DNA of 64,000 bases from the NCBI RefSeq assembly GCF_010726085.1, contig NZ_AP022560.1, positions 6,014,001-6,078,000 of the forward strand, in the 5' to 3' direction. The notes beneath the pieces are model-generated. The model saw only the letters and a list, made by a program, of their open reading frames with translations. It was not told the DNA's origin and did no database searches. Position numbers and translations under genes: made by a program. Shown in pieces: positions 1 through 64,000 of the stretch (the first letter of the stretch is position 1; each line of letters starts with the position of its first letter). The stretch is from Mycolicibacterium moriokaense. GTDB lineage: Bacteria; Actinomycetota; Actinomycetes; Mycobacteriales; Mycobacteriaceae.

Positions 1-127
1 CGAGGGGTTCGCGGACCCATCCTGTGCCGTCGATCGCCTGATGCGTCGAAGGATCCGCCAGTACGTCGAAGACCGCCTCGGGGGGTGCGTTGACGGTCAC
101 CACGGCGTGCACGCGTTCATTGGCCAT
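1..127 (-). CDS. SRPBCC-family protein, N-terminal fragment
   Basis: Only the first 42 codons lie in the window; the gene continues off the left edge. Reading from an ATG at 127, the peptide begins MANERVHAVVTVNAPPEAVF and continues with a DVLADPSTH segment. This is the usual opening of polyketide-cyclase/START-like (SRPBCC) proteins, in which an early beta strand is followed by a helix containing P-x-x-V-F-x-x-L. That family binds hydrophobic ligands in a helix-grip pocket, and the ligand here cannot be inferred. A 36-base gap separates it from the upstream small membrane protein gene on the same strand. Confidence 0.6.
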   Translation of the reverse strand, partial: MANERVHAVVTVNAPPEAVFDVLADPSTHQAIDGTGWVREPL

Positions 128-163
128 GTTGATACAGACCGCAGCCGATACCGGAAGTAATCG

Positions 164-445
164 TCAGAACAAACCGCAGCCGGCGACACCGCAGAGGAAC
201 GACGTCACCCACAGATACGGCCAGGCCGCGACCATCACCACCAGTGCCGCGATGTCGGAGAAAATCGGAAAGGTTCCGGTGAGCGCCGCCTGGAGCTCGC
301 TCATCAACTCGACGTGGAAGACGGTGTATCCCACACCGATCACGATGTAGACCAACGTGATCCACAGTGCGAGTTCCAGATAGGTGTTGATCCCCCGCTG
401 CAGCAGCATCCGCTCGACACGCTGCCACATCCCCGGCGCAGACAT
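164..445 (-). CDS. small membrane protein, 93 aa
   Basis: The reading frame from the ATG at 445 gives a 93-residue protein with two hydrophobic stretches: about residues 24-44 (around ALWITLVYIVIGVGY) and about residues 62-88. It starts two bases after the stop of the HAD phosphatase gene, so the two are probably co-transcribed. An in-frame extension reaching to 1213 lies antisense-like inside the HAD gene and has no credible protein features, so I chose the start at 445. I do not recognise the family. It resembles small two-span integral membrane proteins common in actinobacteria, and no function can be assigned. Confidence 0.65.
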   Translation of the reverse strand: MSAPGMWQRVERMLLQRGINTYLELALWITLVYIVIGVGYTVFHVELMSELQAALTGTFPIFSDIAALVVMVAAWPYLWVTSFLCGVAGCGLF

Positions 446-447
446 CG

Positions 448-1263
448 CTACAACCCTAGCAACCTCGGCAGGTCGCCGACCGAATCGATGACGTGATTGG
501 GCTGCATCGCGAACTCGTCGGCCGCCCACCGGTCCAACGTGTCCTGACGAAACTTGCCGGTGCGCACCAACACCCCGGTCATTCCCACCACCTGCGCGGG
601 CAGCACATCGTTGTTGAGGTCGTCGCCGATCATGTACATCTCGTCCGGGTCGACACCGAGACGGCTTGCGGCGGCGAGGAACCCCTCGGGTGCGGGCTTG
701 CCGACGGCGGTGGCCTTGCGTCCCGACGTCTGTTCCATGCCGATCAGATACATGCCGGTGTCGATGCGCAGACCGGCGCTGGTGGTCCACGCCGTGCTGC
801 GGTGCATCGCCACCACCGGTATGCCCTGGGACATCCAGTCGTAGACCCACGACAGCGTCAGATGGCTGTACTCCGGACCCGCCCCGCCGAGCAGCACCAC
901 ATCGGGTGCCTCCGGCGCCTCGGGTCCGCTGAACTCGGTGGAGTACACGATGTCGATGCCGGGCATGTCCTCGGCGATCTGACCGCTGTTGACCAGGAAG
1001 CACCGCGCATCGGGGTAGCGGCTCCGGACGTAGTCCGCGGTCAGCACCGCCGCGGTGATCACCTCGTCGGAGCGCACGGCCATGCCCGCGTTGGTGAGCA
1101 GCTCGGCGATCTGCACCCGGGTCTTCGTCGTCGTGTTCGTGAGATACGAGCATGCGATCTGATGCTCGTTCAGGGCTTGCAACGTCTCCGCGGCGCCCGC
1201 GATGGGCTCCCATGAGGTCACCAGGACGCCGTCGATGTCGAACAACACACCACCGATCGCCAT
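448..1263 (-). CDS. HAD-superfamily (class IIA-like) phosphatase
   Basis: A 271-residue protein with the four HAD motifs. The nucleophile motif FDIDGVL lies at residues 8-14 (DxD), the Thr-containing motif II is LTNTTT near residue 41, the motif III lysine is in GKPAPEGF, and the acidic motif IV is GDDLNND. Order and spacing fit the HAD-IIA subfamily, like the HDHD2/LHPP phosphatases, which hydrolyse small phosphoesters or phosphoamides in the cytosol; the substrate is not predictable. The start at 1263 places the DxD motif near the N-terminus as usual. A longer in-frame start at 1317 would overlap the PH-domain gene. The small membrane protein gene follows after two bases. Confidence 0.85.
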   Translation of the reverse strand: MAIGGVLFDIDGVLVTSWEPIAGAAETLQALNEHQIACSYLTNTTTKTRVQIAELLTNAGMAVRSDEVITAAVLTADYVRSRYPDARCFLVNSGQIAEDMPGIDIVYSTEFSGPEAPEAPDVVLLGGAGPEYSHLTLSWVYDWMSQGIPVVAMHRSTAWTTSAGLRIDTGMYLIGMEQTSGRKATAVGKPAPEGFLAAASRLGVDPDEMYMIGDDLNNDVLPAQVVGMTGVLVRTGKFRQDTLDRWAADEFAMQPNHVIDSVGDLPRLLGL

Positions 1264-1288
1264 GGCCCGACAGTAAACCGCGGCGGAA

Positions 1289-2761
1289 TCAATGCAACTC
1301 GGGGTTACCCAAGTCACCTGCCCATTTGCAGTTCACCACCCACGGCGACGCCGCCGCAGCGATGGACCATGCGGTATCCGCGGGCACGTCGATCACCTGA
1401 TAGTGCTTGACACCCGCCGCGGTGGCGGCGATCAGCGTGGCCACCCCGGCCCTGCGCTGCATCAGGGTCTGCCGCACCGTCCATCCGATGATGCCGGGCG
1501 CGGCGATGCAGTCGCGCCTGCGATGAAGGCTCCCGGTGCGCGCCACCAGCCAGCCGTCACCCACCCGGTGCCCGAGTGCGCGAGAGCGGTCGTAGGCGAG
1601 CAGAGCGCAGCAGACCCCGAACAGCGACCACGCCACCCAGGCCCATGCCGGCACTCCGACGATCAGCAGCACGATCGCGGCCAACGCGGGTAGAACAAGG
1701 GCACGCGTCCACCGCCTGCGGGTAGCGGCGGGGCCATGCCGTCGCAGCTCGCCGGACACCGCGTCGGGTTGGGCGATCAGTTCGGCGAGGACGGCCTCCG
1801 CGGTCGCCCTCGGGCAAGGCGGCAACAACGTCGACGCTTCGCCTGCACCGCCGACGCCAGTCATCACCGCGTCGAGCCGGGCACCGCCGAACAGCCTGAC
1901 CAGCAACGGCTCTCGCAGCGTTCCGCCACGCAACCGGCGCATGTCGAACGTGTGCTCGCGCACCCGCAGCAGTCCGTGCCTGAGGTGCAGGACGTCGGCA
2001 TCACGCCGCAGATCGAGATTTCCGTACGTCAGCAGGGACTGCAACACCGACAGCACCGACGACGCGACGAGCACCACCACGACGACGACGGTGACGATCA
2101 CCGCGATTCCGACGTGGTTGGCCAACGCCGCGCCGGACTGTTCGATCCGCGAATCCTGTAGTGCCGCAGCCGCGCCCAGTTGATACGCCAGCCCCGCCGC
2201 ACCGGCGATCATCGCCAGACCGGTGAAGCTCAACGGGCTGTATCGCAACCAGGACGGCTGCCAGCGTGCGAGCACCCGCCCCGGCGTCACCGTCGGCTGC
2301 TCGATATCGGACACCAACGAGTCGGCCAGCAGAATCGCGCGCAGCCGCGGCACTTCGTCGGCCGCGACCGCGTCGAGGGCGAATGCGTTGTCCCCTGTGG
2401 CCTGCTGACCGGTGCTGACGCGTACGACGGTCAGGCCGAGCAGCCGGTGCAGCAGCCTGGAATCGGTCGACACCGATCGAATCCTGTTGCGCGGCAGAGA
2501 AAGTACCTTACGTTGCAGGATGCCCGTCCGCAGCTGCACGTCGCCAGGACCGATGCGGTAGCTAGTGGTGAACCACCGGGCGACACCGAAGGCCACGGTC
2601 AATACGAGAACCGCGATCGCATACATCGGATTCCCGGTCGCCGAACCCAGCACGAGCGTGCCGATGATCACCGGGATCTGCCGCAGCACCTCGTGAACGG
2701 GATGCACCAACAGCATGCGGGCGCTGAGCCGGTTCCAGTCTCCGTCGACGGGCGCACTCAC
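1289..2761 (-). CDS. PH-domain membrane protein, YdbT-like
   Basis: A 490-residue protein with paired hydrophobic segments near residues 25-60, 165-190, 215-240 and 350-390, alternating with soluble stretches typical of bacterial PH-like (bPH2) domains. An example is the YRIGPGDVQLRTG-type strand after the first membrane pair. YdbT and its smaller partner YdbS are usually encoded together. Here the start ATG at 2761 overlaps the stop of the YdbS-like gene by four bases (ATGA), so they are translationally coupled. The role is poorly defined in the family and no catalytic site is visible. Length matches usual YdbT proteins of about 490 residues. Confidence 0.85.
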   Translation of the reverse strand: MSAPVDGDWNRLSARMLLVHPVHEVLRQIPVIIGTLVLGSATGNPMYAIAVLVLTVAFGVARWFTTSYRIGPGDVQLRTGILQRKVLSLPRNRIRSVSTDSRLLHRLLGLTVVRVSTGQQATGDNAFALDAVAADEVPRLRAILLADSLVSDIEQPTVTPGRVLARWQPSWLRYSPLSFTGLAMIAGAAGLAYQLGAAAALQDSRIEQSGAALANHVGIAVIVTVVVVVVLVASSVLSVLQSLLTYGNLDLRRDADVLHLRHGLLRVREHTFDMRRLRGGTLREPLLVRLFGGARLDAVMTGVGGAGEASTLLPPCPRATAEAVLAELIAQPDAVSGELRRHGPAATRRRWTRALVLPALAAIVLLIVGVPAWAWVAWSLFGVCCALLAYDRSRALGHRVGDGWLVARTGSLHRRRDCIAAPGIIGWTVRQTLMQRRAGVATLIAATAAGVKHYQVIDVPADTAWSIAAAASPWVVNCKWAGDLGNPELH

Positions 2762-3234
2762 GTCGCGTCCTCACGGCCGATCGCCGCGATGTCGGTGAGC
2801 TGTGCGACGACGCGGTCTGCGACGTCGACATCCAGCGCGACGATGCGCACCGCACCGGCCGATGACGCCGTCGTCACCGTGACGTTCGCGAGGCCGAACA
2901 GGCGGTCCAGCGGCCCCCGTTCGGTGTCGACGGTCTGAACTCTGGATATCGGGGCGATGCGGCGTTCTTGCACAAGCCATCCCGTGCGGGTGTACACCGC
3001 GTCCGGACTCACGTCCCACCGGTGCACACGGAACCGCCACAACGGAACCACCACGACGAACAGCAGCACACCGATTGCCGTGGCCACCGCCACGAGCGCG
3101 TTCAGCCACCACTTGCTGTGGTCGATGACGAACCACACCAGCTGGCCGAACGCGAACATCGTCCACGGAATCGCGGCCCCCAGCGCCCACACCAGCGGCG
3201 CCTTGCGGCTCGGTGGATTCGCAGGGTCCTCCAT
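2758..3234 (-). CDS. PH-domain membrane protein, YdbS-like
   Basis: A 158-residue protein with two hydrophobic segments near residues 16-35 and 45-67, followed by one bPH2 domain. That domain has the family features: a WDVSPDAVYTRTGW strand, an RRIAPISRVQTVDTE turn, and a GLANVTVTTAS segment. It is the small partner of the YdbS/YdbT pair and precedes the YdbT-like gene with a four-base overlap. The start ATG at 3234 is 53 bases from the divergent SDR gene, so the promoter of this minus-strand group probably lies in that gap. Function in mycobacteria is not established. Confidence 0.85.
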   Translation of the reverse strand: MEDPANPPSRKAPLVWALGAAIPWTMFAFGQLVWFVIDHSKWWLNALVAVATAIGVLLFVVVVPLWRFRVHRWDVSPDAVYTRTGWLVQERRIAPISRVQTVDTERGPLDRLFGLANVTVTTASSAGAVRIVALDVDVADRVVAQLTDIAAIGREDAT

Positions 3235-3287
3235 AGAACGAAACTAACCGCTGACGCAAGACCAAAACGTCTGAGTATGTTGATCGC

Positions 3288-4208
3288 ATGAGCGCCAAAT
3301 GGACCGCGGCCGACGTGCCCGACCAATCCGGGCGAGTCGCGATAATCACCGGATCGAACACCGGAATCGGCTTCGGAGCTGCGAAGGTTCTCGCGGCGAA
3401 GGGTGCACACGCGGTGTTGGCGGTGCGCAACGTCGACAAGGGCAACGACGCTGCAGCGCGCATCAAGAGCGACAGCCCGGACGCGACCGTCACGGTCCAA
3501 CATCTCGACCTGACCTCGCTGGACAACATCCGCGCCGCCGCCGACGAACTGCGGACCAAATTCGACCGCATCGATCTGCTGATCAACAACGCGGGCGTGA
3601 TGTACACGGACAAGGCGCAGACCAAGGACGGTTTCGAGCTGCAGTTCGGCACCAACCATCTGGGCCACTTCGCGCTCACCGGCCTGCTGCTGGACAAGCT
3701 GCTGCCGGTGGACGGCTCGCGGGTCGTCACCGTCAGCAGCATCGGCCACCGCATCCGCGCCAAGATCCACTTCCACGACATCAATCTCGACCGCAACTAC
3801 AACCGCGTCGACGCATACGGCCAGTCCAAACTCGCCAACCTGTTGTTCACCTACGAACTCGCCCGGCGACTGGAGGCCAAGGGCGCGCCGACGGTCGCGA
3901 CCGCGGCGCACCCCGGCGCCGCCGACACCGAACTGCTGCGCAACATGCCCCCGGGTATCCGGCAGGTCGGCCAGTTCGTCTGGTCGACGTTCATAGCGCA
4001 GAGCGCTGACATGGGGGCCGAGCCGACGCTGCGCGCAGCGACGGATCCGGCCGCCAAGAACGCGGAGTACTACGGTCCCAGTGGCTTCCAGGAACAGCGA
4101 GGCCATCCGAAAGTCGTTGCCTCCAGCGCACAGTCACACGACGAGAGCATTCAGCGTCGGTTGTGGACGGTGTCTGAGGAACTGACCGGCGTGACGTTCC
4201 CCGTCTGA
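3288..4208 (+). CDS. short-chain dehydrogenase/reductase, retinol-dehydrogenase-like
   Basis: A 306-residue classical SDR. It has the cofactor motif TGSNTGIG at residues 21-28, NNAG at 100-103, a catalytic serine in the VVTVSSIGH strand, and Tyr177/Lys181 in YGQSKLAN. Arg47 after the second strand suggests NADP(H) preference. It matches the mycobacterial SDR (Rv0439c in M. tuberculosis) that sits beside moeA2, and the substrate is unknown. The stop TGA shares its last base with the ATG of moeA (TGATG), so the two genes are translationally coupled. It is divergent from the PH-domain genes. Confidence 0.9.
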   Translation: MSAKWTAADVPDQSGRVAIITGSNTGIGFGAAKVLAAKGAHAVLAVRNVDKGNDAAARIKSDSPDATVTVQHLDLTSLDNIRAAADELRTKFDRIDLLINNAGVMYTDKAQTKDGFELQFGTNHLGHFALTGLLLDKLLPVDGSRVVTVSSIGHRIRAKIHFHDINLDRNYNRVDAYGQSKLANLLFTYELARRLEAKGAPTVATAAHPGAADTELLRNMPPGIRQVGQFVWSTFIAQSADMGAEPTLRAATDPAAKNAEYYGPSGFQEQRGHPKVVASSAQSHDESIQRRLWTVSEELTGVTFPV

Positions 4209-5416
4209 TGCGATCCGTCGAAGAACACCAGCGCGTCGTCGCCGGCCTGATCTCCCACAGGCCGCCGGTCACGACGCCGCTCGCCGACACCCTGGGCCTG
4301 GCACTCGCCGAGGATGTGGTGGCTCCGCTATCGCTTCCCGGCTTCGACAATTCCGCGATGGACGGGTATGCCGTTGTCGCCGAGGATATTTCGGGGGCGA
4401 CCCCGGAGCAGCCCGTGCTGCTGCCCGTCGCCGAGGACATCCCGGCGGGCCGCACCGATCCGCTGACGCTCAAGCCCGGTACCGCGCACCGGATCATGAC
4501 CGGGGCGCCGCTGCCGAGCGGTGCCACCGCCGTGATCCCCGTCGAGTCCACCAACGCCGCCACCGACACCGTCGAGATCCGCGCGAGCGCGAAGCCGGGA
4601 CAGCACATCCGCCGCGCGGGCGAGGACGTCACCGCGGGCACCATCGTGCTGCGGGCAGGACAAGTGGTCACCCCCGCGGCGCTCGGTCTGGCGGCGGCAC
4701 TCGGATTGAGTGAGCTGTCGGTCATTCCGCGCCAGCGGGTCTTGGTGATGTCGACGGGATCGGAACTCGTCGCACCCGGCACCCCGCTACAGCCGGGCCA
4801 GATCTACGAATCCAACGCGGTGATGCTCGCCGCGGCCCTGCGCGATGCCGGCGCCGAGGTGGTCGCCACCCCGACGGCCGTGGACGACGTCGCGGTGTTC
4901 CGCGACGCGCTGGACCGCCATCGCGGTGACGCCGATCTGATCATCACCACCGGCGGCGTGAGCGCAGGTGCGTACGAGGTGGTCAAGGATGCCTTGGGCG
5001 AAGGGCAGGTGGAGTTCGTCAAGGTCGCGATGCAGCCCGGCATGCCGCAGGGTTCGGGCGTCGTCGACGGCACCCCGATCATCACGCTGCCGGGCAACCC
5101 GGTCAGCGCGCTGGTGTCGTTCGAGGTGTTCCTGCGCGCACCGCTCCGGAGCGCGATGGGGCTGCCCCATCCCGAGCGCCCACGGCGCACGGCGGTGCTC
5201 CTCGAGGACCTCAAGTCCCCTCGCGGCAAGCGCCAGTTTCGGCGCGGCGTGTTCGAAACCGACCAGGACACCGGGCGGAGCACGGTCACCAGTTACGGGC
5301 CGCCCGCGTCGCATCACCTGCGCTGGCTGGCGTCGGCGAACTGTCTGTTGGAGATCGACGAGGATGTCGTCGAACTCGCCGCTGGATCACCCGTTCAGGT
5401 CTGGGACTTGGCATAG
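4208..5416 (+). CDS. moeA: molybdopterin molybdenumtransferase MoeA
   Basis: A 402-residue MoeA, which inserts molybdate into adenylated molybdopterin in the last step of molybdenum cofactor synthesis. Visible family motifs are the N-terminal FDNSAMDGYAV stretch (about residues 46-56), the GAPLPSGATAVIPVE strand, the MPT-binding TTGGVSAGAYEVVK segment near residue 257, and PGNPVSALVSFEVF near residue 295. Length is as expected. By gene order it corresponds to moeA2 (Rv0438c) of M. tuberculosis. It overlaps the SDR stop by one base and is followed 40 bases later by psd, in the conserved order SDR-moeA-psd-pssA-ATPase. Confidence 0.92.
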   Translation: MRSVEEHQRVVAGLISHRPPVTTPLADTLGLALAEDVVAPLSLPGFDNSAMDGYAVVAEDISGATPEQPVLLPVAEDIPAGRTDPLTLKPGTAHRIMTGAPLPSGATAVIPVESTNAATDTVEIRASAKPGQHIRRAGEDVTAGTIVLRAGQVVTPAALGLAAALGLSELSVIPRQRVLVMSTGSELVAPGTPLQPGQIYESNAVMLAAALRDAGAEVVATPTAVDDVAVFRDALDRHRGDADLIITTGGVSAGAYEVVKDALGEGQVEFVKVAMQPGMPQGSGVVDGTPIITLPGNPVSALVSFEVFLRAPLRSAMGLPHPERPRRTAVLLEDLKSPRGKRQFRRGVFETDQDTGRSTVTSYGPPASHHLRWLASANCLLEIDEDVVELAAGSPVQVWDLA

Positions 5417-5456
5417 CCCTATTGGCGGCACGTCCCGCCCGTAGAATCGGCGCACG

Positions 5457-6188
5457 ATGGCCAGACGCCCCGACAACAACAAATCCGGCCCCGCACGGTT
5501 CGCCGCGCTGGTGCGCAGCTCTATACCCCCGATGCACCCGGCGGGTCTGCCGTTCGTCGGTGGCAGCCTCGCGATCGCGGCGTTCGGATACCGGAATCGG
5601 TGGCTGCGCCGCGTCGGGGTTGCGTCCGCATTGGCCAACGCCGCGTTCTTCCGGCATCCGCCACGGGTGCCACCGAGCCGTCCCGGCGTCGTCGTCGCGC
5701 CGGCGGACGGACTGATCTGCCTCATCCAGGACGCGATACCACCCACCGAACTCGGCCTGCCCGCAACGCCTTTGCCGCGGGTCAGCATCTTCCTGTCGGT
5801 GCTGGACGCGCACGTGCAGCGCGCGCCGGTCGGCGGTGAGGTGGTCGCGGTGTCCCACCGGCCCGGAAAGTTTCACTCCGCCGAACTGGAGGCCGCCAGC
5901 GAGCTCAACGAACGCAACAGCGTGGTCATCCGCACGCCGGAGGGCGCACAGGTGATCGCGGTGCAGATCGCGGGCCTGGTGGCCCGCCGCATCGTGTGCG
6001 ACGCGAAGGTGGGCGACAAGCTCGCGATCGGCGAGACCTACGGGTTGATCCGGTACGGCTCGCGGCTCGACACCTACCTGCCCGCGGGCTCGAACCTGCT
6101 GGTCACCGTCGGCCAGCGCGCAGTCGGCGGGGAGACGGTGTTGGCCGAGGTGGGACCCGATGACACCGGCCGGACGGCTCAAGCATGA
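5457..6188 (+). CDS. psd: phosphatidylserine decarboxylase (short proenzyme type)
   Basis: A 243-residue proenzyme that decarboxylates phosphatidylserine to phosphatidylethanolamine at the membrane. The likely self-cleavage and pyruvoyl site is the Gly201-Ser202 pair in [12 protein letters not shown], as in the archaeal-type enzymes used by mycobacteria. Conserved [11 protein letters not shown] (about residues 117-127) and the FH at 139-140 contribute to the active site. Hydrophobic residues 33-45 may anchor it. The stop overlaps the pssA start by four bases (ATGA), coupling synthesis of this enzyme to the synthase that makes its substrate. It corresponds to Rv0437c. Confidence 0.93.
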
Positions 6189-7036
6189 TCAAACCCCGCG
6201 TCAGGGCGCCGATAGTGAGCCTGCGCATCCTGCCGAGCGCGATGACCGTCGCCGCCATCTGCCTCGGGTTGAGCGCGGTGAAGTTCGCGCTCGACGGCCG
6301 GCCGACCGAGGCGATGGCATTCCTCGCCGTCGCCGCCATCCTCGATGCACTCGACGGTCGCATGGCCAGGATCCTGAAGGCCACGTCCCGCATGGGTGAG
6401 GAGATCGACTCACTCGCCGATGCGGTGAATTTCGGTGTGGCACCGGCGTTCATCGTCTACGCGACGCTGCTGTCCACGTCGCGGGTGGGCTGGATCGTGG
6501 TGTTGCTGTATGCGGTGTGCATCGTGTTGCGGCTGGCGCGGTTCAACGCGATGCTCGATGTCGCCAAGCCCGCGTACGAAAAGGAGTACTTCGTCGGTAT
6601 GCCCGCACCCGCAGGAGCGATCGGTGCGATCGGTCCGCTGGCGGCCAAGATGCAGTTCGGCGAGGGCTGGTGGACGTCCGAAATCGCGGTGGTCATCTGG
6701 ATGGTCGGCGTCTCGCTGTTGGTGGTGAGCACCCTGCCGATGCGCAAGATCCACACCTTCTCGGTGTCACCGAACATGGTCGCCCCGCTGCTGGCGCTGC
6801 TGGCCATCGGTGTCGCCGCGTCGATCCTCTACGGCTACATCGTGATCCTGGCGATCATCCTCGCGTACGTCATCCACATTCCGTTCGCGATCCGCACCCG
6901 GCGCTTCTTGGCCGCGCACCCCGAGGTGTGGGACGACAAACCTCGACAGCAACGGGCCGCGCGCCGGGCGATACGACGCGCGCAGCCGCACCGGAGGTCC
7001 GTGATGCGACTCGGATTGCGGAGGCCGGGTTCCTGA
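6185..7036 (+). CDS. pssA: CDP-diacylglycerol--serine O-phosphatidyltransferase
   Basis: A 283-residue membrane enzyme that makes phosphatidylserine from CDP-diacylglycerol and serine. The complete CDP-alcohol phosphotransferase signature is present: Asp57-Gly58, Ala61-Arg62, Gly71, Asp75 and Asp79, in the spacing DGxxAR(8)GxxxDxxxD. About seven hydrophobic segments follow, with a basic C-terminal tail rich in Arg/His from about residue 255. It starts inside the psd stop codon and ends one base before the start of the AAA ATPase gene. It corresponds to Rv0436c. Confidence 0.94.
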
Positions 7037-7037
7037 C

Positions 7038-9251
7038 GTGACCGGTTTCGACTCGGGGCGCTCCGCAACCGAGGGCCCCGCCCTCAAACAGCAGCTCACA
7101 CTGACCGCTCGGCTGAACACATCGGCGCTGGACAGCCGCCGCGGTGTGGTCAGGCTTCATCCGGAAGTGATTGCCGCGCTTGGTATTCGTGAATGGGATG
7201 CCGTCTCGCTGACGGGCTCCCGCACCACCGCCGCCGTGGCGGGCGTGGCACCGTCGGGCACACCGACCGGCACCGCGCTGCTCGACGACGTGACGCTCTC
7301 CAATGCCGGTGTTCGTGAGAACGCCCCGGTGCTCGTCGCGCCGGTGACCGTGTACGGCGCGCGTTCGGTGACGTTGTCGGGCTCCAACCTCGCCACCCAG
7401 TCGATCTCGCCGGCGACGCTGCGTCAGGCGCTGCTGGGCAAGGTGATGACGGTGGGCGACACGGTCTCACTGCTGCCGCGCGAACTCGGCCCGGACATCC
7501 CCACGTCGGCGGCGACGTCCGCGCTCGCCTCGTCGGTGGGCATCACATGGACGTCCGAACTGCTGACCGTGACCGGCGTCGATCCCGCGGGAACGGTGAG
7601 CGTACAACCCAATTCACTGGTGAGCTGGGGCGACGGGGTGACTCCCGCGCAGGCGACGTCGTCGGCCCAGCCGACCGTCACCGCCGGCGAGAAGGCGCCC
7701 GCCGTCAGCTTCGACGATCTCAAGGGCGCACACGCTCAGGCGTCCCGGTTGACCGAATGGCTCAAGCTCGCCCTCGATCAGCCCCAGCTACTCGAAACTC
7801 TTGGTGCCACAGCCAATCTCGGCGTGCTGGTGTCCGGACCGGCGGGCGTCGGCAAGGCCACGTTAGTACGGACGGTCTGCACCGACCGCAGGCTCGTCGA
7901 GCTGGACGGACCCGAGGTGGGTGCTCTGCGCGCCGAGGATCGACTGTCCAGTGTGTCGTCGGCGGTGTCCACCGTGCGGGACGGCGGCGGCGTGCTGCTG
8001 ATCACCGATATCGACGCACTGCTCCCCTCACCCGCGGAACCCGTTGCGACGCTGATCCTCACGGAGTTGCGCATCGCCGTCGCCACCCGTGGCGTCGCGT
8101 TCGTCGCGACCTCGGCGGTGCCCGACAACGTCGACCCGCGACTACGGGCGCCCGACCTCTGCGACCGTGAGCTCGGCCTGAGCCTGCCCGACGGGTCCAT
8201 CCGCAGGCAGCTGCTCGAAGTGCTGTTGCGCGACGTCCCGTCCGGTGAACTCGACCTGAACGAGGTCGCCGAACGCACACCGGGTTTCGTCGTCGCCGAC
8301 CTCTGCGCCCTGGTGCGAGAGGCGGCACTCCGCGCGGCGGCGAGGGCCAGCACGGACGGCAAGCCGCCGGAGCTGACGCAGGACGACCTGACCGGCGCGC
8401 TGAGCGTCATCCGTCCCCTGTCGCGCTCGGCCACCGAAGAGGTGTCGGTCGGTTCGGTGACGCTCGAGGACGTCGGCGACATGGCCGAGACGAAGCAGGC
8501 GCTCACCGAGGCGGTGCTGTGGCCGCTGCAGCATCCGGAGACGTTCGAGCGACTCGGCGTCGAGCCGCCGCGCGGCGTGCTGCTCTACGGCCCGCCGGGC
8601 TGCGGCAAGACGTTCGTGGTGCGGGCGCTGGCCAGTTCGGGACGCCTGAGCGTGCACGCCGTCAAGGGTGCCGAGCTGATGGACAAGTGGGTCGGCGCCT
8701 CGGAGAAGGCGGTCCGCGACCTGTTCCGCCGCGCGCGCGACTCCGCGCCGTCGCTGGTGTTCCTCGACGAACTCGACGCGTTGGCGCCGCGGCGCGGGCA
8801 GAGCTTCGACTCCGGCGTCACCGACCGGGTGGTCGCGGCGCTGCTCACCGAACTCGACGGCATCGAGCCGCTGCGCAACGTGGTGGTGCTCGGCGCGACG
8901 AACCGGCCGGACCTGATCGACCCGGCGCTGTTGCGACCGGGCCGACTGGAGAAGCTGGTGTTCGTTGAGCCGCCCGACGCCGAGGCGCGTCGCGAGATCC
9001 TGCGTACCGCAGGCAAATCGGTCCCGCTGGCCGACGACGTCGACCTCGACGCGCTGGCCGGGGACCTGGAGGGCTACAGCGCCGCCGACTGCGTGGCGCT
9101 GCTGCGCGAGTCCGCGCTCACCGCGATGCGACGCTCGATCGACGCCGCCGCCGTCACGGCGGCCGACGTCGCCAAGGCCCGCGAAAGTGTGCGGCCGTCT
9201 CTCGACCCCGTTCAGGTCGAATCGCTGCGGGCCTTCTCCGCCGCCCGCTGA
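7038..9251 (+). CDS. Cdc48/p97-like tandem AAA ATPase with degenerate first ring
   Basis: A 737-residue protein (GTG start). It has an N-terminal Cdc48-like barrel (about residues 18-110), a D1 AAA domain (about 230-470) and a D2 AAA domain (about 480-710). D2 looks catalytically complete: Walker A GPPGCGKT near residue 518, Walker B VFLDELDAL, sensor 1 GATNRPD and arginine-finger GRLEK. D1 has GPAGVGKA (Ala in place of Thr/Ser), a Walker B ending ITDID without the catalytic Glu, and sensor 1 changed to ATSAVPD. The protein probably remodels or unfolds proteins, with D2 as the motor. It follows pssA after one base and corresponds to Rv0435c; a link to phospholipid synthesis is only inferred from position. 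Confidence 0.9.
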   Translation: MTGFDSGRSATEGPALKQQLTLTARLNTSALDSRRGVVRLHPEVIAALGIREWDAVSLTGSRTTAAVAGVAPSGTPTGTALLDDVTLSNAGVRENAPVLVAPVTVYGARSVTLSGSNLATQSISPATLRQALLGKVMTVGDTVSLLPRELGPDIPTSAATSALASSVGITWTSELLTVTGVDPAGTVSVQPNSLVSWGDGVTPAQATSSAQPTVTAGEKAPAVSFDDLKGAHAQASRLTEWLKLALDQPQLLETLGATANLGVLVSGPAGVGKATLVRTVCTDRRLVELDGPEVGALRAEDRLSSVSSAVSTVRDGGGVLLITDIDALLPSPAEPVATLILTELRIAVATRGVAFVATSAVPDNVDPRLRAPDLCDRELGLSLPDGSIRRQLLEVLLRDVPSGELDLNEVAERTPGFVVADLCALVREAALRAAARASTDGKPPELTQDDLTGALSVIRPLSRSATEEVSVGSVTLEDVGDMAETKQALTEAVLWPLQHPETFERLGVEPPRGVLLYGPPGCGKTFVVRALASSGRLSVHAVKGAELMDKWVGASEKAVRDLFRRARDSAPSLVFLDELDALAPRRGQSFDSGVTDRVVAALLTELDGIEPLRNVVVLGATNRPDLIDPALLRPGRLEKLVFVEPPDAEARREILRTAGKSVPLADDVDLDALAGDLEGYSAADCVALLRESALTAMRRSIDAAAVTAADVAKARESVRPSLDPVQVESLRAFSAAR

Positions 9252-9260
9252 CCCGCCGTA

Positions 9261-9322
9261 CGCCGAGTCTGAAGCTCTGCAGGCAAACCGGCCGTTTCTT
9301 GCGCACAACCTCAGACTCGGCG
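9261..9322. repeat. 12-bp inverted repeat after the AAA ATPase gene
   Basis: A perfect 12-base inverted repeat: CGCCGAGTCTGA at 9261-9272 and its complement at 9311-9322, separated by 38 bases. It begins nine bases after the ATPase stop and ends 13 bases before the palindromic promoter of the DUF1707 gene. It may act as a transcription terminator or a dispersed intergenic palindrome. There is no U-run after the right arm. A similar arrangement, with a different sequence but the same GACTC-type core, lies after xthA at 27547-27607. Confidence 0.55.
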
Positions 9323-9334
9323 GGTTCGGAACTA

Positions 9335-9390
9335 AATCTTGACAGTGGCTAGTTAGCGGTGCATAGTCAGAACTAGCCACTGTCAAGATT
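9335..9390. promoter_or_regulatory. perfect 20-bp inverted repeat, candidate operator
   Basis: The left arm AATCTTGACAGTGGCTAGTT (9335-9354) and its exact complement (9371-9390) flank a 16-base spacer. The left arm contains the -35 hexamer of a good promoter and the spacer contains the -10, so transcription from that promoter would start inside or near the right arm. The RNA would then lack the left arm. A DNA-binding dimer is therefore more likely than an RNA hairpin. The centre-to-centre distance of the arms is 36 bases, so two dimers or a looped tetramer are also possible. The regulator is unknown. Confidence 0.75.
9339..9367 (+). promoter_or_regulatory. SigA-type promoter of the DUF1707 gene
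   Basis: TTGACA at 9339-9344 and CATAGT at 9362-9367 are separated by exactly 17 bases. The -35 is a perfect consensus and the -10 is close to TATAAT-type mycobacterial boxes. The expected start site is about 9374. A GGGAGG ribosome-binding site at 9398-9403 precedes the ATG at 9408. The palindrome overlaps the whole promoter, which suggests a strong promoter that is repressed. Confidence 0.75.
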
Positions 9391-9407
9391 GACTATCGGG
9401 AGGCACA

Positions 9408-9818
9408 ATGCGAGCCGGCGATCTCGAACGCGAACGGACCGCAAATCAACTGGGCCAGGCATTGGCGCAGGGCTACCTCACGCTGGACGAATACGAGCCC
9501 CGACTGCAGGCCACGTTCGCCGCTCACACCACCGACGAACTGCACGAACTCGTCGCCGACCTACCGCTGGACCGGATCCGCCGCAACGACCCGGCCCGCA
9601 GGCAGGCACTTCGCGCGGCGGCCCGGCGCGGTGTGCGGATCCACCTCGGCGCCTACCTGGCGATGGTCGTCATCGTGCTGGCCGTATGGCTAACCGTCGG
9701 CCTGACCGCGGGGGCCTGGTACTTCTGGCCGATCTGGCCCATCCTCGGCGCGGGCATCGGAGTCCTCGGCCACGCGCTGCCGATTCACGGTTCGATCAGG
9801 CCCGCCCGAATCGCGTAG
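9408..9818 (+). CDS. DUF1707 and two-span membrane protein
   Basis: A 136-residue protein. Residues 1-55 form a DUF1707 (SHOCT-like) domain, seen from the opening [20 protein letters not shown], the [12 protein letters not shown] turn and the [13 protein letters not shown] end. A basic linker follows, then two membrane segments near residues 83-103 and 107-127 with a WYFWPIWP motif. Many actinobacterial proteins share this layout and their role is unknown. It stands alone behind a consensus promoter covered by a perfect 20-bp palindrome. Its 3' end overlaps the convergent response-regulator gene by 34 bases. Confidence 0.88.
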
Positions 9819-10441
9819 CGCGTCAACGCCACCCGGTCCTGCAGACCGAGCTTGGCCAACGTGTTGGTGCGGTGGCGGTCGACGGTCTTGGTGCTGATGC
9901 TCAGCGTCGCGGCGATCTCGCGCGTCGAAAGGCCCTCGGCAATCAGCTTGAGCACCTCCTCCTCCCGCGGTGTGAGGATGGTGTCCGGCAGCGAATCGCC
10001 CTGCCGCGCCCGGTGCAGGTAGTCGCGGATCAACGCGTTGACCGCCCCCGCATAGAGGAACGGCTCACCCCGCAGCGTCGCGCGGCACGCCTCGAGCAGA
10101 TCGCGGTCGGCCACCGACTTGAGCACATAGCCGGACGCGCCCGCCTTCAACGCCTCGAAAAAGTACTGCTCGTTGTCGTACATCGACAGGATCAGGATCC
10201 GCACGTGCGGATGTCGGCGATTCATCTCCCGCGCCGCTTGCAGACCCGTCATCCGCGGCATCGCGATATCGAGAATCGCCAGATCAGCGGGTATGCGATC
10301 GAGCACGTCCAGCGCCTCGTGCCCGTCGGCGGCCTCCGCCACCACCGTGAGGTCCGGCTCGGCGTCGATGATCATCCGTAGACCGCTGCGCACCAGGGCG
10401 TGGTCGTCGGCGAGCAGGATCCGCGCGGGCGAGGCGAGCAT
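9785..10441 (-). CDS. NarL/LuxR-family response regulator
   Basis: A 218-residue regulator. The N-terminal receiver domain has the acidic pair Asp12-Asp13, phospho-acceptor Asp58 in LAILDIAMP, and Lys109-region KSV. A linker leads to a C-terminal LuxR-type helix-turn-helix, with [22 protein letters not shown] and the recognition helix [17 protein letters not shown]. It is the output partner of the histidine kinase encoded immediately upstream, whose stop codon shares one base with this ATG (position 10441). Targets are unknown. The nearby CBS and ion-transport genes, or its own operon, are candidates. Confidence 0.93.
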
Positions 10442-11295
10442 CAGTCGTCCCGTCCGGGCAACGGGATCACCAGCCTGACCTCGGTGCCCTCGTCCCTGGG
10501 GGAGGTGATCGTCAGCGCCGCGTCCACCAGCACCGCCCGCTCACGCATCCCGTTGATTCCCGCGCCCTCCTCCGCGACGCCACCGCATCCGTCGTCGGCG
10601 ATCCGCAACGTGAGCCGCTTGGGGGTGGAGTGCATGTCGAGCCACACCTTGTTCGCCCCCGCATGCCTGGCGATGTTCGTGAGGCTCTCCTGGGCGACCC
10701 GGTAACACACCAGCTCGACGTCGGCGGGCAGCCGATCAGTATGCGACGCAATGTGTTTGACCACCTTCAAACCGGTGGCCTGAGAGAAGTCGCTGCACAG
10801 GGCGTTGAGGGCACTGGTCAGTCCGAGATCCTCGAGTGCGTCCGGACGCAACCGGCGGACGATGCTGCGGACCTCGTCGAGGCTGGCCCGCACCGCCTCC
10901 TGCGAACCGGCCAGCTCGCTCTTGATCTCGACGGGCGCGCGGTCGACGGCGCGTTTGAGCATCAACAGCGCGACGGTGAGGGTCTGCCCGATCTCGTCGT
11001 GCAGTTCGCGCGCGATGCGCTGCCGTTCGTTCTCCTGCGCGGCCAGCGCCGTCGCGCCCGCGGTCGTGCGCGCGGACTTCAGCATCGGGGCCAGACTCGA
11101 TCGCAGCAGCAGCCCGTTCGCCGTCAGCATCACCGCCAGCCCGACGACGAGGACCGGGATCTCCGTCAGCTTGATGCGCGACGACACCGTTGCCGGGGAG
11201 AGCGCAAGCACCAGGGTTCCAAGGACAAAGATCATCCCGTTGATCACGAAGACACGCCGGAACAGCGCATTGGCCCGGGTGCGCGCCCCTTTCAT
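10441..11295 (-). CDS. NarL-type sensor histidine kinase
   Basis: A 284-residue membrane kinase with two hydrophobic segments (about residues 14-34 and 46-66) separated by a very short external loop. A HisKA_3 dimerisation helix follows, with His99 in the [12 protein letters not shown] box, and then a HATPase domain with the N box ([12 protein letters not shown]), DDGCGG and a [10 protein letters not shown] box. The near absence of an extracellular domain suggests it senses a membrane or cytoplasmic signal, as in DesK-like kinases. It is coupled to the response regulator by a one-base overlap. A small inverted repeat (CACCC-GAAT-GGGTG, 11347-11360) lies upstream. Confidence 0.92.
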
Positions 11296-11505
11296 ATCCC
11301 CAGCGTGGACCGTCGAACCGAGATTTGTCCATACAGGTCATTCCCCCACCCGAATGGGTGTCAGACCCGATGGTGCTGCGCCGATGCCCCGCCGAGACTG
11401 ACCTCACCATGCACAAAGTGCTTCGCAGCCGACCGGAGAACGAGGACGATGACGCTTACCGCAGATACCGCCGGCACTAGATGGACCGCCCGAAAAGAAA
11501 CCGTC

Positions 11506-11964
11506 ATGCAAGCACATGAGATCGCCGTGACCCCACCGACGGTGCGTATGGACGATCCGGTGTCCAAGGCCATCCAACTGATGGTCGTGAACCGACTGCC
11601 TGGCCTCGTGGTGGTCGACGAATCCGACCACCCCGTCGCCGTATTGCCGGGCACCCAGGTGTTGCGGCTGACCATCCCAGAGTCCTACCGCGACGATCCG
11701 GCACTGGTCCGGACCGTCGACGAGATTCACGCCGACCTGTTCTGGCACGGCCCAGGCAAGCTGACCGTCGGCGACTGCCTGCCGTCACCGGTCGCTAAAC
11801 CGGTGACGGTGGCACCGGACGCGACCCTCCTGGAGGTCGCCACCGTGATGGCCACCAAGCGCAGCCCGCTCATCGCGGTGGTGGATCGCGGCGGGAAACT
11901 CGTGGGTGCAGTGACGCTCGAGCGATTACTCACCAGCTTGGCCGTAGCCGGCCCCAACGACTGA
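11506..11964 (+). CDS. CBS-domain-pair protein
   Basis: A 152-residue protein from ATG 11506. It consists almost entirely of two CBS motifs: one from about residue 8 ([15 protein letters not shown]) and a second from about residue 90 ([17 protein letters not shown]). CBS pairs bind adenosyl nucleotides and commonly regulate transporters or enzymes. An upstream in-frame ATG at 11449 would add 19 residues without CBS similarity; its GAGG is only three bases from the start, so I preferred 11506. Twelve bases downstream begins the NhaD/ArsB-type transporter, so the CBS protein may regulate it. Confidence 0.82.
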
Positions 11965-11976
11965 ACCCCCGACCCC

Positions 11977-13263
11977 GTGCTGGCTCCACTACTGGCGCTG
12001 GCGATATTCGTCGTCGCGTTCTGGTTTCTGGCGACCGAGCGCGCGAACAAGGTAAAGACCGTCCTCGTCGCCGCCGGGCTGATGACGCTGCTCGGCCTCA
12101 CCCCCGGCGTGAAGATCTTCTATTCCGAGCACGAGGGCATCGACTGGAACGTCATCTTCCTGCTGCTCGGCATGATGGTCATCGTCGGCGTGGTCAAACA
12201 GACCGGCCTGTTCGACTTCCTGGCCATCTGGGCGGCAAAACGGTCCAGGGGCAGTCCATTTCGGCTCATGGTGATGTTGATGGCCATCACCGGCGTGGCC
12301 TCACCGGTGCTCGACAACGTCACGATCATCATGCTCGTCGCACCGGTCACCCTCGTGATCTGCGACCGACTGGAGATCGCACCCCAGCCGTTCCTGATCG
12401 CCGAGGTGCTGGCGTCGAACATCGGCGGCGCGGCGACCCTCATCGGCGACCCGCCAAACATCATCATCGGTAGCCGAGCGGGCCTGACGTTCAACGACTT
12501 TCTGGTCAACATGGCGCCGATCGTCGTCGTCATCTTCGTCCTGTTCGTGTTCTTCACGAGATTCCTGTTCCGAAAAGACCTGCGCTCCAACCACATGCGC
12601 CTGGACAAGGTGATGGCGCTGCAGGAACGGCGAGCCATCAAGGACACCCGACTGCTCATCCGCTCGATGGTGGTGCTGGCGGTCGTGATCGTCGGCTTCT
12701 GCCTGCATTCGGTGCTGCACGTCGCACCGTCCATCGTCGCCCTGCTGGGGGCGGGCACCATGCTTCTGGTCACCAATATCGACGTCGCCGAAGTGCTTCC
12801 GGAGGTCGAGTGGCCGACGTTGGTGTTCTTCATGGGCCTGTTCGCCATGGTCTCCGGCCTGGTGCACACCGGCGTGATCGGCTGGCTCGGCGACGCGGCG
12901 GTGCACCTGTTCAGTGACAACTTCTTCCTTGCCGCCACCGGGCTGATGTTCGGCTCGGCGGTGCTCGGCGCGTTCATCGACAACATCCCGTACACGGCGA
13001 CGTTGACGCCGGTGGTCGAGGACATGGTGGCGCAGGCGCCGGACGCCGAGTCCGGCCGGGCACTGTGGTGGGCATTCGCGCTGGGCGCATGCTTCTCGGG
13101 CAACGGCACCGCGATCGCCGCCAGCGCCAACGTGGTCGCCATCGGCATCGCGCAGCGCGCCGGCCATGCGATCAGCTTCTGGCGCTTCACCCGCTACGGC
13201 ATCGTGGTGACGATTCTGTCCACCGCGCTGGCGTGGCTCTACATCTGGCTGCGCTACTTCTGA
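11977..13263 (+). CDS. ArsB/NhaD-family ion transporter
   Basis: A 428-residue protein (GTG start) with about eleven hydrophobic segments. It has family-typical motifs including SPVLDNVTIIMLVAPVT (about residues 108-124), IGGAATLIGDPPNIIIGS (about 149-166) and the C-terminal repeat-related DNIPYTATLTPVV (about 334-346). The duplicated DN(V/I)P-type motifs mark the ion transporter superfamily that includes NhaD Na+/H+ antiporters and ArsB. NhaD-like function fits the nearby Mrp antiporter. It follows the CBS gene closely and ends with a 10-base overlap with the convergent monooxygenase. Confidence 0.88.
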   Translation: MLAPLLALAIFVVAFWFLATERANKVKTVLVAAGLMTLLGLTPGVKIFYSEHEGIDWNVIFLLLGMMVIVGVVKQTGLFDFLAIWAAKRSRGSPFRLMVMLMAITGVASPVLDNVTIIMLVAPVTLVICDRLEIAPQPFLIAEVLASNIGGAATLIGDPPNIIIGSRAGLTFNDFLVNMAPIVVVIFVLFVFFTRFLFRKDLRSNHMRLDKVMALQERRAIKDTRLLIRSMVVLAVVIVGFCLHSVLHVAPSIVALLGAGTMLLVTNIDVAEVLPEVEWPTLVFFMGLFAMVSGLVHTGVIGWLGDAAVHLFSDNFFLAATGLMFGSAVLGAFIDNIPYTATLTPVVEDMVAQAPDAESGRALWWAFALGACFSGNGTAIAASANVVAIGIAQRAGHAISFWRFTRYGIVVTILSTALAWLYIWLRYF

Positions 13264-14678
13264 TGAGTCCAGTTGTCGATCGCCGCAACGAGTTCGGTTG
13301 CACTCGGCACCCGGTCGCTCGCCCACGCCACGTAGCCGTCCGGGCGGACGAGGACAGCGTCGGGAATCTCTGGATGCCTGCCGACGACGTGTACGACGTC
13401 GGAGCGATCGAGCTGGGCAGGCGTCGCGGTGACCATGACGAATTTCTGACCCCGCAGCAGTTCGTAGAGCCGGGTGCCGTCGCAGTCGATGTCCGGCATC
13501 CGTCGGCCCACCATCCGATGGTCGCCGCGCTTGTGCGCGTAGGTGATTCCGATACCGCTGAGGAACTCCCGCAGGATTCGGCGGGTCTTCGGGACCCTTG
13601 TCAGCGTTCCGATGACGATGTTGCGCGCGATCCGCTGCACCTTCGAACGTCCCAGCACCACCTGGTTGAAGGCGTCGGTCGTGCGCAGCACTGCCGCACC
13701 GACCGGATGCCGCTCGGACTCGTAGCTGTCCAACAGCCCCGGCGGCGCCGACCCGTTGACGGCGGCGACCAGCTTCCAGCCGAGGTTCATGGCGTCCCCG
13801 ATGCCGGTGTTCATGCCCTGGCCCCCGAGCGGGGAGTGCACGTGCGCGGCGTCGCCCGCGATGAACACCCGCCCCGACCGGTAGTGCCGTGCCTGTCTGC
13901 GCTCCGACAGGAAGCGCGAACTCCACCTCATGTCGGTCATGCCGTAGTCGTCACCGGCGATCCGAATGAACGAATCGCGGATCTCGTCGAGCGTGACGGG
14001 TTCGGACAGCGGCGCCTGTTCGCGCAGCCGGTCCCAGCCGATGGCGCGGAACCAGCCGTCGCCGAACGGGATCATCAGCACGACGCCGCGTTCGTTGGTC
14101 ACCCCGGTCAAGGTGTCCTCCGGTGCCCGCGACAGCGCGACGTCGGCCAGCAGGATGTGAGTCTCGTACTGTTTGCCGACGAAGTCGATGCCGACCTGGC
14201 TCCTGACCGTGCTGTGGGCGCCGTCGCAGCCCACCACGTACTTCGCCCGAACGGTCTGGCCGTCGGCGCACTCCACGGTGACGCCGTCGTCGTCCTGCGC
14301 CAGCCGCACCACCTCGGCGCCCCGGACGATCGGCACGCCGAGTTCGGCGGCGCGCCCCTCGAGCACCTGCTCGGTGCCGCTCTGCGGAACGATCAACAAC
14401 ATCGCGTACCGGCCGGGCAGCTCCCGCAGATCCAACGTCGCCCCACCAGGTGGAGCAACGTCGTACACCGATACACCGAGCGGAATCAGAGCGTCGGCCA
14501 TTCCACGGGCGTCGAGCAGTTCGAGGGTGCGGGCATGCACGGCGAACGCCCTGGTGATGTTGGGTGTCGAGGCGCGTTCCTCGAGCAAGCGCACCGCCAG
14601 ACCGCCCAGCGCGAATTCGCAGGCCAGCATCAGGCCGGTCGGCCCGGCGCCGACCACTACCACATCCGCTGTGTCCAC
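13254..14678 (-). CDS. FAD-dependent aromatic-hydroxylase-type monooxygenase
   Basis: A 474-residue class A flavoprotein hydroxylase (PheA/TfdB family). It has the FAD ADP-binding fingerprint VVVGAGPTGLMLA near residue 10, the DG motif CDGAHSTVRSQVG, and the GD motif FIAGDAAHVHSPLGGQGMN near residue 278. A C-terminal thioredoxin-like region follows, ending near the VRPDGYVAWAS strand. These enzymes hydroxylate aromatic or polyketide substrates with NAD(P)H and O2. The GTG start at 14678 puts the fingerprint at the N-terminus; a longer frame to 14732 only adds unconserved residues. It is divergent from mrpA with a 124-base gap. No pathway partner is nearby, so the substrate is unknown. Confidence 0.9.
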   Translation of the reverse strand: MDTADVVVVGAGPTGLMLACEFALGGLAVRLLEERASTPNITRAFAVHARTLELLDARGMADALIPLGVSVYDVAPPGGATLDLRELPGRYAMLLIVPQSGTEQVLEGRAAELGVPIVRGAEVVRLAQDDDGVTVECADGQTVRAKYVVGCDGAHSTVRSQVGIDFVGKQYETHILLADVALSRAPEDTLTGVTNERGVVLMIPFGDGWFRAIGWDRLREQAPLSEPVTLDEIRDSFIRIAGDDYGMTDMRWSSRFLSERRQARHYRSGRVFIAGDAAHVHSPLGGQGMNTGIGDAMNLGWKLVAAVNGSAPPGLLDSYESERHPVGAAVLRTTDAFNQVVLGRSKVQRIARNIVIGTLTRVPKTRRILREFLSGIGITYAHKRGDHRMVGRRMPDIDCDGTRLYELLRGQKFVMVTATPAQLDRSDVVHVVGRHPEIPDAVLVRPDGYVAWASDRVPSATELVAAIDNWTHQK

Positions 14679-14802
14679 TACGCCGGATGGTAGCTCTATC
14701 GGCCCACGTAGAATGGCGTAAAGCCAGAGCATTCACCCGGCTGACACCCCGCTATCTGCCCCTTCGCCGACGGCTGATTGCCGAGCCCACGACAGAAACG
14801 GA

Positions 14803-17694
14803 GTGCCTTTGCTCGCCGTCCTCATCGCCCACGCGGTCGCGACCGCGCTGGCGCCCCTGCTTGTGTACAGGTGGGGACGGATGGCGTTCTACCCGCTGGC
14901 GTTGGTGCCGCTGGGCTCGCTGATCTGGGTGGTCACCAACTGGCCCGCCCCGGGCGCGGCGCCGACGGTCGACATTCCGTGGGTGCCGGAGCTGTCGATG
15001 AACATCGTCCTGCGGTTCGATTCGCTCGCGGCGATCATGAGCGTGCTGGTGCTGGGCATCGGCGCCCTGGTGCTCTTCTACTGCACCGACTACTTCCATC
15101 TCCGCGACGGACACACCGAGAAGAGGCTGCCGAGCTTCGCGGCCGAGCTGGTCGCGTTCTCCGGTGCGATGTTCGGGCTGGTCACCAGCGACAACATGCT
15201 GCTGCTGTACGTGTTCTGGGAGATCACGACGGTGTTGTCGTTCCTGCTCGTCGGCCACTACGCCGAGCGCGCCACCAGCCGCCGCGCGGCCACCCAGGCG
15301 TTGCTCGTCACGACGTTCGGCGGGCTGGCGATGCTGGTCGGCATCATCGTGCTCGGCAACACCGCCGGCACCTATCGCCTGTCGGAGCTCGTCGCGTCAC
15401 CACCGGCGGGTGCGGCCGTGTCGGTCGCGCTGGTGCTCGTCCTCGTCGGGGCGCTGTCCAAATCGGCCATCGTGCCCATGCACTTCTGGCTGCCCGGCGC
15501 GATGGCCGCCCCGACGCCGGTCAGCGCCTATCTGCACGCCGCGGCGATGGTCAAGGCGGGCGTCTACCTCATCGCCCGAATGACCCCGGGTTTCGCCGAT
15601 GCGACGCCGTGGCGGCCGACCGTCATCACGCTCGGCCTGCTGACGATGCTGCTCGCCGGCTGGCGCGCGGTGCGCGAATACGACCTGAAGCTGATCCTGG
15701 CCTTCGGCACGGTCAGCCAGCTCGGACTGATCACCGTGATGGTCGGTGGTGGCGGCGGTGACCTGATGCTGGGCGGGTTGGCGATGCTGTGTGCGCACGC
15801 GATGTTCAAGGCGGCGCTGTTCATGGTCGTCGGCATCATCGACCACACCACCGGCACCCGGGACATCCGCAGGCTCGCCTGGCTCGGTGAGCGTGCGCGT
15901 CCGCTTCTGGTCATCGCCATCGGTGCGACGGCGAGCATGGCGGCGCTGCCACCGTTCTTCGGATTCGTCGCCAAGGAGGCCGACTTCGAGACCGTGCTGC
16001 ACAGCCCGAACCTCGGTGCGGCGGCGCCGTTCGTGCTCGCGGGTATCGTGCTCGGCTCGGTCTTCACCACGATCTACAGCCTGCGCTTTTTGTGGGGTGC
16101 GTTCGGCCGCAAGGGTTTACCGGAACCGAGCAAACGCGTGGCCGAGATGCACCACCCGAAGGTCACGTTCCTGATCGCACCGGGCATCCTCGCCGCGGCC
16201 GGGCTGCTCTTCGGGTTGTGGCCCGGCGGGCTCGGCAACGTACTGGACACCTACGCGGACACGGTGCCCGGCGGGGAGGACTACAAGCTCGCACTGTGGC
16301 ACGGTCTGAATCTGCCGCTGCTGTTGTCGGCGCTGGTCCTCACCGTCGGCGTCGCCGCGTTCGTCGCGAGGGCCCGCCTGTGGCGGGTGCGCAGCATGCG
16401 CGAGTCCCTCGGCAACGCCGACCACATCTATGACGGCGTGGTGCGCCAACTGGACCGGTGGTCGGTGGAACTCACCGCGGTCACCCAGCGTGGTTCGATA
16501 CCCGCCACCCAGTCGACCATCCTGACGACGTTGGTGCTGGTGCCGACAATCACGTTGGCGCTCGGGGCCAAGGATCGCCCCGACTTCGCGCTCTGGGGCT
16601 CGTCGCTGCAGGTGGTCACCGGCCTCATCATCCTGAGCGCTGCCGTCGGCGCGATGGTGATGCGCAACCGGTTGGCGGCGGTGTTGCTGGTGGGGGTCAC
16701 GGGCTACGGCTGCGGCGTCATCTTCGCGCTGCACGGCGCACCGGACCTGGCGCTGACCCAGTTCCTGGTGGAGACGCTGACGCTCGTCGTGTTCGTGCTG
16801 GTGCTGCGGACGCTGCCCGCCGAGGCCGACCGCGTTCACATCAAGCGGAATCGGCTGCCGCGCGTCGCCCTGGCTCTCGCCGTTGGCGCCACGGTCACCA
16901 CCCTGGCGACGTACGCGATGGCCGCGCGCACCGGCATCCCGATCGCCTCACTGATTCCGGACGCGGCGTACTACCGCGGCCACGGCTCCAACGCCGTCAA
17001 CGTGCTGCTCGTCGACATCCGCGCCTGGGACACCATGGGCGAGATCATGGTGCTCCTCGTCGCGGCGACGGGGGTGGCCTCAATGGTGTTCCGGCACAGG
17101 CGGTTCGGCACACCACCCCGGGTGTCCGATGTGGGTCAGCCTGATATCGGACGGCTGCCGCTGATTCCGAGAACCAGCCCCGCGGCGGGCGACATCACGT
17201 GGCTGCGGGGCAGCGAACTTCGCGACCCGCGACATCGGTCACTGATCCTGGAGGTCGCCACCCGGCTCATCTTCCCGCTGATCATGGTGTTGTCGGCGTA
17301 CTTCTTCTTCGCCGGTCACAACACCCCCGGCGGCGGGTTCGCCGGCGGGTTGACGGCGGGGCTGGCGCTGGTGCTGCGGTACCTCGCGGGCGGCCGCTAC
17401 GAACTGGGCGAGACGCTGCCGCTGGACGCGGGCAAGATCCTCGGCGCGGGGCTGTCCTTGTCGGCGGGAACCGCGATCGCCTCGCTTCTGGTGGGAGCGC
17501 CGGTGTTGTCGTCGGCACTGATCGAGATCGACGTGCCTGTGCTCGGCACCGTCAAGTTCGTCACCGCGTTGTTCTTCGACCTGGGCGTCTATCTCATCGT
17601 CGTCGGATTGGTCCTCGACGTGTTGCGCAGCCTCGGCGCCCGCATCGACGTCGAGTTGAGTCAGGACCAGAAGAGGACGGTGGCCGCCCGATGA
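14803..17694 (+). CDS. mrpA: Mrp Na+/H+ antiporter subunit A with fused MrpB-like end
   Basis: A 963-residue protein (GTG start preceded by AACGGAG). The first ~500 residues are a NuoL/MrpA-type antiporter domain with the proton-path stretch LVLVGALSKSAIVPMHFWLP and the WEITTVLSFLLVGHY glutamate helix. The middle carries the MrpA C-terminal domain, including LHGAPDLALTQFLVETLTLV. From about residue 810 the sequence is MrpB-like: LIFPLIMVLSAYFFFAGHNTPGGGFAGG and following helices. This A-B fusion is usual in actinobacterial Mrp operons. It is the largest subunit of the Mrp secondary antiporter that exports Na+ at alkaline pH. The mrpC ATG overlaps its stop by four bases. Confidence 0.95.
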   Translation: MPLLAVLIAHAVATALAPLLVYRWGRMAFYPLALVPLGSLIWVVTNWPAPGAAPTVDIPWVPELSMNIVLRFDSLAAIMSVLVLGIGALVLFYCTDYFHLRDGHTEKRLPSFAAELVAFSGAMFGLVTSDNMLLLYVFWEITTVLSFLLVGHYAERATSRRAATQALLVTTFGGLAMLVGIIVLGNTAGTYRLSELVASPPAGAAVSVALVLVLVGALSKSAIVPMHFWLPGAMAAPTPVSAYLHAAAMVKAGVYLIARMTPGFADATPWRPTVITLGLLTMLLAGWRAVREYDLKLILAFGTVSQLGLITVMVGGGGGDLMLGGLAMLCAHAMFKAALFMVVGIIDHTTGTRDIRRLAWLGERARPLLVIAIGATASMAALPPFFGFVAKEADFETVLHSPNLGAAAPFVLAGIVLGSVFTTIYSLRFLWGAFGRKGLPEPSKRVAEMHHPKVTFLIAPGILAAAGLLFGLWPGGLGNVLDTYADTVPGGEDYKLALWHGLNLPLLLSALVLTVGVAAFVARARLWRVRSMRESLGNADHIYDGVVRQLDRWSVELTAVTQRGSIPATQSTILTTLVLVPTITLALGAKDRPDFALWGSSLQVVTGLIILSAAVGAMVMRNRLAAVLLVGVTGYGCGVIFALHGAPDLALTQFLVETLTLVVFVLVLRTLPAEADRVHIKRNRLPRVALALAVGATVTTLATYAMAARTGIPIASLIPDAAYYRGHGSNAVNVLLVDIRAWDTMGEIMVLLVAATGVASMVFRHRRFGTPPRVSDVGQPDIGRLPLIPRTSPAAGDITWLRGSELRDPRHRSLILEVATRLIFPLIMVLSAYFFFAGHNTPGGGFAGGLTAGLALVLRYLAGGRYELGETLPLDAGKILGAGLSLSAGTAIASLLVGAPVLSSALIEIDVPVLGTVKFVTALFFDLGVYLIVVGLVLDVLRSLGARIDVELSQDQKRTVAAR

Positions 17695-18161
17695 CCACCT
17701 CGTTCGTGCCGCTCGTCCTGATCGGCGGACTCACCAGCGCAGGCGTCTACCTGCTGCTGGAGCGCAACCTGACGCGAATGTTGTTGGGCCTGTTGTTGAT
17801 CGGCAACGCCGTCAACCTGTTGATACTGGTGGTCGGGGGTCCGTCGGGTAACCCACCGATCAGGGGCCGCACCAGCGCGGACAACACCATCACCGCGGAC
17901 CCGTTGGCGCAGGGCATGATCCTGACCGCGATCGTCATCACCATGGGCGTCGCCGCGTTCGTGCTCGCGATGGCGTACCGGTCCTACCGGCTGACCACCG
18001 AAGAGGAGGTGGGCAACGACCCCATGGACGCGCAGGTCTCCGAGCTGGCCGCCCAGGATGCCGGCGCCGTGAAAGAGGACCTTCCGCGACCGGACGTAGC
18101 GCGCGACACCGACGCAGCGGATGAACTGGACGCGCTGCCCGGATTCGAGGGTTCGAAATGA
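17691..18161 (+). CDS. mrpC: Mrp antiporter subunit C (NuoK-like)
   Basis: A 156-residue protein. Residues 1-105 form three membrane segments of the NuoK/MrpC family, including the conserved GVYLLLERNLTRMLLGLLL stretch and DPLAQGMILTAIVITMG. The remaining ~50 residues form an acidic cytoplasmic tail rich in Asp, Glu and Ala, longer than in Bacillus MrpC (about 113 residues). It overlaps mrpA by four bases upstream and mrpD by four bases downstream. The ATG at 17691 was chosen because the family begins just before the first membrane helix. Confidence 0.94.
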   Translation: MTTSFVPLVLIGGLTSAGVYLLLERNLTRMLLGLLLIGNAVNLLILVVGGPSGNPPIRGRTSADNTITADPLAQGMILTAIVITMGVAAFVLAMAYRSYRLTTEEEVGNDPMDAQVSELAAQDAGAVKEDLPRPDVARDTDAADELDALPGFEGSK

Positions 18162-19753
18162 ACCTCCCCGCCACACTGATGCCGCTGCCGGTGCTGATCC
18201 CCACACTCGGCGCGGCGGCGACGCTGATCGCCGGTCGCCGTCCGAGGCTGCAGCGGCTCATGACCCTCGTCGCGCTGTCGATCGTCGTCGCGGTGTGTGC
18301 CGTACTGCTCGTCCTCGCCGACCGGGACGGCACGTTGGTGCTGAACGTCGGCGGCTGGGGCCAATCGGTGCCCGGCATGGGTCCGCTGGGCATCACCCTC
18401 GTCGTCGACCGGCTGTCGGCCCTGATGCTCGTCGTGTCGTCAATCGTGCTGTTGGCGGTGGTGTTCTACGCCATCGGCCAGGGCATCCGCGACGGCGACG
18501 AGCGTCAGCCCGTGTCCATCTTCATGCCGACGTATCTGGTGCTGTCGGCAGGCGTCTACACGGCGTTCCTCGCCGGCGACCTGTTCAACCTGTTCGTCGG
18601 CTTCGAGGTGCTGCTGGCCGCGAGCTTCGTGTTGCTGACCATCGGGGCGAGCAAAGACCGTGTCCGCGCCGGCATCTCGTACGTGATGGTCTCGATGGTG
18701 TCGTCGCTGATATTCCTGTTCGGGATCGCGCTCGTGTACGCCGCCACCGGGACGTTGAACATGGCGGAGATCGCGTTGCGGCTCGACGACGTGTCCGCCG
18801 GCACCCGCTCGGCGATCTTCGCCGTGTTGTTGGTGGCGTTCGGGATCAAGGCCGCGGTGTTCCCGCTGTCGGGCTGGCTGCCCGACTCCTACCCCACCGC
18901 ACCGGCCCCGGTGACCGCGGTGTTCGCCGGCTTGCTGACCAAAGTCGGTGTGTACGCGATCATCCGGGCGCACTCGCTGCTGTTCCCCAGCGGTGGGCTG
19001 GACCCGGTCCTGTTGGTGGCGGCGCTGTTCACGATGCTGGTCGGCATCCTCGGCGCGATCGCCCAGAACGACATCAAACGACTGCTCTCCTTCACCTTGG
19101 TCAGCCACATCGGCTACATGGTGTTCGGCATCGCGCTGGCCAACGCGCTCGGGATGTCGGGCGCGATCTATTACGTGGCGCACCACATCCTGGTGCAGAC
19201 CACCCTGTTCCTTGTCGTCGGCCTGATCGAACGTCAGGCCGGGGCGTCGACGATGGACCGGCTCGGCGGTTTGGCGGCGGCCAGCCCGCTGCTGGCGTTC
19301 GTGTTCGTGGTACCCGCGCTCAATCTCGGTGGCATACCGCCGTTCTCGGGTTTCATCGGAAAGGTCGCGCTGCTGGAGGCCGGTGCGCAGGTCGGCTCCG
19401 TGCTGGCGTGGACGTTGGTGGGCGGCGGGGTCGTGACCAGCCTGCTGACGCTCTACGTGGTGGCTCGGGTGTGGACGAGGGCGTTCTGGCGCTCGCGTGC
19501 GGATGCCCCGGAAGGTCATCTCTCCGCGGGCTCACCTATGGCGCTGCTCGACGAACCCGAGGACATCCAGTTCGTCGACCGCGACAACGTGGGCCGCATG
19601 CCGGCCGGGATGGTCGCGCCGACGGGGGCGCTGATCGCCGTGGGGTTGGCGCTGACCGTGTTCGCCGGGCCGATCTTCTCCTACAGCGAGCGCGCCGCAG
19701 ACGAGGTGTTGGATCGGGGTCAGTACATCACTGCGGTGGTGGGAACGCGATGA
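18158..19753 (+). CDS. mrpD: Mrp antiporter subunit D (NuoM/N-like)
   Basis: A 531-residue polytopic antiporter-like subunit with about fourteen hydrophobic segments. Family features include the NLFVGFEVLLAASFVLL glutamate helix (about residue 147), the lysine helix GIKAAVFPLSGWLPDSYPTAPAPVTA (about 229-254), ILGAIAQNDIKRLLSFTLVSHIGY (about 303-326) and FSGFIGKVALLEA (about 397-409). Together with MrpA it forms the proton/sodium-translocating core. It overlaps mrpC by four bases. The gap to mrpE is 28 bases and contains a good GAGG ribosome-binding site. Confidence 0.95.
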   Translation: MNLPATLMPLPVLIPTLGAAATLIAGRRPRLQRLMTLVALSIVVAVCAVLLVLADRDGTLVLNVGGWGQSVPGMGPLGITLVVDRLSALMLVVSSIVLLAVVFYAIGQGIRDGDERQPVSIFMPTYLVLSAGVYTAFLAGDLFNLFVGFEVLLAASFVLLTIGASKDRVRAGISYVMVSMVSSLIFLFGIALVYAATGTLNMAEIALRLDDVSAGTRSAIFAVLLVAFGIKAAVFPLSGWLPDSYPTAPAPVTAVFAGLLTKVGVYAIIRAHSLLFPSGGLDPVLLVAALFTMLVGILGAIAQNDIKRLLSFTLVSHIGYMVFGIALANALGMSGAIYYVAHHILVQTTLFLVVGLIERQAGASTMDRLGGLAAASPLLAFVFVVPALNLGGIPPFSGFIGKVALLEAGAQVGSVLAWTLVGGGVVTSLLTLYVVARVWTRAFWRSRADAPEGHLSAGSPMALLDEPEDIQFVDRDNVGRMPAGMVAPTGALIAVGLALTVFAGPIFSYSERAADEVLDRGQYITAVVGTR

Positions 19754-19781
19754 GCGCTTGCGCGAAGAGCCGAGGACGCCG

Positions 19782-20315
19782 ATGAGACGTATTGCGTTGC
19801 GGGTCTGGGTGATCTGTTGGCTGGTGCTGGTCTGGGTGCTGCTGTGGGGCACGTTCTCCGTGGCCAATTTTGTGTCGGGTCTCGCGGTCGCGCTACTGAT
19901 CACCTGGCTCCTGCCGCTGCCCGCGGTACCCGTCAACGGCAAGGTGCACCCGCTGTCGCTGCTGCGGCTGATCCTCACCGTCATCTACTTCCTGGTGCTG
20001 TCGTCGGTCCAGGTGGCCTGGCTCGCCATCAAGCCGGGACCGCCGCCGTTGTCGGCCGTGATGCGCGCACACCTCTCGGTCAAATCCGATCTGGTGCTGG
20101 CGTTGGCGGTCAACATCTTCAACCTCATCCCCGGGTCCATCGTGTTGGAGATCGACCAGACCCGTCGACGGCTGTACATGCACGTCCTCGACGTCGGATC
20201 GGACCGTGCGGTTGAAAGGTTCCACCGCCAGGTGTCCGTCGTGGAGCGGCTGTTGGTCGCGAGCTTCGAGCGCGACGAGGACTGGCGCCCGACCCTGAGC
20301 GAGGAGAGCGCATGA
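19782..20315 (+). CDS. mrpE: Mrp antiporter subunit E
   Basis: A 177-residue MrpE protein with three N-terminal hydrophobic segments within residues 1-80, including RVWVICWLVLVWVLLWGTFS and a PLSLLRLILTVIYFLVLSSVQVA-type helix. A cytoplasmic domain follows with VALAVNIFNLIPGSIVLEID-like family sequence and the C-terminal SVVERLLVASFE. I chose ATG 19782 because a GAGG at 19772-19775 is six bases upstream. A TTG at 19758 would add eight residues. The stop overlaps the mrpF start by four bases. Confidence 0.93.
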   Translation: MRRIALRVWVICWLVLVWVLLWGTFSVANFVSGLAVALLITWLLPLPAVPVNGKVHPLSLLRLILTVIYFLVLSSVQVAWLAIKPGPPPLSAVMRAHLSVKSDLVLALAVNIFNLIPGSIVLEIDQTRRRLYMHVLDVGSDRAVERFHRQVSVVERLLVASFERDEDWRPTLSEESA

Positions 20316-20599
20316 CAGTTGTCTGGGTCGTCGCGGCCGTGATGATCATCACCGCGGCGGCGTTCACGATGTTCCGTCTGCTCGCCGGGCCAAGCACGCT
20401 GGACCGCCTTGTCGCCGTGGATTGCCTTGTCGCGGTGGCGATGTGCGGTATCGGCATCTGGGCGGCCTACAGCCTGGACACCACCGTCACCTACGGCCTG
20501 ACCGCGCTGGCGTTGATCAGCTTCGTCGGGTCGGTGAGCGTCGCGAGGTTCCGCGTGCCCGATATCGAGAAGCCTCCGACTGTCAAGCGGTCACGATGA
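20312..20599 (+). CDS. mrpF: Mrp antiporter subunit F
   Basis: A 95-residue membrane protein with three hydrophobic segments typical of MrpF/MnhF. It has the FRLLAGPSTLDRLVAVDCLVA stretch at about residues 23-43, with the conserved Gly-Pro-Ser and Asp-Arg pair, then AAYSLDTTVTYGLTALALISF and a short basic tail. The length is usual for the family. It overlaps mrpE upstream and mrpG downstream by four bases each, continuing a fully coupled operon. Confidence 0.94.
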   Translation: MTVVWVVAAVMIITAAAFTMFRLLAGPSTLDRLVAVDCLVAVAMCGIGIWAAYSLDTTVTYGLTALALISFVGSVSVARFRVPDIEKPPTVKRSR

Positions 20600-20952
20600 G
20601 CGTCTTCGACATCGTTGCCAGCGTCCTCATCCTCGGCGGCTCGGCGCTCGCGCTGACCGCAGCGATCGGCGTGGTCCGTTTCCCCGACACCCTGACGCGC
20701 ATGCATGCGGCTTCCAAGCCGCAGGTGCTGGGGCTGCTGCTGGTGCTCGCGGGCGCGGCGGTGCGGCTGCACGGCCACATCGACCTCGGCATGCTGCTGC
20801 TGACCGGGTTGTTCACGGTGATCACCGCACCGGTCGTGGCGAACAGGGTTGGCCAGCTGGCGTACCGGGAACAGAACGTTCGCGACGACTTGCTGACGAA
20901 GGACGAAATGTACGAGTTCACCGAACCCGAGCGCGGCAATGGCCAGGTCTGA
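20596..20952 (+). CDS. mrpG: Mrp antiporter subunit G
   Basis: A 118-residue MrpG/MnhG protein with three membrane segments. The signature AAIGVVRFPDTLTRMHAASK (about residues 23-42) and the last helix GLFTVITAPVVANRVGQLAY identify it clearly. A charged tail of about 25 residues follows. ATG 20596 overlaps the mrpF stop. The gene ends 14 bases inside the following methyltransferase gene, so that gene is probably co-transcribed with the Mrp operon although unrelated to transport. Confidence 0.94.
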   Translation: MSVFDIVASVLILGGSALALTAAIGVVRFPDTLTRMHAASKPQVLGLLLVLAGAAVRLHGHIDLGMLLLTGLFTVITAPVVANRVGQLAYREQNVRDDLLTKDEMYEFTEPERGNGQV

Positions 20953-21817
20953 CGACGACACCTGGGACATCACCGAGGGCGTCGGCGCGACCGCACTCGG
21001 GGTCGCGTGGGCGCGGTCGCAGGAAGCGGCGTCGAGTTGCCCGCTGTTCACCGATTCCTACGCACAGCGATTCATCGATGCGGCCGTCGCGCGCGGCTGG
21101 CAGCTGCCACCGGCCCACATGGTCGAACGCATCCGTTCCATATCGAATTACGCGGCGTCGCGCACGAAGTGGTTCGACGACTTCTTCATCACCGCGGGAG
21201 CCAACGGCGTCGTGCAGGCCGTCATCCTCGCCGCGGGTCTCGACGCCAGGGCCTGGCGGCTGCCGTGGGCGACCGACAGCGTCGTCTACGAAATCGATCA
21301 GCCGAAGGTGCTCGCCTTCAAGGCGGAAACGCTGGCGAACGACCACCCGGCGGCCCGTTACGTGGCGGTCCCCGTCGATCTGCGGCAGGACTGGCCGAAA
21401 GCCCTGCGCGACGCGGGTTTCGACGCACAGGAGCCGACGGTGTGGGCCGCCGAGGGCCTGTTGCCGTACCTGCCCGCCGACGCCCAGGATCTGCTGTTCG
21501 AGCGCATCCACGAACTCAGCGCACCCGGCAGCCGGATCGGTGTCGAATCGTTCGGCGCCGGGTTCTTCGACTCCGGCTATCTGGAAACCCGGCGCGAACA
21601 GTTGCGCCAGCTGCGCGAGCAGGCCGGTGACGACACCGATGCCCCCGATGTGGCCGACCTCTGGTTCATCGAGGAGCGCACCGACGTCGCGGAGTGGTTG
21701 ATGAAGCACGGCTGGCGGGTGTCGTCGGAGGACGCCGGGACGCTGTTGGAACGGTACGGCCGTCCTCCCGGGGAGACCACACCGCGCACCGTGTTCGTCG
21801 AGGCTGTCCGCGTCTAG
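20939..21817 (+). CDS. class I SAM-dependent methyltransferase (TIGR00027 family)
   Basis: A 292-residue protein of the large mycobacterial family of putative O-methyltransferases related to leucine carboxyl methyltransferases. Motifs are the N-terminal VGATALGVAWARSQE (about residues 15-29), the FITAGANGVVQAVILAAGLDARAWRL SAM-binding region split around residues 82-107, an acidic end of strand two (VYEIDQPKVL), and VWAAEGLLPYLP near residue 170. Substrates are unknown for almost all members. It overlaps mrpG by 14 bases. The stop is six bases from the stop of the convergent Lon-domain gene. Confidence 0.88.
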   Translation: MARSDDDTWDITEGVGATALGVAWARSQEAASSCPLFTDSYAQRFIDAAVARGWQLPPAHMVERIRSISNYAASRTKWFDDFFITAGANGVVQAVILAAGLDARAWRLPWATDSVVYEIDQPKVLAFKAETLANDHPAARYVAVPVDLRQDWPKALRDAGFDAQEPTVWAAEGLLPYLPADAQDLLFERIHELSAPGSRIGVESFGAGFFDSGYLETRREQLRQLREQAGDDTDAPDVADLWFIEERTDVAEWLMKHGWRVSSEDAGTLLERYGRPPGETTPRTVFVEAVRV

Positions 21818-21823
21818 CCTGCG

Positions 21824-22456
21824 CTACTCCGACAGCTGGAACTCGACCATCGCGGTGACGGTGTCGACGGCCTCACTCAGCGCCGTCACCCGCGCGGCGA
21901 CGGACGGCGCGGCGAGCACCGCGTACCGGTCCGCCTGGCCCATCGGAAGGCGGGAGGCCAAGGCGTACAACCACGTCGACGCTTCGCCCGACGCGTCGGC
22001 ACCCGCGACGATGTCCCTGCCGACCACCTGCGCACCGCGCGCCTGCGCGATCCGCTCGAACAGCGCGACCATCCGGTCCTCGATGTCTCTGATCGCGTCC
22101 ACGTCGACGCTCTCGCCCGGTTCGTCGGGCCAGGGTTCGACGGCCGCGCGCGGATACGGATCGTCGGGCTGCCACTCCAACACCTTGATCCGCTCCCCCA
22201 TGGCGCAGCGCAGGCGATAGCGGCCGTCCCCGAAGTCGGCGGCCTCGACGATGTGGGCCATGGCGCCGACGTCGCTGCGGATGTCGCCACCGCCCACCTC
22301 ACGGCCCGCGGCGATCAGCACCACGCCGAACGCCGGATCGTCGGTGGCCAGACACTCGGAAATCATTGCGGTGTAGCGCGGTTCGAAGATCCGCAGCGGC
22401 AGCTCCTCACCGGGCAGCATCGCCACCTGCAGCGGGAACATCGGCGTGACTGCCAC
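21824..22456 (-). CDS. Lon N-terminal (LON substrate-binding) domain protein
   Basis: A 210-residue protein matching the stand-alone LON-SB/PUA-like domain: MFPLQVAMLPGEELPLRIFE-type opening at residues 6-25, then RYTAMISECL, GVGA-like AHIVE and RYRLRCAMGERIKV strands, and a helical C-terminal half. It lacks any ATPase or protease domain. It corresponds to Rv0434. Such proteins are thought to bind unfolded or specific protein segments, but their role is unproven. It follows the YbdK ligase gene by two bases on the same strand, so the two are likely co-transcribed. Confidence 0.9.
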   Translation of the reverse strand: MAVTPMFPLQVAMLPGEELPLRIFEPRYTAMISECLATDDPAFGVVLIAAGREVGGGDIRSDVGAMAHIVEAADFGDGRYRLRCAMGERIKVLEWQPDDPYPRAAVEPWPDEPGESVDVDAIRDIEDRMVALFERIAQARGAQVVGRDIVAGADASGEASTWLYALASRLPMGQADRYAVLAAPSVAARVTALSEAVDTVTAMVEFQLSE

Positions 22457-22458
22457 CC

Positions 22459-23592
22459 TCAGATGTCCAACTCGGCGACCAGCGCGTCGACCACCGCACG
22501 CAGATCACCGTCGTGCTCCTCCGCGACCCGCCGTTGACGTTGGTAGGACCCACCCGATCTGCAGATGTCGGTGACACCGCGCAGTTCGTCGGCACAGTTC
22601 AACGAGGCGGCGACCGGTTCGAGTCGGTTCAGCAGATCGTCGAGATCCTCAGTGACCAGACGCTCGTTACTGTCCTCATCGAGGATGATCACCGCATCCA
22701 GGCCGTATCGGGCTGCGCGCCACTTGTTTTCCTGGACATGCCACGGCGGCATCGTCGGGAGCCGTTCCCCGGCGTCCAGACGTCGATCGAGGTCGACGAT
22801 CAGGCAGTGCGTCAACGCGACGATCGAGCTCAGTTCGCGCACGTTGGACACCCCGTCGAAGATCCGCACCTCCACCGTGCCGATGTGCGGCGACGGCCGG
22901 ATGTCCCAACGGATCTCGTTCATGTGGTCGATGATGCCGGTCTTCTTCTGGTCGTGGACGAAGCCCTCCCATTCGCTCCACGTCTGGAAGTGGAAAGGCA
23001 GACCGGCCGTCGGCAACTGCTGGAACATCATCGCCCGGTTGGACGCATAGCCGGTGTCCTCACCGTCCCAGAACGGCGACGACGCGGACAGCGCCAGCAG
23101 ATGCGGGTAGTGATTGAGCAGCGACGTGATGATCGCCATCACCTTGTGCGCTGACGAGATACCCACGTGCACATGGACACCCCAGATCAGCATCTGCCTG
23201 CCCCACCACTGCGTGCGCTTGATCAGCTCGGCGTAGCGGGGCGCATCGGTCAGGCTCTCCGGGGTCCACTTCGCGAACGGATGCGTGCCCGCGCAGAACA
23301 GCTCCATGTTGCGGTCACGCACGATCTTGCGCGCGGTCCGCAGCGTGGAGCTCAGGTCTTCCATCGCCTCGGGGACGGAATCACAGACACCGGTGACGAT
23401 CTCGACCGTGTTGCGCAGCAGCTCCTTGTGGACCCGCGGGTTGTTCGCGCCGAGCTCCTCGATGACCTCAGTGGCCTCGTTGCTCACGTCGCGGGTCTCG
23501 GCGTCGACGAGCGCGAACTCCCATTCCACCCCGAGCGTTGGCCGGGGTGAACCGACGAAATCTATATGGCTGCTAGCCGGTACCGATGACAC
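22459..23592 (-). CDS. YbdK-type carboxylate-amine ligase (glutamate-cysteine ligase-like)
   Basis: A 377-residue ATP-dependent ligase of the GCS2/YbdK family. Conserved segments are [11 protein letters not shown] (about residues 20-30, metal-binding glutamates), [11 protein letters not shown], the HVHVGI motif near residue 145, FHFQTWSEW and [11 protein letters not shown] near residue 310. YbdK enzymes have weak glutamate-cysteine ligase activity, and mycobacteria make mycothiol instead of glutathione, so the real substrate is uncertain. The GTG start at 23592 overlaps sodC by 20 bases and gives the same length as the M. tuberculosis homolog Rv0433. A longer frame to 23736 runs through sodC and is not coding. 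Confidence 0.85.
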
Positions 23593-24280
23593 CGCACGCC
23601 ACGCGCTTTCCGGCGTCGCCCGTGGCCAGGGTGGTCTCGTCCGGCGGCGGGGCGCCGTTGACCTGCTGGTAGCGCTCGGGCGGGATGTTGGCGAAGTTGT
23701 CCGCCTTCTCGTGGATGATGATCGCCGTCTGCGCACCGCTCGTCAGGTCCTCGGCGGTGAACGCGTCGGTGGTGGTCACCAACAATGCGGTGCCGTCCTC
23801 GCGAACCTGCAGCGACGTCAGGTCACCACTCGCGGGATGACCGGAGTGTCCGGCCACCTGCAAATGTCCACCGGCGGAGTTGAAGTCGCCCGGCGCACCG
23901 CCTGCCGGCGCGACCGAGTTCGGCTCGCACTTGCCGACCGAGTGAATGTGCAGACCGTGGAAGCCGGGCGCCAGCTCACCCGGGGCGGTGGTCTCGACGG
24001 TGACGGTGGCGTAGTCCCCGCTGAACGCGATCTGCGCCGTCGCGACCGTGGTGCCTTCGGCGTTTTTCAGGTCCGCGGTCAGCGTCTCTCCGGCGGCCTC
24101 GCCTCCGGTACCGCCGTGGCCGCCGCTCTCTTCACCCGGCGGCGCCGCGGGCGGCGGCGAGCCCGTCCAGATCGACGGCGTGGTGCCAGGAGAGGTTGCC
24201 GGTTGTTCGGGGGAGCTGCAAGCGGTCAACACGAAAGCGGGAACCGCGAAGCAAGCTGCGGCAGCGACGGTCTTCAGCAT
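23573..24280 (-). CDS. sodC: Cu(/Zn) superoxide dismutase lipoprotein
   Basis: A 235-residue exported lipoprotein that dismutates superoxide at the cell envelope. A signal peptide ends in the lipobox VLTAC (Cys21), followed by a Pro/Ser/Gly-rich linker to about residue 70. The enzyme domain shows the copper histidines in [10 protein letters not shown], the [11 protein letters not shown] segment, and the IIHEKADNF histidine. A cysteine pair (GKCEPN and RVACGVIG) could form the conserved disulfide. M. tuberculosis SodC (Rv0432) is reported to be active without zinc, so zinc binding here is uncertain. ATG 24280 gives the signal peptide directly. Confidence 0.93.
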
Positions 24281-24290
24281 GGGCAAGAGC

Positions 24291-24752
24291 CTAGCCGGTG
24301 ACCACCACGAGGATGCCCGGCGGTTGCTCCGCGAGTTCGGGCAGGCGCGGTTCGACCGGGGCGTCCAACAACCGGGCGATTTCCTCGGCCGCCTCCCGTT
24401 CGCCTGGGCCGTCGGCGAAGTACACGGTGGTGACCGTGACGTCCGGCAACTCCAGGTTCCCGGTCTCGGCGACGTCCCAGCCGCCCTCGCGCAGCCGGTT
24501 GGCGGTGCCTTCCGCGGCGCCGTCGACCGTCGAGATGTTGAAGACGCGCACCTCGGGCTTGGCCGGCTTGGGCGACGTCGACGGGCTGGTCTTCGTGGTC
24601 GTCGTGGTGGTTGTCGCGATGGGCGACTGCTCGCCCTCGTCGTCGCCGCCACCCATCGCCTGAAATCCGACCAGCAGAAACACCACGCCGAGGAACAGCA
24701 GGACCATCACCATCGCGCGCAGGGGGAGGCCAGACGAATTTTGCTGATTCAT
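24291..24752 (-). CDS. membrane-anchored LytR C-terminal domain protein
   Basis: A 153-residue protein. One membrane segment at about residues 11-31 ([21 protein letters not shown]) is followed by a Thr/Ser/Pro-rich linker with seven consecutive threonines near residue 47. A LytR_C domain fills residues 65-153, with the [20 protein letters not shown] and GWDVAETGN features. LytR_C domains occur at the end of LCP ligases that attach polymers to the cell wall; this protein is a stand-alone copy. It corresponds to Rv0431. A GTG nine bases upstream is an alternative start. It lies 10 bases upstream of sodC. Confidence 0.85.
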
Positions 24753-24804
24753 TGCGTTCACTGTATCCAGCCGGACAAGCCGGCCCGCCAATCCCCCGAC
24801 GGGC

Positions 24805-25113
24805 TCAGGTGACGTCGAAGCCCAATCGGCGTGCGGCCCGCGCCTTCTGCCTGCTGGCCCGCAGCCGGCGCAACCGCTTGACCAGCATGGGGTCGGCGGC
24901 AAGCGCCTCGGGGCGGTCGACGAGCGCGTTCAGCACCTGGTAGTAGCGGGTCGCCGACATGGAGAACAGCTCTTTGATCGCGTCTTCCTTGGAGCCCGCG
25001 TACTTCCACCACTGGCGCTCGAACGCCAAGATGTCGTGCTCGCGCCGGGTCAACCCGTCAGCCAGGGCAGGGTCGTCCCCGGATTGCTCAGTCCGCGCGA
25101 TTGCGCCGTCCAT
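24805..25113 (-). CDS. DUF3263 protein, 102 aa
   Basis: A 102-residue basic, helical protein of the actinobacterial DUF3263 family. Features are the LTRREHDILAFERQWWKYAG opening (about residues 21-40), KEDAIKELFSMSATRYYQVLN, and a C-terminal RRLRASRQKARAARR cluster. The central helices look like a small helix-turn-helix, and DNA binding is plausible but unproven. ATG 25113 has AGGAG five bases upstream and gives exactly the length of Rv0430. It is divergent from def with a 136-base gap. Confidence 0.9.
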   Translation of the reverse strand: MDGAIARTEQSGDDPALADGLTRREHDILAFERQWWKYAGSKEDAIKELFSMSATRYYQVLNALVDRPEALAADPMLVKRLRRLRASRQKARAARRLGFDVT

Positions 25114-25249
25114 TTCGCTCCTGGACCCTTCCAACACTCGAAATGACATCGCTGTGGTTCGGCGATCATTCAACCACGGGTTAGCAACCTGAGGCGTTCG
25201 ACATGCCCGCGAGTCGGGCGATAAGGATTGCCGACTTAAGCTGTTGCGC

Positions 25250-25843
25250 GTGGCAGTCGTACCCATTCGCATCGTAGGAGATCCCGTCTTGCACACCGCG
25301 ACCGAGCCGATACCCGTGGGCGAGGACGGTTCGCTGCCTGCGGATCTCGCGGACTTGATCCAAGACATGTACGACACGATGGCCGCGGCCAACGGTGTCG
25401 GGCTCGCCGCGAACCAGATCGGTGTGTCCAAGCGAGTGTTCGTCTACGACTGCGCCGACGACCGCGGCAAGACGACGCGGCGCAAGGGTGTCGTCATCAA
25501 TCCGGTGCTGGAGACGTCCGAGGTTCCCGAGACGATGCCCGACCCCGACGACGATGACGAGGGCTGCCTGTCGGTGCCCGGGGAGTCGTTTCCGACCGGC
25601 AGGGCCGACTGGGCGCGGGTGACGGGTCTGGACGCCGACGGCACGCCCATCACACTCGAGGGCACCGGCCTGTTCGCGCGGATGCTGCAGCACGAGACCG
25701 GACACCTCGACGGTTTCCTCTACTTGGATCGGCTGGTCGGCCGCCATGCCCGTGCCGCCAAGCGTGCGGTGAAGTCGCACGGCTGGGGCGTACCGGGTCT
25801 GTCGTGGACTCCCGGTGAGGATCCCGACCCGTTCGGTCACTGA
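25250..25843 (+). CDS. def: peptide deformylase
   Basis: A 197-residue cytosolic metalloenzyme that removes the formyl group from nascent N-terminal methionine. The three motifs are [10 protein letters not shown] (about residues 49-58), EGCLSVPG (about 104-111) and QHETGHLDG (about 146-154). The Cys and the two His bind the metal. The third motif reads HETGH where most deformylases have HExDH, as I recall for M. tuberculosis Def. GTG 25250 gives MAVVPIRI, matching the 197-residue M. tuberculosis protein; a TTG six bases upstream is less likely. Its stop shares one base with the next ATG. Confidence 0.93.
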
Positions 25844-26733
25844 TGCGGATCCCGCCGGTGGGCACACGGGTGATGATTCGTCACCGCCTGCCCGCCGGGT
25901 CGGCACCACCATTGACGGACGTGATCGGCCAGCTGGTGCAGACGGAGCCGACGCTGCAGGTGCGCACCAAACGCGGGGATGTGGTGGCGGTTCGTGTCGA
26001 CGACGTCGTGGTGATCAAGGCGCTCACCGCTGCGCCGGTGCGCACCGGCGACATTCGCAATCTCGAACATGCGGCCGCGCTGGGGTGGCCCGGCGTGGAG
26101 CAGCAGTGGGTGGGCGGCTGGCTCTGCCGCTTCGGGCACGGCAGCACGCGACGGGCCAATTCGGCTGTACCTCTGGATGCTTCCGCGACCCATGACATGG
26201 GTGTGATCGCCGATTGGTACGCGGCGCGATCGGCGCCGTCTCTCGTCAGCGCACCGGACCGACTGTTCCGCATTCCGCCGCAGGTGCCGACCGACGCCGA
26301 GAACCTCGTAATGGCATGCGATATCGGGCCTGGGGGTGTGTCTTCCGACGACGTGCTTCTGGCCCCGCGGCCGGACGACGAGTGGCTCCGGATCTATGAG
26401 CGCGACGTGCCTGTCGACGTGTTGACCGCCGTCGTGGACGGCGAGGTCGCCTTCGCGGCGATCCCGGGTATCGCGGTGGCACGCGCGGCCGTGACCGCCG
26501 CTCACAACGGAACCCGATGGGTGGGGTTGTCGGCGTTGAAGGTCAGCGAGGCCCAGCGACGCCGCGGTCACGCGCGCACCGTGTGCAGCGCACTGCTGAG
26601 TTGGGGCGCGGACCGCGGCGCACAGCGGGCGTACACCCAGGTGCTGTCGGACAATTCCTCCGCTACCGCGCTTTTCGAGTCGATGGGTTTCACGCTGCAC
26701 CACCGCTCGCGCTACGTGCAATTGCGTCCGTAG
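25843..26733 (+). CDS. GNAT-family N-acetyltransferase
   Basis: A 296-residue protein with a C-terminal GNAT domain (about residues 170-296). The acetyl-CoA-binding motif A reads EAQRRRGHARTVCSALLSWG, preceded by the GLSALKV strand, and the motif B region is LFESMGFTLHHRSRY. The N-terminal ~65 residues form a small beta-rich region (RVMIRHRLPAG, VIGQLVQTEP) that looks like an SH3-type barrel. It corresponds to Rv0428c. The substrate is unknown; coupling to def (TGATG overlap) suggests a function linked to N-terminal processing, which is only an inference. Confidence 0.88.
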   Translation: MRIPPVGTRVMIRHRLPAGSAPPLTDVIGQLVQTEPTLQVRTKRGDVVAVRVDDVVVIKALTAAPVRTGDIRNLEHAAALGWPGVEQQWVGGWLCRFGHGSTRRANSAVPLDASATHDMGVIADWYAARSAPSLVSAPDRLFRIPPQVPTDAENLVMACDIGPGGVSSDDVLLAPRPDDEWLRIYERDVPVDVLTAVVDGEVAFAAIPGIAVARAAVTAAHNGTRWVGLSALKVSEAQRRRGHARTVCSALLSWGADRGAQRAYTQVLSDNSSATALFESMGFTLHHRSRYVQLRP

Positions 26734-26743
26734 GCTTTCGACC

Positions 26744-27544
26744 ATGCGGTTGGCCACATGGAACGTCAACTCGATCCGGGCACGAGTCGACCGGGTCGCC
26801 GACTGGCTGGAACGCGCCGACGTCGACGTGCTCGCGATGCAGGAGACCAAGTGCTCCGACGAGCAGTTCCCCACGATGCCGTTTCTGGCGGCCGGCTACG
26901 AGGTGGTGCACTGCGGCTTCAACCAGTGGAACGGCGTCGCGATCGCGTCCCGTGTCGGCATCGACGACGTTGCGGTCGGCTTCGACAACCAACCGACGTG
27001 GAGCGACAAGCCGGAAGTGGAGGCCGCAGCGGAAGCGCGGGCGCTCGGTGCGACGTGCAACGGGGTGCGCGTGTGGAGCCTGTACGTGCCGAACGGGCGC
27101 ACCGTCGGCTCACCGCACTACGTGTACAAGCTGCAATGGCTTGCCGCACTTCGCGAGACCGCGCAGAACTGGCTCACCGAAGACCCGTCGGCACAACTCG
27201 CGTTGGTGGGTGATTGGAACATCGCGCCGACCGACGAGGATGTGTGGAGCGTCCAGGCCTACGAGGGCAGCACCCACGTGACCGAGCCGGAACGCGCGGC
27301 CTTCAACGCGATCCTCGCCGCCCAATTCACGGACGTGGTAAGGCCTTTCACGCCCGGTCCTGCCGTCTACACCTACTGGGACTACACCCAGCTGCGATTC
27401 TCCAAGAACCGGGGCATGCGCATCGACTTCATCCTCGGATCACCGGCGCTGGCGCACCGCGTGACCCACGCCGAGATCGTCCGCGAGGAACGTAAAGGCA
27501 AGGCGCCGAGCGATCACGCACCAGTGCTCGTGGAGCTTTCCTAG
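26744..27544 (+). CDS. xthA: exodeoxyribonuclease III / AP endonuclease
   Basis: A 266-residue EEP-fold nuclease of the ExoIII family, which cuts DNA at abasic sites and trims 3' ends in base excision repair. Catalytic motifs are TWNVNSIRAR (about residues 5-14), MQETKC with the metal Glu near residue 35, the VGDWNIAP Asp/Asn pair near residue 155, MRIDFIL near residue 225, and SDHAPV at the C-terminus. Length is standard. It starts ten bases after the GNAT gene and corresponds to Rv0427c. A stem-forming inverted repeat follows three bases after the stop. Confidence 0.94.
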   Translation: MRLATWNVNSIRARVDRVADWLERADVDVLAMQETKCSDEQFPTMPFLAAGYEVVHCGFNQWNGVAIASRVGIDDVAVGFDNQPTWSDKPEVEAAAEARALGATCNGVRVWSLYVPNGRTVGSPHYVYKLQWLAALRETAQNWLTEDPSAQLALVGDWNIAPTDEDVWSVQAYEGSTHVTEPERAAFNAILAAQFTDVVRPFTPGPAVYTYWDYTQLRFSKNRGMRIDFILGSPALAHRVTHAEIVREERKGKAPSDHAPVLVELS

Positions 27545-27546
27545 CA

Positions 27547-27607
27547 ATTGACTCTGCGTGCAGGGCGCAAAAATTCGGAAAATCGACGCCCTCCCCGCAG
27601 AGTCAAT
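27547..27607. terminator. inverted repeat between convergent xthA and MFS genes
   Basis: A 12-base perfect inverted repeat (ATTGACTCTGCG at 27547-27558, complement at 27596-27607) encloses a three-base mismatch and a second 6-base stem (AGGGCG 27562-27567 with CGCCCT 27587-27592), around a 19-base A-rich loop. It fills the space between two convergent genes, so a bidirectional terminator is the simplest role. There is no long U-run. Symmetric stems with this GACTCTGC/GCAGAGTC core may be a dispersed mycobacterial intergenic element. Confidence 0.7.
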
Positions 27608-27616
27608 CCGAGGAAT

Positions 27617-29371
27617 TCACGCCGCGTTGTCGGCGCCCGGTGCATCGGCGTAGCGGCCGGGGTTGAACATCGATGCGACGGCGCCGATCAACATCATCAC
27701 CGCCGCGGCGACGAACACCACCGTCAGCCCGGAGTGGAACGGCGCGGTGATCAGCTGCGGGAAGAACGTCTGACCGGTCAGCACGTCGGCGTTGACGCCA
27801 GGCGCCTCCAGCGCACCCGACGGGTCGAGCAGTTCGCCGATCGGGTTGTAGCCGAGGAACGCCGCGAACAGACTGCCAACAGGCGGAAGGTTGCTGACCT
27901 CATGCGCGACGTCGGCCGAAACCCCCTGCGCCTGAAGACCGTCGCTCATCGCCGTCGGCAACGTCGCAGCCAACCCCACGATCATCAGCGAGAAGAAGAT
28001 GCCGATCGACAGCGAGTTGCCCGCGTTGAAAAACGTCGACCGCACACCGGACGCGGCACCCCGTTGTTCGGCGGGCACGCTCGACATGATCGCGGCGGTG
28101 TTGGGTGCGGTGAAGACGCCGCCGCCGAATCCGTTCAGAAACACCAGCAGCGCGAAGATCCAGTAGTCGAAGTTCACCGGAATCATCAGCAGCGCTATGA
28201 ACGTCACGGCCATCAACAGCATCCCGCCGACGGTCAGCGGACGCGCACCGAACCGGTCGGACAGCCAACCGGCCATGGGTGCGGCGATCAGGAAACCGAA
28301 TGTGGCAGGAAGCAGATAGATGCCCGCCCACAGCGGCGTCGACTCGAAGCTGTAGCCGTGCAACGGAAGCCAGATGCCCTGCAACCAGATGATCAGCATG
28401 AACTGCAGGCCGCCACGGCCCACCGATGACATCAGACCCGCGAGATTACCCATCCCGAACGCCGTCGACTTGAACAGCCGGATGTCGACCATCGGCGATT
28501 CGACCCGCAGTTCGATGAAGCAGAACGCGACCAGCAGCAGCAGCCCGATACCGATGGAGCCCAGCACCCATGGACTGGTCCAACCGGTGGTCGAGTCGCC
28601 GTAGGGCTGAATGCCGTAGGTGATACCGACCAACAGCACCGTCAACCCAAGCCCGAAGCTCACCGCGCCCGCCCAGTCCAGCCGGCCGGGGTTCCGGGAA
28701 CCCAGCTCGCGCAGGGAGCGGTAGCTCCAGATGGTGCCGACGATGCCGATCGGCACGCCGACCCAGAACACGGCCTGCCAGTGCCACTCGGACAGGAAGC
28801 CACCGATCAGCAGACCCAGGAACGAACCCGCGACCGCGGCGACCATGTTCACCCCGAGCGCCATCCCCCGCTGTCTGGCGGGAAACGCGTCGGTGAGGAT
28901 GGCCGATGAGGAGGCCATCAACATCGCGCCGCCGACGCCCTGGATGACACGCCAGGTGATCAGCCAGACCGCGCCACCGCCCATGCCGAACGGGTCGAAG
29001 GACAGCGCGACGGCCGCCACGGTGAAGACCACGAAGCCGAGGTTGTAGATGCGGACGCGGCCGAACATGTCTCCGAGGCGACCGAACGGGACGACGAGCA
29101 CGGCCGTGACGACCAGGTAGCCCATGATCATCCAGAGCAGGTAGCCGACGTTGCCGGGCGCGAGCGGGTTCAACCCGATGCCGCGAAAGATCGCCGGTAG
29201 CGAGATCAGGACGATCGAGGCGTTGATTGCCGCCAGCAGGATGCCCAGCGTGGTGTTCGACAGAACGACCCACTTGTAGAGCGGGTGGTCGCGATCCATT
29301 CGGGACCGGCGACGGGCGGTCTCGGCCAGCGCATCGGTCGCCACGGTGTCGGTCTCGATCTCTGTCGTCAT
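27617..29371 (-). CDS. MFS transporter, DHA2 (14-span) type
   Basis: A 584-residue drug:H+ antiporter-type permease with about fourteen hydrophobic segments. The motif-A-like loop GRLGDMFGRVRIY follows helix 2 (about residues 97-109), a motif-C-like helix contains GSFLGLLIGGFLSEWHWQ (about 181-198), and a second loop has DRFGARPL. DHA2 proteins export drugs or lipids, and the substrate is unknown. The first 30 residues are a charged tail. It is not part of the M. tuberculosis order between xthA and thiC as I recall it. It is divergent from the thiC riboswitch, and the shared 200-base region holds an AT-rich CATATATTAGCTATAC stretch (29401-29416) that may be its promoter. Confidence 0.88.
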   Translation of the reverse strand: MTTEIETDTVATDALAETARRRSRMDRDHPLYKWVVLSNTTLGILLAAINASIVLISLPAIFRGIGLNPLAPGNVGYLLWMIMGYLVVTAVLVVPFGRLGDMFGRVRIYNLGFVVFTVAAVALSFDPFGMGGGAVWLITWRVIQGVGGAMLMASSSAILTDAFPARQRGMALGVNMVAAVAGSFLGLLIGGFLSEWHWQAVFWVGVPIGIVGTIWSYRSLRELGSRNPGRLDWAGAVSFGLGLTVLLVGITYGIQPYGDSTTGWTSPWVLGSIGIGLLLLVAFCFIELRVESPMVDIRLFKSTAFGMGNLAGLMSSVGRGGLQFMLIIWLQGIWLPLHGYSFESTPLWAGIYLLPATFGFLIAAPMAGWLSDRFGARPLTVGGMLLMAVTFIALLMIPVNFDYWIFALLVFLNGFGGGVFTAPNTAAIMSSVPAEQRGAASGVRSTFFNAGNSLSIGIFFSLMIVGLAATLPTAMSDGLQAQGVSADVAHEVSNLPPVGSLFAAFLGYNPIGELLDPSGALEAPGVNADVLTGQTFFPQLITAPFHSGLTVVFVAAAVMMLIGAVASMFNPGRYADAPGADNAA

Positions 29372-29480
29372 CCGGTTCGCTCACCTATCGGCACAAAACA
29401 CATATATTAGCTATACAAAGTGACTCGAAGCAATTCCTATTCCCGCCAAACGTGACCTGGGCTAGCGTGTCTAGCGTCCA

Positions 29481-31892
<2,412 letters not shown>

Positions 31893-31896
<4 letters not shown>

Positions 31897-32510
31897 CACT
31901 CGAGCAGATCGCGGGCATCGCCCACGAGCCCGCGGGCATGGCGACGGGCGCCGTCGTGCTCACGCACGGCGCGGGCGGCAGTCGCGAATCGCCGCTGCTG
32001 GTGAAAATCTGCGACGAATGGGCCGCACGCGGCTGGCTGGCCATTCGGTATAACCTGCCGTATCGGCGGCGCCGGCCGAAGGGACCGCCGTCCGGGTCCG
32101 CGGCATCCGATCAGGCCGGCATCGTCGAGGCCGTGGAGTTCGCTCGCGCCCTGACGTCTGGCCCGGTCGTCGCGGGCGGACACTCGTACGGTGGCCGCAT
32201 GACGTCGATGGTCGTCGCCGACGAAACGGCGAAAGTCGATGCGCTGACGCTGTTCTCCTACCCTTTGCATCCGCCCGGCAAGCCGGAGCGCGCGCGCACC
32301 GAACACCTGCCCCGTATCTCGGTGCCCACCGTGTTCACCCACGGCACCGCCGATCCGTTCGGGTCGATCGAGGAACTTCGCTCCGCCCTTGCGCTGATCC
32401 CCACCGCCACCGAGATCGTCGAGATCACCGGCGCACGACATGATCTCGGCTCGAAATCGCTCGACGCGCCCGCACTCGCGGTCGACGCCGCACTGCGGTT
32501 GCTTGCCTGA
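31893..32510 (+). CDS. alpha/beta hydrolase (KANL3/Tex30-like)
   Basis: A 205-residue small alpha/beta hydrolase. The oxyanion region is VVLTHGAGGSRESP (about residues 21-34), the nucleophile Ser lies in VAGGHSYGGRM (about 93-103), an acid is in FTHGTADPFG, and the His is in ITGARHDLG (about 178-186). The THGAGG start and overall size match the family that includes human Tex30, whose substrate is unknown. It corresponds to Rv0421c. Its coupling to thiD suggests thiamine-linked or housekeeping hydrolysis, but this is not shown. Confidence 0.85.
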
Positions 32511-32550
32511 TCAGTCGTCATTGGCCCCTGAACAAAGCTAGTGTCACGGG

Positions 32551-33204
32551 ATGACCACGCCGCCGGGCAATCCCCCGCCATATGGCCAGCAGCCCCCGTA
32601 CGGCGGGCAGCCCCCGTACGGCGGGCAGCCGCCGAATCCCTATCCCGCACCGCCACCCCCGCCGTCGTACCCTCCCCCGCCTGGCGCCTATCCGCCCCCA
32701 CCACCGCAGCCGTACTCGCAGCAGCCGCAAGGCCATTTCCCGCCGCCGCCTAAGTCGAACTCCAACAAGGTCGGGTTCATCGTCCTCGGCGTCATCGTGG
32801 GGCTGCTCGTGCTCGGGGTCGGTGCCGGCGTCCTGATCTACCTCGCCGTCGGCAAGGGAACCGTCACCGCGACGGACGTCAAGATGGGCGACTGCCTGTC
32901 GGAGATCCCGGGTGACACCCGAGTGCTGACCGTGAAGACGATCGAGTGCTCCGAACCGCACGCGGGCGAGGTCTTCGCGGTGCTGCAGATGCCGGGCGAC
33001 GAGTTCCCCGGCCAGGCCGCCATCGACGCATACGCCGACAAGTGCAGCCCGGCGTTGGAAAGCTATTCGCCCGAGGCGATGACCGACGATTCCGTCCAGC
33101 TGTACGTGCTCTACCCCACCGCCGAGACCTGGGGACAGGGCGACCGGGCTGTGACCTGCATCGCAACGCTCGACCCGCCACGTTCGGGAACGCTAAAAGG
33201 CTGA
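32551..33204 (+). CDS. proline-rich membrane protein with septum-formation domain
   Basis: A 217-residue protein. Residues 1-72 are extremely rich in Pro, Gly, Tyr and Gln, including two copies of PPYGGQ encoded by near-identical DNA at 32590-32625. One membrane helix follows at about residues 74-98 (VGFIVLGVIVGLLVLGVGAGV). The outside part (about 105-205) has four cysteines in GDCLSEIP, TIECSEPHAGEVF, ADKCSPAL and AVTCIATL, matching the Septum_form family, and the E-x-PH-x-x-E motif is typical. Function is not established. Confidence 0.85.
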   Translation: MTTPPGNPPPYGQQPPYGGQPPYGGQPPNPYPAPPPPPSYPPPPGAYPPPPPQPYSQQPQGHFPPPPKSNSNKVGFIVLGVIVGLLVLGVGAGVLIYLAVGKGTVTATDVKMGDCLSEIPGDTRVLTVKTIECSEPHAGEVFAVLQMPGDEFPGQAAIDAYADKCSPALESYSPEAMTDDSVQLYVLYPTAETWGQGDRAVTCIATLDPPRSGTLKG

Positions 33205-33224
33205 CGTAACCGCGGAGGGCCTCC

Positions 33225-33252
33225 CGGTACCTATCTGTTACTTGAGGTACCG
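33225..33252. promoter_or_regulatory. inverted repeat upstream of the monooxygenase, candidate operator
   Basis: CGGTACCT (33225-33232) and its exact complement AGGTACCG (33245-33252) are separated by 12 bases, ending eight bases before the ATG at 33260. Each arm also contains the palindrome GGTACC. It is directly preceded by another short palindrome (GGAGGGCCTCC, 33214-33224). A repressor bound here would block transcription or initiation. The tandem TetR gene two genes away is one candidate regulator. Confidence 0.55.
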
Positions 33253-33259
33253 TCTAGTC

Positions 33260-34747
33260 ATGAGTTCGGAGCAGTTCGAGGCCGTCATCGTGGGCGCCGG
33301 TTTCGGGGGGATAGGCGCTGCCATCCAGCTCAAGCGGTTGGGAATGGAGAATTTCGTCATCCTCGACCGCGAGGACGACCTGGGCGGGACCTGGCACGTC
33401 AACCACTATCCCGGCCTGGCCGTCGACGTTCCGACGACCACCTACTCCTACTTCTTCGAACCGAACCCCAACTGGTCGCGCTTGTTCTCCACCGGTGCGG
33501 AGATCAAGCAGTACGCCGACGATGTGGCCGACAAGTACGACGTCCGCTCCCACATGCGGTTCAACACCGCGGTCGAGGGTGCGCAGTGGGATGAAGACGC
33601 CAACATGTGGCAGGTCACGCTGGCCGGCGGCGAAACGATGAAGACCCGCTACCTGATCACCGCCACCGGCTTCCTCTCGCAGCCGCACACCCCGGACATC
33701 CCGGGTATCACCGGGTTCGAGGGCAAGGTGATCCACACGACCGCCTGGGACGACAGCTACGACCTGACGGGGAAACGGGTAGCGATCATCGGCACCGGTG
33801 CGACGGCGGTGCAACTCATCCCCGAGCTGGCGAAGAAGGCTGCCGACCTGACCGTGTACCAGCGGACCGCGATCTGGGTGGTGCCCAAGATCGACTTCGG
33901 CTTCTCCGAACGCGCCAAGCGGTTGTTCGCACGGGTGCCGTTGACGCAGAGGGCGATTCGCGCCGTCACGGACGCGATATACGAGTTCTTCATCTATGTG
34001 GTGCTTCACCACCGCCAACTCTTTTTCCGCAGGCTCAACATCAGCGCCTCGGATCTGGCCAAGCTGCACCGGTTCCTGTCGGTCCGGGATCCCGAGCTGC
34101 GCGCGAAGCTCACCCCGAATTACGACTTCGGCTGCAAGCGGCCCACTTTCTCAAACGAGTACTACCGCATGTTCACCAAACCGCATGTCCACCTTCAGGA
34201 CAGCGGCATCGAGCGCATCGAGTCCGATGCGATCATCGCCAACGACGGCACCAGGACCCCCATCGACACCCTGGTGCTCGCCACCGGTTTCGACCTGTGG
34301 GAGGCGAACTTCCCCGCCATCGAGATCGTCGGCCGGCACGGTCGCAACCTCGGAAAGTGGTGGCGCGAGAACAGATTCCAGGCATATCAGGGCATCACCG
34401 TGCCCTACTTCCCCAACTACCTGAGCCTGGCCAGCCCCTATGCGTTCCTCGGGTTGAACTTCTTCAACACGATGGAATATCAGATGCGGCACATGGATCG
34501 GCTGTTCGGCGAGGTCAAGAGACGCGGTGCGACGACGTTCGAGGTCACCGAGGACGCCAACACACGCTACCTCGACCGGATGTCGGAGCTGATCGGCGAT
34601 TCGGTGTTCGCCGTCGGTAACTGCGCGACGTCGAGGTCGTACTACTTCGACCCCAGCGGTGAAGCCAGCCTGCTCCGCCCGATGCCGACCCGCACGGCCC
34701 TCAAGGAGGCGTCCGAGTACCCTCTTAGCGACTACGAGATCTCCTGA
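33260..34747 (+). CDS. flavin-containing (Baeyer-Villiger-type) monooxygenase
   Basis: A 495-residue NADPH- and FAD-dependent monooxygenase. It has the FAD fingerprint VIVGAGFGGIGAAI near residue 9, GGTWHVNHYPG near residue 46, and the Baeyer-Villiger fingerprint FEGKVIHTTAWDD (F-x-G-x3-H-x3-W) near residue 154. The NADP fingerprint VAIIGTGATAVQ lies near residue 174 and ATGFDLWEANF near residue 340. Such enzymes insert oxygen next to ketones, often in steroid or lipid breakdown. ATG 33260 puts the FAD motif at the N-terminus; the upstream TTG at 33242 lies inside the inverted repeat. The small gene at 34766 follows after 18 bases. Confidence 0.92.
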   Translation: MSSEQFEAVIVGAGFGGIGAAIQLKRLGMENFVILDREDDLGGTWHVNHYPGLAVDVPTTTYSYFFEPNPNWSRLFSTGAEIKQYADDVADKYDVRSHMRFNTAVEGAQWDEDANMWQVTLAGGETMKTRYLITATGFLSQPHTPDIPGITGFEGKVIHTTAWDDSYDLTGKRVAIIGTGATAVQLIPELAKKAADLTVYQRTAIWVVPKIDFGFSERAKRLFARVPLTQRAIRAVTDAIYEFFIYVVLHHRQLFFRRLNISASDLAKLHRFLSVRDPELRAKLTPNYDFGCKRPTFSNEYYRMFTKPHVHLQDSGIERIESDAIIANDGTRTPIDTLVLATGFDLWEANFPAIEIVGRHGRNLGKWWRENRFQAYQGITVPYFPNYLSLASPYAFLGLNFFNTMEYQMRHMDRLFGEVKRRGATTFEVTEDANTRYLDRMSELIGDSVFAVGNCATSRSYYFDPSGEASLLRPMPTRTALKEASEYPLSDYEIS

Positions 34748-34765
34748 CCGAGAGGAACATCCGCT

Positions 34766-35032
34766 GTGCCGAAGCAGAATTCGCGTGTCGTCAAGCTGGT
34801 CGGACTCGGCCTCGCCGGTGTCGGCTTGTCGCATTTCGTGAAGCCACAGCTGTTCGAGTCGATCACCGTGTCGGCGTTCCCCCGCGACACCCGTCAGCAC
34901 ATCTACATCAACGGCGGGATCGAAACCGCGATCGGCCTCGGGCTTGCCGCGCCGAAGACACGCAAGCTGGCGGCCCTCGGCACCGTCGGATACCTGGCCT
35001 ACTTGGCGGGCAACGTCGCGCGTAACCGGTAG
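34766..35032 (+). CDS. small membrane protein, 88 aa, DoxX-like
   Basis: An 88-residue protein (GTG start with GAGAGGAA upstream). It has three moderately hydrophobic stretches: VKLVGLGLAGVGLSHFVKP, an INGGIETAIGLGLAAP segment, and LAALGTVGYLAYLAGNVARN. The pattern resembles a shortened DoxX-type membrane protein, and I cannot assign a function. It probably shares a transcript with the monooxygenase. Its last 34 bases overlap the 3' end of the convergent tandem TetR gene. Confidence 0.75.
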   Translation: MPKQNSRVVKLVGLGLAGVGLSHFVKPQLFESITVSAFPRDTRQHIYINGGIETAIGLGLAAPKTRKLAALGTVGYLAYLAGNVARNR

Positions 35033-36264
35033 CGGCCCAACAGCGTCAGGTCGAGCAGCCGCTTGACGGTCGAAACGCTTTGCGCCGTCCGCTGATACTG
35101 CATCAGTCGGCCGAGATCGATCACCAGTGACATCGACGCGTGGACGGTGAACCGCGCCTGGCCAGGCGTCCACTCGGGACGCACGGCCGTCACTAGTTCG
35201 ACCCACGCCTCGACCGTTGCGCGCTGCATGTTGCGCAGGATCTTCTGATCGGACACGGCCATGTTGAGCCGCTCGCTGTAGTACACGTAGTCCAGCTCCG
35301 GCTGGTCGAACGACCGCGCCACGTACGCATCGATGATCGCGGCCAGCGCCTCTGCCGGATCGTCGATCGTGGCCGTGATGGCCGCCGTATCCGCCGAGAG
35401 CCGATCGGCCGCCCTCCTGAACGCGGCCGCAAGGATGTCGCCCTTGCCGGAGAAATACCGATAGATGCCCGACGCGGGCATCCCGACCGCGGCCGCGATG
35501 TCCTCCATACCGGTGTCCCGGTAGCCCTTGAGGTTGAACAGCCGCATCGACTCGTCCAGCAGCGCTTCGTATCTCGACGGCTCGGCCGCCGGCGTCAGCG
35601 GCGCCTGGACGACGACTTCGTCATCGTCGACATCCGGTAGCTCGGCGGAAAGGACGGTGTTGGCAAGGTCGGCCAGCAGCGCCCGGACCTGGATGGCGGG
35701 CAGCTTGGCCCGGTGATCGACGATGCTGCCCACGACCGAGAGAGCCGCCGTCGAGAGCGTCCAGCGTTGCCGCGGCGTCAGCTCGGGACGGATCTCGCAC
35801 AGTGGCCGCTGGATCCGGCGGTGCACGGTGCGCATCTGGGAGAACAGTGTGGCCTGATCGTCGCCGCGCAGATATCTGGCCTCCCACCGATAGAGCCCGC
35901 CGGAGTCCCGGTTGGCCATCGCGGTGTCGATGAGCGCGGTGATCAGCCGCTGCAGCACCAGGTGCGGGTCCTGTGATGCGGCCTTCGGCGCAGCTTGGCC
36001 GTCAACTTCGTCGGCGAATTCCGTGCAGTCCACCAACTGCTGGCCGAGGCTGAGCACCGCGTCCCGGAACAGTTCGTACTTCCCGGTGTAATGCCGGTAC
36101 AGCGCGGCCGCCGAGATCCCCACCCGGGACGCGATGGCCTCCATGCTGACACCGTGAAAGCCCAGCGTGCTGAACGCTTCGGCCGACGCCCGCGCGATCT
36201 GGGCCTTGCGGTCCCTCGGGCGGCGCCGAACCTCATCGCCGCTCGCTGACCGGGGGCGCGCCAT
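34999..36264 (-). CDS. tandem TetR-family regulator with two DNA-binding domains
   Basis: A 421-residue protein made of two fused TetR units. The first HTH spans about residues 19-64 (FSTLGFHGVSMEAIASRVG, then ISAAALYRHYTGKYELF), followed by a ligand-binding-type helical region. The second HTH starts near residue 230 (FNLKGYRDTGMEDIAAAVG, then MPASGIYRYFSGKGDIL), with its own helical region to the end. Both recognition helices look intact. A single chain could bind an operator as a pseudo-dimer, or two different sites. ATG 36264 begins MARPRSASG; the upstream extension lies in the divergent promoter region. The ligand is unknown, and the neighbouring monooxygenase is a plausible target. Confidence 0.9.
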   Translation of the reverse strand: MARPRSASGDEVRRRPRDRKAQIARASAEAFSTLGFHGVSMEAIASRVGISAAALYRHYTGKYELFRDAVLSLGQQLVDCTEFADEVDGQAAPKAASQDPHLVLQRLITALIDTAMANRDSGGLYRWEARYLRGDDQATLFSQMRTVHRRIQRPLCEIRPELTPRQRWTLSTAALSVVGSIVDHRAKLPAIQVRALLADLANTVLSAELPDVDDDEVVVQAPLTPAAEPSRYEALLDESMRLFNLKGYRDTGMEDIAAAVGMPASGIYRYFSGKGDILAAAFRRAADRLSADTAAITATIDDPAEALAAIIDAYVARSFDQPELDYVYYSERLNMAVSDQKILRNMQRATVEAWVELVTAVRPEWTPGQARFTVHASMSLVIDLGRLMQYQRTAQSVSTVKRLLDLTLLGRYRLRATLPAK

Positions 36265-36367
36265 GGCGAACACGATAACGGACGTTGCGCACAGATACTC
36301 ACCTAACTGGGCGAAAAACCCAGGCCACGGGTATTGCAGCAAAGAGAATGAGCATTAACATAGAGGA

Positions 36368-36592
36368 GTGCTCGGCCTACTGCGGAAGCTCTTGAGCTTC
36401 CAGGTGACAGTCGGCGAGCTGATCACGGTGGCCCTGGTCCTTGGCACGCCGTATCTGATCGTCGGCGCCATTTGGTCGAGCACACACACCGAGCACCTGC
36501 AGCGCATGGCGGGCGTCGACCTGGTCGTCTCGTATCTCGGGACAATCGTGTCGTGGCCGGTGCTGCTCTTCTCGGACGTATGCATGACATGA
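36368..36592 (+). CDS. small membrane protein, 74 aa
   Basis: A 74-residue protein starting at a GTG whose AGAGGAG overlaps the start region. It has two hydrophobic segments: about residues 14-36 (VGELITVALVLGTPYLIVGAI) and about 52-71. I do not recognise the family. It is followed 12 bases later by another small membrane protein gene, and the pair probably forms an operon reading toward the APC permease. It is divergent from the tandem TetR gene with a 103-base gap, so that regulator could control it. Confidence 0.7.
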   Translation: MLGLLRKLLSFQVTVGELITVALVLGTPYLIVGAIWSSTHTEHLQRMAGVDLVVSYLGTIVSWPVLLFSDVCMT

Positions 36593-36604
36593 CGGGGGAA
36601 CACA

Positions 36605-36946
36605 GTGCAACAGCGTCACCATCGCCTTGCCTATGCGGGCATCGCCGCCGCCACCGTGCTGGCGGTCGGACTTCTGGCGTTGAACTTTCCGGTCTTCATC
36701 GACGCGTTTGACCAATGGGGCTGGCAAATCAAATGCGGGACCGGCTACAGCACCGACCTGACCCAGGCCGCGGCGAGCACCGGTGACGGGAACTACGTCG
36801 AGCAGTGCGAAACGGCACTGTTGATGCGCCGGTTATGGACCATCCCGCTCGTCGTGATCGCCGGCGTGGTGCTCATCGTGGTCTCCGTCGCGTCCGCGAC
36901 GACGTCAGCCCGCGAGACCCTGTCGGTCTACCGCGAGACCGCCTGA
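36605..36946 (+). CDS. small membrane protein, 113 aa
   Basis: A 113-residue protein (GTG start, GGGGGAAC upstream). Two membrane helices, about residues 9-31 and 79-101, flank an external loop of about 45 residues with two cysteines (IKCGTGYSTDL and VEQCETALL) that may form a disulfide. I do not recognise the family. Adjacent to the 74-residue membrane protein, it may form a small envelope complex with it; this is inferred from position only. Confidence 0.72.
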   Translation: MQQRHHRLAYAGIAAATVLAVGLLALNFPVFIDAFDQWGWQIKCGTGYSTDLTQAAASTGDGNYVEQCETALLMRRLWTIPLVVIAGVVLIVVSVASATTSARETLSVYRETA

Positions 36947-36983
36947 CACGCCTGCATTGACGGACTCGCCTAGCATCGACTCG

Positions 36984-38222
36984 GTGAGCGCGTCCGGCGG
37001 ACCGCAGCTGCACCGGCGGCTCGGCACCTTCGATGCTGTGACCATCGGCCTCGGCTCGATGCTCGGCGCGGGTGTCTTCGTCGCGCTTGCGCCTGCCGCG
37101 GCGGCCGCAGGCGCCGGACTGCTCATCGGTCTCGGTGTCGCAGCCGTCGTCGCGTACTGCAACGCCACCTCGTCGGCCCGGTTGGCCGCTCGATACCCCG
37201 AGTCCGGCGGCACCTACGTCTACGGCAGGGAACGTCTCGGCGAGTTCTGGGGCTACACCGCGGGGTGGAGCTTCGTCGTCGGCAAGACCGCGTCCTGCGC
37301 CGCGATGGCGCTGACGGTCGGCTACTACGTGTGGCCGTCCTGGGCGCACGCCGTGGCGGTCGCGGCGGTGGTGGCGCTGACGGTGTTGAACTACACCGGC
37401 ATTCAGAAGTCGGCCCTGCTGACGCGGGCGATCGTCGCCGTGGTTCTTGCGGTTCTCTCCGCGGTGGTGGTCGTCATCCTCGGGTTCGGTGATACGGACG
37501 TGACCCGCATCTGGACCGGAACCGCTATCTCCGCGCTGGGCGTGCTGCAGGCCGCCGGACTGCTGTTCTTTGCCTTCGCCGGTTACGCCCGCATCGCCAC
37601 CCTGGGCGAGGAGGTGCGCGATCCGGCGCGCACGATCCCGCGCGCCATTCCGATCGCGTTGACCATCGCGTTGCTGGTCTACGGCATCGTCGCCGTCGCG
37701 GTGCTGGCCGAATTGGGAAGTGACACACTAGCATCCGCGGCGGCCCCGCTCGCCGACGCGGTGGCCGCCGCAGGCTTCTCCGCCCTCGAACCCGTGGTGC
37801 GCGCAGGTGCTGCCGTGGCGGCGCTGGGTGCACTGCTGGCGCTGATCCTCGGGGTGTCCCGCACGACGCTGGCGATGGCGCGCGACCGCCACCTACCGCA
37901 CGCACTGGCCGCGGTGCACCCGCGGTTCGGCAGCCCGCACCGCGCCGAGGTCGCCGTCGGCATCGTGGTGGCGGTCGTGGCGGCAGTCGTCGACGTTCGC
38001 GCGGCGATCGGCTTCTCGTCGTTCGCGGTGCTGCTGTACTACGCGATCGCCAACGCATCGGCCTGGACGCTCGGGGGGCGAGTCATCCCGGGCATCGGAC
38101 TGGCGGGCTGCCTGCTGCTGGCGTTCACACTTCCGCTGCCCGCGGTGCTCGTGGGCTCTGGTGTGGTCGTCGTGGGCGCCGTTGCCTACGGTCTTAGGTC
38201 ATGGCGATCACCCCCTCGCTGA
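36984..38222 (+). CDS. APC-superfamily amino-acid permease
   Basis: A polytopic permease of about 412 residues with roughly twelve hydrophobic segments. The APC opening LGTFDAVTIGLGSMLGAGVF with helix-1 GSMLGAG appears near residue 14, and ARYPESGGTYVYGRERLGEF follows helix 2 near residue 70. FFAFAGYARIATLGEEVRDP is near residue 190, and TLAMARDRHLPHALA matches the APC loop near residue 294. Substrates are probably amino acids or amines. I chose GTG 36984; a TTG at 36957 would add nine residues. The last 22 bases overlap the nucleobase permease gene. Confidence 0.86.
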   Translation: MSASGGPQLHRRLGTFDAVTIGLGSMLGAGVFVALAPAAAAAGAGLLIGLGVAAVVAYCNATSSARLAARYPESGGTYVYGRERLGEFWGYTAGWSFVVGKTASCAAMALTVGYYVWPSWAHAVAVAAVVALTVLNYTGIQKSALLTRAIVAVVLAVLSAVVVVILGFGDTDVTRIWTGTAISALGVLQAAGLLFFAFAGYARIATLGEEVRDPARTIPRAIPIALTIALLVYGIVAVAVLAELGSDTLASAAAPLADAVAAAGFSALEPVVRAGAAVAALGALLALILGVSRTTLAMARDRHLPHALAAVHPRFGSPHRAEVAVGIVVAVVAAVVDVRAAIGFSSFAVLLYYAIANASAWTLGGRVIPGIGLAGCLLLAFTLPLPAVLVGSGVVVVGAVAYGLRSWRSPPR

Positions 38223-39499
38223 AATGGAAGCGAGTCGAGGCAAGTTCCGACGACGACTTCATCGTCGCACCTGACGAACGGCTGGACTGGTTCCGCACCA
38301 TCGGCATCGGCGCACAGCATGTCGTCGCGATGTTCGGCGCCACCTTCCTGGTGCCGGTGCTCACCGGCTTCCCACCCGCGACCACGCTGCTGTTCTCGGG
38401 TGTCGGCACGGCGTTGTTCCTGCTGATCACCGGGAACCGGCTGCCCAGCTATCTCGGCTCGAGCTTCTCGGTGATCGCCCCGGTCACTGCGGCCGTCGCG
38501 TCGAACGGCACCGGCAGCGCACTGGGCGGTCTGGTGGCGGTCGGTCTCACGCTGATCGTCATCGGCGCGGTCGTACATCTGGTCGGCACCCACTGGATCG
38601 ACGTAACGCTGCCGCCGGTGGTCACAGGCGCGATCGTCGCCCTCATCGGGTTCAACCTCGCGCCCGCGGCGAAGGCGAACTTCGACAAGGGCCCCCTCGT
38701 CGGGATCGTCACCCTGGTGATCCTGGTGGCGACGCTGGCGTTCTTCCGCGGCATAATCGGCCGCCTGGCGATCTTCCTCGCCGTGGTCGCCGGTTACGTA
38801 CTGGCGCTGATCCTCGGCGAGGTCGACACCTCCGGCATCGCCGCGGCACCGTGGCTCGGCCTGCCCGAGTTCCAGACCCCGACGTTCACGCTCGCGGTGC
38901 TACCGATGTTCCTGCCCGCCGTCATCGCGCTGGTCGCCGAGAACATCGGACATGTGAAGTCGGTCGGTCAGATGACCGACACCGATGTCGACCCGGTGAT
39001 GGGCCGTGCACTGGCCGCCGACGGGGTCGCCACGACGCTGGCCGGGTTCGGCGGCGGTTCGGCGACAACCACCTACGCCGAGAACATCGGCGTCATGGCC
39101 GCCACCCGGGTCTATTCGACGGCGGCGTACTGGGTGGCCGCGGCGGTCGCGATCCTGCTGTCTCTGTGCCCCAAGGTGGGCGCGGCGATCTCGGCCATCC
39201 CCGCGGGTGTGCTCGGCGGCGCGACGGTCGTGCTCTACGGGTTGGTCGGCATCCTCGGCGTTCGGATCTGGCTGACGAATCGTGTGGACTTCGCCAAACC
39301 CCTCAACCAGATGACCGCGGCCATCCCGTTGATCATCGGCATCGCCGACTTCACCTGGCATGCAGGCAATCTGACGTTCACGGGTATCGCGCTGGGGTCG
39401 ATCGCCGCCCTGGTGGTCTACCACGGCATGCGGCTGCTGGGTCTGCGTCCGGCTAGGGAGCGCTCCGATGCCGCTGATCCCACAGCGGAACACCGTTGA
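38201..39499 (+). CDS. uracil/xanthine (NCS2) permease
   Basis: A 432-residue nucleobase:cation symporter-2 protein with about fourteen hydrophobic segments. Family features are GAQHVVAMFGATFLVPVLTG in helix 1 (about residues 38-57), SFSVIAPV in helix 3, the LVAENIGHVKSVGQMT Glu-containing segment (about 245-260), and GFGGGSATTTYAENIGV (about 284-300), where transport residues sit in the family. Uracil is the likely substrate because of the AENIGH and TYAENIG pattern, but xanthine or urate cannot be excluded. It overlaps the APC permease start-to-end by 22 bases and the convergent M28 gene by 47 bases. Confidence 0.9.
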   Translation: MAITPSLKWKRVEASSDDDFIVAPDERLDWFRTIGIGAQHVVAMFGATFLVPVLTGFPPATTLLFSGVGTALFLLITGNRLPSYLGSSFSVIAPVTAAVASNGTGSALGGLVAVGLTLIVIGAVVHLVGTHWIDVTLPPVVTGAIVALIGFNLAPAAKANFDKGPLVGIVTLVILVATLAFFRGIIGRLAIFLAVVAGYVLALILGEVDTSGIAAAPWLGLPEFQTPTFTLAVLPMFLPAVIALVAENIGHVKSVGQMTDTDVDPVMGRALAADGVATTLAGFGGGSATTTYAENIGVMAATRVYSTAAYWVAAAVAILLSLCPKVGAAISAIPAGVLGGATVVLYGLVGILGVRIWLTNRVDFAKPLNQMTAAIPLIIGIADFTWHAGNLTFTGIALGSIAALVVYHGMRLLGLRPARERSDAADPTAEHR

Positions 39500-40928
39500 C
39501 GCCCTCCACCGACTGCGCGTAGGTGCCGACCGCGAACGCCGCCGCCGATCCCATCACCGCCAGTGCGTCTCGGTTGATGTTGTCGATCGTGTCGCGCGGC
39601 GTGCGGTAGTTGGGGTCGTAGGGCACACCCGCCCGGCCACCCCAAAGCCGTGCCTGTACTTCGGTTTTCAACTGCGATCCCCCCGTGGTCAGTCCTCCCA
39701 CAGGAATGCCGACGGACATGAGGGGGTAGTAGTCGGTGTAGCGGGTCAGCGGCATGTCGGCGGGCCGCACCCCCGCGGAGTTGAGATATGCCGCCAGAGT
39801 CCGTTCGATACCCGCCGAGCCATCGGGTACGGACTGCACCGGGATCTCGGGATTGGGCTGGGCCGACTGGTCGCCGTCGTAGGTGAAGTACCCGGCGTTC
39901 GGCGAGCCGATCATGTCGAGGTTTAGATAGAGCGCGATCTCGTCGAGTTGTCCACCCTGCAGTCCGCGAATGTACTTCGTGGGCCCCTGCAGCGAGTTCT
40001 CCTCCGATCCCCACAGCGCGAATCGCACGGCGTTGTGGATCTGCGGTGACGAACCGAGCGCCACCGCGGTCTCCAGCAGCGCGGCGACCCCGGAGCCGTC
40101 GTCGTTGATGCCGAGGCTGGCAGCCGAACTGTCGAGGTGGGCGCCGACCATCACCACGTTGCGGGTATCGCCGGACTTCGTTTGCGCCAGCACATTTCGC
40201 GTCTTCTTCATCACCGGCTTGCGGTCCAGTACCAGCTTCACCGGCGCGTTGGTGCGGCGCAGCGCCGCGTTGGCGTCGGTGCCGATCACGCCGACGGGGA
40301 TGGTGAGCCTCTGGTAGTAGCCCGGCGTGAAGAGGCCGGGTGGGCTGCCTGCGCCGGGGCGTGGTGCACTGACGACGAGCAGTCCCACGGCGCCCTTGTC
40401 GACGGCGGCATTCTGCTTGTCGACGACCGAACAGCCGGTGTCGTCGACGACGGCGATCGCGCCCTTCACCGACACCGTGCCGTAGTCGGCGGAGCGGCAG
40501 CCCGCCGCCGTCTTCTGCGGTCGCAGCGTCACCGCGTTGAGTCCCTCCCGCGGCGTCGTGATGAGCAGGGAGGCCTGGTCCACCTTGAAATTGCGGTCGC
40601 CGATCGTGAGTTGGGGGTTGCCGCCCTCGGTGCGGTCGAGCACCTCGAACTCCGGAGTCTGGACGTCAAAACCCTTGCCCTGCAGGACGCGTGTGACGTA
40701 GTCGATGCTGGCGTCGTATCCGGGGGTGCCGCTGGCCCTGGTGCCGTCGTTCGCGTCGGCGATCTTCTGCAGTTCCTGCAGGTGGGTGTACATGCCGTCG
40801 ATACCGACCTTGCCGGCGAGCTCGGACCCCAGATCCGTTGATGGGCCTGCGGATTCCGACGACGAGCATGACGTCAGCACCGCGAGGACCGCGCCGAGCG
40901 CCCCCCACTTCATCAGGCGTCGAATCAT
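39453..40928 (-). CDS. M28-family lipoprotein peptidase paralog, zinc ligand altered
   Basis: A 491-residue lipoprotein: signal peptide with lipobox VLTSC (Cys21), inserted PA domain (about residues 110-240), and an M28 aminopeptidase fold. Metal-ligand motifs GAHLDS, NDDGSG, WGSEEN and LNLDMIGSP are kept. The last ligand position, NYHKESDTIDN in the upstream paralog, reads NYRTPRDTIDN here, so His is replaced by Arg (codon CGC). One zinc site is therefore probably damaged. The ATG at 40928 overlaps the upstream paralog stop by four bases, inside a perfect 14-base palindrome (40921-40934). It may be a binding protein or regulator rather than an active enzyme. Confidence 0.88.
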   Translation of the reverse strand: MIRRLMKWGALGAVLAVLTSCSSSESAGPSTDLGSELAGKVGIDGMYTHLQELQKIADANDGTRASGTPGYDASIDYVTRVLQGKGFDVQTPEFEVLDRTEGGNPQLTIGDRNFKVDQASLLITTPREGLNAVTLRPQKTAAGCRSADYGTVSVKGAIAVVDDTGCSVVDKQNAAVDKGAVGLLVVSAPRPGAGSPPGLFTPGYYQRLTIPVGVIGTDANAALRRTNAPVKLVLDRKPVMKKTRNVLAQTKSGDTRNVVMVGAHLDSSAASLGINDDGSGVAALLETAVALGSSPQIHNAVRFALWGSEENSLQGPTKYIRGLQGGQLDEIALYLNLDMIGSPNAGYFTYDGDQSAQPNPEIPVQSVPDGSAGIERTLAAYLNSAGVRPADMPLTRYTDYYPLMSVGIPVGGLTTGGSQLKTEVQARLWGGRAGVPYDPNYRTPRDTIDNINRDALAVMGSAAAFAVGTYAQSVEGVNGVPLWDQRHRSAP

Positions 40929-42439
40929 GATTCGATGACGTGACGGGTGCGGTCCTCGCGGATCGGCACGCCGTTGCGGCCACGCTGATCCTGTGCGTAG
41001 ATGGCGACGGCGTATGCCGCGCCGCGACCGTTGATCTCGAGCGCGGTTTCGTTGACGTTGTCGATCGTGTCGGATTCCTTGTGATAGTTCGGGTCGAACG
41101 GCTGGCCCGCCTTGCCGCCCCACCGCTCGGCCTGTTCGATCGTCATCTTCTCCTCGGCACCGGTGAACAGACCACCCGCTGCGACGCCGGCCAGCGTGAA
41201 GCTGCTGAAGTCCGAACGCCCTTCGAATTGGACGTCCTCGGGGTCCTTGCCCTCGCGCTTGAGAAAGGCCACGAGTGTGCGTTCGATGCCTGCCGACCCT
41301 TCGGGTATGCGCGGCGCCTCCATTTCCGGGTCCGGCTCGTCGGACTGATCGCCGTCGATGGTGAAGTAGCCGGGGTTGGGTGAAGCGATCATGTCGAAGT
41401 TCAGGTAGAGCGCGATGTCCTTGAGCTCGTCGATGTCCAGCGACGCCACGTAGTCGTTCGATCCGAGCAACCCGAGTTCCTCGGCACCCCAGAACCCGAA
41501 CCGCACCGCGTATTTGACATCCGGTGTGGGCCCCAGCTGCAGGGCCGTCTCCAGCACCGCCGCCACTCCGGAGCCGTTGTCGTTGATCCCCGGTCCCTCC
41601 GCGACGCTGTCGAGGTGCGCACCCGTCATCACGACGTCGGACGTGGAGCCCGTCTTCGTCTGCGCGATCACGTTGCGGGTGCGCTCGACGCGCACGCCCG
41701 CGTTGAGTTTGATGGTGGTGGGTCCGGGGGCCGCGCGTAGCCGCTCACCGGACTCCTTCGTGACGCCGATGACCGGGATCTTCACCTCGGTGTCCTCACC
41801 GAGGGTGCCCCCCATCTCATCGCCGTCGACGTTGTTGGCGACGATCAACGCGACCGCGCCGCGTGCTGCGGCCGCCTCCTGCTTATCGCTGAACGGGCAC
41901 TTCCCACGGTCGACCAGCACGACCGCGCCCTTGACCGGGAGGCCGTCGTAATCGGACACCGTGCAGCCCGGCGAATCCTCGACGCGGGCGGGCACCAGGT
42001 CACCTGTCACACCGTTGGGGCCGGTGCCGATGGTGTATTCCAGCGGGAAGGCCTCAACCTTGGCTTCGCCGACCGTGAGGGCCGGCTTGTCGGAATACGG
42101 GAGGTGCACTTCGAACTCGGGGGTCTGCACGTCGAAACCCTTGTCGCGCAGTGTGTTCGCCACGTAGTCGACGCTCGCGTCGTAGCCGGGGGTGCCGAGC
42201 GCCCGGTTACCCCCGTGCTCGTCGGCGATCTCCTGCAGCTTTCTGATGTGCACCATCATCGCGTCCTTGGTCACCGCCTGTGACACCTTCTCCGCGAAGG
42301 CTGTCGCGGCAGGGCTGGGACCCGCGGGCGTCGACGGTGACTCGGTCGGCCCGGGTCGCGTCTCGCGACCGCAGCCGGCCAGCACCAGAACGGCGGCCAA
42401 GCTCAGCGCAGCGACCCTCGACAACGTTTTGCGAAACAT
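40925..42439 (-). CDS. lpqL: M28-family lipoprotein aminopeptidase LpqL
   Basis: A 504-residue lipoprotein anchored through the lipobox VLAGC (Cys23). A PA domain (about residues 130-250) is inserted before and within the M28 fold. All zinc-ligand motifs are present: TGAHLDSVA, INDNGSGVA, WGAEELGLLG, LNFDMIASP, and NYHKESDTIDN with the last His. These enzymes are Zn-dependent aminopeptidases acting in the periplasm or at the surface. It corresponds to LpqL (Rv0418). ATG 42439 was chosen for its signal peptide; an upstream extension to 42583 lies in the broken SGNH gene. It is coupled by ATGA to the altered paralog downstream. Confidence 0.9.
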   Translation of the reverse strand: MFRKTLSRVAALSLAAVLVLAGCGRETRPGPTESPSTPAGPSPAATAFAEKVSQAVTKDAMMVHIRKLQEIADEHGGNRALGTPGYDASVDYVANTLRDKGFDVQTPEFEVHLPYSDKPALTVGEAKVEAFPLEYTIGTGPNGVTGDLVPARVEDSPGCTVSDYDGLPVKGAVVLVDRGKCPFSDKQEAAAARGAVALIVANNVDGDEMGGTLGEDTEVKIPVIGVTKESGERLRAAPGPTTIKLNAGVRVERTRNVIAQTKTGSTSDVVMTGAHLDSVAEGPGINDNGSGVAAVLETALQLGPTPDVKYAVRFGFWGAEELGLLGSNDYVASLDIDELKDIALYLNFDMIASPNPGYFTIDGDQSDEPDPEMEAPRIPEGSAGIERTLVAFLKREGKDPEDVQFEGRSDFSSFTLAGVAAGGLFTGAEEKMTIEQAERWGGKAGQPFDPNYHKESDTIDNVNETALEINGRGAAYAVAIYAQDQRGRNGVPIREDRTRHVIES

Positions 42440-42450
42440 CGCCCACCACG

Positions 42451-43186
42451 TTAGCCCGAGCCGGCGCCGCAGCGCCCCGACACCTGCGCGACAACCAGAT
42501 CGGCGACCATCCGCATGCCGAGTGCGTTCGGGTGCAGCGGCGCGGGACGCCCGGGCAGCGGCAGACCGAATCGGGTGGTCCACGGCTCGGCCGACCAGCC
42601 ATGGTGGGCGGTGCTGTGCCTTGCCGCCCCGACCAGCTCACAGCCGGTGTCCGCAGCGGCCTCGGCGGTGGACCGGGCCAGCTCGTCGGCCACGCGGCGC
42701 CCCGTCTCGGCGTCGGAGTCGGACAGCGGCCGTGCGGGGGTTCCGGGCGGGGGCAGCAGCGTCAGGTAATCGACGAACAACACCCGGGCCGCGGGTGCAC
42801 GGGTACGCACGGCGCGTCCGACGTCTCTCAGCGCATCCGCGACCTCGGCCAGAGCACGATCGATCGTGGCGGTGTCGAACCGGCCGCCGAGCACCGGCAG
42901 GGCACGCAGGACCCGCGGTAGCCCCGCCGCGAACAGCAGCGGCACGTAGCCGACGTCGTTGCCGCCGATGGTCACCGTGACCAGATCCTCGGTCCCGTCG
43001 AGCGCCCCGATCTGCGGTGGTGGCCCCGGAGTACGTCACGTCGACGAGTTCGAGCCCCAACCGCTCTGCCACCAGATGCGGATAGTTGCGCGCCGAACGA
43101 CCCGCGAAGAACGGTGAGCCGTCGGCGCGCGGCCGGATACCCGGTCCGGCAGCCATCGAACTGCCGAGTGCCACATACCGTTTCAT
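42451..43186 (-). pseudogene. SGNH/GDSL hydrolase, frameshifted with an apparent internal deletion
   Basis: The N-terminal part from ATG 43186 has a block-I-like YVALGSSMAAGPGI (Ser nucleophile) and continues to VTYSGATTA. The C-terminal part, in another frame ending at 42451, has VTIGGNDVGYVPLL (the GxND block) and LHPNALGMRMVADLV (the D/N-x-x-H-like block). The two frames meet at 43010-43026, where the sequence GGGGCCACCACCGCAG can be read as SGATTA in one frame and as PPPQIG in the other. Homologs usually have about a dozen residues between these motifs. A short repeat-mediated deletion with frame change explains both. It lies between lpqL and thiG on the same strand. Confidence 0.8.
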
Positions 43187-43190
43187 CGGG

Positions 43191-44135
<945 letters not shown>

Positions 44136-44139
<4 letters not shown>

Positions 44140-45200
44140 CGCGCTCCCACCAGATCAGCTTCGGCCAACGGCACACCGTTGAGCTCACCGACGATTGCCT
44201 CCGCCGTCCACGGCGCCAACAGAAATCCGTTGCGGCCGTGCCCGCCCGCGACCAGTGTGCGCTCGTCGAGCCGGCCGACGACGGGCAGTCCGTCCGGGGT
44301 CATCGGACGCAGCCCGGCTGCGCATTCGGCGAATTCGTACTCGCCGAGTGAGGGCATCACGGTGCAGGCGTCGTCGAGCAGTTCACGGACCCCGGTGACG
44401 GCGGGAGCGGTGTCCCGACCGTGTTCGTACTGCGTGGCGCCGACCACCACACCGTCGTGGCGCGGCACCAGGTACACCTGGCGGCCGTGCACTCGGGCGC
44501 GAATCACGCGCTGCGGCACCGGCATACATCCCCGGCGCCAACGCAGCCGGAGCACCTCACCCTTCACCGGACGGATCGGGAGTCCGGGCCACAGCGAGGG
44601 AGCATCGATGCCGTTGGCGATCACCACGACGTCGGCGCGCACCTGCGCCAGCTTGCCGACCGGTGGCGCCCAACCGACCCCGAGCCGTTCACACTCCGCG
44701 ACAAGCGCGTCGACGAGCATCCGGTTGTCCACCGCCAGTTCGGTTTCGGCGCGGAAGCCGTGCCGAATACCCTGTGCGAGCAGTGGTTCGATCTCGCGCG
44801 CGGCGGTGGTCAGCGCGACGGGGTGGCCCTGTGCGGCCAACCACTCCCCGACGGTCTTCAGGTCGGCGGCGTCGGCTCTGTCGACGGCGACGACCAGCGA
44901 TTCGCGCGCGGTGACGACGGCCTCGGGAAGTCCGTCGAGGAATGCCCCCGGCCCCTCTTGATTCCACAGGGCCAGCGATGCCAGGCCCAGTCGCAGCAGT
45001 CGTTCCTCTCCGGGCCAGCCCTCGCTGTGCGGGGCGAGCATGCCGCCCGCCACCCACGACGCGCCGTTCTCGTCGCTGCGGTGTACGTGCACCGACCAAC
45101 CGTCGAGCGCCGCCCGCCGGGCCACCGACAGCCCGATGACGCCGCCGCCGACGACGGCGACGGTGCCCTTGGCCCGCGCGCCCGTTGCGCCTGAGTCCAC
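44136..45200 (-). CDS. thiO: glycine oxidase ThiO
   Basis: A 354-residue DAAO-family FAD oxidase that supplies iminoglycine for thiazole synthesis. The FAD fingerprint VAVVGGGVIGLSVARRA lies near residue 13, then WVAGGMLAPHSEGW, KGEVLRLRW near residue 225, and the C-terminal GHGRNGFLLAPWTAE. I set the start at GTG 45200, just after the riboswitch-borne AAGGGAGGGG. The longer frame reading MPAKGGV begins inside the conserved riboswitch core and is not a credible start. The stop overlaps thiS by four bases. Confidence 0.92.
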
Positions 45201-45204
45201 TACC

Positions 45205-45294
45205 CCTCCCTTCGCCGGCATGACCCGGATCAGGTGCGACGGTAAGGGCAGGGCGTGCCCACTCTCAGTCCCCGGTCCCGGGACTCCCGTGTCA
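45205..45294 (-). promoter_or_regulatory. TPP riboswitch of thiO-thiS-thiG
   Basis: Read on the minus strand, the conserved blocks appear in order: ACACGGGAGTCCC at the 5' end (45293-45281), GGACTGAGAGTGGGC near 45270, and CACCTGATCCGGGTCATGCC then GGCGAAGGGAGGGG at 45223-45205. The 3' AAGGGAGGGG doubles as the ribosome-binding site of the GTG at 45200, so control is probably at translation start. It begins about 14 bases after the stop of the FAD oxidoreductase gene, which may lie upstream in the same transcript. Confidence 0.93.
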
Positions 45295-45307
45295 GCTTCC
45301 CAGACTA

Positions 45308-46681
45308 CTAGGACGGGGTCAGCACCTCCGCTTCCTGCAGCGCCGTCGGGCGCCGCCGGTGCATGGCCGTACGCAGCAGCATCCGCGGGCGCAGCAGCCG
45401 CGCGGGGGGATCGATCAGCCCCACCACCCGCAGGAACTGCCCGGCGACGTCGACGTCGTACTCCCCGGCCGCCTGCAGCCGATCGGCGTAGGCGTTCGTC
45501 AGCCGCACCGCCAACGACCGGCGCCCCTCGATCTCCGGCAGATTGAGGTCGGCGCCCGCCGCGAACTGCCAGGCGACCCCGATGGGTTTGGCCGCCGCAC
45601 GGAAGTAGCGGCGCGGCAGGTCGATCGGACCGTTCTGCAGACACCGGTCGAGCGCCTCGGCCTGCAGCAGCGCCACCGTCATGCCCTGCCCGTAGATCGG
45701 GTTGAAGCTGCACATCGCGTCCCCGAGAACCACCAGGCCGTCGGGGAACCGGCGCAGCTTGTCGTACCGACGCCACCGGCTCTCGGGATAGCCGAAGCGA
45801 CACGGCTCGGTGAGCGCTTCGCCGGTCGCAAGCACGTCGACCACGTGGCGGGGCGCCAGACGCGCCACGAATTCGATCACCTCATCCGGTGCGTCCGGCG
45901 GTGTGTATCCGGCGATGCCGACGAGGGTCAACATCCAGGTGTCGTTCTCGTAGCCGAGCAGCACCATGCCGTACGGCCTGCCGGGGACGGGACCGATCAG
46001 CACGGTCTTCTCGTGCAGGCTGCCCGGCGGCAGCCGAAACAGCTTGCTCGAATACGAAACCCGGACCTTGATGCTCTGCTCGGGCGGCCGGTCATAGCCC
46101 AGCGCCTCCAGCAGAGCCGGTGTGCGTGCGGCACGTCCGGTTGCGTCGACGACCAGATCGGCTTCAAGCACGTCTTCCCTGCCGCCGTCGTGCGCTTTGA
46201 CGCGCGCCCCCGTGACGCTGTTCGTATCGGCGCTCGTCGTCAGCTCGACGATGTCGTGACCGTCCAGGAGTTCCACATTGCTGAATTCCTGAAGTCGTTG
46301 CCGAACAAGGCTTTCCAGCAACGGCCGACTCGGTATGAACGACGGCGGGACGTTGGCGAAGCCGCCGGTGCGCGGAATGAGGTGGCTTCCGAATCGCAGG
46401 TACGCCTCGGACATGTCGCGGTAGTCCAGGGAAGGGACGCCCGCGGCGGTGAGGTCGTCGGCGAACCCGGGGAAGAACTCCGAGAGTGTCGCCAACCCGC
46501 GCCCCAGAAGTGCGTGACCGTGCCGCCCCTGCGGGACGCCGCGCCGGTTGTCCGCACCGTGCGGAAGCACGTCGCGTTCGACAACGGTCACCGATTCGTA
46601 GTGTTCGGCCAGCACGCGCGCAGCCACCAGCCCGCCCATGCTCGCCCCGAGTACCACTGCGTGTTTGCCGATCTTGGTCAT
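45308..46681 (-). CDS. FAD-binding oxidoreductase, monooxygenase-like
   Basis: A 457-residue flavoprotein of the p-hydroxybenzoate-hydroxylase/geranylgeranyl-reductase-like fold. The dinucleotide motif is [16 protein letters not shown] near residue 9 (a GxSxxG variant). [10 protein letters not shown] segment (DG-like) lies near residue 178, and the second FAD motif [20 protein letters not shown] lies near residue 316. It belongs to a family common in mycobacteria with unknown substrates. It sits between thiE (divergent) and the thiO riboswitch. The intergenic start region has a GCGTAG-TCGG-CTACGC hairpin (46717-46732) shared with thiE. Confidence 0.87.
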
Positions 46682-46763
46682 ACCCAGACCATCCCGAGGC
46701 TGCCGCGGCGCAGATAGCGTAGTCGGCTACGCCAATCCCCGACCCGGTCGCTACCGTCGCGGT

Positions 46764-47432
46764 GTGCAACCCCGTGAACGCCTGGCGACCGCGTCGCTCT
46801 ACCTGTGTACCGACGCCCGTCGTGAGCGTGGTGACCTCGCCGAGTTCGCCGAGGCGGCGCTGGCCGGCGGCGTCGACATCATCCAGTTACGCGACAAGGG
46901 CTCGCCGGGTGAGCAGCAGTACGGTCCCCTCGAGGCGCGCGAAGAACTCGAGGCGCTGGCCGTCCTCGCCGATGCGGCGCGGCGCCACGGCGCGCTGCTG
47001 GCGGTGAACGACAGGGCGGACATCGCACTGGCCGCGGACGCCGACATGCTGCACCTCGGCCAGGACGACCTGCCGCTCACAGTCGCGCGCCGAATCATCG
47101 GTTCGGGCCCGGTGATCGGCCGGTCCACCCACGACGAGGCCCAGGTCGCCTCGGCGATCAGCGAGGACGTCGACTACTTCTGTGTGGGGCCCTGCTGGCC
47201 CACGCCCACAAAGCCCGGCCGGCCGGCGCCCGGCCTCGACCTGGTGCGCACGGCGGCGCAGTCGGCAACGGAGAAGCCCTGGTTCGCCATCGGCGGGATC
47301 GATGCGGCGCGGCTGCCCGAGGTGGTCGCGGCCGGGGCGCGCCGGGTCGTCGTGGTGCGCGCGATCACCGCCGCCGACGATCCGCAAGCGGCGGCGCGGT
47401 TGTTGAAGGACGAGCTCAGAGCCGCTTGTTGA
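46764..47432 (+). CDS. thiE: thiamine-phosphate synthase
   Basis: A 222-residue TIM-barrel enzyme joining HMP-PP and thiazole phosphate into thiamine phosphate. Motifs are the [13 protein letters not shown] opening, the diphosphate-binding [12 protein letters not shown] (about residues 34-45), [27 protein letters not shown] near residue 139, and WFAIGGID near residue 173. GTG 46764 gives the same 222-residue length as M. tuberculosis ThiE. No TPP riboswitch was found before it, unlike thiC and thiO. The last 17 bases overlap the convergent mutT3 gene. Confidence 0.93.
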
Positions 47433-47922
47433 CCAGCAGCGGAATTGCCGCGGATTCCGTGCGCAACCGCGCCCAGCTGGCGGCGAAGCCGGGATGCAAC
47501 GGCAAATCGGCGACCTCGTCCTCGGCGACCCAGCGGAGTTCGGCGCTCTCCCGATTAGGGGTGGTCACCAACTGTTCGGGGGCGTCGGCGATGACGGTCG
47601 TGTAGCTCCAGTACGCGTTGTCCTTACCGAAGACCTCTTTGGTGACCACCTTGGTCCGCACGGTCACCTGGTCCGCGGAAAGCCCGGCTTCCTCCCGGGC
47701 CTCCCTTATGGCGGCCTCCTCGACAGTCTCGTGGCTGTCCCTCGCGCCACCCGGCAGACCCCATGTTCCGCCCTGATGGCTCCACGCCGCGCGGTGTTGT
47801 AACAACACTGCCGCCGAGCCGGCGTGGTGCGGGGCGCGCAGCAGCAGACCGGCCGCGCCGTGTTTACCCCAGAACCACGCGCCGGTGTCGGACACCACCC
47901 AACCGTCGCCATCGCCGCGCAC
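47416..47922 (-). CDS. mutT3: Nudix hydrolase, MutT3-like
   Basis: A 168-residue Nudix protein with the full box [24 protein letters not shown] at about residues 57-81 (written here as G-G-A-R then E-x7-REAREEAGL). It is preceded by the [17 protein letters not shown] strand. It corresponds to MutT3 (Rv0413), a homolog of the enzyme that clears oxidised nucleotides, although MutT3 activity is less clear than MutT1. GTG 47922 is the start with the correct N-terminal length. It overlaps thiE by 17 bases at the 3' ends. Confidence 0.88.
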
Positions 47923-48046
47923 GCGTCAAGAATACGGACGAGCGTGTTCGATGAAGCTCTTAGGATTTTTTTATAGAGTGGAAAGCGGTCAGGAACGATA
48001 GCCAGAAGAGCATCAGCCGGATAGAAAAATTGGAGTCCGTGCACTT

Positions 48047-49365
48047 GTGACTGTGGAGCTGGCGCACCCGTCGACCGAGCCACTCGCGTCACGGTCGCCC
48101 ACAACACCAGCGCACCCACGCTGGTGGTTCCTCTGGACTACCCCTGGACGGATCCTGAGCATCGGCGTCGTCCTGTCCGCCCTCGTGATCGCGAGCGCGT
48201 TTGCCACCTCGACCACCATCAACGACCGGCAAGAGGCGCTGACCACCGTTCTAAACCACACCGAACCGTTGGCGTTCGCCGCCGGACAGCTCTACACCAC
48301 GCTGTCGGTGGCCGATGCCGCCGCGGCGACGGCGTTCATCGCCGGCGCCGAACCGCGCGATGTCCGGCAGCGCTACGAGCAGGCGATCACCGATGCCTCG
48401 GTGGCCGTCACGCGGGCCTCGAGCGGGCTCACCGACGAGCAGCTGGTGCAATTGCTCGGCCGGGTCAACGCCGAACTGTCGGTGTACACCGGGCTGGTCG
48501 AGACGGCGCGCACGAACAACCGCGCCGGAAATCCGGTCGGCTCCTCATACCTGTCCGAGGCGTCGGCGTTGATGCAGGCCCGGATCCTGCCCGAGGCGCA
48601 GCGGCTCTACGAGGAGACGTCGGCCCGGGTGGACAAGGAGACCACTGCGTCGACACGGATTCCGGGCCCGGTGATCCTCATCGTGCTCGCCACGCTGCTG
48701 TTCGGCCTCTTCGCCAATCGGTGGCTGGCCCGGCGGACCAGGCGGCGGATCAACATCGGTTTCATCGCGGGCGGGCTCGCGGTGCTGATCATGCTGGTGT
48801 GGGTGGGTACCGCGCTGATCATCTCCACCGCCGACAGTCGCAACGCGAAAGACACTGCGGCCGAATCCCTCAAGACCGTCACCAACCTTGCGATCACCGC
48901 ACAGCAGGCCCGCGCCGACGAGACGCTGTCGCTGATTCGCCGCGGCGACGAGGATGTCCGTAAGCAGTCCTACTACCAGCGCATCGACGAGATGCAGCAG
49001 CAGCTGGCGGACTACCTCGCCCGCGAGGACGTGATCGACAAGACCGACCTCGCCGACGCCGAACAACTGCTCAAGCGCTGGCGCGCGGCCGACGACCGGA
49101 TCAACGCCTACATCGCGGTCGGTAACTACCAGGCCGCGACCCAGGTGGCGCTCGGCACCGGCGAAGACGACTCGACGCCCGCGTTCAACAAGCTCGACGA
49201 CGCGCTCGGCAAGGGCATCGAGGAAAGCCGCAGTCAGCTGCGCAGCGACATCATCAACGCCCACCGAGTGCTCTCCGGCGCTACCGTCGGTACGGCGGTG
49301 CTGTCCGTCGTGGCCGCGTTGGCGGTGGCGTTGGGACTGTGGCCGAGACTGAGTGAGTACCGGTG

Positions 49366-49366
<1 letters not shown>
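48047..49366 (+). CDS. glnX: GlnX, membrane sensor linked to GlnH and PknG
   Basis: A 439-residue membrane protein with a cytoplasmic start, then TM helices near residues 34-54 (ILSIGVVLSALVIASAF), 203-223, 235-255 and 416-436. Two external helical domains lie between them (about 55-200 and 256-415), like a duplicated four-helix-bundle sensor. It corresponds to Rv0412c, which M. tuberculosis work named GlnX; it interacts with GlnH and links amino-acid sensing to PknG. The stop TGA shares one base with the glnH ATG. The 124-base upstream gap has an AT-rich TTTTTTTATAGAGT box (47966-47979) that may be the promoter. Confidence 0.9.
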
Positions 49367-52595
<3,229 letters not shown>

Positions 52596-52762
52596 GACGT
52601 TTGCTACGAAATCCGTCGCCCTTCGACGTGTCCCCCGGCCGTCGGAGGCAAATTCCCTCATCAACCTGCCATAGTCAAGGCACGGAATTCGTAGTAGCGT
52701 GCAGGCCAGGTTGAGTTTCCAGCCTAACTGGTGAGCGAATCAGTTCGACTGAGGAGCCGATC

Positions 52763-53164
52763 ATGAGCACAAGCACCTCCCGGGTATTCCGGCCGGACCC
52801 CGAGTCAATCGGCAGGCGCGAGGTGCACCACCGCGCGATCTTCACCGCCCACTTTGACGCACCGTCGACGGTCACCGTCACTGTCGAGGGTGAGGTGGAC
52901 GCGTCGAACAGCCGGGAGCTCGCCAACTACGTCCAACGTCATATCGCGGGTGCCACGCACCTCGTCGTCGACCTGCGGTTGGTCGACTTTCTGGGCACCG
53001 CCGGATTCGCGGCGCTGCACAACATCAACGTGATCTGCTGTGGTGCCGACGCCACCTGGGTGTTGCAGGCAGGACGGCAGGTGCGCCGGTTGCTCGAGAT
53101 CTGCGATCCCGAAGGAGTGCTACCGCTCGAGCGGTCGCTGTCACTGCTCAACTCCGGTTCGTAA
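52763..53164 (+). CDS. STAS-domain protein, anti-sigma-factor antagonist-like
   Basis: A 133-residue protein with a STAS domain over about residues 28-125. The strand [18 protein letters not shown] and the conserved loop [14 protein letters not shown] are present. The usual phospho-acceptor position (DSSG in SpoIIAA) reads FLGTAG here, so a Thr may take the role. ATG 52763 follows GAGGAG. The 167-base gap from pknG has a near-perfect inverted repeat (TACGAAATCCGT 52605-52616 with ACGGAATTCGTA 52682-52693) with one mismatch. The partner anti-sigma factor is not in the window. It overlaps the convergent ackA by 17 bases. Confidence 0.86.
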
Positions 53165-54284
53165 GCAGCGACACGCAGGCTCGGGCGATCGCCAGTTCTT
53201 CGTCGGTGGGAATCACCAGCACCGTGGTGGCCGAATCGTCCGTCGAAATCCGGCGCGCCTCCCTGCGGGGGTCGGCGTTGAGTTGTTCGTCGAGTTCGAC
53301 ACCCAATGCGGTCATGCCGCTCAGTGCGTCGCGCCGGACGGCGGCGTCGTTCTCGCCGACACCCGCGGTGAAGGTGATGACGTCGGCGGTGCCCAGCACG
53401 GCGAGGTAGGCGCCGATGTACTTGCGCAGCCGGTGGATGTACACGTCGTAGGCCAATTGTGCTGCCGCATCACCTGATGCGATCTGCCGATGGACCACGC
53501 GGAAGTCGATGTGGCCGCCGAGACCCAGCATCCCGGAGCGCCGGTTGAGCATCGACTCGATGTCGTCGACGCTCATCTTCGCGGTGCGCCACAGATAGGC
53601 GTAGATCCCGGGGTCGAGGTCGCCCGAGCGCGTGCCCATCACCAGGCCCTCCATCGGCGTCAGACCCATCGATGTCTCCACCGGCCGGCCGCCGACGATC
53701 ACCGATGCCGATGCGCCGTTGCCGAGGTGCAGCACGATCTGGCGTAGCGAATCCAGTGGGGCGCCAAGGAATTCGGCCGCCTGCTCGCTGACGTACTGGT
53801 GCGAGGTGCCGTGGAAGCCGTACCGCCGAATGCCCCACTTGGCGGCGAGATCACGGTCGATCGCATAGGTCGCCGCCGCCGGCGGCAGGTCATGGAAGAA
53901 GGCGGTGTCGAACACGGCGATGTGCGGCAGGTCGGGAAGTGCGCGGCGCGCGACCTCGATGCCGAGCAGCGCGGGCGGATTGTGCAGCGGCGCAAGCGGA
54001 GATAGCTCGTCGATCCTGGCTACCACGGCGTCATCCACGAGCGTGGGCTCGTACAGGTCCGGCCCGCCGTGCACCACCCGGTGCCCCACCGCGACCAGTC
54101 CGGTCATGTCGTCGTCCAGCTCGTCGAAGGCGGCCTGCAGTGCGGCGGCGTGATCGGGGACTCCCCCGTCCTCTTCTCCGATGCGCTCGACGATGCCGTC
54201 GGCGATGGTGTCGCCCGAATCCGCATCGACGACCGCGTATTTCAACGACGAGGACCCGGAGTTGACGACCAGCACGCGGTTCAT
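53148..54284 (-). CDS. ackA: acetate kinase
   Basis: A 378-residue ASKHA-fold kinase interconverting acetyl phosphate and acetate with ATP. Signatures are [14 protein letters not shown] (about residues 4-17), [21 protein letters not shown] near residue 160, [12 protein letters not shown] near residue 190, and [13 protein letters not shown] near residue 315. It is slightly shorter than the usual ~390-400 residues. The ATG at 54284 overlaps the pta stop by four bases. It corresponds to Rv0409. Confidence 0.95.
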
Positions 54285-56353
54285 AGGGCCTGCGCCTGGA
54301 TCGCGGTGATGGCAACGGTGTTCACGATGTCCTCGACCAATGCACCCCTCGACAGATCGTTCACTGGTTTCCTCAGGCCCTGCAGGACCGGTCCGATCGC
54401 GATCGCGCCCGCGCTTCGCTGCACCGCCTTGTAGGTGTTGTTGCCCGTGTTGAGGTCGGGGAAGATCAACACGGTCGCACGCCCGGCGACCTTGGAGTCG
54501 GGCATCTTCGTCTTGGCCACCGACGGTTCGACCGCGGCGTCGTACTGGATCGGCCCGTCGACCAACAGGTCGGGTTCCCGCTGGCGTACGAGTTCCGTTG
54601 CGGTCCTGACCTTGTCGACATCCGCGCCGGTTCCGCTGGTGCCGGTCGAATACGACAGCATGGCGACGCGCGGGTCGATGCCAAACCTGGCTGCGGTGCG
54701 TGCCGAGGAGATCGCGATGTCGGCGAGCTGTTCGGCCGTCGGATCCGGCACGATCGCGCAGTCGCCGTAGGCGAGTACGCGGTCCGACAGGCACATCAGG
54801 AAGATGCTCGACACCGTCGATACGTCGGGCAGCGTCTTGATGATCTCGAACGCGGGCCGCACGGTGTGGGCGGTGGTGTGCCTGGCGCCCGACACCATGC
54901 CGTCCACCATGTCGTTGTGCACCAACATGGTGCCGAAGTACGACACGTCGTGGATGATCTCGCGGGCCTGCTCGACCGTCACCCCCTTGCGCTTTCGGAG
55001 TTCTGCGTACTGTTCGGCGAACTGGTCACAGAGCTCGCTGGTCTGCGGGTTGAGTACCGTTGCCGACGACAGGTCGAGGCCGAGTTCGGCTGCGCGCGCC
55101 CGGATCCGGGCTTCCTCGCCGAGGATGGTCAGATCGGCGACGCCGCGCGCAAGCAGGCGGCCCGCCGCGGTGAGGATGCGATCGTCGTCGCCCTCCGGCA
55201 GCACAATGTGCTTGCGGTCCGAGCGCGCCCAGTCCAGCAGCTGGTAGGTGAACATCTGCGGGGTCACCACCGACGGAATCGCAATGCTCAACTGCGCCAG
55301 TAGATCCGCGGTGTCGACGTACTCCTCCATCAGCGCGAGCGCGGTGTCGATCTTGCGCAGCGAGGTGGCCGTGACCCGGCCCCGCGTCGCCGCCACCCGG
55401 CTGGCCGTCTCGAAGGTGCCGAACCTCGTCGCGATGATCGGCACTCGCAGGTCCAGCCCGGACACCAGCGATGCGATCGACGGGTGCAGCTCCAGTCCGC
55501 CATTGAGGATGAGGCAGCTCAGCGACGGAAAGCCCGCTGCGGCATGGGCACTCACGACGGCGAGGACGACGTCGGAGCGGTCGCCGGCCGTGATGACGGC
55601 CACGCCTTCCTTGAGCCGCTCGAGCACGTGCTCGGCGGTCATGCCCGCCACCAGCACATGCATCGCCTCGCGTGACAGCAGCGCGGGATCGCCCGCGATC
55701 ACGGTGCCCTCGACGGCTACCTGTAGCTCGGCGACCGACGGGGCGACCAACAGCGGTTCCTCGGGTAGCACGTAGCACTTCGGGCCGAACGGCTCGAGCG
55801 CCGCCGCGACGGCTGCCATCGCGCTCGGGTCGCAGCGGTTGGCCACCACCGCCGCGGTGTGCGCGTGCTGGGCACGGATCTCGGCCAGACAGACGTCGGT
55901 GATCTGCGCGACCTGCTCGGGGCTGCGGTCCTTGGCTTTCACCGCCAGGACGACGGGTGCACCGAGATTGGCCGCGATGCGCGCGTTGGTCGACAGCTCG
56001 CTGGGTGCGGCGACGTCGGTGTAGTCGCTGCCGACGATGAGGACCGCGTCGCACTGGTCGGCCACCCGGTGGTAGCGGTCGACGATGTCACCGATGGCGG
56101 AGTCGGGGTCTTCGTGCAGCTGCTGGTAACTGACTCCGACGCACTCCTCATAGGACAGCCCCGCTGTCGCCTGGGAGAGCAGGAGCTCGAGGATGTAGTC
56201 GCGCTCCTCGCCGAGGCGGGTGATCGGCCGGAACACGCCGACCTTTGCCACCGTCGCCGCCAATCGATGCAGAATTCCCAGCGCGATCGTCGACTTACCC
56301 GTGTCGCCCTCGGGTGAAGCGATGTAGATCCCGGAATTCGGCTTGGCGGGCAC
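54281..56353 (-). CDS. pta: phosphate acetyltransferase (long, DRTGG type)
   Basis: A 690-residue enzyme converting acetyl-CoA and phosphate into acetyl phosphate. The N-terminal P-loop-like part begins [19 protein letters not shown] central DRTGG-type region is followed by the catalytic C-terminal half (about 365-690), with [39 protein letters not shown] and [18 protein letters not shown]. This is the long Pta form found in enterobacteria and mycobacteria (Rv0408). It is coupled to ackA by ATGA. In M. tuberculosis fgd1 follows on this side, whereas here a different cluster begins. Confidence 0.95.
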
Positions 56354-56650
56354 GTGTCGAGCCTAGGACACGCTCGGTCATCGGCCGGTTGGACTGCACT
56401 GAGCGCCAATGTCGTTTACGATCTTGATCGCGTACGGCCTCGGGGGCCGGGTGACACGCCTAGCACGCTGCGGTTTATCCGCTGCGAGGCTCCGAGTAAT
56501 CAATGCACATGTGATATTGGTCATACGCCACGCCAAGTTCCGGAATTTGCTGGTACTGTTCTTGGAAGCTTAAAGCCGTTATCAGCGATCTTGTTGCTGC
56601 GGCAAATAGCGTAACTGACTGCCCGTCGGGGGGCTGTTCAAAGGTGAATC
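56354..56650. other. 297-base divergent intergenic region between pta and the glycan cluster
   Basis: No credible gene is seen. The region is more AT-rich than its surroundings toward the right half (56490-56640). It holds two short hairpin-forming repeats: CGGCC-loop-GGCCG near 56435-56449 and GCGG-TTTAT-CCGC near 56471-56483. A -10-like TAGCGT at 56607-56612 has no convincing -35. I looked for TPP, c-di-GMP and ydaO-type conserved blocks and recognised none. It must carry the promoters of pta (leftward) and of the glycan-type cluster (rightward). Confidence 0.5.
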
Positions 56651-58123
56651 TTGGAAACGACGCTCGCCGCTTCCGTGCGCCCGTTTGTTCTGGTTGATGA
56701 GCCACCACCACCCCCGTCGATACCCCTCACGCAGCGATACTGGCCCCGCCTCGCGTTCGTCGGCGCCCTGGCGTTCGGGGCCTATGCCTTCGCGATCGCA
56801 GAGGTGATCGGCCACGCATTGACGGGTTCGCGGGCGATACTCCTGGTTGTCCTGCCCATCCACATGGCCGTCATCGCCACCGGATACCGGCAACCACCGC
56901 GGGGCATTAGCGATGGTGAGTCGGACTGGATAGTCGCCGTCCTGGTCGGGATCCTCGGCTTCACCGGACTTCACCTGTTACAGCATCGGACGCCGACCTT
57001 GGCGACGCTGTGGCAGCTGAACCTGTTCGGCGTCATCCTCTGGACCGCGTGCCTGTTCGCGATCATGCTCGGAGTTCGGTACGTCGTGCAGATGTGGCAG
57101 ATGTGGCTGTTCGCGTTGTGCTGCGTCAGCCCGCTGCCGTTTCTCATGACGGCGGCCGCCTTCGGCGGGTCCGATACCACGATCGCATTGCTGACAGCCG
57201 TTGTCGGGGCCGTCGCCGTGTTTCTCGCCGGGCGCCGCGCACCGCTCGGCCACCGCACGTTGGCCACCCTCGTATGCCTGGCCACCGCGGTCGCGCTGAC
57301 ACTGATGCTGGGCGATCACCTCAGCCTCGCCGCCACGGTCGTGCTCGTCGCGGGCATCGTGCCCGTCATCGTCACGGTGGTGATGTTGTTGCGGGCCGGC
57401 GCAAACCACGAGACCACCATGACAACCACCCGGCCCAACCTGCCGCGCCGCTCACCGCTGTCGCTGGTGCCGCTGGTGCTGATGGCCGTGGCGCTGCTGG
57501 TGGTCAATCCGCCACACGCGCGGGGCATGGACGCCACGCAAGCCGCGGCTGATTGGGTGCAACGCGCCGGACTCGGTGCGCCGGAGACGTTCCCGTTCAT
57601 CACGAGGTTCGCCGGCCATGACGCCACACTGGTCCGCTATACCGTGCCCGCGGCGGCCGGCATGCCGGCGGCAGCCGTCGATGTCCTCACCGCCCGGCAG
57701 CCCTCGACGCTCCGGGATCTCGACCACATGGTCTGGTATCCGAGCAGCAGACCACTCGAATACCAGTCGGCGACAGGCGAAGCGATGCCCGCCGGTGCGC
57801 GCATCATCCACAGCAACGCCGATGCCACGACCGACGCCAACGCGGTCGACTGGTACGCCGTCACCTGGCTGTGGGATACCGGCACCGCTCATCAACGTGT
57901 CACCGTCATCGTCAATCAGGCACCTAACACCGATGCACCTCCGCCGACCCCGCAAGAGCTGTCGTTTCTCGACATGTCACTGAAACCGGCGCTGTGGTTG
58001 GCCCGCCAGCAGCCCGACGGCACCGGTCAGGTGGACCCCCTCGTCGTCGAACGCGCGGACCAGGTCATCGAACTGTTGAAGAACTCGTCCGGCCCCGAAC
58101 CCCCATCAGACACCGGTGTCTGA
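56651..58123 (+). CDS. polytopic protein with exosortase-like and EpsI-like features
   Basis: A 490-residue protein (TTG start; weak upstream signal). Residues 28-260 hold about eight hydrophobic segments, including a QMWLFALCCVSPLPFLMTAA stretch that resembles the PLP-containing helix of exosortases. The Cys/Arg/His catalytic pattern expected later in exosortases is not evident. After a membrane span at about 275-295 comes a soluble C-terminal domain (about 300-490) with MVWYPSSRPLEY and VDWYAVTWLWDTG, reminiscent of the EpsI-type domain. The assignment is tentative. Its 3' end overlaps the GT2 start by eight bases, so it belongs to the four-gene glycan-type unit. Confidence 0.75.
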   Translation: METTLAASVRPFVLVDEPPPPPSIPLTQRYWPRLAFVGALAFGAYAFAIAEVIGHALTGSRAILLVVLPIHMAVIATGYRQPPRGISDGESDWIVAVLVGILGFTGLHLLQHRTPTLATLWQLNLFGVILWTACLFAIMLGVRYVVQMWQMWLFALCCVSPLPFLMTAAAFGGSDTTIALLTAVVGAVAVFLAGRRAPLGHRTLATLVCLATAVALTLMLGDHLSLAATVVLVAGIVPVIVTVVMLLRAGANHETTMTTTRPNLPRRSPLSLVPLVLMAVALLVVNPPHARGMDATQAAADWVQRAGLGAPETFPFITRFAGHDATLVRYTVPAAAGMPAAAVDVLTARQPSTLRDLDHMVWYPSSRPLEYQSATGEAMPAGARIIHSNADATTDANAVDWYAVTWLWDTGTAHQRVTVIVNQAPNTDAPPPTPQELSFLDMSLKPALWLARQQPDGTGQVDPLVVERADQVIELLKNSSGPEPPSDTGV

Positions 58124-59540
58124 GACGTCCGAAGCGGTTGTGCTGCCGGCGCACATGTCGGCACGCACACTGCTCGGGCGCACCTCGCTGATCATCCTCG
58201 CCATCCTGGCGGCGGTGCTCATCACCGTCATCATCTTCTGGCCGCACGACATACCCCCGCTGATCACCGGGTCGATCGCGCTGCTGTATCTCTGCTCGAC
58301 GATCGACCGCAACTATCTCGTGCTCAGGGGTCTGAAGTCCTCGGCCCTGATCCGCGTCAGCGACGACGAGGCGAGGATGCTGACCGACGGGGAACTGCCG
58401 GTCTACACCGTCCTGCTGCCCGTCTACGACGAACCGGCCATCGTCTCCAATCTCATCAATGGCGTGGGCAAGCTCGACTACCCGAGCGACAAGCTCGAGA
58501 TCCTGCTGCTGGTGGAAGAGGACGATATCGCCACGCAGAACGCACTTTTCGATGCGGACCTGCGTTCCGTGCGGATCGTCCTGGTGCCCCACAGCCTGCC
58601 CAAGACGAAGCCCAAGGCGTGCAACTACGGTATGTCTCTGCCCGATCTGCGGGGCGAGCTGGTGACGATCTACGACGCCGAGGACATTCCCGACCCCCTG
58701 CAGCTGCGACGCGCGGTCGTCGCTTTCCGCCGCACCCCACCCGACGTGGGCTGCCTGCAGGCGCGGCTCGCGTACTTCAACGAGCGCCAGAACCTGCTCA
58801 CCCGGTGGTTTTCGCTGGAGTATGACCAGTGGTTCGGAGTCGTGTTGCCCGCCGTCGACGAGCTGCGGTGCGTGGTGCCGCTGGGCGGAACGTCCAACCA
58901 CATGTCGACCAGGGTGTGGCGCGAGATCGGTGGCTGGGACGAGTTCAACGTCACCGAGGATGCCGACCTGGGTGTTCGCCTGGCCCGACACGGCTACCGG
59001 ACACTCATTCTCGACTCGATCACGTTGGAGGAAGCCAACTCTGACGTGGTCAACTGGATCAGGCAGCGGTCCCGTTGGTACAAGGGTTACCTGCAGACCA
59101 TGATGGTCCACCTGCGGACACCGGCCGACCTGCGAAAGACAGTCGGTACCAAGGCGACGCTGCGGCTGGTCAACATGACCGGCGGAGTGCCACTGACCGC
59201 CGCCATCAACCTGGTCTTCTGGTTCATCATGGTGGTGTGGGTGCTCGGCAGGCCCCAATTCGTGACCGAGCTCTTCCCGCCGATCACCTATTACATCTGC
59301 CTGGCGCTGTTCATCGTCGGCGCACCGCTTTCGGTCTTCGTCGGGCTGATCGCCACCCAGGCACTCGGCAAGCCCTACCTGTGGTGGGCCGCGCTCCTGG
59401 CGCCCATGTATTGGGTGCTGCAGTCGATTGCCGCGTTGAAAGCCCTGTACCAGTTCGTTTTCCGGCCGTTCTTCTGGGAGAAGACGGTGCATGGTCTCAC
59501 CCACCAGGCAGCCTCGACCCCAACCTCTGGAGGAAACTGA
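58116..59540 (+). CDS. membrane glycosyltransferase family 2, processive synthase type
   Basis: A 474-residue GT2 (GTG start). Two N-terminal TM helices (about residues 22-65) are followed by a cytosolic catalytic domain with VLLPVYDEP near residue 98, VEEDD near residue 132, DAED (DxD-type) near residue 187, TEDADLG near residue 280 and QRSRW near residue 318. Four C-terminal TM helices complete the protein. The D, DxD, TED, QxxRW set is that of cellulose- and hyaluronan-type synthases. There is no PilZ domain. It probably polymerises a sugar and moves it through the membrane; the sugar is unknown. The next gene is BcsB-like and starts within its stop (TGATG). Confidence 0.9.
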   Translation: MSETSEAVVLPAHMSARTLLGRTSLIILAILAAVLITVIIFWPHDIPPLITGSIALLYLCSTIDRNYLVLRGLKSSALIRVSDDEARMLTDGELPVYTVLLPVYDEPAIVSNLINGVGKLDYPSDKLEILLLVEEDDIATQNALFDADLRSVRIVLVPHSLPKTKPKACNYGMSLPDLRGELVTIYDAEDIPDPLQLRRAVVAFRRTPPDVGCLQARLAYFNERQNLLTRWFSLEYDQWFGVVLPAVDELRCVVPLGGTSNHMSTRVWREIGGWDEFNVTEDADLGVRLARHGYRTLILDSITLEEANSDVVNWIRQRSRWYKGYLQTMMVHLRTPADLRKTVGTKATLRLVNMTGGVPLTAAINLVFWFIMVVWVLGRPQFVTELFPPITYYICLALFIVGAPLSVFVGLIATQALGKPYLWWAALLAPMYWVLQSIAALKALYQFVFRPFFWEKTVHGLTHQAASTPTSGGN

Positions 59541-61525
59541 TGCACGCGATCGCGCGGACGCTGATCGTGGCGGTTGTCGCCGCCGGCGCAGTCGTCGGCC
59601 AGACGGTGATCGCGGGCGGACCTGTCGTGTCGGCACAGCCGGACATAGTCGAACCGGTCGAACCGGTCGAACCGGTCGAACCAGTCGAACCAGTCGAAGT
59701 GGTCGAACCAGTCGAACCGAACGTGACGCCGGCGATCAGCTGGACACAGTTGGGCCTGCCAGAGCGGATGGACCTGATCGGTGCGAACCAGAAGTTCGAC
59801 ACATCGATTCCCGTGCCGGAAGGTATCGGCCCCGCGCTGCTGACCGGCGAGATCGGATCGGTCGTCAACGTGATCGACGGCCGCGTCGACGTCATGGATT
59901 CCCGCGGCATCGTGCTCGGCAGCATCGGCGTGCCTGTCGGCGTCTCCACGGCGCCGTTCGTGGTCGACATCACCGCCGCACAGGTGACCGAGGGCCGAGC
60001 ACCGCTGAGTTTTATTCTGCGCGATAACAACCCGCCGTCGAACAGCTGCTCGGTGCCGCCCTCGCTCACCCTGAGCCAGCTCATGACCACGTACTCGGGC
60101 CCACCCCCGGACCCCACCACCGTCGCCGGATTCCTGCCCGGCTACCTCGACCAGATCCTGATCAACGTCGGTCCCCACCCGAGCGGCAGCCAGCAGCAGG
60201 CCGCTCTCAATCTGGTGTCCGCCCTGACTCGCGTCTACCGTCCGATGCCCGTGCGGATCACGGTCACCACCACCGAGTTCCCACCGTTGGCGGGCAGCCC
60301 GCTGACGCGCGTGATCGACATGCGCGACGGGGAACAGGCGGGCATCGCGGTCGAGAACCCGGGCACCCCCAACGCCGTGTTGGCGATCACCGGCACCGGT
60401 GACGAACTGATGCAGCAGGTGGACCTGCTCACCGACCGACGCATCGGACTGGCGCAAACCGATTCTGCGGTGGTGCTTTCCGCCCGCACCGATGTGGCTC
60501 AGTCGACCAACATCAAGACATTCGGCCAGCTCGGCATGACGGGTTCGACGTCGGTTCTCGGGACCAGCACGCTCTACGCGGGATTCGATGTCAGCGAGTT
60601 CGGGGTCGGGTCCATCAGTAACGCCACCATTCACCTGAAGGCGAAGTACACCCCCATCAGCGGCGGCGAGGGATCGATTCTCATCCGTTCGGGTTCCACC
60701 GTGGTCGCCACCCACACCCTGGACAACTCCGGCGTCCTCGACCTCACCGGTGAGATTCCGCCGGAGTCGATCACCTCGAATATCGGTATGGCGATGGAAC
60801 TTCGGTACGTGCCACGCCAGGAATGCGCACCGATGAACGACCGGATGACGTTCGCACTCGACCCCGCATCGACGGTGGCCGTCAGCCCCGGCACACACAA
60901 CCGGGGCGGGTTCCCCATTCTGCCGATGGCGTTCACCCCGGAGTTCGACGTCGCGATCGACAGCCCCGAGCACCTACCGCACGCCGCACAGGCGATCAAC
61001 CTGATGGGACAGCACACCGGGGTGATGCTTCGGCCACGGCTCACCGCCTTCTCGGCCGCCGCCGCATCGAGCACCCCGCTGCTCGCCGTCACCAGCAGCG
61101 ACGAACTGGCCAAGGCGAACATGAAAGCGCCGCTGCTACCCGGCGGTCCGAACACGGTCGAGGTCACCGGAGCCACGTCCACCGACGTCGACCTGAAGGG
61201 CGCGCTGGGTGTCGTGCAGGCATTCACCGACAAGGACCGCACTGTGCTGGCCGTGTCCGGCAGCGGCGACTGGTCGTTGGTCGACGCCAGCTTCGAATAC
61301 ATCCGTTCGTTGCCGAACCGGTGGGCCTCGCTGACCGGAGACGTCGTCGCAACCGGCGCGGCCTACGAGACGGTGAACCTCACCGTTCGCGAAGGCGGGG
61401 GCCTCGTCAACGAGTACCCAGGCGACCCGTGGAAGTGGTGGGCCTGGGCGACGATCGGATTGGGCGGCTGCGCGGTGCTCGCTGCGGCCATATGGGTGGT
61501 TGTCCGGCGACGTGCCAGGAGCTGA
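59540..61525 (+). CDS. BcsB-like membrane-anchored periplasmic protein
   Basis: A 661-residue exported protein. A signal peptide covers residues 1-32, a Val-Glu-Pro repeat about 37-60, then a long extracytoplasmic region with alternating beta-rich segments. These include a jelly-roll-like part (IPVPEGIGPALLTG, STLYAGFDVSEFGVG) and flavodoxin-like repeats (GTPNAVLAITGTGDELMQQV, STPLLAVTSSDELAKAN). One C-terminal TM helix (about 632-654) and a basic tail follow. This layout matches BcsB, which guides nascent polymer out of BcsA-type synthases. Length is a little below E. coli BcsB (779). ATG 59540 has GGAGGA upstream. No BcsC or BcsZ homolog was seen. Confidence 0.82.
   Translation: MHAIARTLIVAVVAAGAVVGQTVIAGGPVVSAQPDIVEPVEPVEPVEPVEPVEVVEPVEPNVTPAISWTQLGLPERMDLIGANQKFDTSIPVPEGIGPALLTGEIGSVVNVIDGRVDVMDSRGIVLGSIGVPVGVSTAPFVVDITAAQVTEGRAPLSFILRDNNPPSNSCSVPPSLTLSQLMTTYSGPPPDPTTVAGFLPGYLDQILINVGPHPSGSQQQAALNLVSALTRVYRPMPVRITVTTTEFPPLAGSPLTRVIDMRDGEQAGIAVENPGTPNAVLAITGTGDELMQQVDLLTDRRIGLAQTDSAVVLSARTDVAQSTNIKTFGQLGMTGSTSVLGTSTLYAGFDVSEFGVGSISNATIHLKAKYTPISGGEGSILIRSGSTVVATHTLDNSGVLDLTGEIPPESITSNIGMAMELRYVPRQECAPMNDRMTFALDPASTVAVSPGTHNRGGFPILPMAFTPEFDVAIDSPEHLPHAAQAINLMGQHTGVMLRPRLTAFSAAAASSTPLLAVTSSDELAKANMKAPLLPGGPNTVEVTGATSTDVDLKGALGVVQAFTDKDRTVLAVSGSGDWSLVDASFEYIRSLPNRWASLTGDVVATGAAYETVNLTVREGGGLVNEYPGDPWKWWAWATIGLGGCAVLAAAIWVVVRRRARS
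59648..59719 (+). repeat. nine-base tandem repeat encoding Val-Glu-Pro units
   Basis: Eight consecutive nine-base units of GTCGAACCG/GTCGAACCA (the sixth reads GTCGAAGTG) encode Val-Glu-Pro repeats directly after the signal peptide of the BcsB-like protein. The units are nearly identical at DNA level, so copy number may vary between strains by slippage without breaking the frame. The encoded segment is probably an extended spacer between membrane or cell wall and the folded domain. Confidence 0.9.
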
Positions 61526-61529
61526 CACC

Positions 61530-63194
61530 ATGACGGCACCGGCAAGGCGTTGGGGCATCGCGCTTTTCGCGGTCCTCACCGCGTTCTACTTCGCCGTCGG
61601 TGCGGTGCTCATTCTGCGGTACAACATGTTCGACCCGGATGCGCCGAGCCGGGTGGCCAACGCCGGATATGTGGTGATGAGTCGCCACCCCCACCTCTCC
61701 GCTATCGGATTCGTCTGGAACCCGCTGCCCAGCCTTGTCGAAGTGCCCGTACTGCAGCTCAGCCACTGGTGGCCGGAGCTGAAGACGCACGGGCTCGCCG
61801 GAGTGGCGCAGAGCGCCCTGTTCATGGCGGGTGCGGCGGTGATGGTTCGGCGGATCGCGCTGGACCGCGGCGTCGGCGACGTATGGCGCTGGCTCGCAGT
61901 GGCGTGCTTCGCGCTGCAGCCCATGATCATCATCTACGGCGCCTCCGGGATGAGCGAAGCCGCGCAGGTGTTCTGCGTGCTGTGGTGTGCCCGTCACTTG
62001 ATGCAGTGGGTGAGCAAGCGGCGGGTGGGCGATCTCGGTTGGGCGGGAGTCGCTTTGGGCGTCGGCTACCTGGCTCGGTACGAGATCGTCGCCGCCGCCT
62101 GCGGCGCCGCCCTTTTGGTCGCCGTGATCGCCTTCCGCCGTTCCGAACGCGGCAACCGGCTCAACTCCGCGGTTCTCGCCGTGATCATCGTGCTGTTCCC
62201 CCTCGCGGCGGCACTCGCGATATGGGCGTTCACCGGGTGGGTGGTCTCCGGTGAGGCGTTCGCGACGCTGACGTCGCAGTACGGCAACGGAAGTCAGGTG
62301 GCCGCCGCCGCCGAACGCGCGGGCCCGCATATGAAGGCCGCCTCCGACGACTGGGTCGTTATCTCCGCCCGAATACTGGGGATGCAGCCGTTCGTCGGGC
62401 TGGCATCTGCGGGCGCGGTGGTGCTCGCAGTACTGTGCAGGAAAGCCGATGCGCTGGTCCCCGTCTTCACGTTCGGCCCGATCCTGGCCTTCGCGGCGTG
62501 GAGCCAATACTCGTCGACCACGTTCGGCTGGTTCCGTTTCTATCTGCTCGCCGTCCCGCTGGTGGTGTGCATCGCGTTGGCGTCCTGGGAGCCCGTTGCC
62601 TCTGCCGCGCGGGCTGCGCGCGCGTGGTGGCGGGCGGACAGCATCCCGAGCCGAGTGGGTGCGGGACTGCTGTGCGCGTCCCTGACGGTTGGACTGCCCG
62701 TGACGGTGCTGGCGATGTCGAACGAGCGGATCGGCAACCAGCAGTTGCAGTATGGGTTGAAGTCGCTCATCTATCCCGAGGACTATCCGCCCACCGAACA
62801 GTGGTACCGACGGCTGATGGTCAACGACCGCTCGTTGGCGCAATACTTCGATCGTAAGCACCTGCCTGAGGGGTCCGTCCTGATGGACACCTTCAACACG
62901 TGGGGTGTCTGGCTGGCGTCGAAGAACCCGAAACAGTTCGTCATCACAAGCGATTACGACTTCACCGCGGTGATGAACCGGCCGTGGGACTTCGGCGTGC
63001 AGTACATCGTCGCGAGCAATCCGGCGATCTCCCAAGCGGACGCGTTGAACATCCGCTATCCGTCGCTGTGGGCGGACGGTGCCGGCCTCGGCACACTGGT
63101 GCACTCCGTCTACGGCGCTACGGGCGACGAACGGTTCCGCATCTACCGCACCACGGGGCGTCCGGCCCCGCCGAGTGCTCAGACCACCGGATAA
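61530..63194 (+). CDS. multi-span membrane protein, GT39/GT-C-like
   Basis: A 554-residue protein with about ten hydrophobic segments in residues 1-415, followed by a soluble C-terminal domain (about 420-554). The first external loop contains YNMFDPDAPSRVANAGYV, with acidic residues placed as in the GT-C loop of lipid-linked sugar transferases. RYEIVAAACGAAL lies in a later helix. Similarity to GT39/ArnT-type enzymes is structural only and no family-specific catalytic motif is certain. ATG 61530 (AGGAG upstream) follows the BcsB-like stop by four bases. It may glycosylate or modify the polymer or supply a lipid-linked sugar; this is inferred. Confidence 0.78.
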   Translation: MTAPARRWGIALFAVLTAFYFAVGAVLILRYNMFDPDAPSRVANAGYVVMSRHPHLSAIGFVWNPLPSLVEVPVLQLSHWWPELKTHGLAGVAQSALFMAGAAVMVRRIALDRGVGDVWRWLAVACFALQPMIIIYGASGMSEAAQVFCVLWCARHLMQWVSKRRVGDLGWAGVALGVGYLARYEIVAAACGAALLVAVIAFRRSERGNRLNSAVLAVIIVLFPLAAALAIWAFTGWVVSGEAFATLTSQYGNGSQVAAAAERAGPHMKAASDDWVVISARILGMQPFVGLASAGAVVLAVLCRKADALVPVFTFGPILAFAAWSQYSSTTFGWFRFYLLAVPLVVCIALASWEPVASAARAARAWWRADSIPSRVGAGLLCASLTVGLPVTVLAMSNERIGNQQLQYGLKSLIYPEDYPPTEQWYRRLMVNDRSLAQYFDRKHLPEGSVLMDTFNTWGVWLASKNPKQFVITSDYDFTAVMNRPWDFGVQYIVASNPAISQADALNIRYPSLWADGAGLGTLVHSVYGATGDERFRIYRTTGRPAPPSAQTTG

Positions 63195-64000
63195 CTCGCG
63201 GTCGGATCCACCGGGACGTCGATGACCGTTGCCAACCCGCGATGGTCGGAGCCGGGCAGTGCGACGGTCCGCACCGAGGACGCGGAGCAGTTGTGGACGA
63301 GCACGTGGTCGATGCCGATCACCGGCCTGCGCCAGGGCTTGCTCGGGTAGGTCCGGGTCAGGCCCGCGCCGGCCTGTTCACCGGCGTCGCGGTAACCCTC
63401 GGCGAGCAGCTTGCGGAACGGCTGCATGTCGAGCGTCGAGTTGAAATCACCGGCCACGATAACCGCACCCGAGCCGGCCTCGCGGGACAGCTCACGCAAC
63501 GTGACCGGGAAGTTGGCGACGTCGTCGCGGAAGTAGTGCAGCGACTGAACCCACGGCGCGGCCAGGTGCACCGACAGGACAGTCGTCGGGAACATCACCC
63601 CCGGCACCTGGATTCGCGCTCGCAGCATCGGCATCACATAGGCGTCGATGCGCGCGGAGTCGATGATCGGATACCTGCTCCACACCCCGACCCCGGAACT
63701 CCGCGCTGCGGGGTTGAGCGCGCGATACGGAAAAATCGCGTCCAGTCCCGCCCCGGACAACCCCGTTGCGGCCTCCGGCGTCAGCTCCTGGATCACCAGC
63801 ACGTCGGCCGTCGTGCCGGCTAGTTCGGTGACGGCACGCGGATCCGCGTGTCCCCGGCCAAGATTCGCCGTCACCACCCTGACGGCGACACTCGGCACGC
63901 CCACTTTCTCGGGTCCGATGAAGCGCGGCAGCTGAACGGCGATCATCACCACGCACAGCAGGGCGGCAACGATCGTCAGCACCCAGCGCCGCGATACGAC
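63179..64000 (-). CDS. endonuclease/exonuclease/phosphatase-family protein, start outside or near window edge
   Basis: At least 267 residues; the frame stays open to the right edge, so the true start may lie outside (a GTG at 63982 is possible). A hydrophobic N-terminal segment (LTIVAALLCVVMIAVQLP) is followed by an EEP-fold domain. That domain has VVTANLGRGHADP, VIQELTP (metal Glu), VLSVHLAAPW, VAGDFNSTL (Asp/Asn pair), IDHVLV and SDHRGLATVI. The fold includes sphingomyelinases, phosphoinositide phosphatases and DNases. The membrane anchor suggests an extracytoplasmic phosphodiesterase. The 3' end overlaps the GT-C-like gene by 16 bases in convergent orientation. Confidence 0.85.
   Translation of the reverse strand, partial: VVSRRWVLTIVAALLCVVMIAVQLPRFIGPEKVGVPSVAVRVVTANLGRGHADPRAVTELAGTTADVLVIQELTPEAATGLSGAGLDAIFPYRALNPAARSSGVGVWSRYPIIDSARIDAYVMPMLRARIQVPGVMFPTTVLSVHLAAPWVQSLHYFRDDVANFPVTLRELSREAGSGAVIVAGDFNSTLDMQPFRKLLAEGYRDAGEQAGAGLTRTYPSKPWRRPVIGIDHVLVHNCSASSVRTVALPGSDHRGLATVIDVPVDPTASYPVV

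Follow-up and report, generated by a model that had tools for sequence, protein, structure and literature searches.

A conserved four-gene cluster in Mycolicibacterium encodes a BcsA-like glycosyltransferase beside a predicted BcsB-fold protein

Gene organization of the cluster

The genome of the environmental-type mycobacterium Mycolicibacterium moriokaense consists of a single contig of 6.2 Mb, of which we analyzed a stretch of 64,000 nucleotides (G000:C1:6014001-6078000, hereafter the window). Four genes on the + strand, named g1 to g4 in their order, span positions 56651-63194 of the window. An earlier note on this DNA had described them as lying on one strand and joined by an 8-base overlap, a TGATG overlap and a 4-base gap, which is exact in the coordinates of the open reading frames. 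The features are as follows.

56651-58123, + strand: g1, 490 amino acids; TTG start with AAAGGTGA upstream
58116-58123, + strand: g1/g2 junction, 8-base overlap
58116-59540, + strand: g2, 474 amino acids; GTG start
58674-58685, + strand: DAED motif of g2 (D187-A-E-D190), at the place of the BcsA DxD; 17/17 homologues (alignment A4)
58953-58961, + strand: TED motif of g2 (residues 280-282); TEDAD in 17/17
59064-59078, + strand: QRSRW motif of g2 (residues 317-321), the QxxRW signature of processive family 2 glycosyltransferases; 17/17
59538-59542, + strand: g2/g3 junction, TGATG stop/start overlap
59540-61525, + strand: g3, 661 amino acids; ATG start, the mechanical reading frame beginning earlier
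61448-61504, + strand: predicted C-terminal membrane anchor of g3 (residues 637-655) by hydropathy; helix 630-660 in the structure model
61526-61529, + strand: g3/g4 junction, 4-base gap
61530-63194, + strand: g4, 554 amino acids; ATG start

Upstream of g1 lies a divergent reading frame (54281-56353, - strand), which we take to encode a phosphotransacetylase-like protein. Downstream of g4, a convergent gene of the endonuclease/exonuclease/phosphatase family (PF03372) overlaps the 3' end of g4 with its own 3' end by 16 bases (63179-63194).

The BcsA-like glycosyltransferase g2

The g2 protein is a family 2 glycosyltransferase (GT2; PF13641, E 1e-25, Pfam), for which hydropathy predicts three to five transmembrane (TM) helices. 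In profile comparisons its best match and nearest solved relative was BcsA (E 6e-18; E. coli BcsA, 1.9e-13). The DxD, TED and QRSRW motifs of a processive-type GT2 had been noted earlier; TED and QRSRW are present throughout the homologues, as is a GGTSNH motif (17/17), but the supposed DxD is DAED in every one. The reported lack of PilZ was confirmed, with no match in g2 (Pfam) and none in the whole genome at E <= 0.01; five of the 14 control genomes were positive. The best NCBIfam match of g2 was CelA (TIGR03030, 61.6 bits, cut-off 699.1), with PgaC/IcaA of the PNAG family nearly as close (49.5 bits, cut-off 422). Since g2 falls below both the cellulose and the PNAG cut-offs, no product name can be assigned.

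The exported partner g3

Encoded next to g2, the g3 protein begins with a hydrophobic segment that fits a signal peptide. In the structure model it is followed by a beta-sandwich, an alpha-beta domain, a second beta-sandwich, a second alpha-beta domain and the C-terminal TM helix, and residues 60-619 matched 7l2z_D (Foldseek, VIA). As modeled, g3 is an exported protein with a BcsB fold. The fold model, this match and the hydropathy profile bear out the earlier reading of a BcsB-like exported protein with a C-terminal anchor, and the likeness of the GT2 and its partner to BcsA and BcsB, on which that reading depended, was found in the predicted fold of g3 and the profile of g2. The Pfam BcsB model PF03170 gave no match to the window g3; its best score in the genome was 11.1 bits (cut-off 21), on a g3 paralogue, and it matched three of 19 g3 family members (best E 4.2e-4). 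Repeated Glu-Pro-Val units follow the N-terminal hydrophobic segment (window 59650-59720), a stretch exceeding that of most homologues in the A1 profile.

A putative exosortase relative lacking catalytic residues

The g1 protein has nine TM segments by hydropathy and a soluble C-terminal domain, and matched no Pfam family. Exosortase and EpsI models of Pfam and NCBIfam matched neither g1 nor the members of its 24-row alignment. Within the genome, PF09721 (exosortase) gave no match even at E <= 10, and PF11984 (EpsI, DUF3485) had zero matches at E <= 0.001.

Profile comparison pointed to a possible remote relation. Against L047, an exosortase from an actinobacterium (PF09721, 39.1 bits, cut-off 25.7) with a longer, fused C-terminal part and a GT2 encoded next to it, g1 reached an hhalign score of 69.2 over 422 columns. 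The best of 44 other proteins with at least six predicted TM segments scored 14.9, these controls coming from the fetched loci and comprising many g4 relatives as well as the classical exosortase L045; 30 block shuffles of L047 reached at most 6.2 against the g1 profile. A broad g1 profile of 25 rows combined six sequences from other loci with 19 from the 24-row alignment A2, of which five close relatives of the window g1 were left out. It gave no hhalign match to a mixed alignment of 10 exosortase-family proteins, to L045 or to one EpsI. Among the 10 exosortase-family proteins, L047 matched the g1 profile strongly and the other nine did not.

We then followed the positions that we take to be the catalytic Cys, Arg and His of L047. 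When 25 g1 proteins were aligned with mafft, the Cys and His columns were gaps and the Arg column held Ala, Gly or Ser in 25/25; hhalign placed the Cys on Ile178 and the Arg on Ala213 of the window g1, and the His in a gap. No Cys (maximum 19/25) or His (maximum 18/25) is invariant among the 25 family members, and the invariant Arg113, Arg143 and Arg329 are not at the place of the L047 Arg. Because invariant Cys and His are missing and no exosortase or EpsI model matches, g1 is at most a putative non-catalytic exosortase relative, a link that rests on one protein, L047. Of the 'exosortase/EpsI-like' label in the earlier note, the remote resemblance therefore survives, but neither a family match nor the triad does.

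Two genomes carry a tandem pair of g1 genes ahead of the GT2 (G083:C1:779951-783035 and G055:C1:3466387-3469670), and g1-like genes flank g3 in L019, L061 and L063.

The GT-C-like protein g4

With eight or nine TM segments and a C-terminal soluble part, g4 scored 24.9 bits against PF13231 (PMT_2, Pfam), just under the cut-off of 26.1. PMT_2 matched five of nine family members, g4 included, at E <= 0.1 (best 8.5e-6). Asp37 is invariant (9/9), and its position in the first extracytoplasmic loop is assigned by hydropathy only. The weak PMT_2 likeness and Asp37 agree with the previous designation as GT-C-like, but the score stays under the cut-off, and g4 is probably a GT-C glycosyltransferase. 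GT-C enzymes act outside the membrane on a polyprenyl-phosphate donor.

Co-occurrence of the four genes

We surveyed 148 genomes of the same genus with narrow profiles (thresholds g3 1e-3, g2 1e-30, g1 1e-3, g4 1e-20). Positive genomes numbered 61 for g3, 53 for g2, 31 for g1 and 43 for g4; the counts of g3 and g1 are too low, because many copies at the rpsQ-atsA site escaped the first g3 profile (A1). Genes were considered adjacent when they lay within 8 kb on the same contig, regardless of strand. Among 64 GT2 places listed, 47, in 41 of the 148 genomes, scored at least 445 bits. All 47 had g4 nearby; g3 was near 31 by the narrow profile, and broader profiles added 15 of the remaining 16. 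Narrow profiles recovered all four genes at 25 of the 47 places, and rescanning the other 22 with broader profiles gave 20 further complete sets, while L069 and L075, at a contig edge, each lacked one gene. The four genes were thus complete at 45/47 places; their co-occurrence in other genomes, the absence of which had been named as speaking against a common system, was found. The other 17 GT2 places had no g1, g3 or g4 nearby by narrow profiles, and L043 and L044, rescanned with broad profiles, held the GT2 only.

Viewed from g3, 19 of the 21 closest places had all three partners; one exception was cut by a contig end (G110), and the other (G111) was without partners, with g3 again alone when broad profiles were applied (L040). 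Six of seven named loci carried g1-g2-g3-g4, and the seventh, from a metagenome-assembled genome (L007), carried g3 only. Named carriers include M. barrassiae, whose g3 is 94% identical to that of the window, M. lacusdiani, M. sediminis and M. iranicum. Close homologues of g2 and g3 are also present in the soil mycobacterium M. vaccae. The sets whose flanks were read occupied two sites, beside pta (L001, L020, L022, L026) or between rpsQ and atsA-like genes (e.g. L023, L025, L042), these neighbor names being our presumptive assignments. Three gene orders were seen: g1-g2-g3-g4, g3-g1-g2-g4 and g1-g3-g2-g4. The four-gene cluster is conserved well beyond chance.

Outside the genus, all four genes were present in another genus of the same family (L034) and in another family of the phylum (L036, g1 at only 35 bits); a further locus held g3, g1 and part of g2 before the contig ended (L033). 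Across the phylum, g3 occurred in at least 13 of 396 genomes, with weak matches in G180 and G411 (E about 1e-4 to 1e-3), a lower bound given that at most three candidates per genome were scored.

The lone g3 genes, without g1, g2 and g4 (L007:4651-6588 and L040:7438-9366), are flanked by what we take to be pta-like and fgd1-like genes, and may be a remnant or serve a separate use. In another genus of the family a g3-like gene is in fragments, apparently decaying (L035:7220-9213).

Neighboring polysaccharide loci and g3 paralogues

The DNA just past the end of the window contains a Wzx/Wzy-type locus (L017:1201-16342). It encodes an epimerase, a DUF1972-containing glycosyltransferase, a UDP-glucose/GDP-mannose dehydrogenase, Wzz, a GT2, a flippase and Wzy_C. 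About 15 kb downstream of the cluster, the same locus codes for a GH6-family protein that carries a hydrophobic segment at its N terminus. The cluster had been described as lacking BcsZ, which holds for the four proteins (Pfam) but has to be set against this GH6-family protein in the neighboring locus.

A second g3-like protein of the genome (L017:5949-7994) is encoded inside this locus, and in two other genomes g3-like proteins stand beside Wzz and Wzy_C (L021:11427-17401 and L024:1715-10109). All three g2-less loci of intermediate type that were scanned were thus of Wzy/Wzz type by their Pfam neighbors; a flippase is present in L017 and L024, as is a cellulase-family gene (GH6 and GH5, respectively). 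It would be unusual for a Wzy-dependent pathway to include a protein of BcsB type. A third paralogue (L018:9311-11344) adjoins a Bac_transf sugar transferase and an amine-oxidase-like protein; its flanks are presumably ribosomal protein genes and an arylsulfatase-like gene.

Comparison with known systems

The g2-g3 pair resembles BcsA-BcsB of Gram-negative bacteria in combining a GT2 bearing TED and QxxRW with an adjacent exported partner of predicted BcsB fold and a C-terminal anchor, the part through which BcsB reportedly interacts with BcsA (PMC11022532, sections available). It differs in having no PilZ, DAED in place of DxD, fewer predicted TM helices and two constant extra partners. Such pairs, which the earlier note had placed in Gram-negatives, also occur outside that group. 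In the available text of PMC4125290, the Listeria monocytogenes PssA-E system places the GT2 PssC before the BcsB orthologue PssD, both required for exopolysaccharide; a BcsA/BcsB pair found by another group in C. difficile is mentioned in the accessible part of PMC7710045, and PF03170 has matches in Bacillus subtilis in our control genome set. The mycobacterial cluster shares with Listeria Pss a GT2 and a BcsB-type partner in a Gram-positive, but Listeria needs the c-di-GMP receptor PssE (PMC4125290, same text), whereas GGDEF and PilZ were absent from the four proteins here (Pfam).

Clostridial CcsZABHI likewise pairs a GT2 with a membrane-anchored extracellular partner in a Gram-positive; according to the portion of PMC7710045 at hand, CcsA has PilZ and CcsB is not homologous to BcsB, unlike the partner here with its predicted BcsB fold. 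The cluster is also reminiscent of Streptomyces CslA-GlxA, an actinobacterial two-component cellulose synthase whose partner is a copper oxidase without homology to BcsB (PMC11022532, sections available). To exosortase (EpsH)/EpsI systems it is linked by the profile relation of g1 to one exosortase with a fused C-terminal domain, but the catalytic residues are absent from g1, and PF11984 (EpsI) has no match in the genome.

Proposed function and alternative explanations

We consider it likely, though well short of certain, that g1 to g4 act together as a single membrane machine that produces a secreted polysaccharide. Because a predicted BcsB fold lies beside a QxxRW-type GT2 and the unit travels together, chain synthesis and export by g2 and g3 would be the best explanation. 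The g2 protein would act processively, polymerizing a nucleotide-activated sugar at the inner face and threading the growing chain through its own membrane helices in the manner of BcsA. Anchored by its C-terminal helix and in complex with g2, g3 would be the BcsB-type partner, taking up the chain on the outside and guiding it with its two beta-sandwich and two alpha/beta domains. If g4 is a GT-C enzyme working outside with a polyprenyl-phosphate donor, decoration of the chain is its natural role, and it may add a second sugar to the emerging polymer. The g1 protein may derive from an exosortase that lost its sortase chemistry and became a fixed subunit for assembly, gating or envelope docking. 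The synthesis and export machine of the earlier note is supported in part: its BcsA-like GT2, BcsB-fold protein and conserved four-gene unit stand, and its exosortase/EpsI-like member becomes at most a non-catalytic relative.

On a more speculative level, which we judge somewhat doubtful, the cluster could represent an actinobacterial class of synthase-dependent secretion. A catalysis-less exosortase would be a permanent subunit of a BcsA/BcsB-type machine that includes a polyprenyl-phosphate-dependent decorating transferase, operates without PilZ-type c-di-GMP control and is fitted to carry polymer across the mycobacterial envelope, the BcsB module being reused in neighboring Wzx/Wzy pathways.

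A true mycobacterial cellulose (beta-1,4-glucan) synthase is an unlikely alternative that has several points in its favor: BcsA is the nearest solved relative of g2 and CelA its best NCBIfam match, cellulose is reported in mycobacterial biofilms with its machinery called unknown (PMC12167362 and PMC6364259, parts available), and GH6 and GH5 genes occur in two exopolysaccharide loci with a g3 paralogue, one of them adjoining the cluster. However, g2 remains far under the CelA cut-off with PgaC/IcaA nearly as close, DAED replaces DxD, PilZ is missing, a decorating transferase fits a substituted polymer better, and the GH genes lie outside the four-gene unit.

It is rather improbable that g2 is non-processive and that the product of the cluster is a lipid-linked oligosaccharide or glycolipid, finished by g4 and carried out by g3. 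The GT-C likeness of g4, the presence of related g3 proteins in Wzy-type loci, which use lipid-linked repeats, and the richness of the mycobacterial envelope in glycolipid agree with such a product; the QxxRW motif in 17/17 g2 homologues and the occurrence of the BcsB fold in chain-guiding partners argue against it.

That g1 works as an exosortase and anchors a secreted protein, and that the glycan genes accompany it, is very improbable. The 422-column relation to L047, which has a fused C-terminal domain and itself lies beside a GT2, invites the idea, but the L047 Cys, Arg and His are unmatched in two alignments, no Cys or His is invariant and PF09721 is silent in the genome, so an active exosortase is largely ruled out by the missing triad. 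A mere neighborhood of four unrelated genes, for which the g3 homologues without the other three could be cited, has next to no probability and is ruled out as a chance arrangement by the survey, with its 45/47 complete places, two chromosomal sites and differing gene orders.

Relation to the literature

The earlier note had called the cluster undescribed. In agreement with this, a search of mostly open-access journal papers returned no description in the text available, and 'mycobacter' occurs 0 times in the main text of a large operon survey (PMC7112194). The term is still to be taken with caution: putative cellulose-synthase genes are mentioned for M. neoaurum and M. cosmeticum in the literature as far as accessible, and some homologues are already labeled 'BcsB' or 'cellulose synthase-like' in databases. 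The pairing of a GT2 with BcsB in Gram-positives is already known; as far as the literature was searched, the constant four-part make-up, the lack of PilZ, the mycobacterial host and g1 are new.

The machinery of mycobacterial cellulose is described as unknown, and M. tuberculosis as having no BcsA or BcsB orthologue, in the available parts of PMC12167362, PMC6364259 and PMC7952908. The cluster offers a concrete BcsA/BcsB-type candidate in mycobacteria other than M. tuberculosis, makes this question testable by gene deletion, and could help to explain the source of the sugar matrix in mycobacterial biofilms. In g1 it also presents an exosortase-like protein seemingly converted into a glycan-secretion subunit.

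As a separate observation, a distant actinobacterium encodes an exosortase with a long C-terminal part, directly followed by a GT2 (L056:8016-11170), an arrangement possibly related to an ancestral g1-g2 pair.
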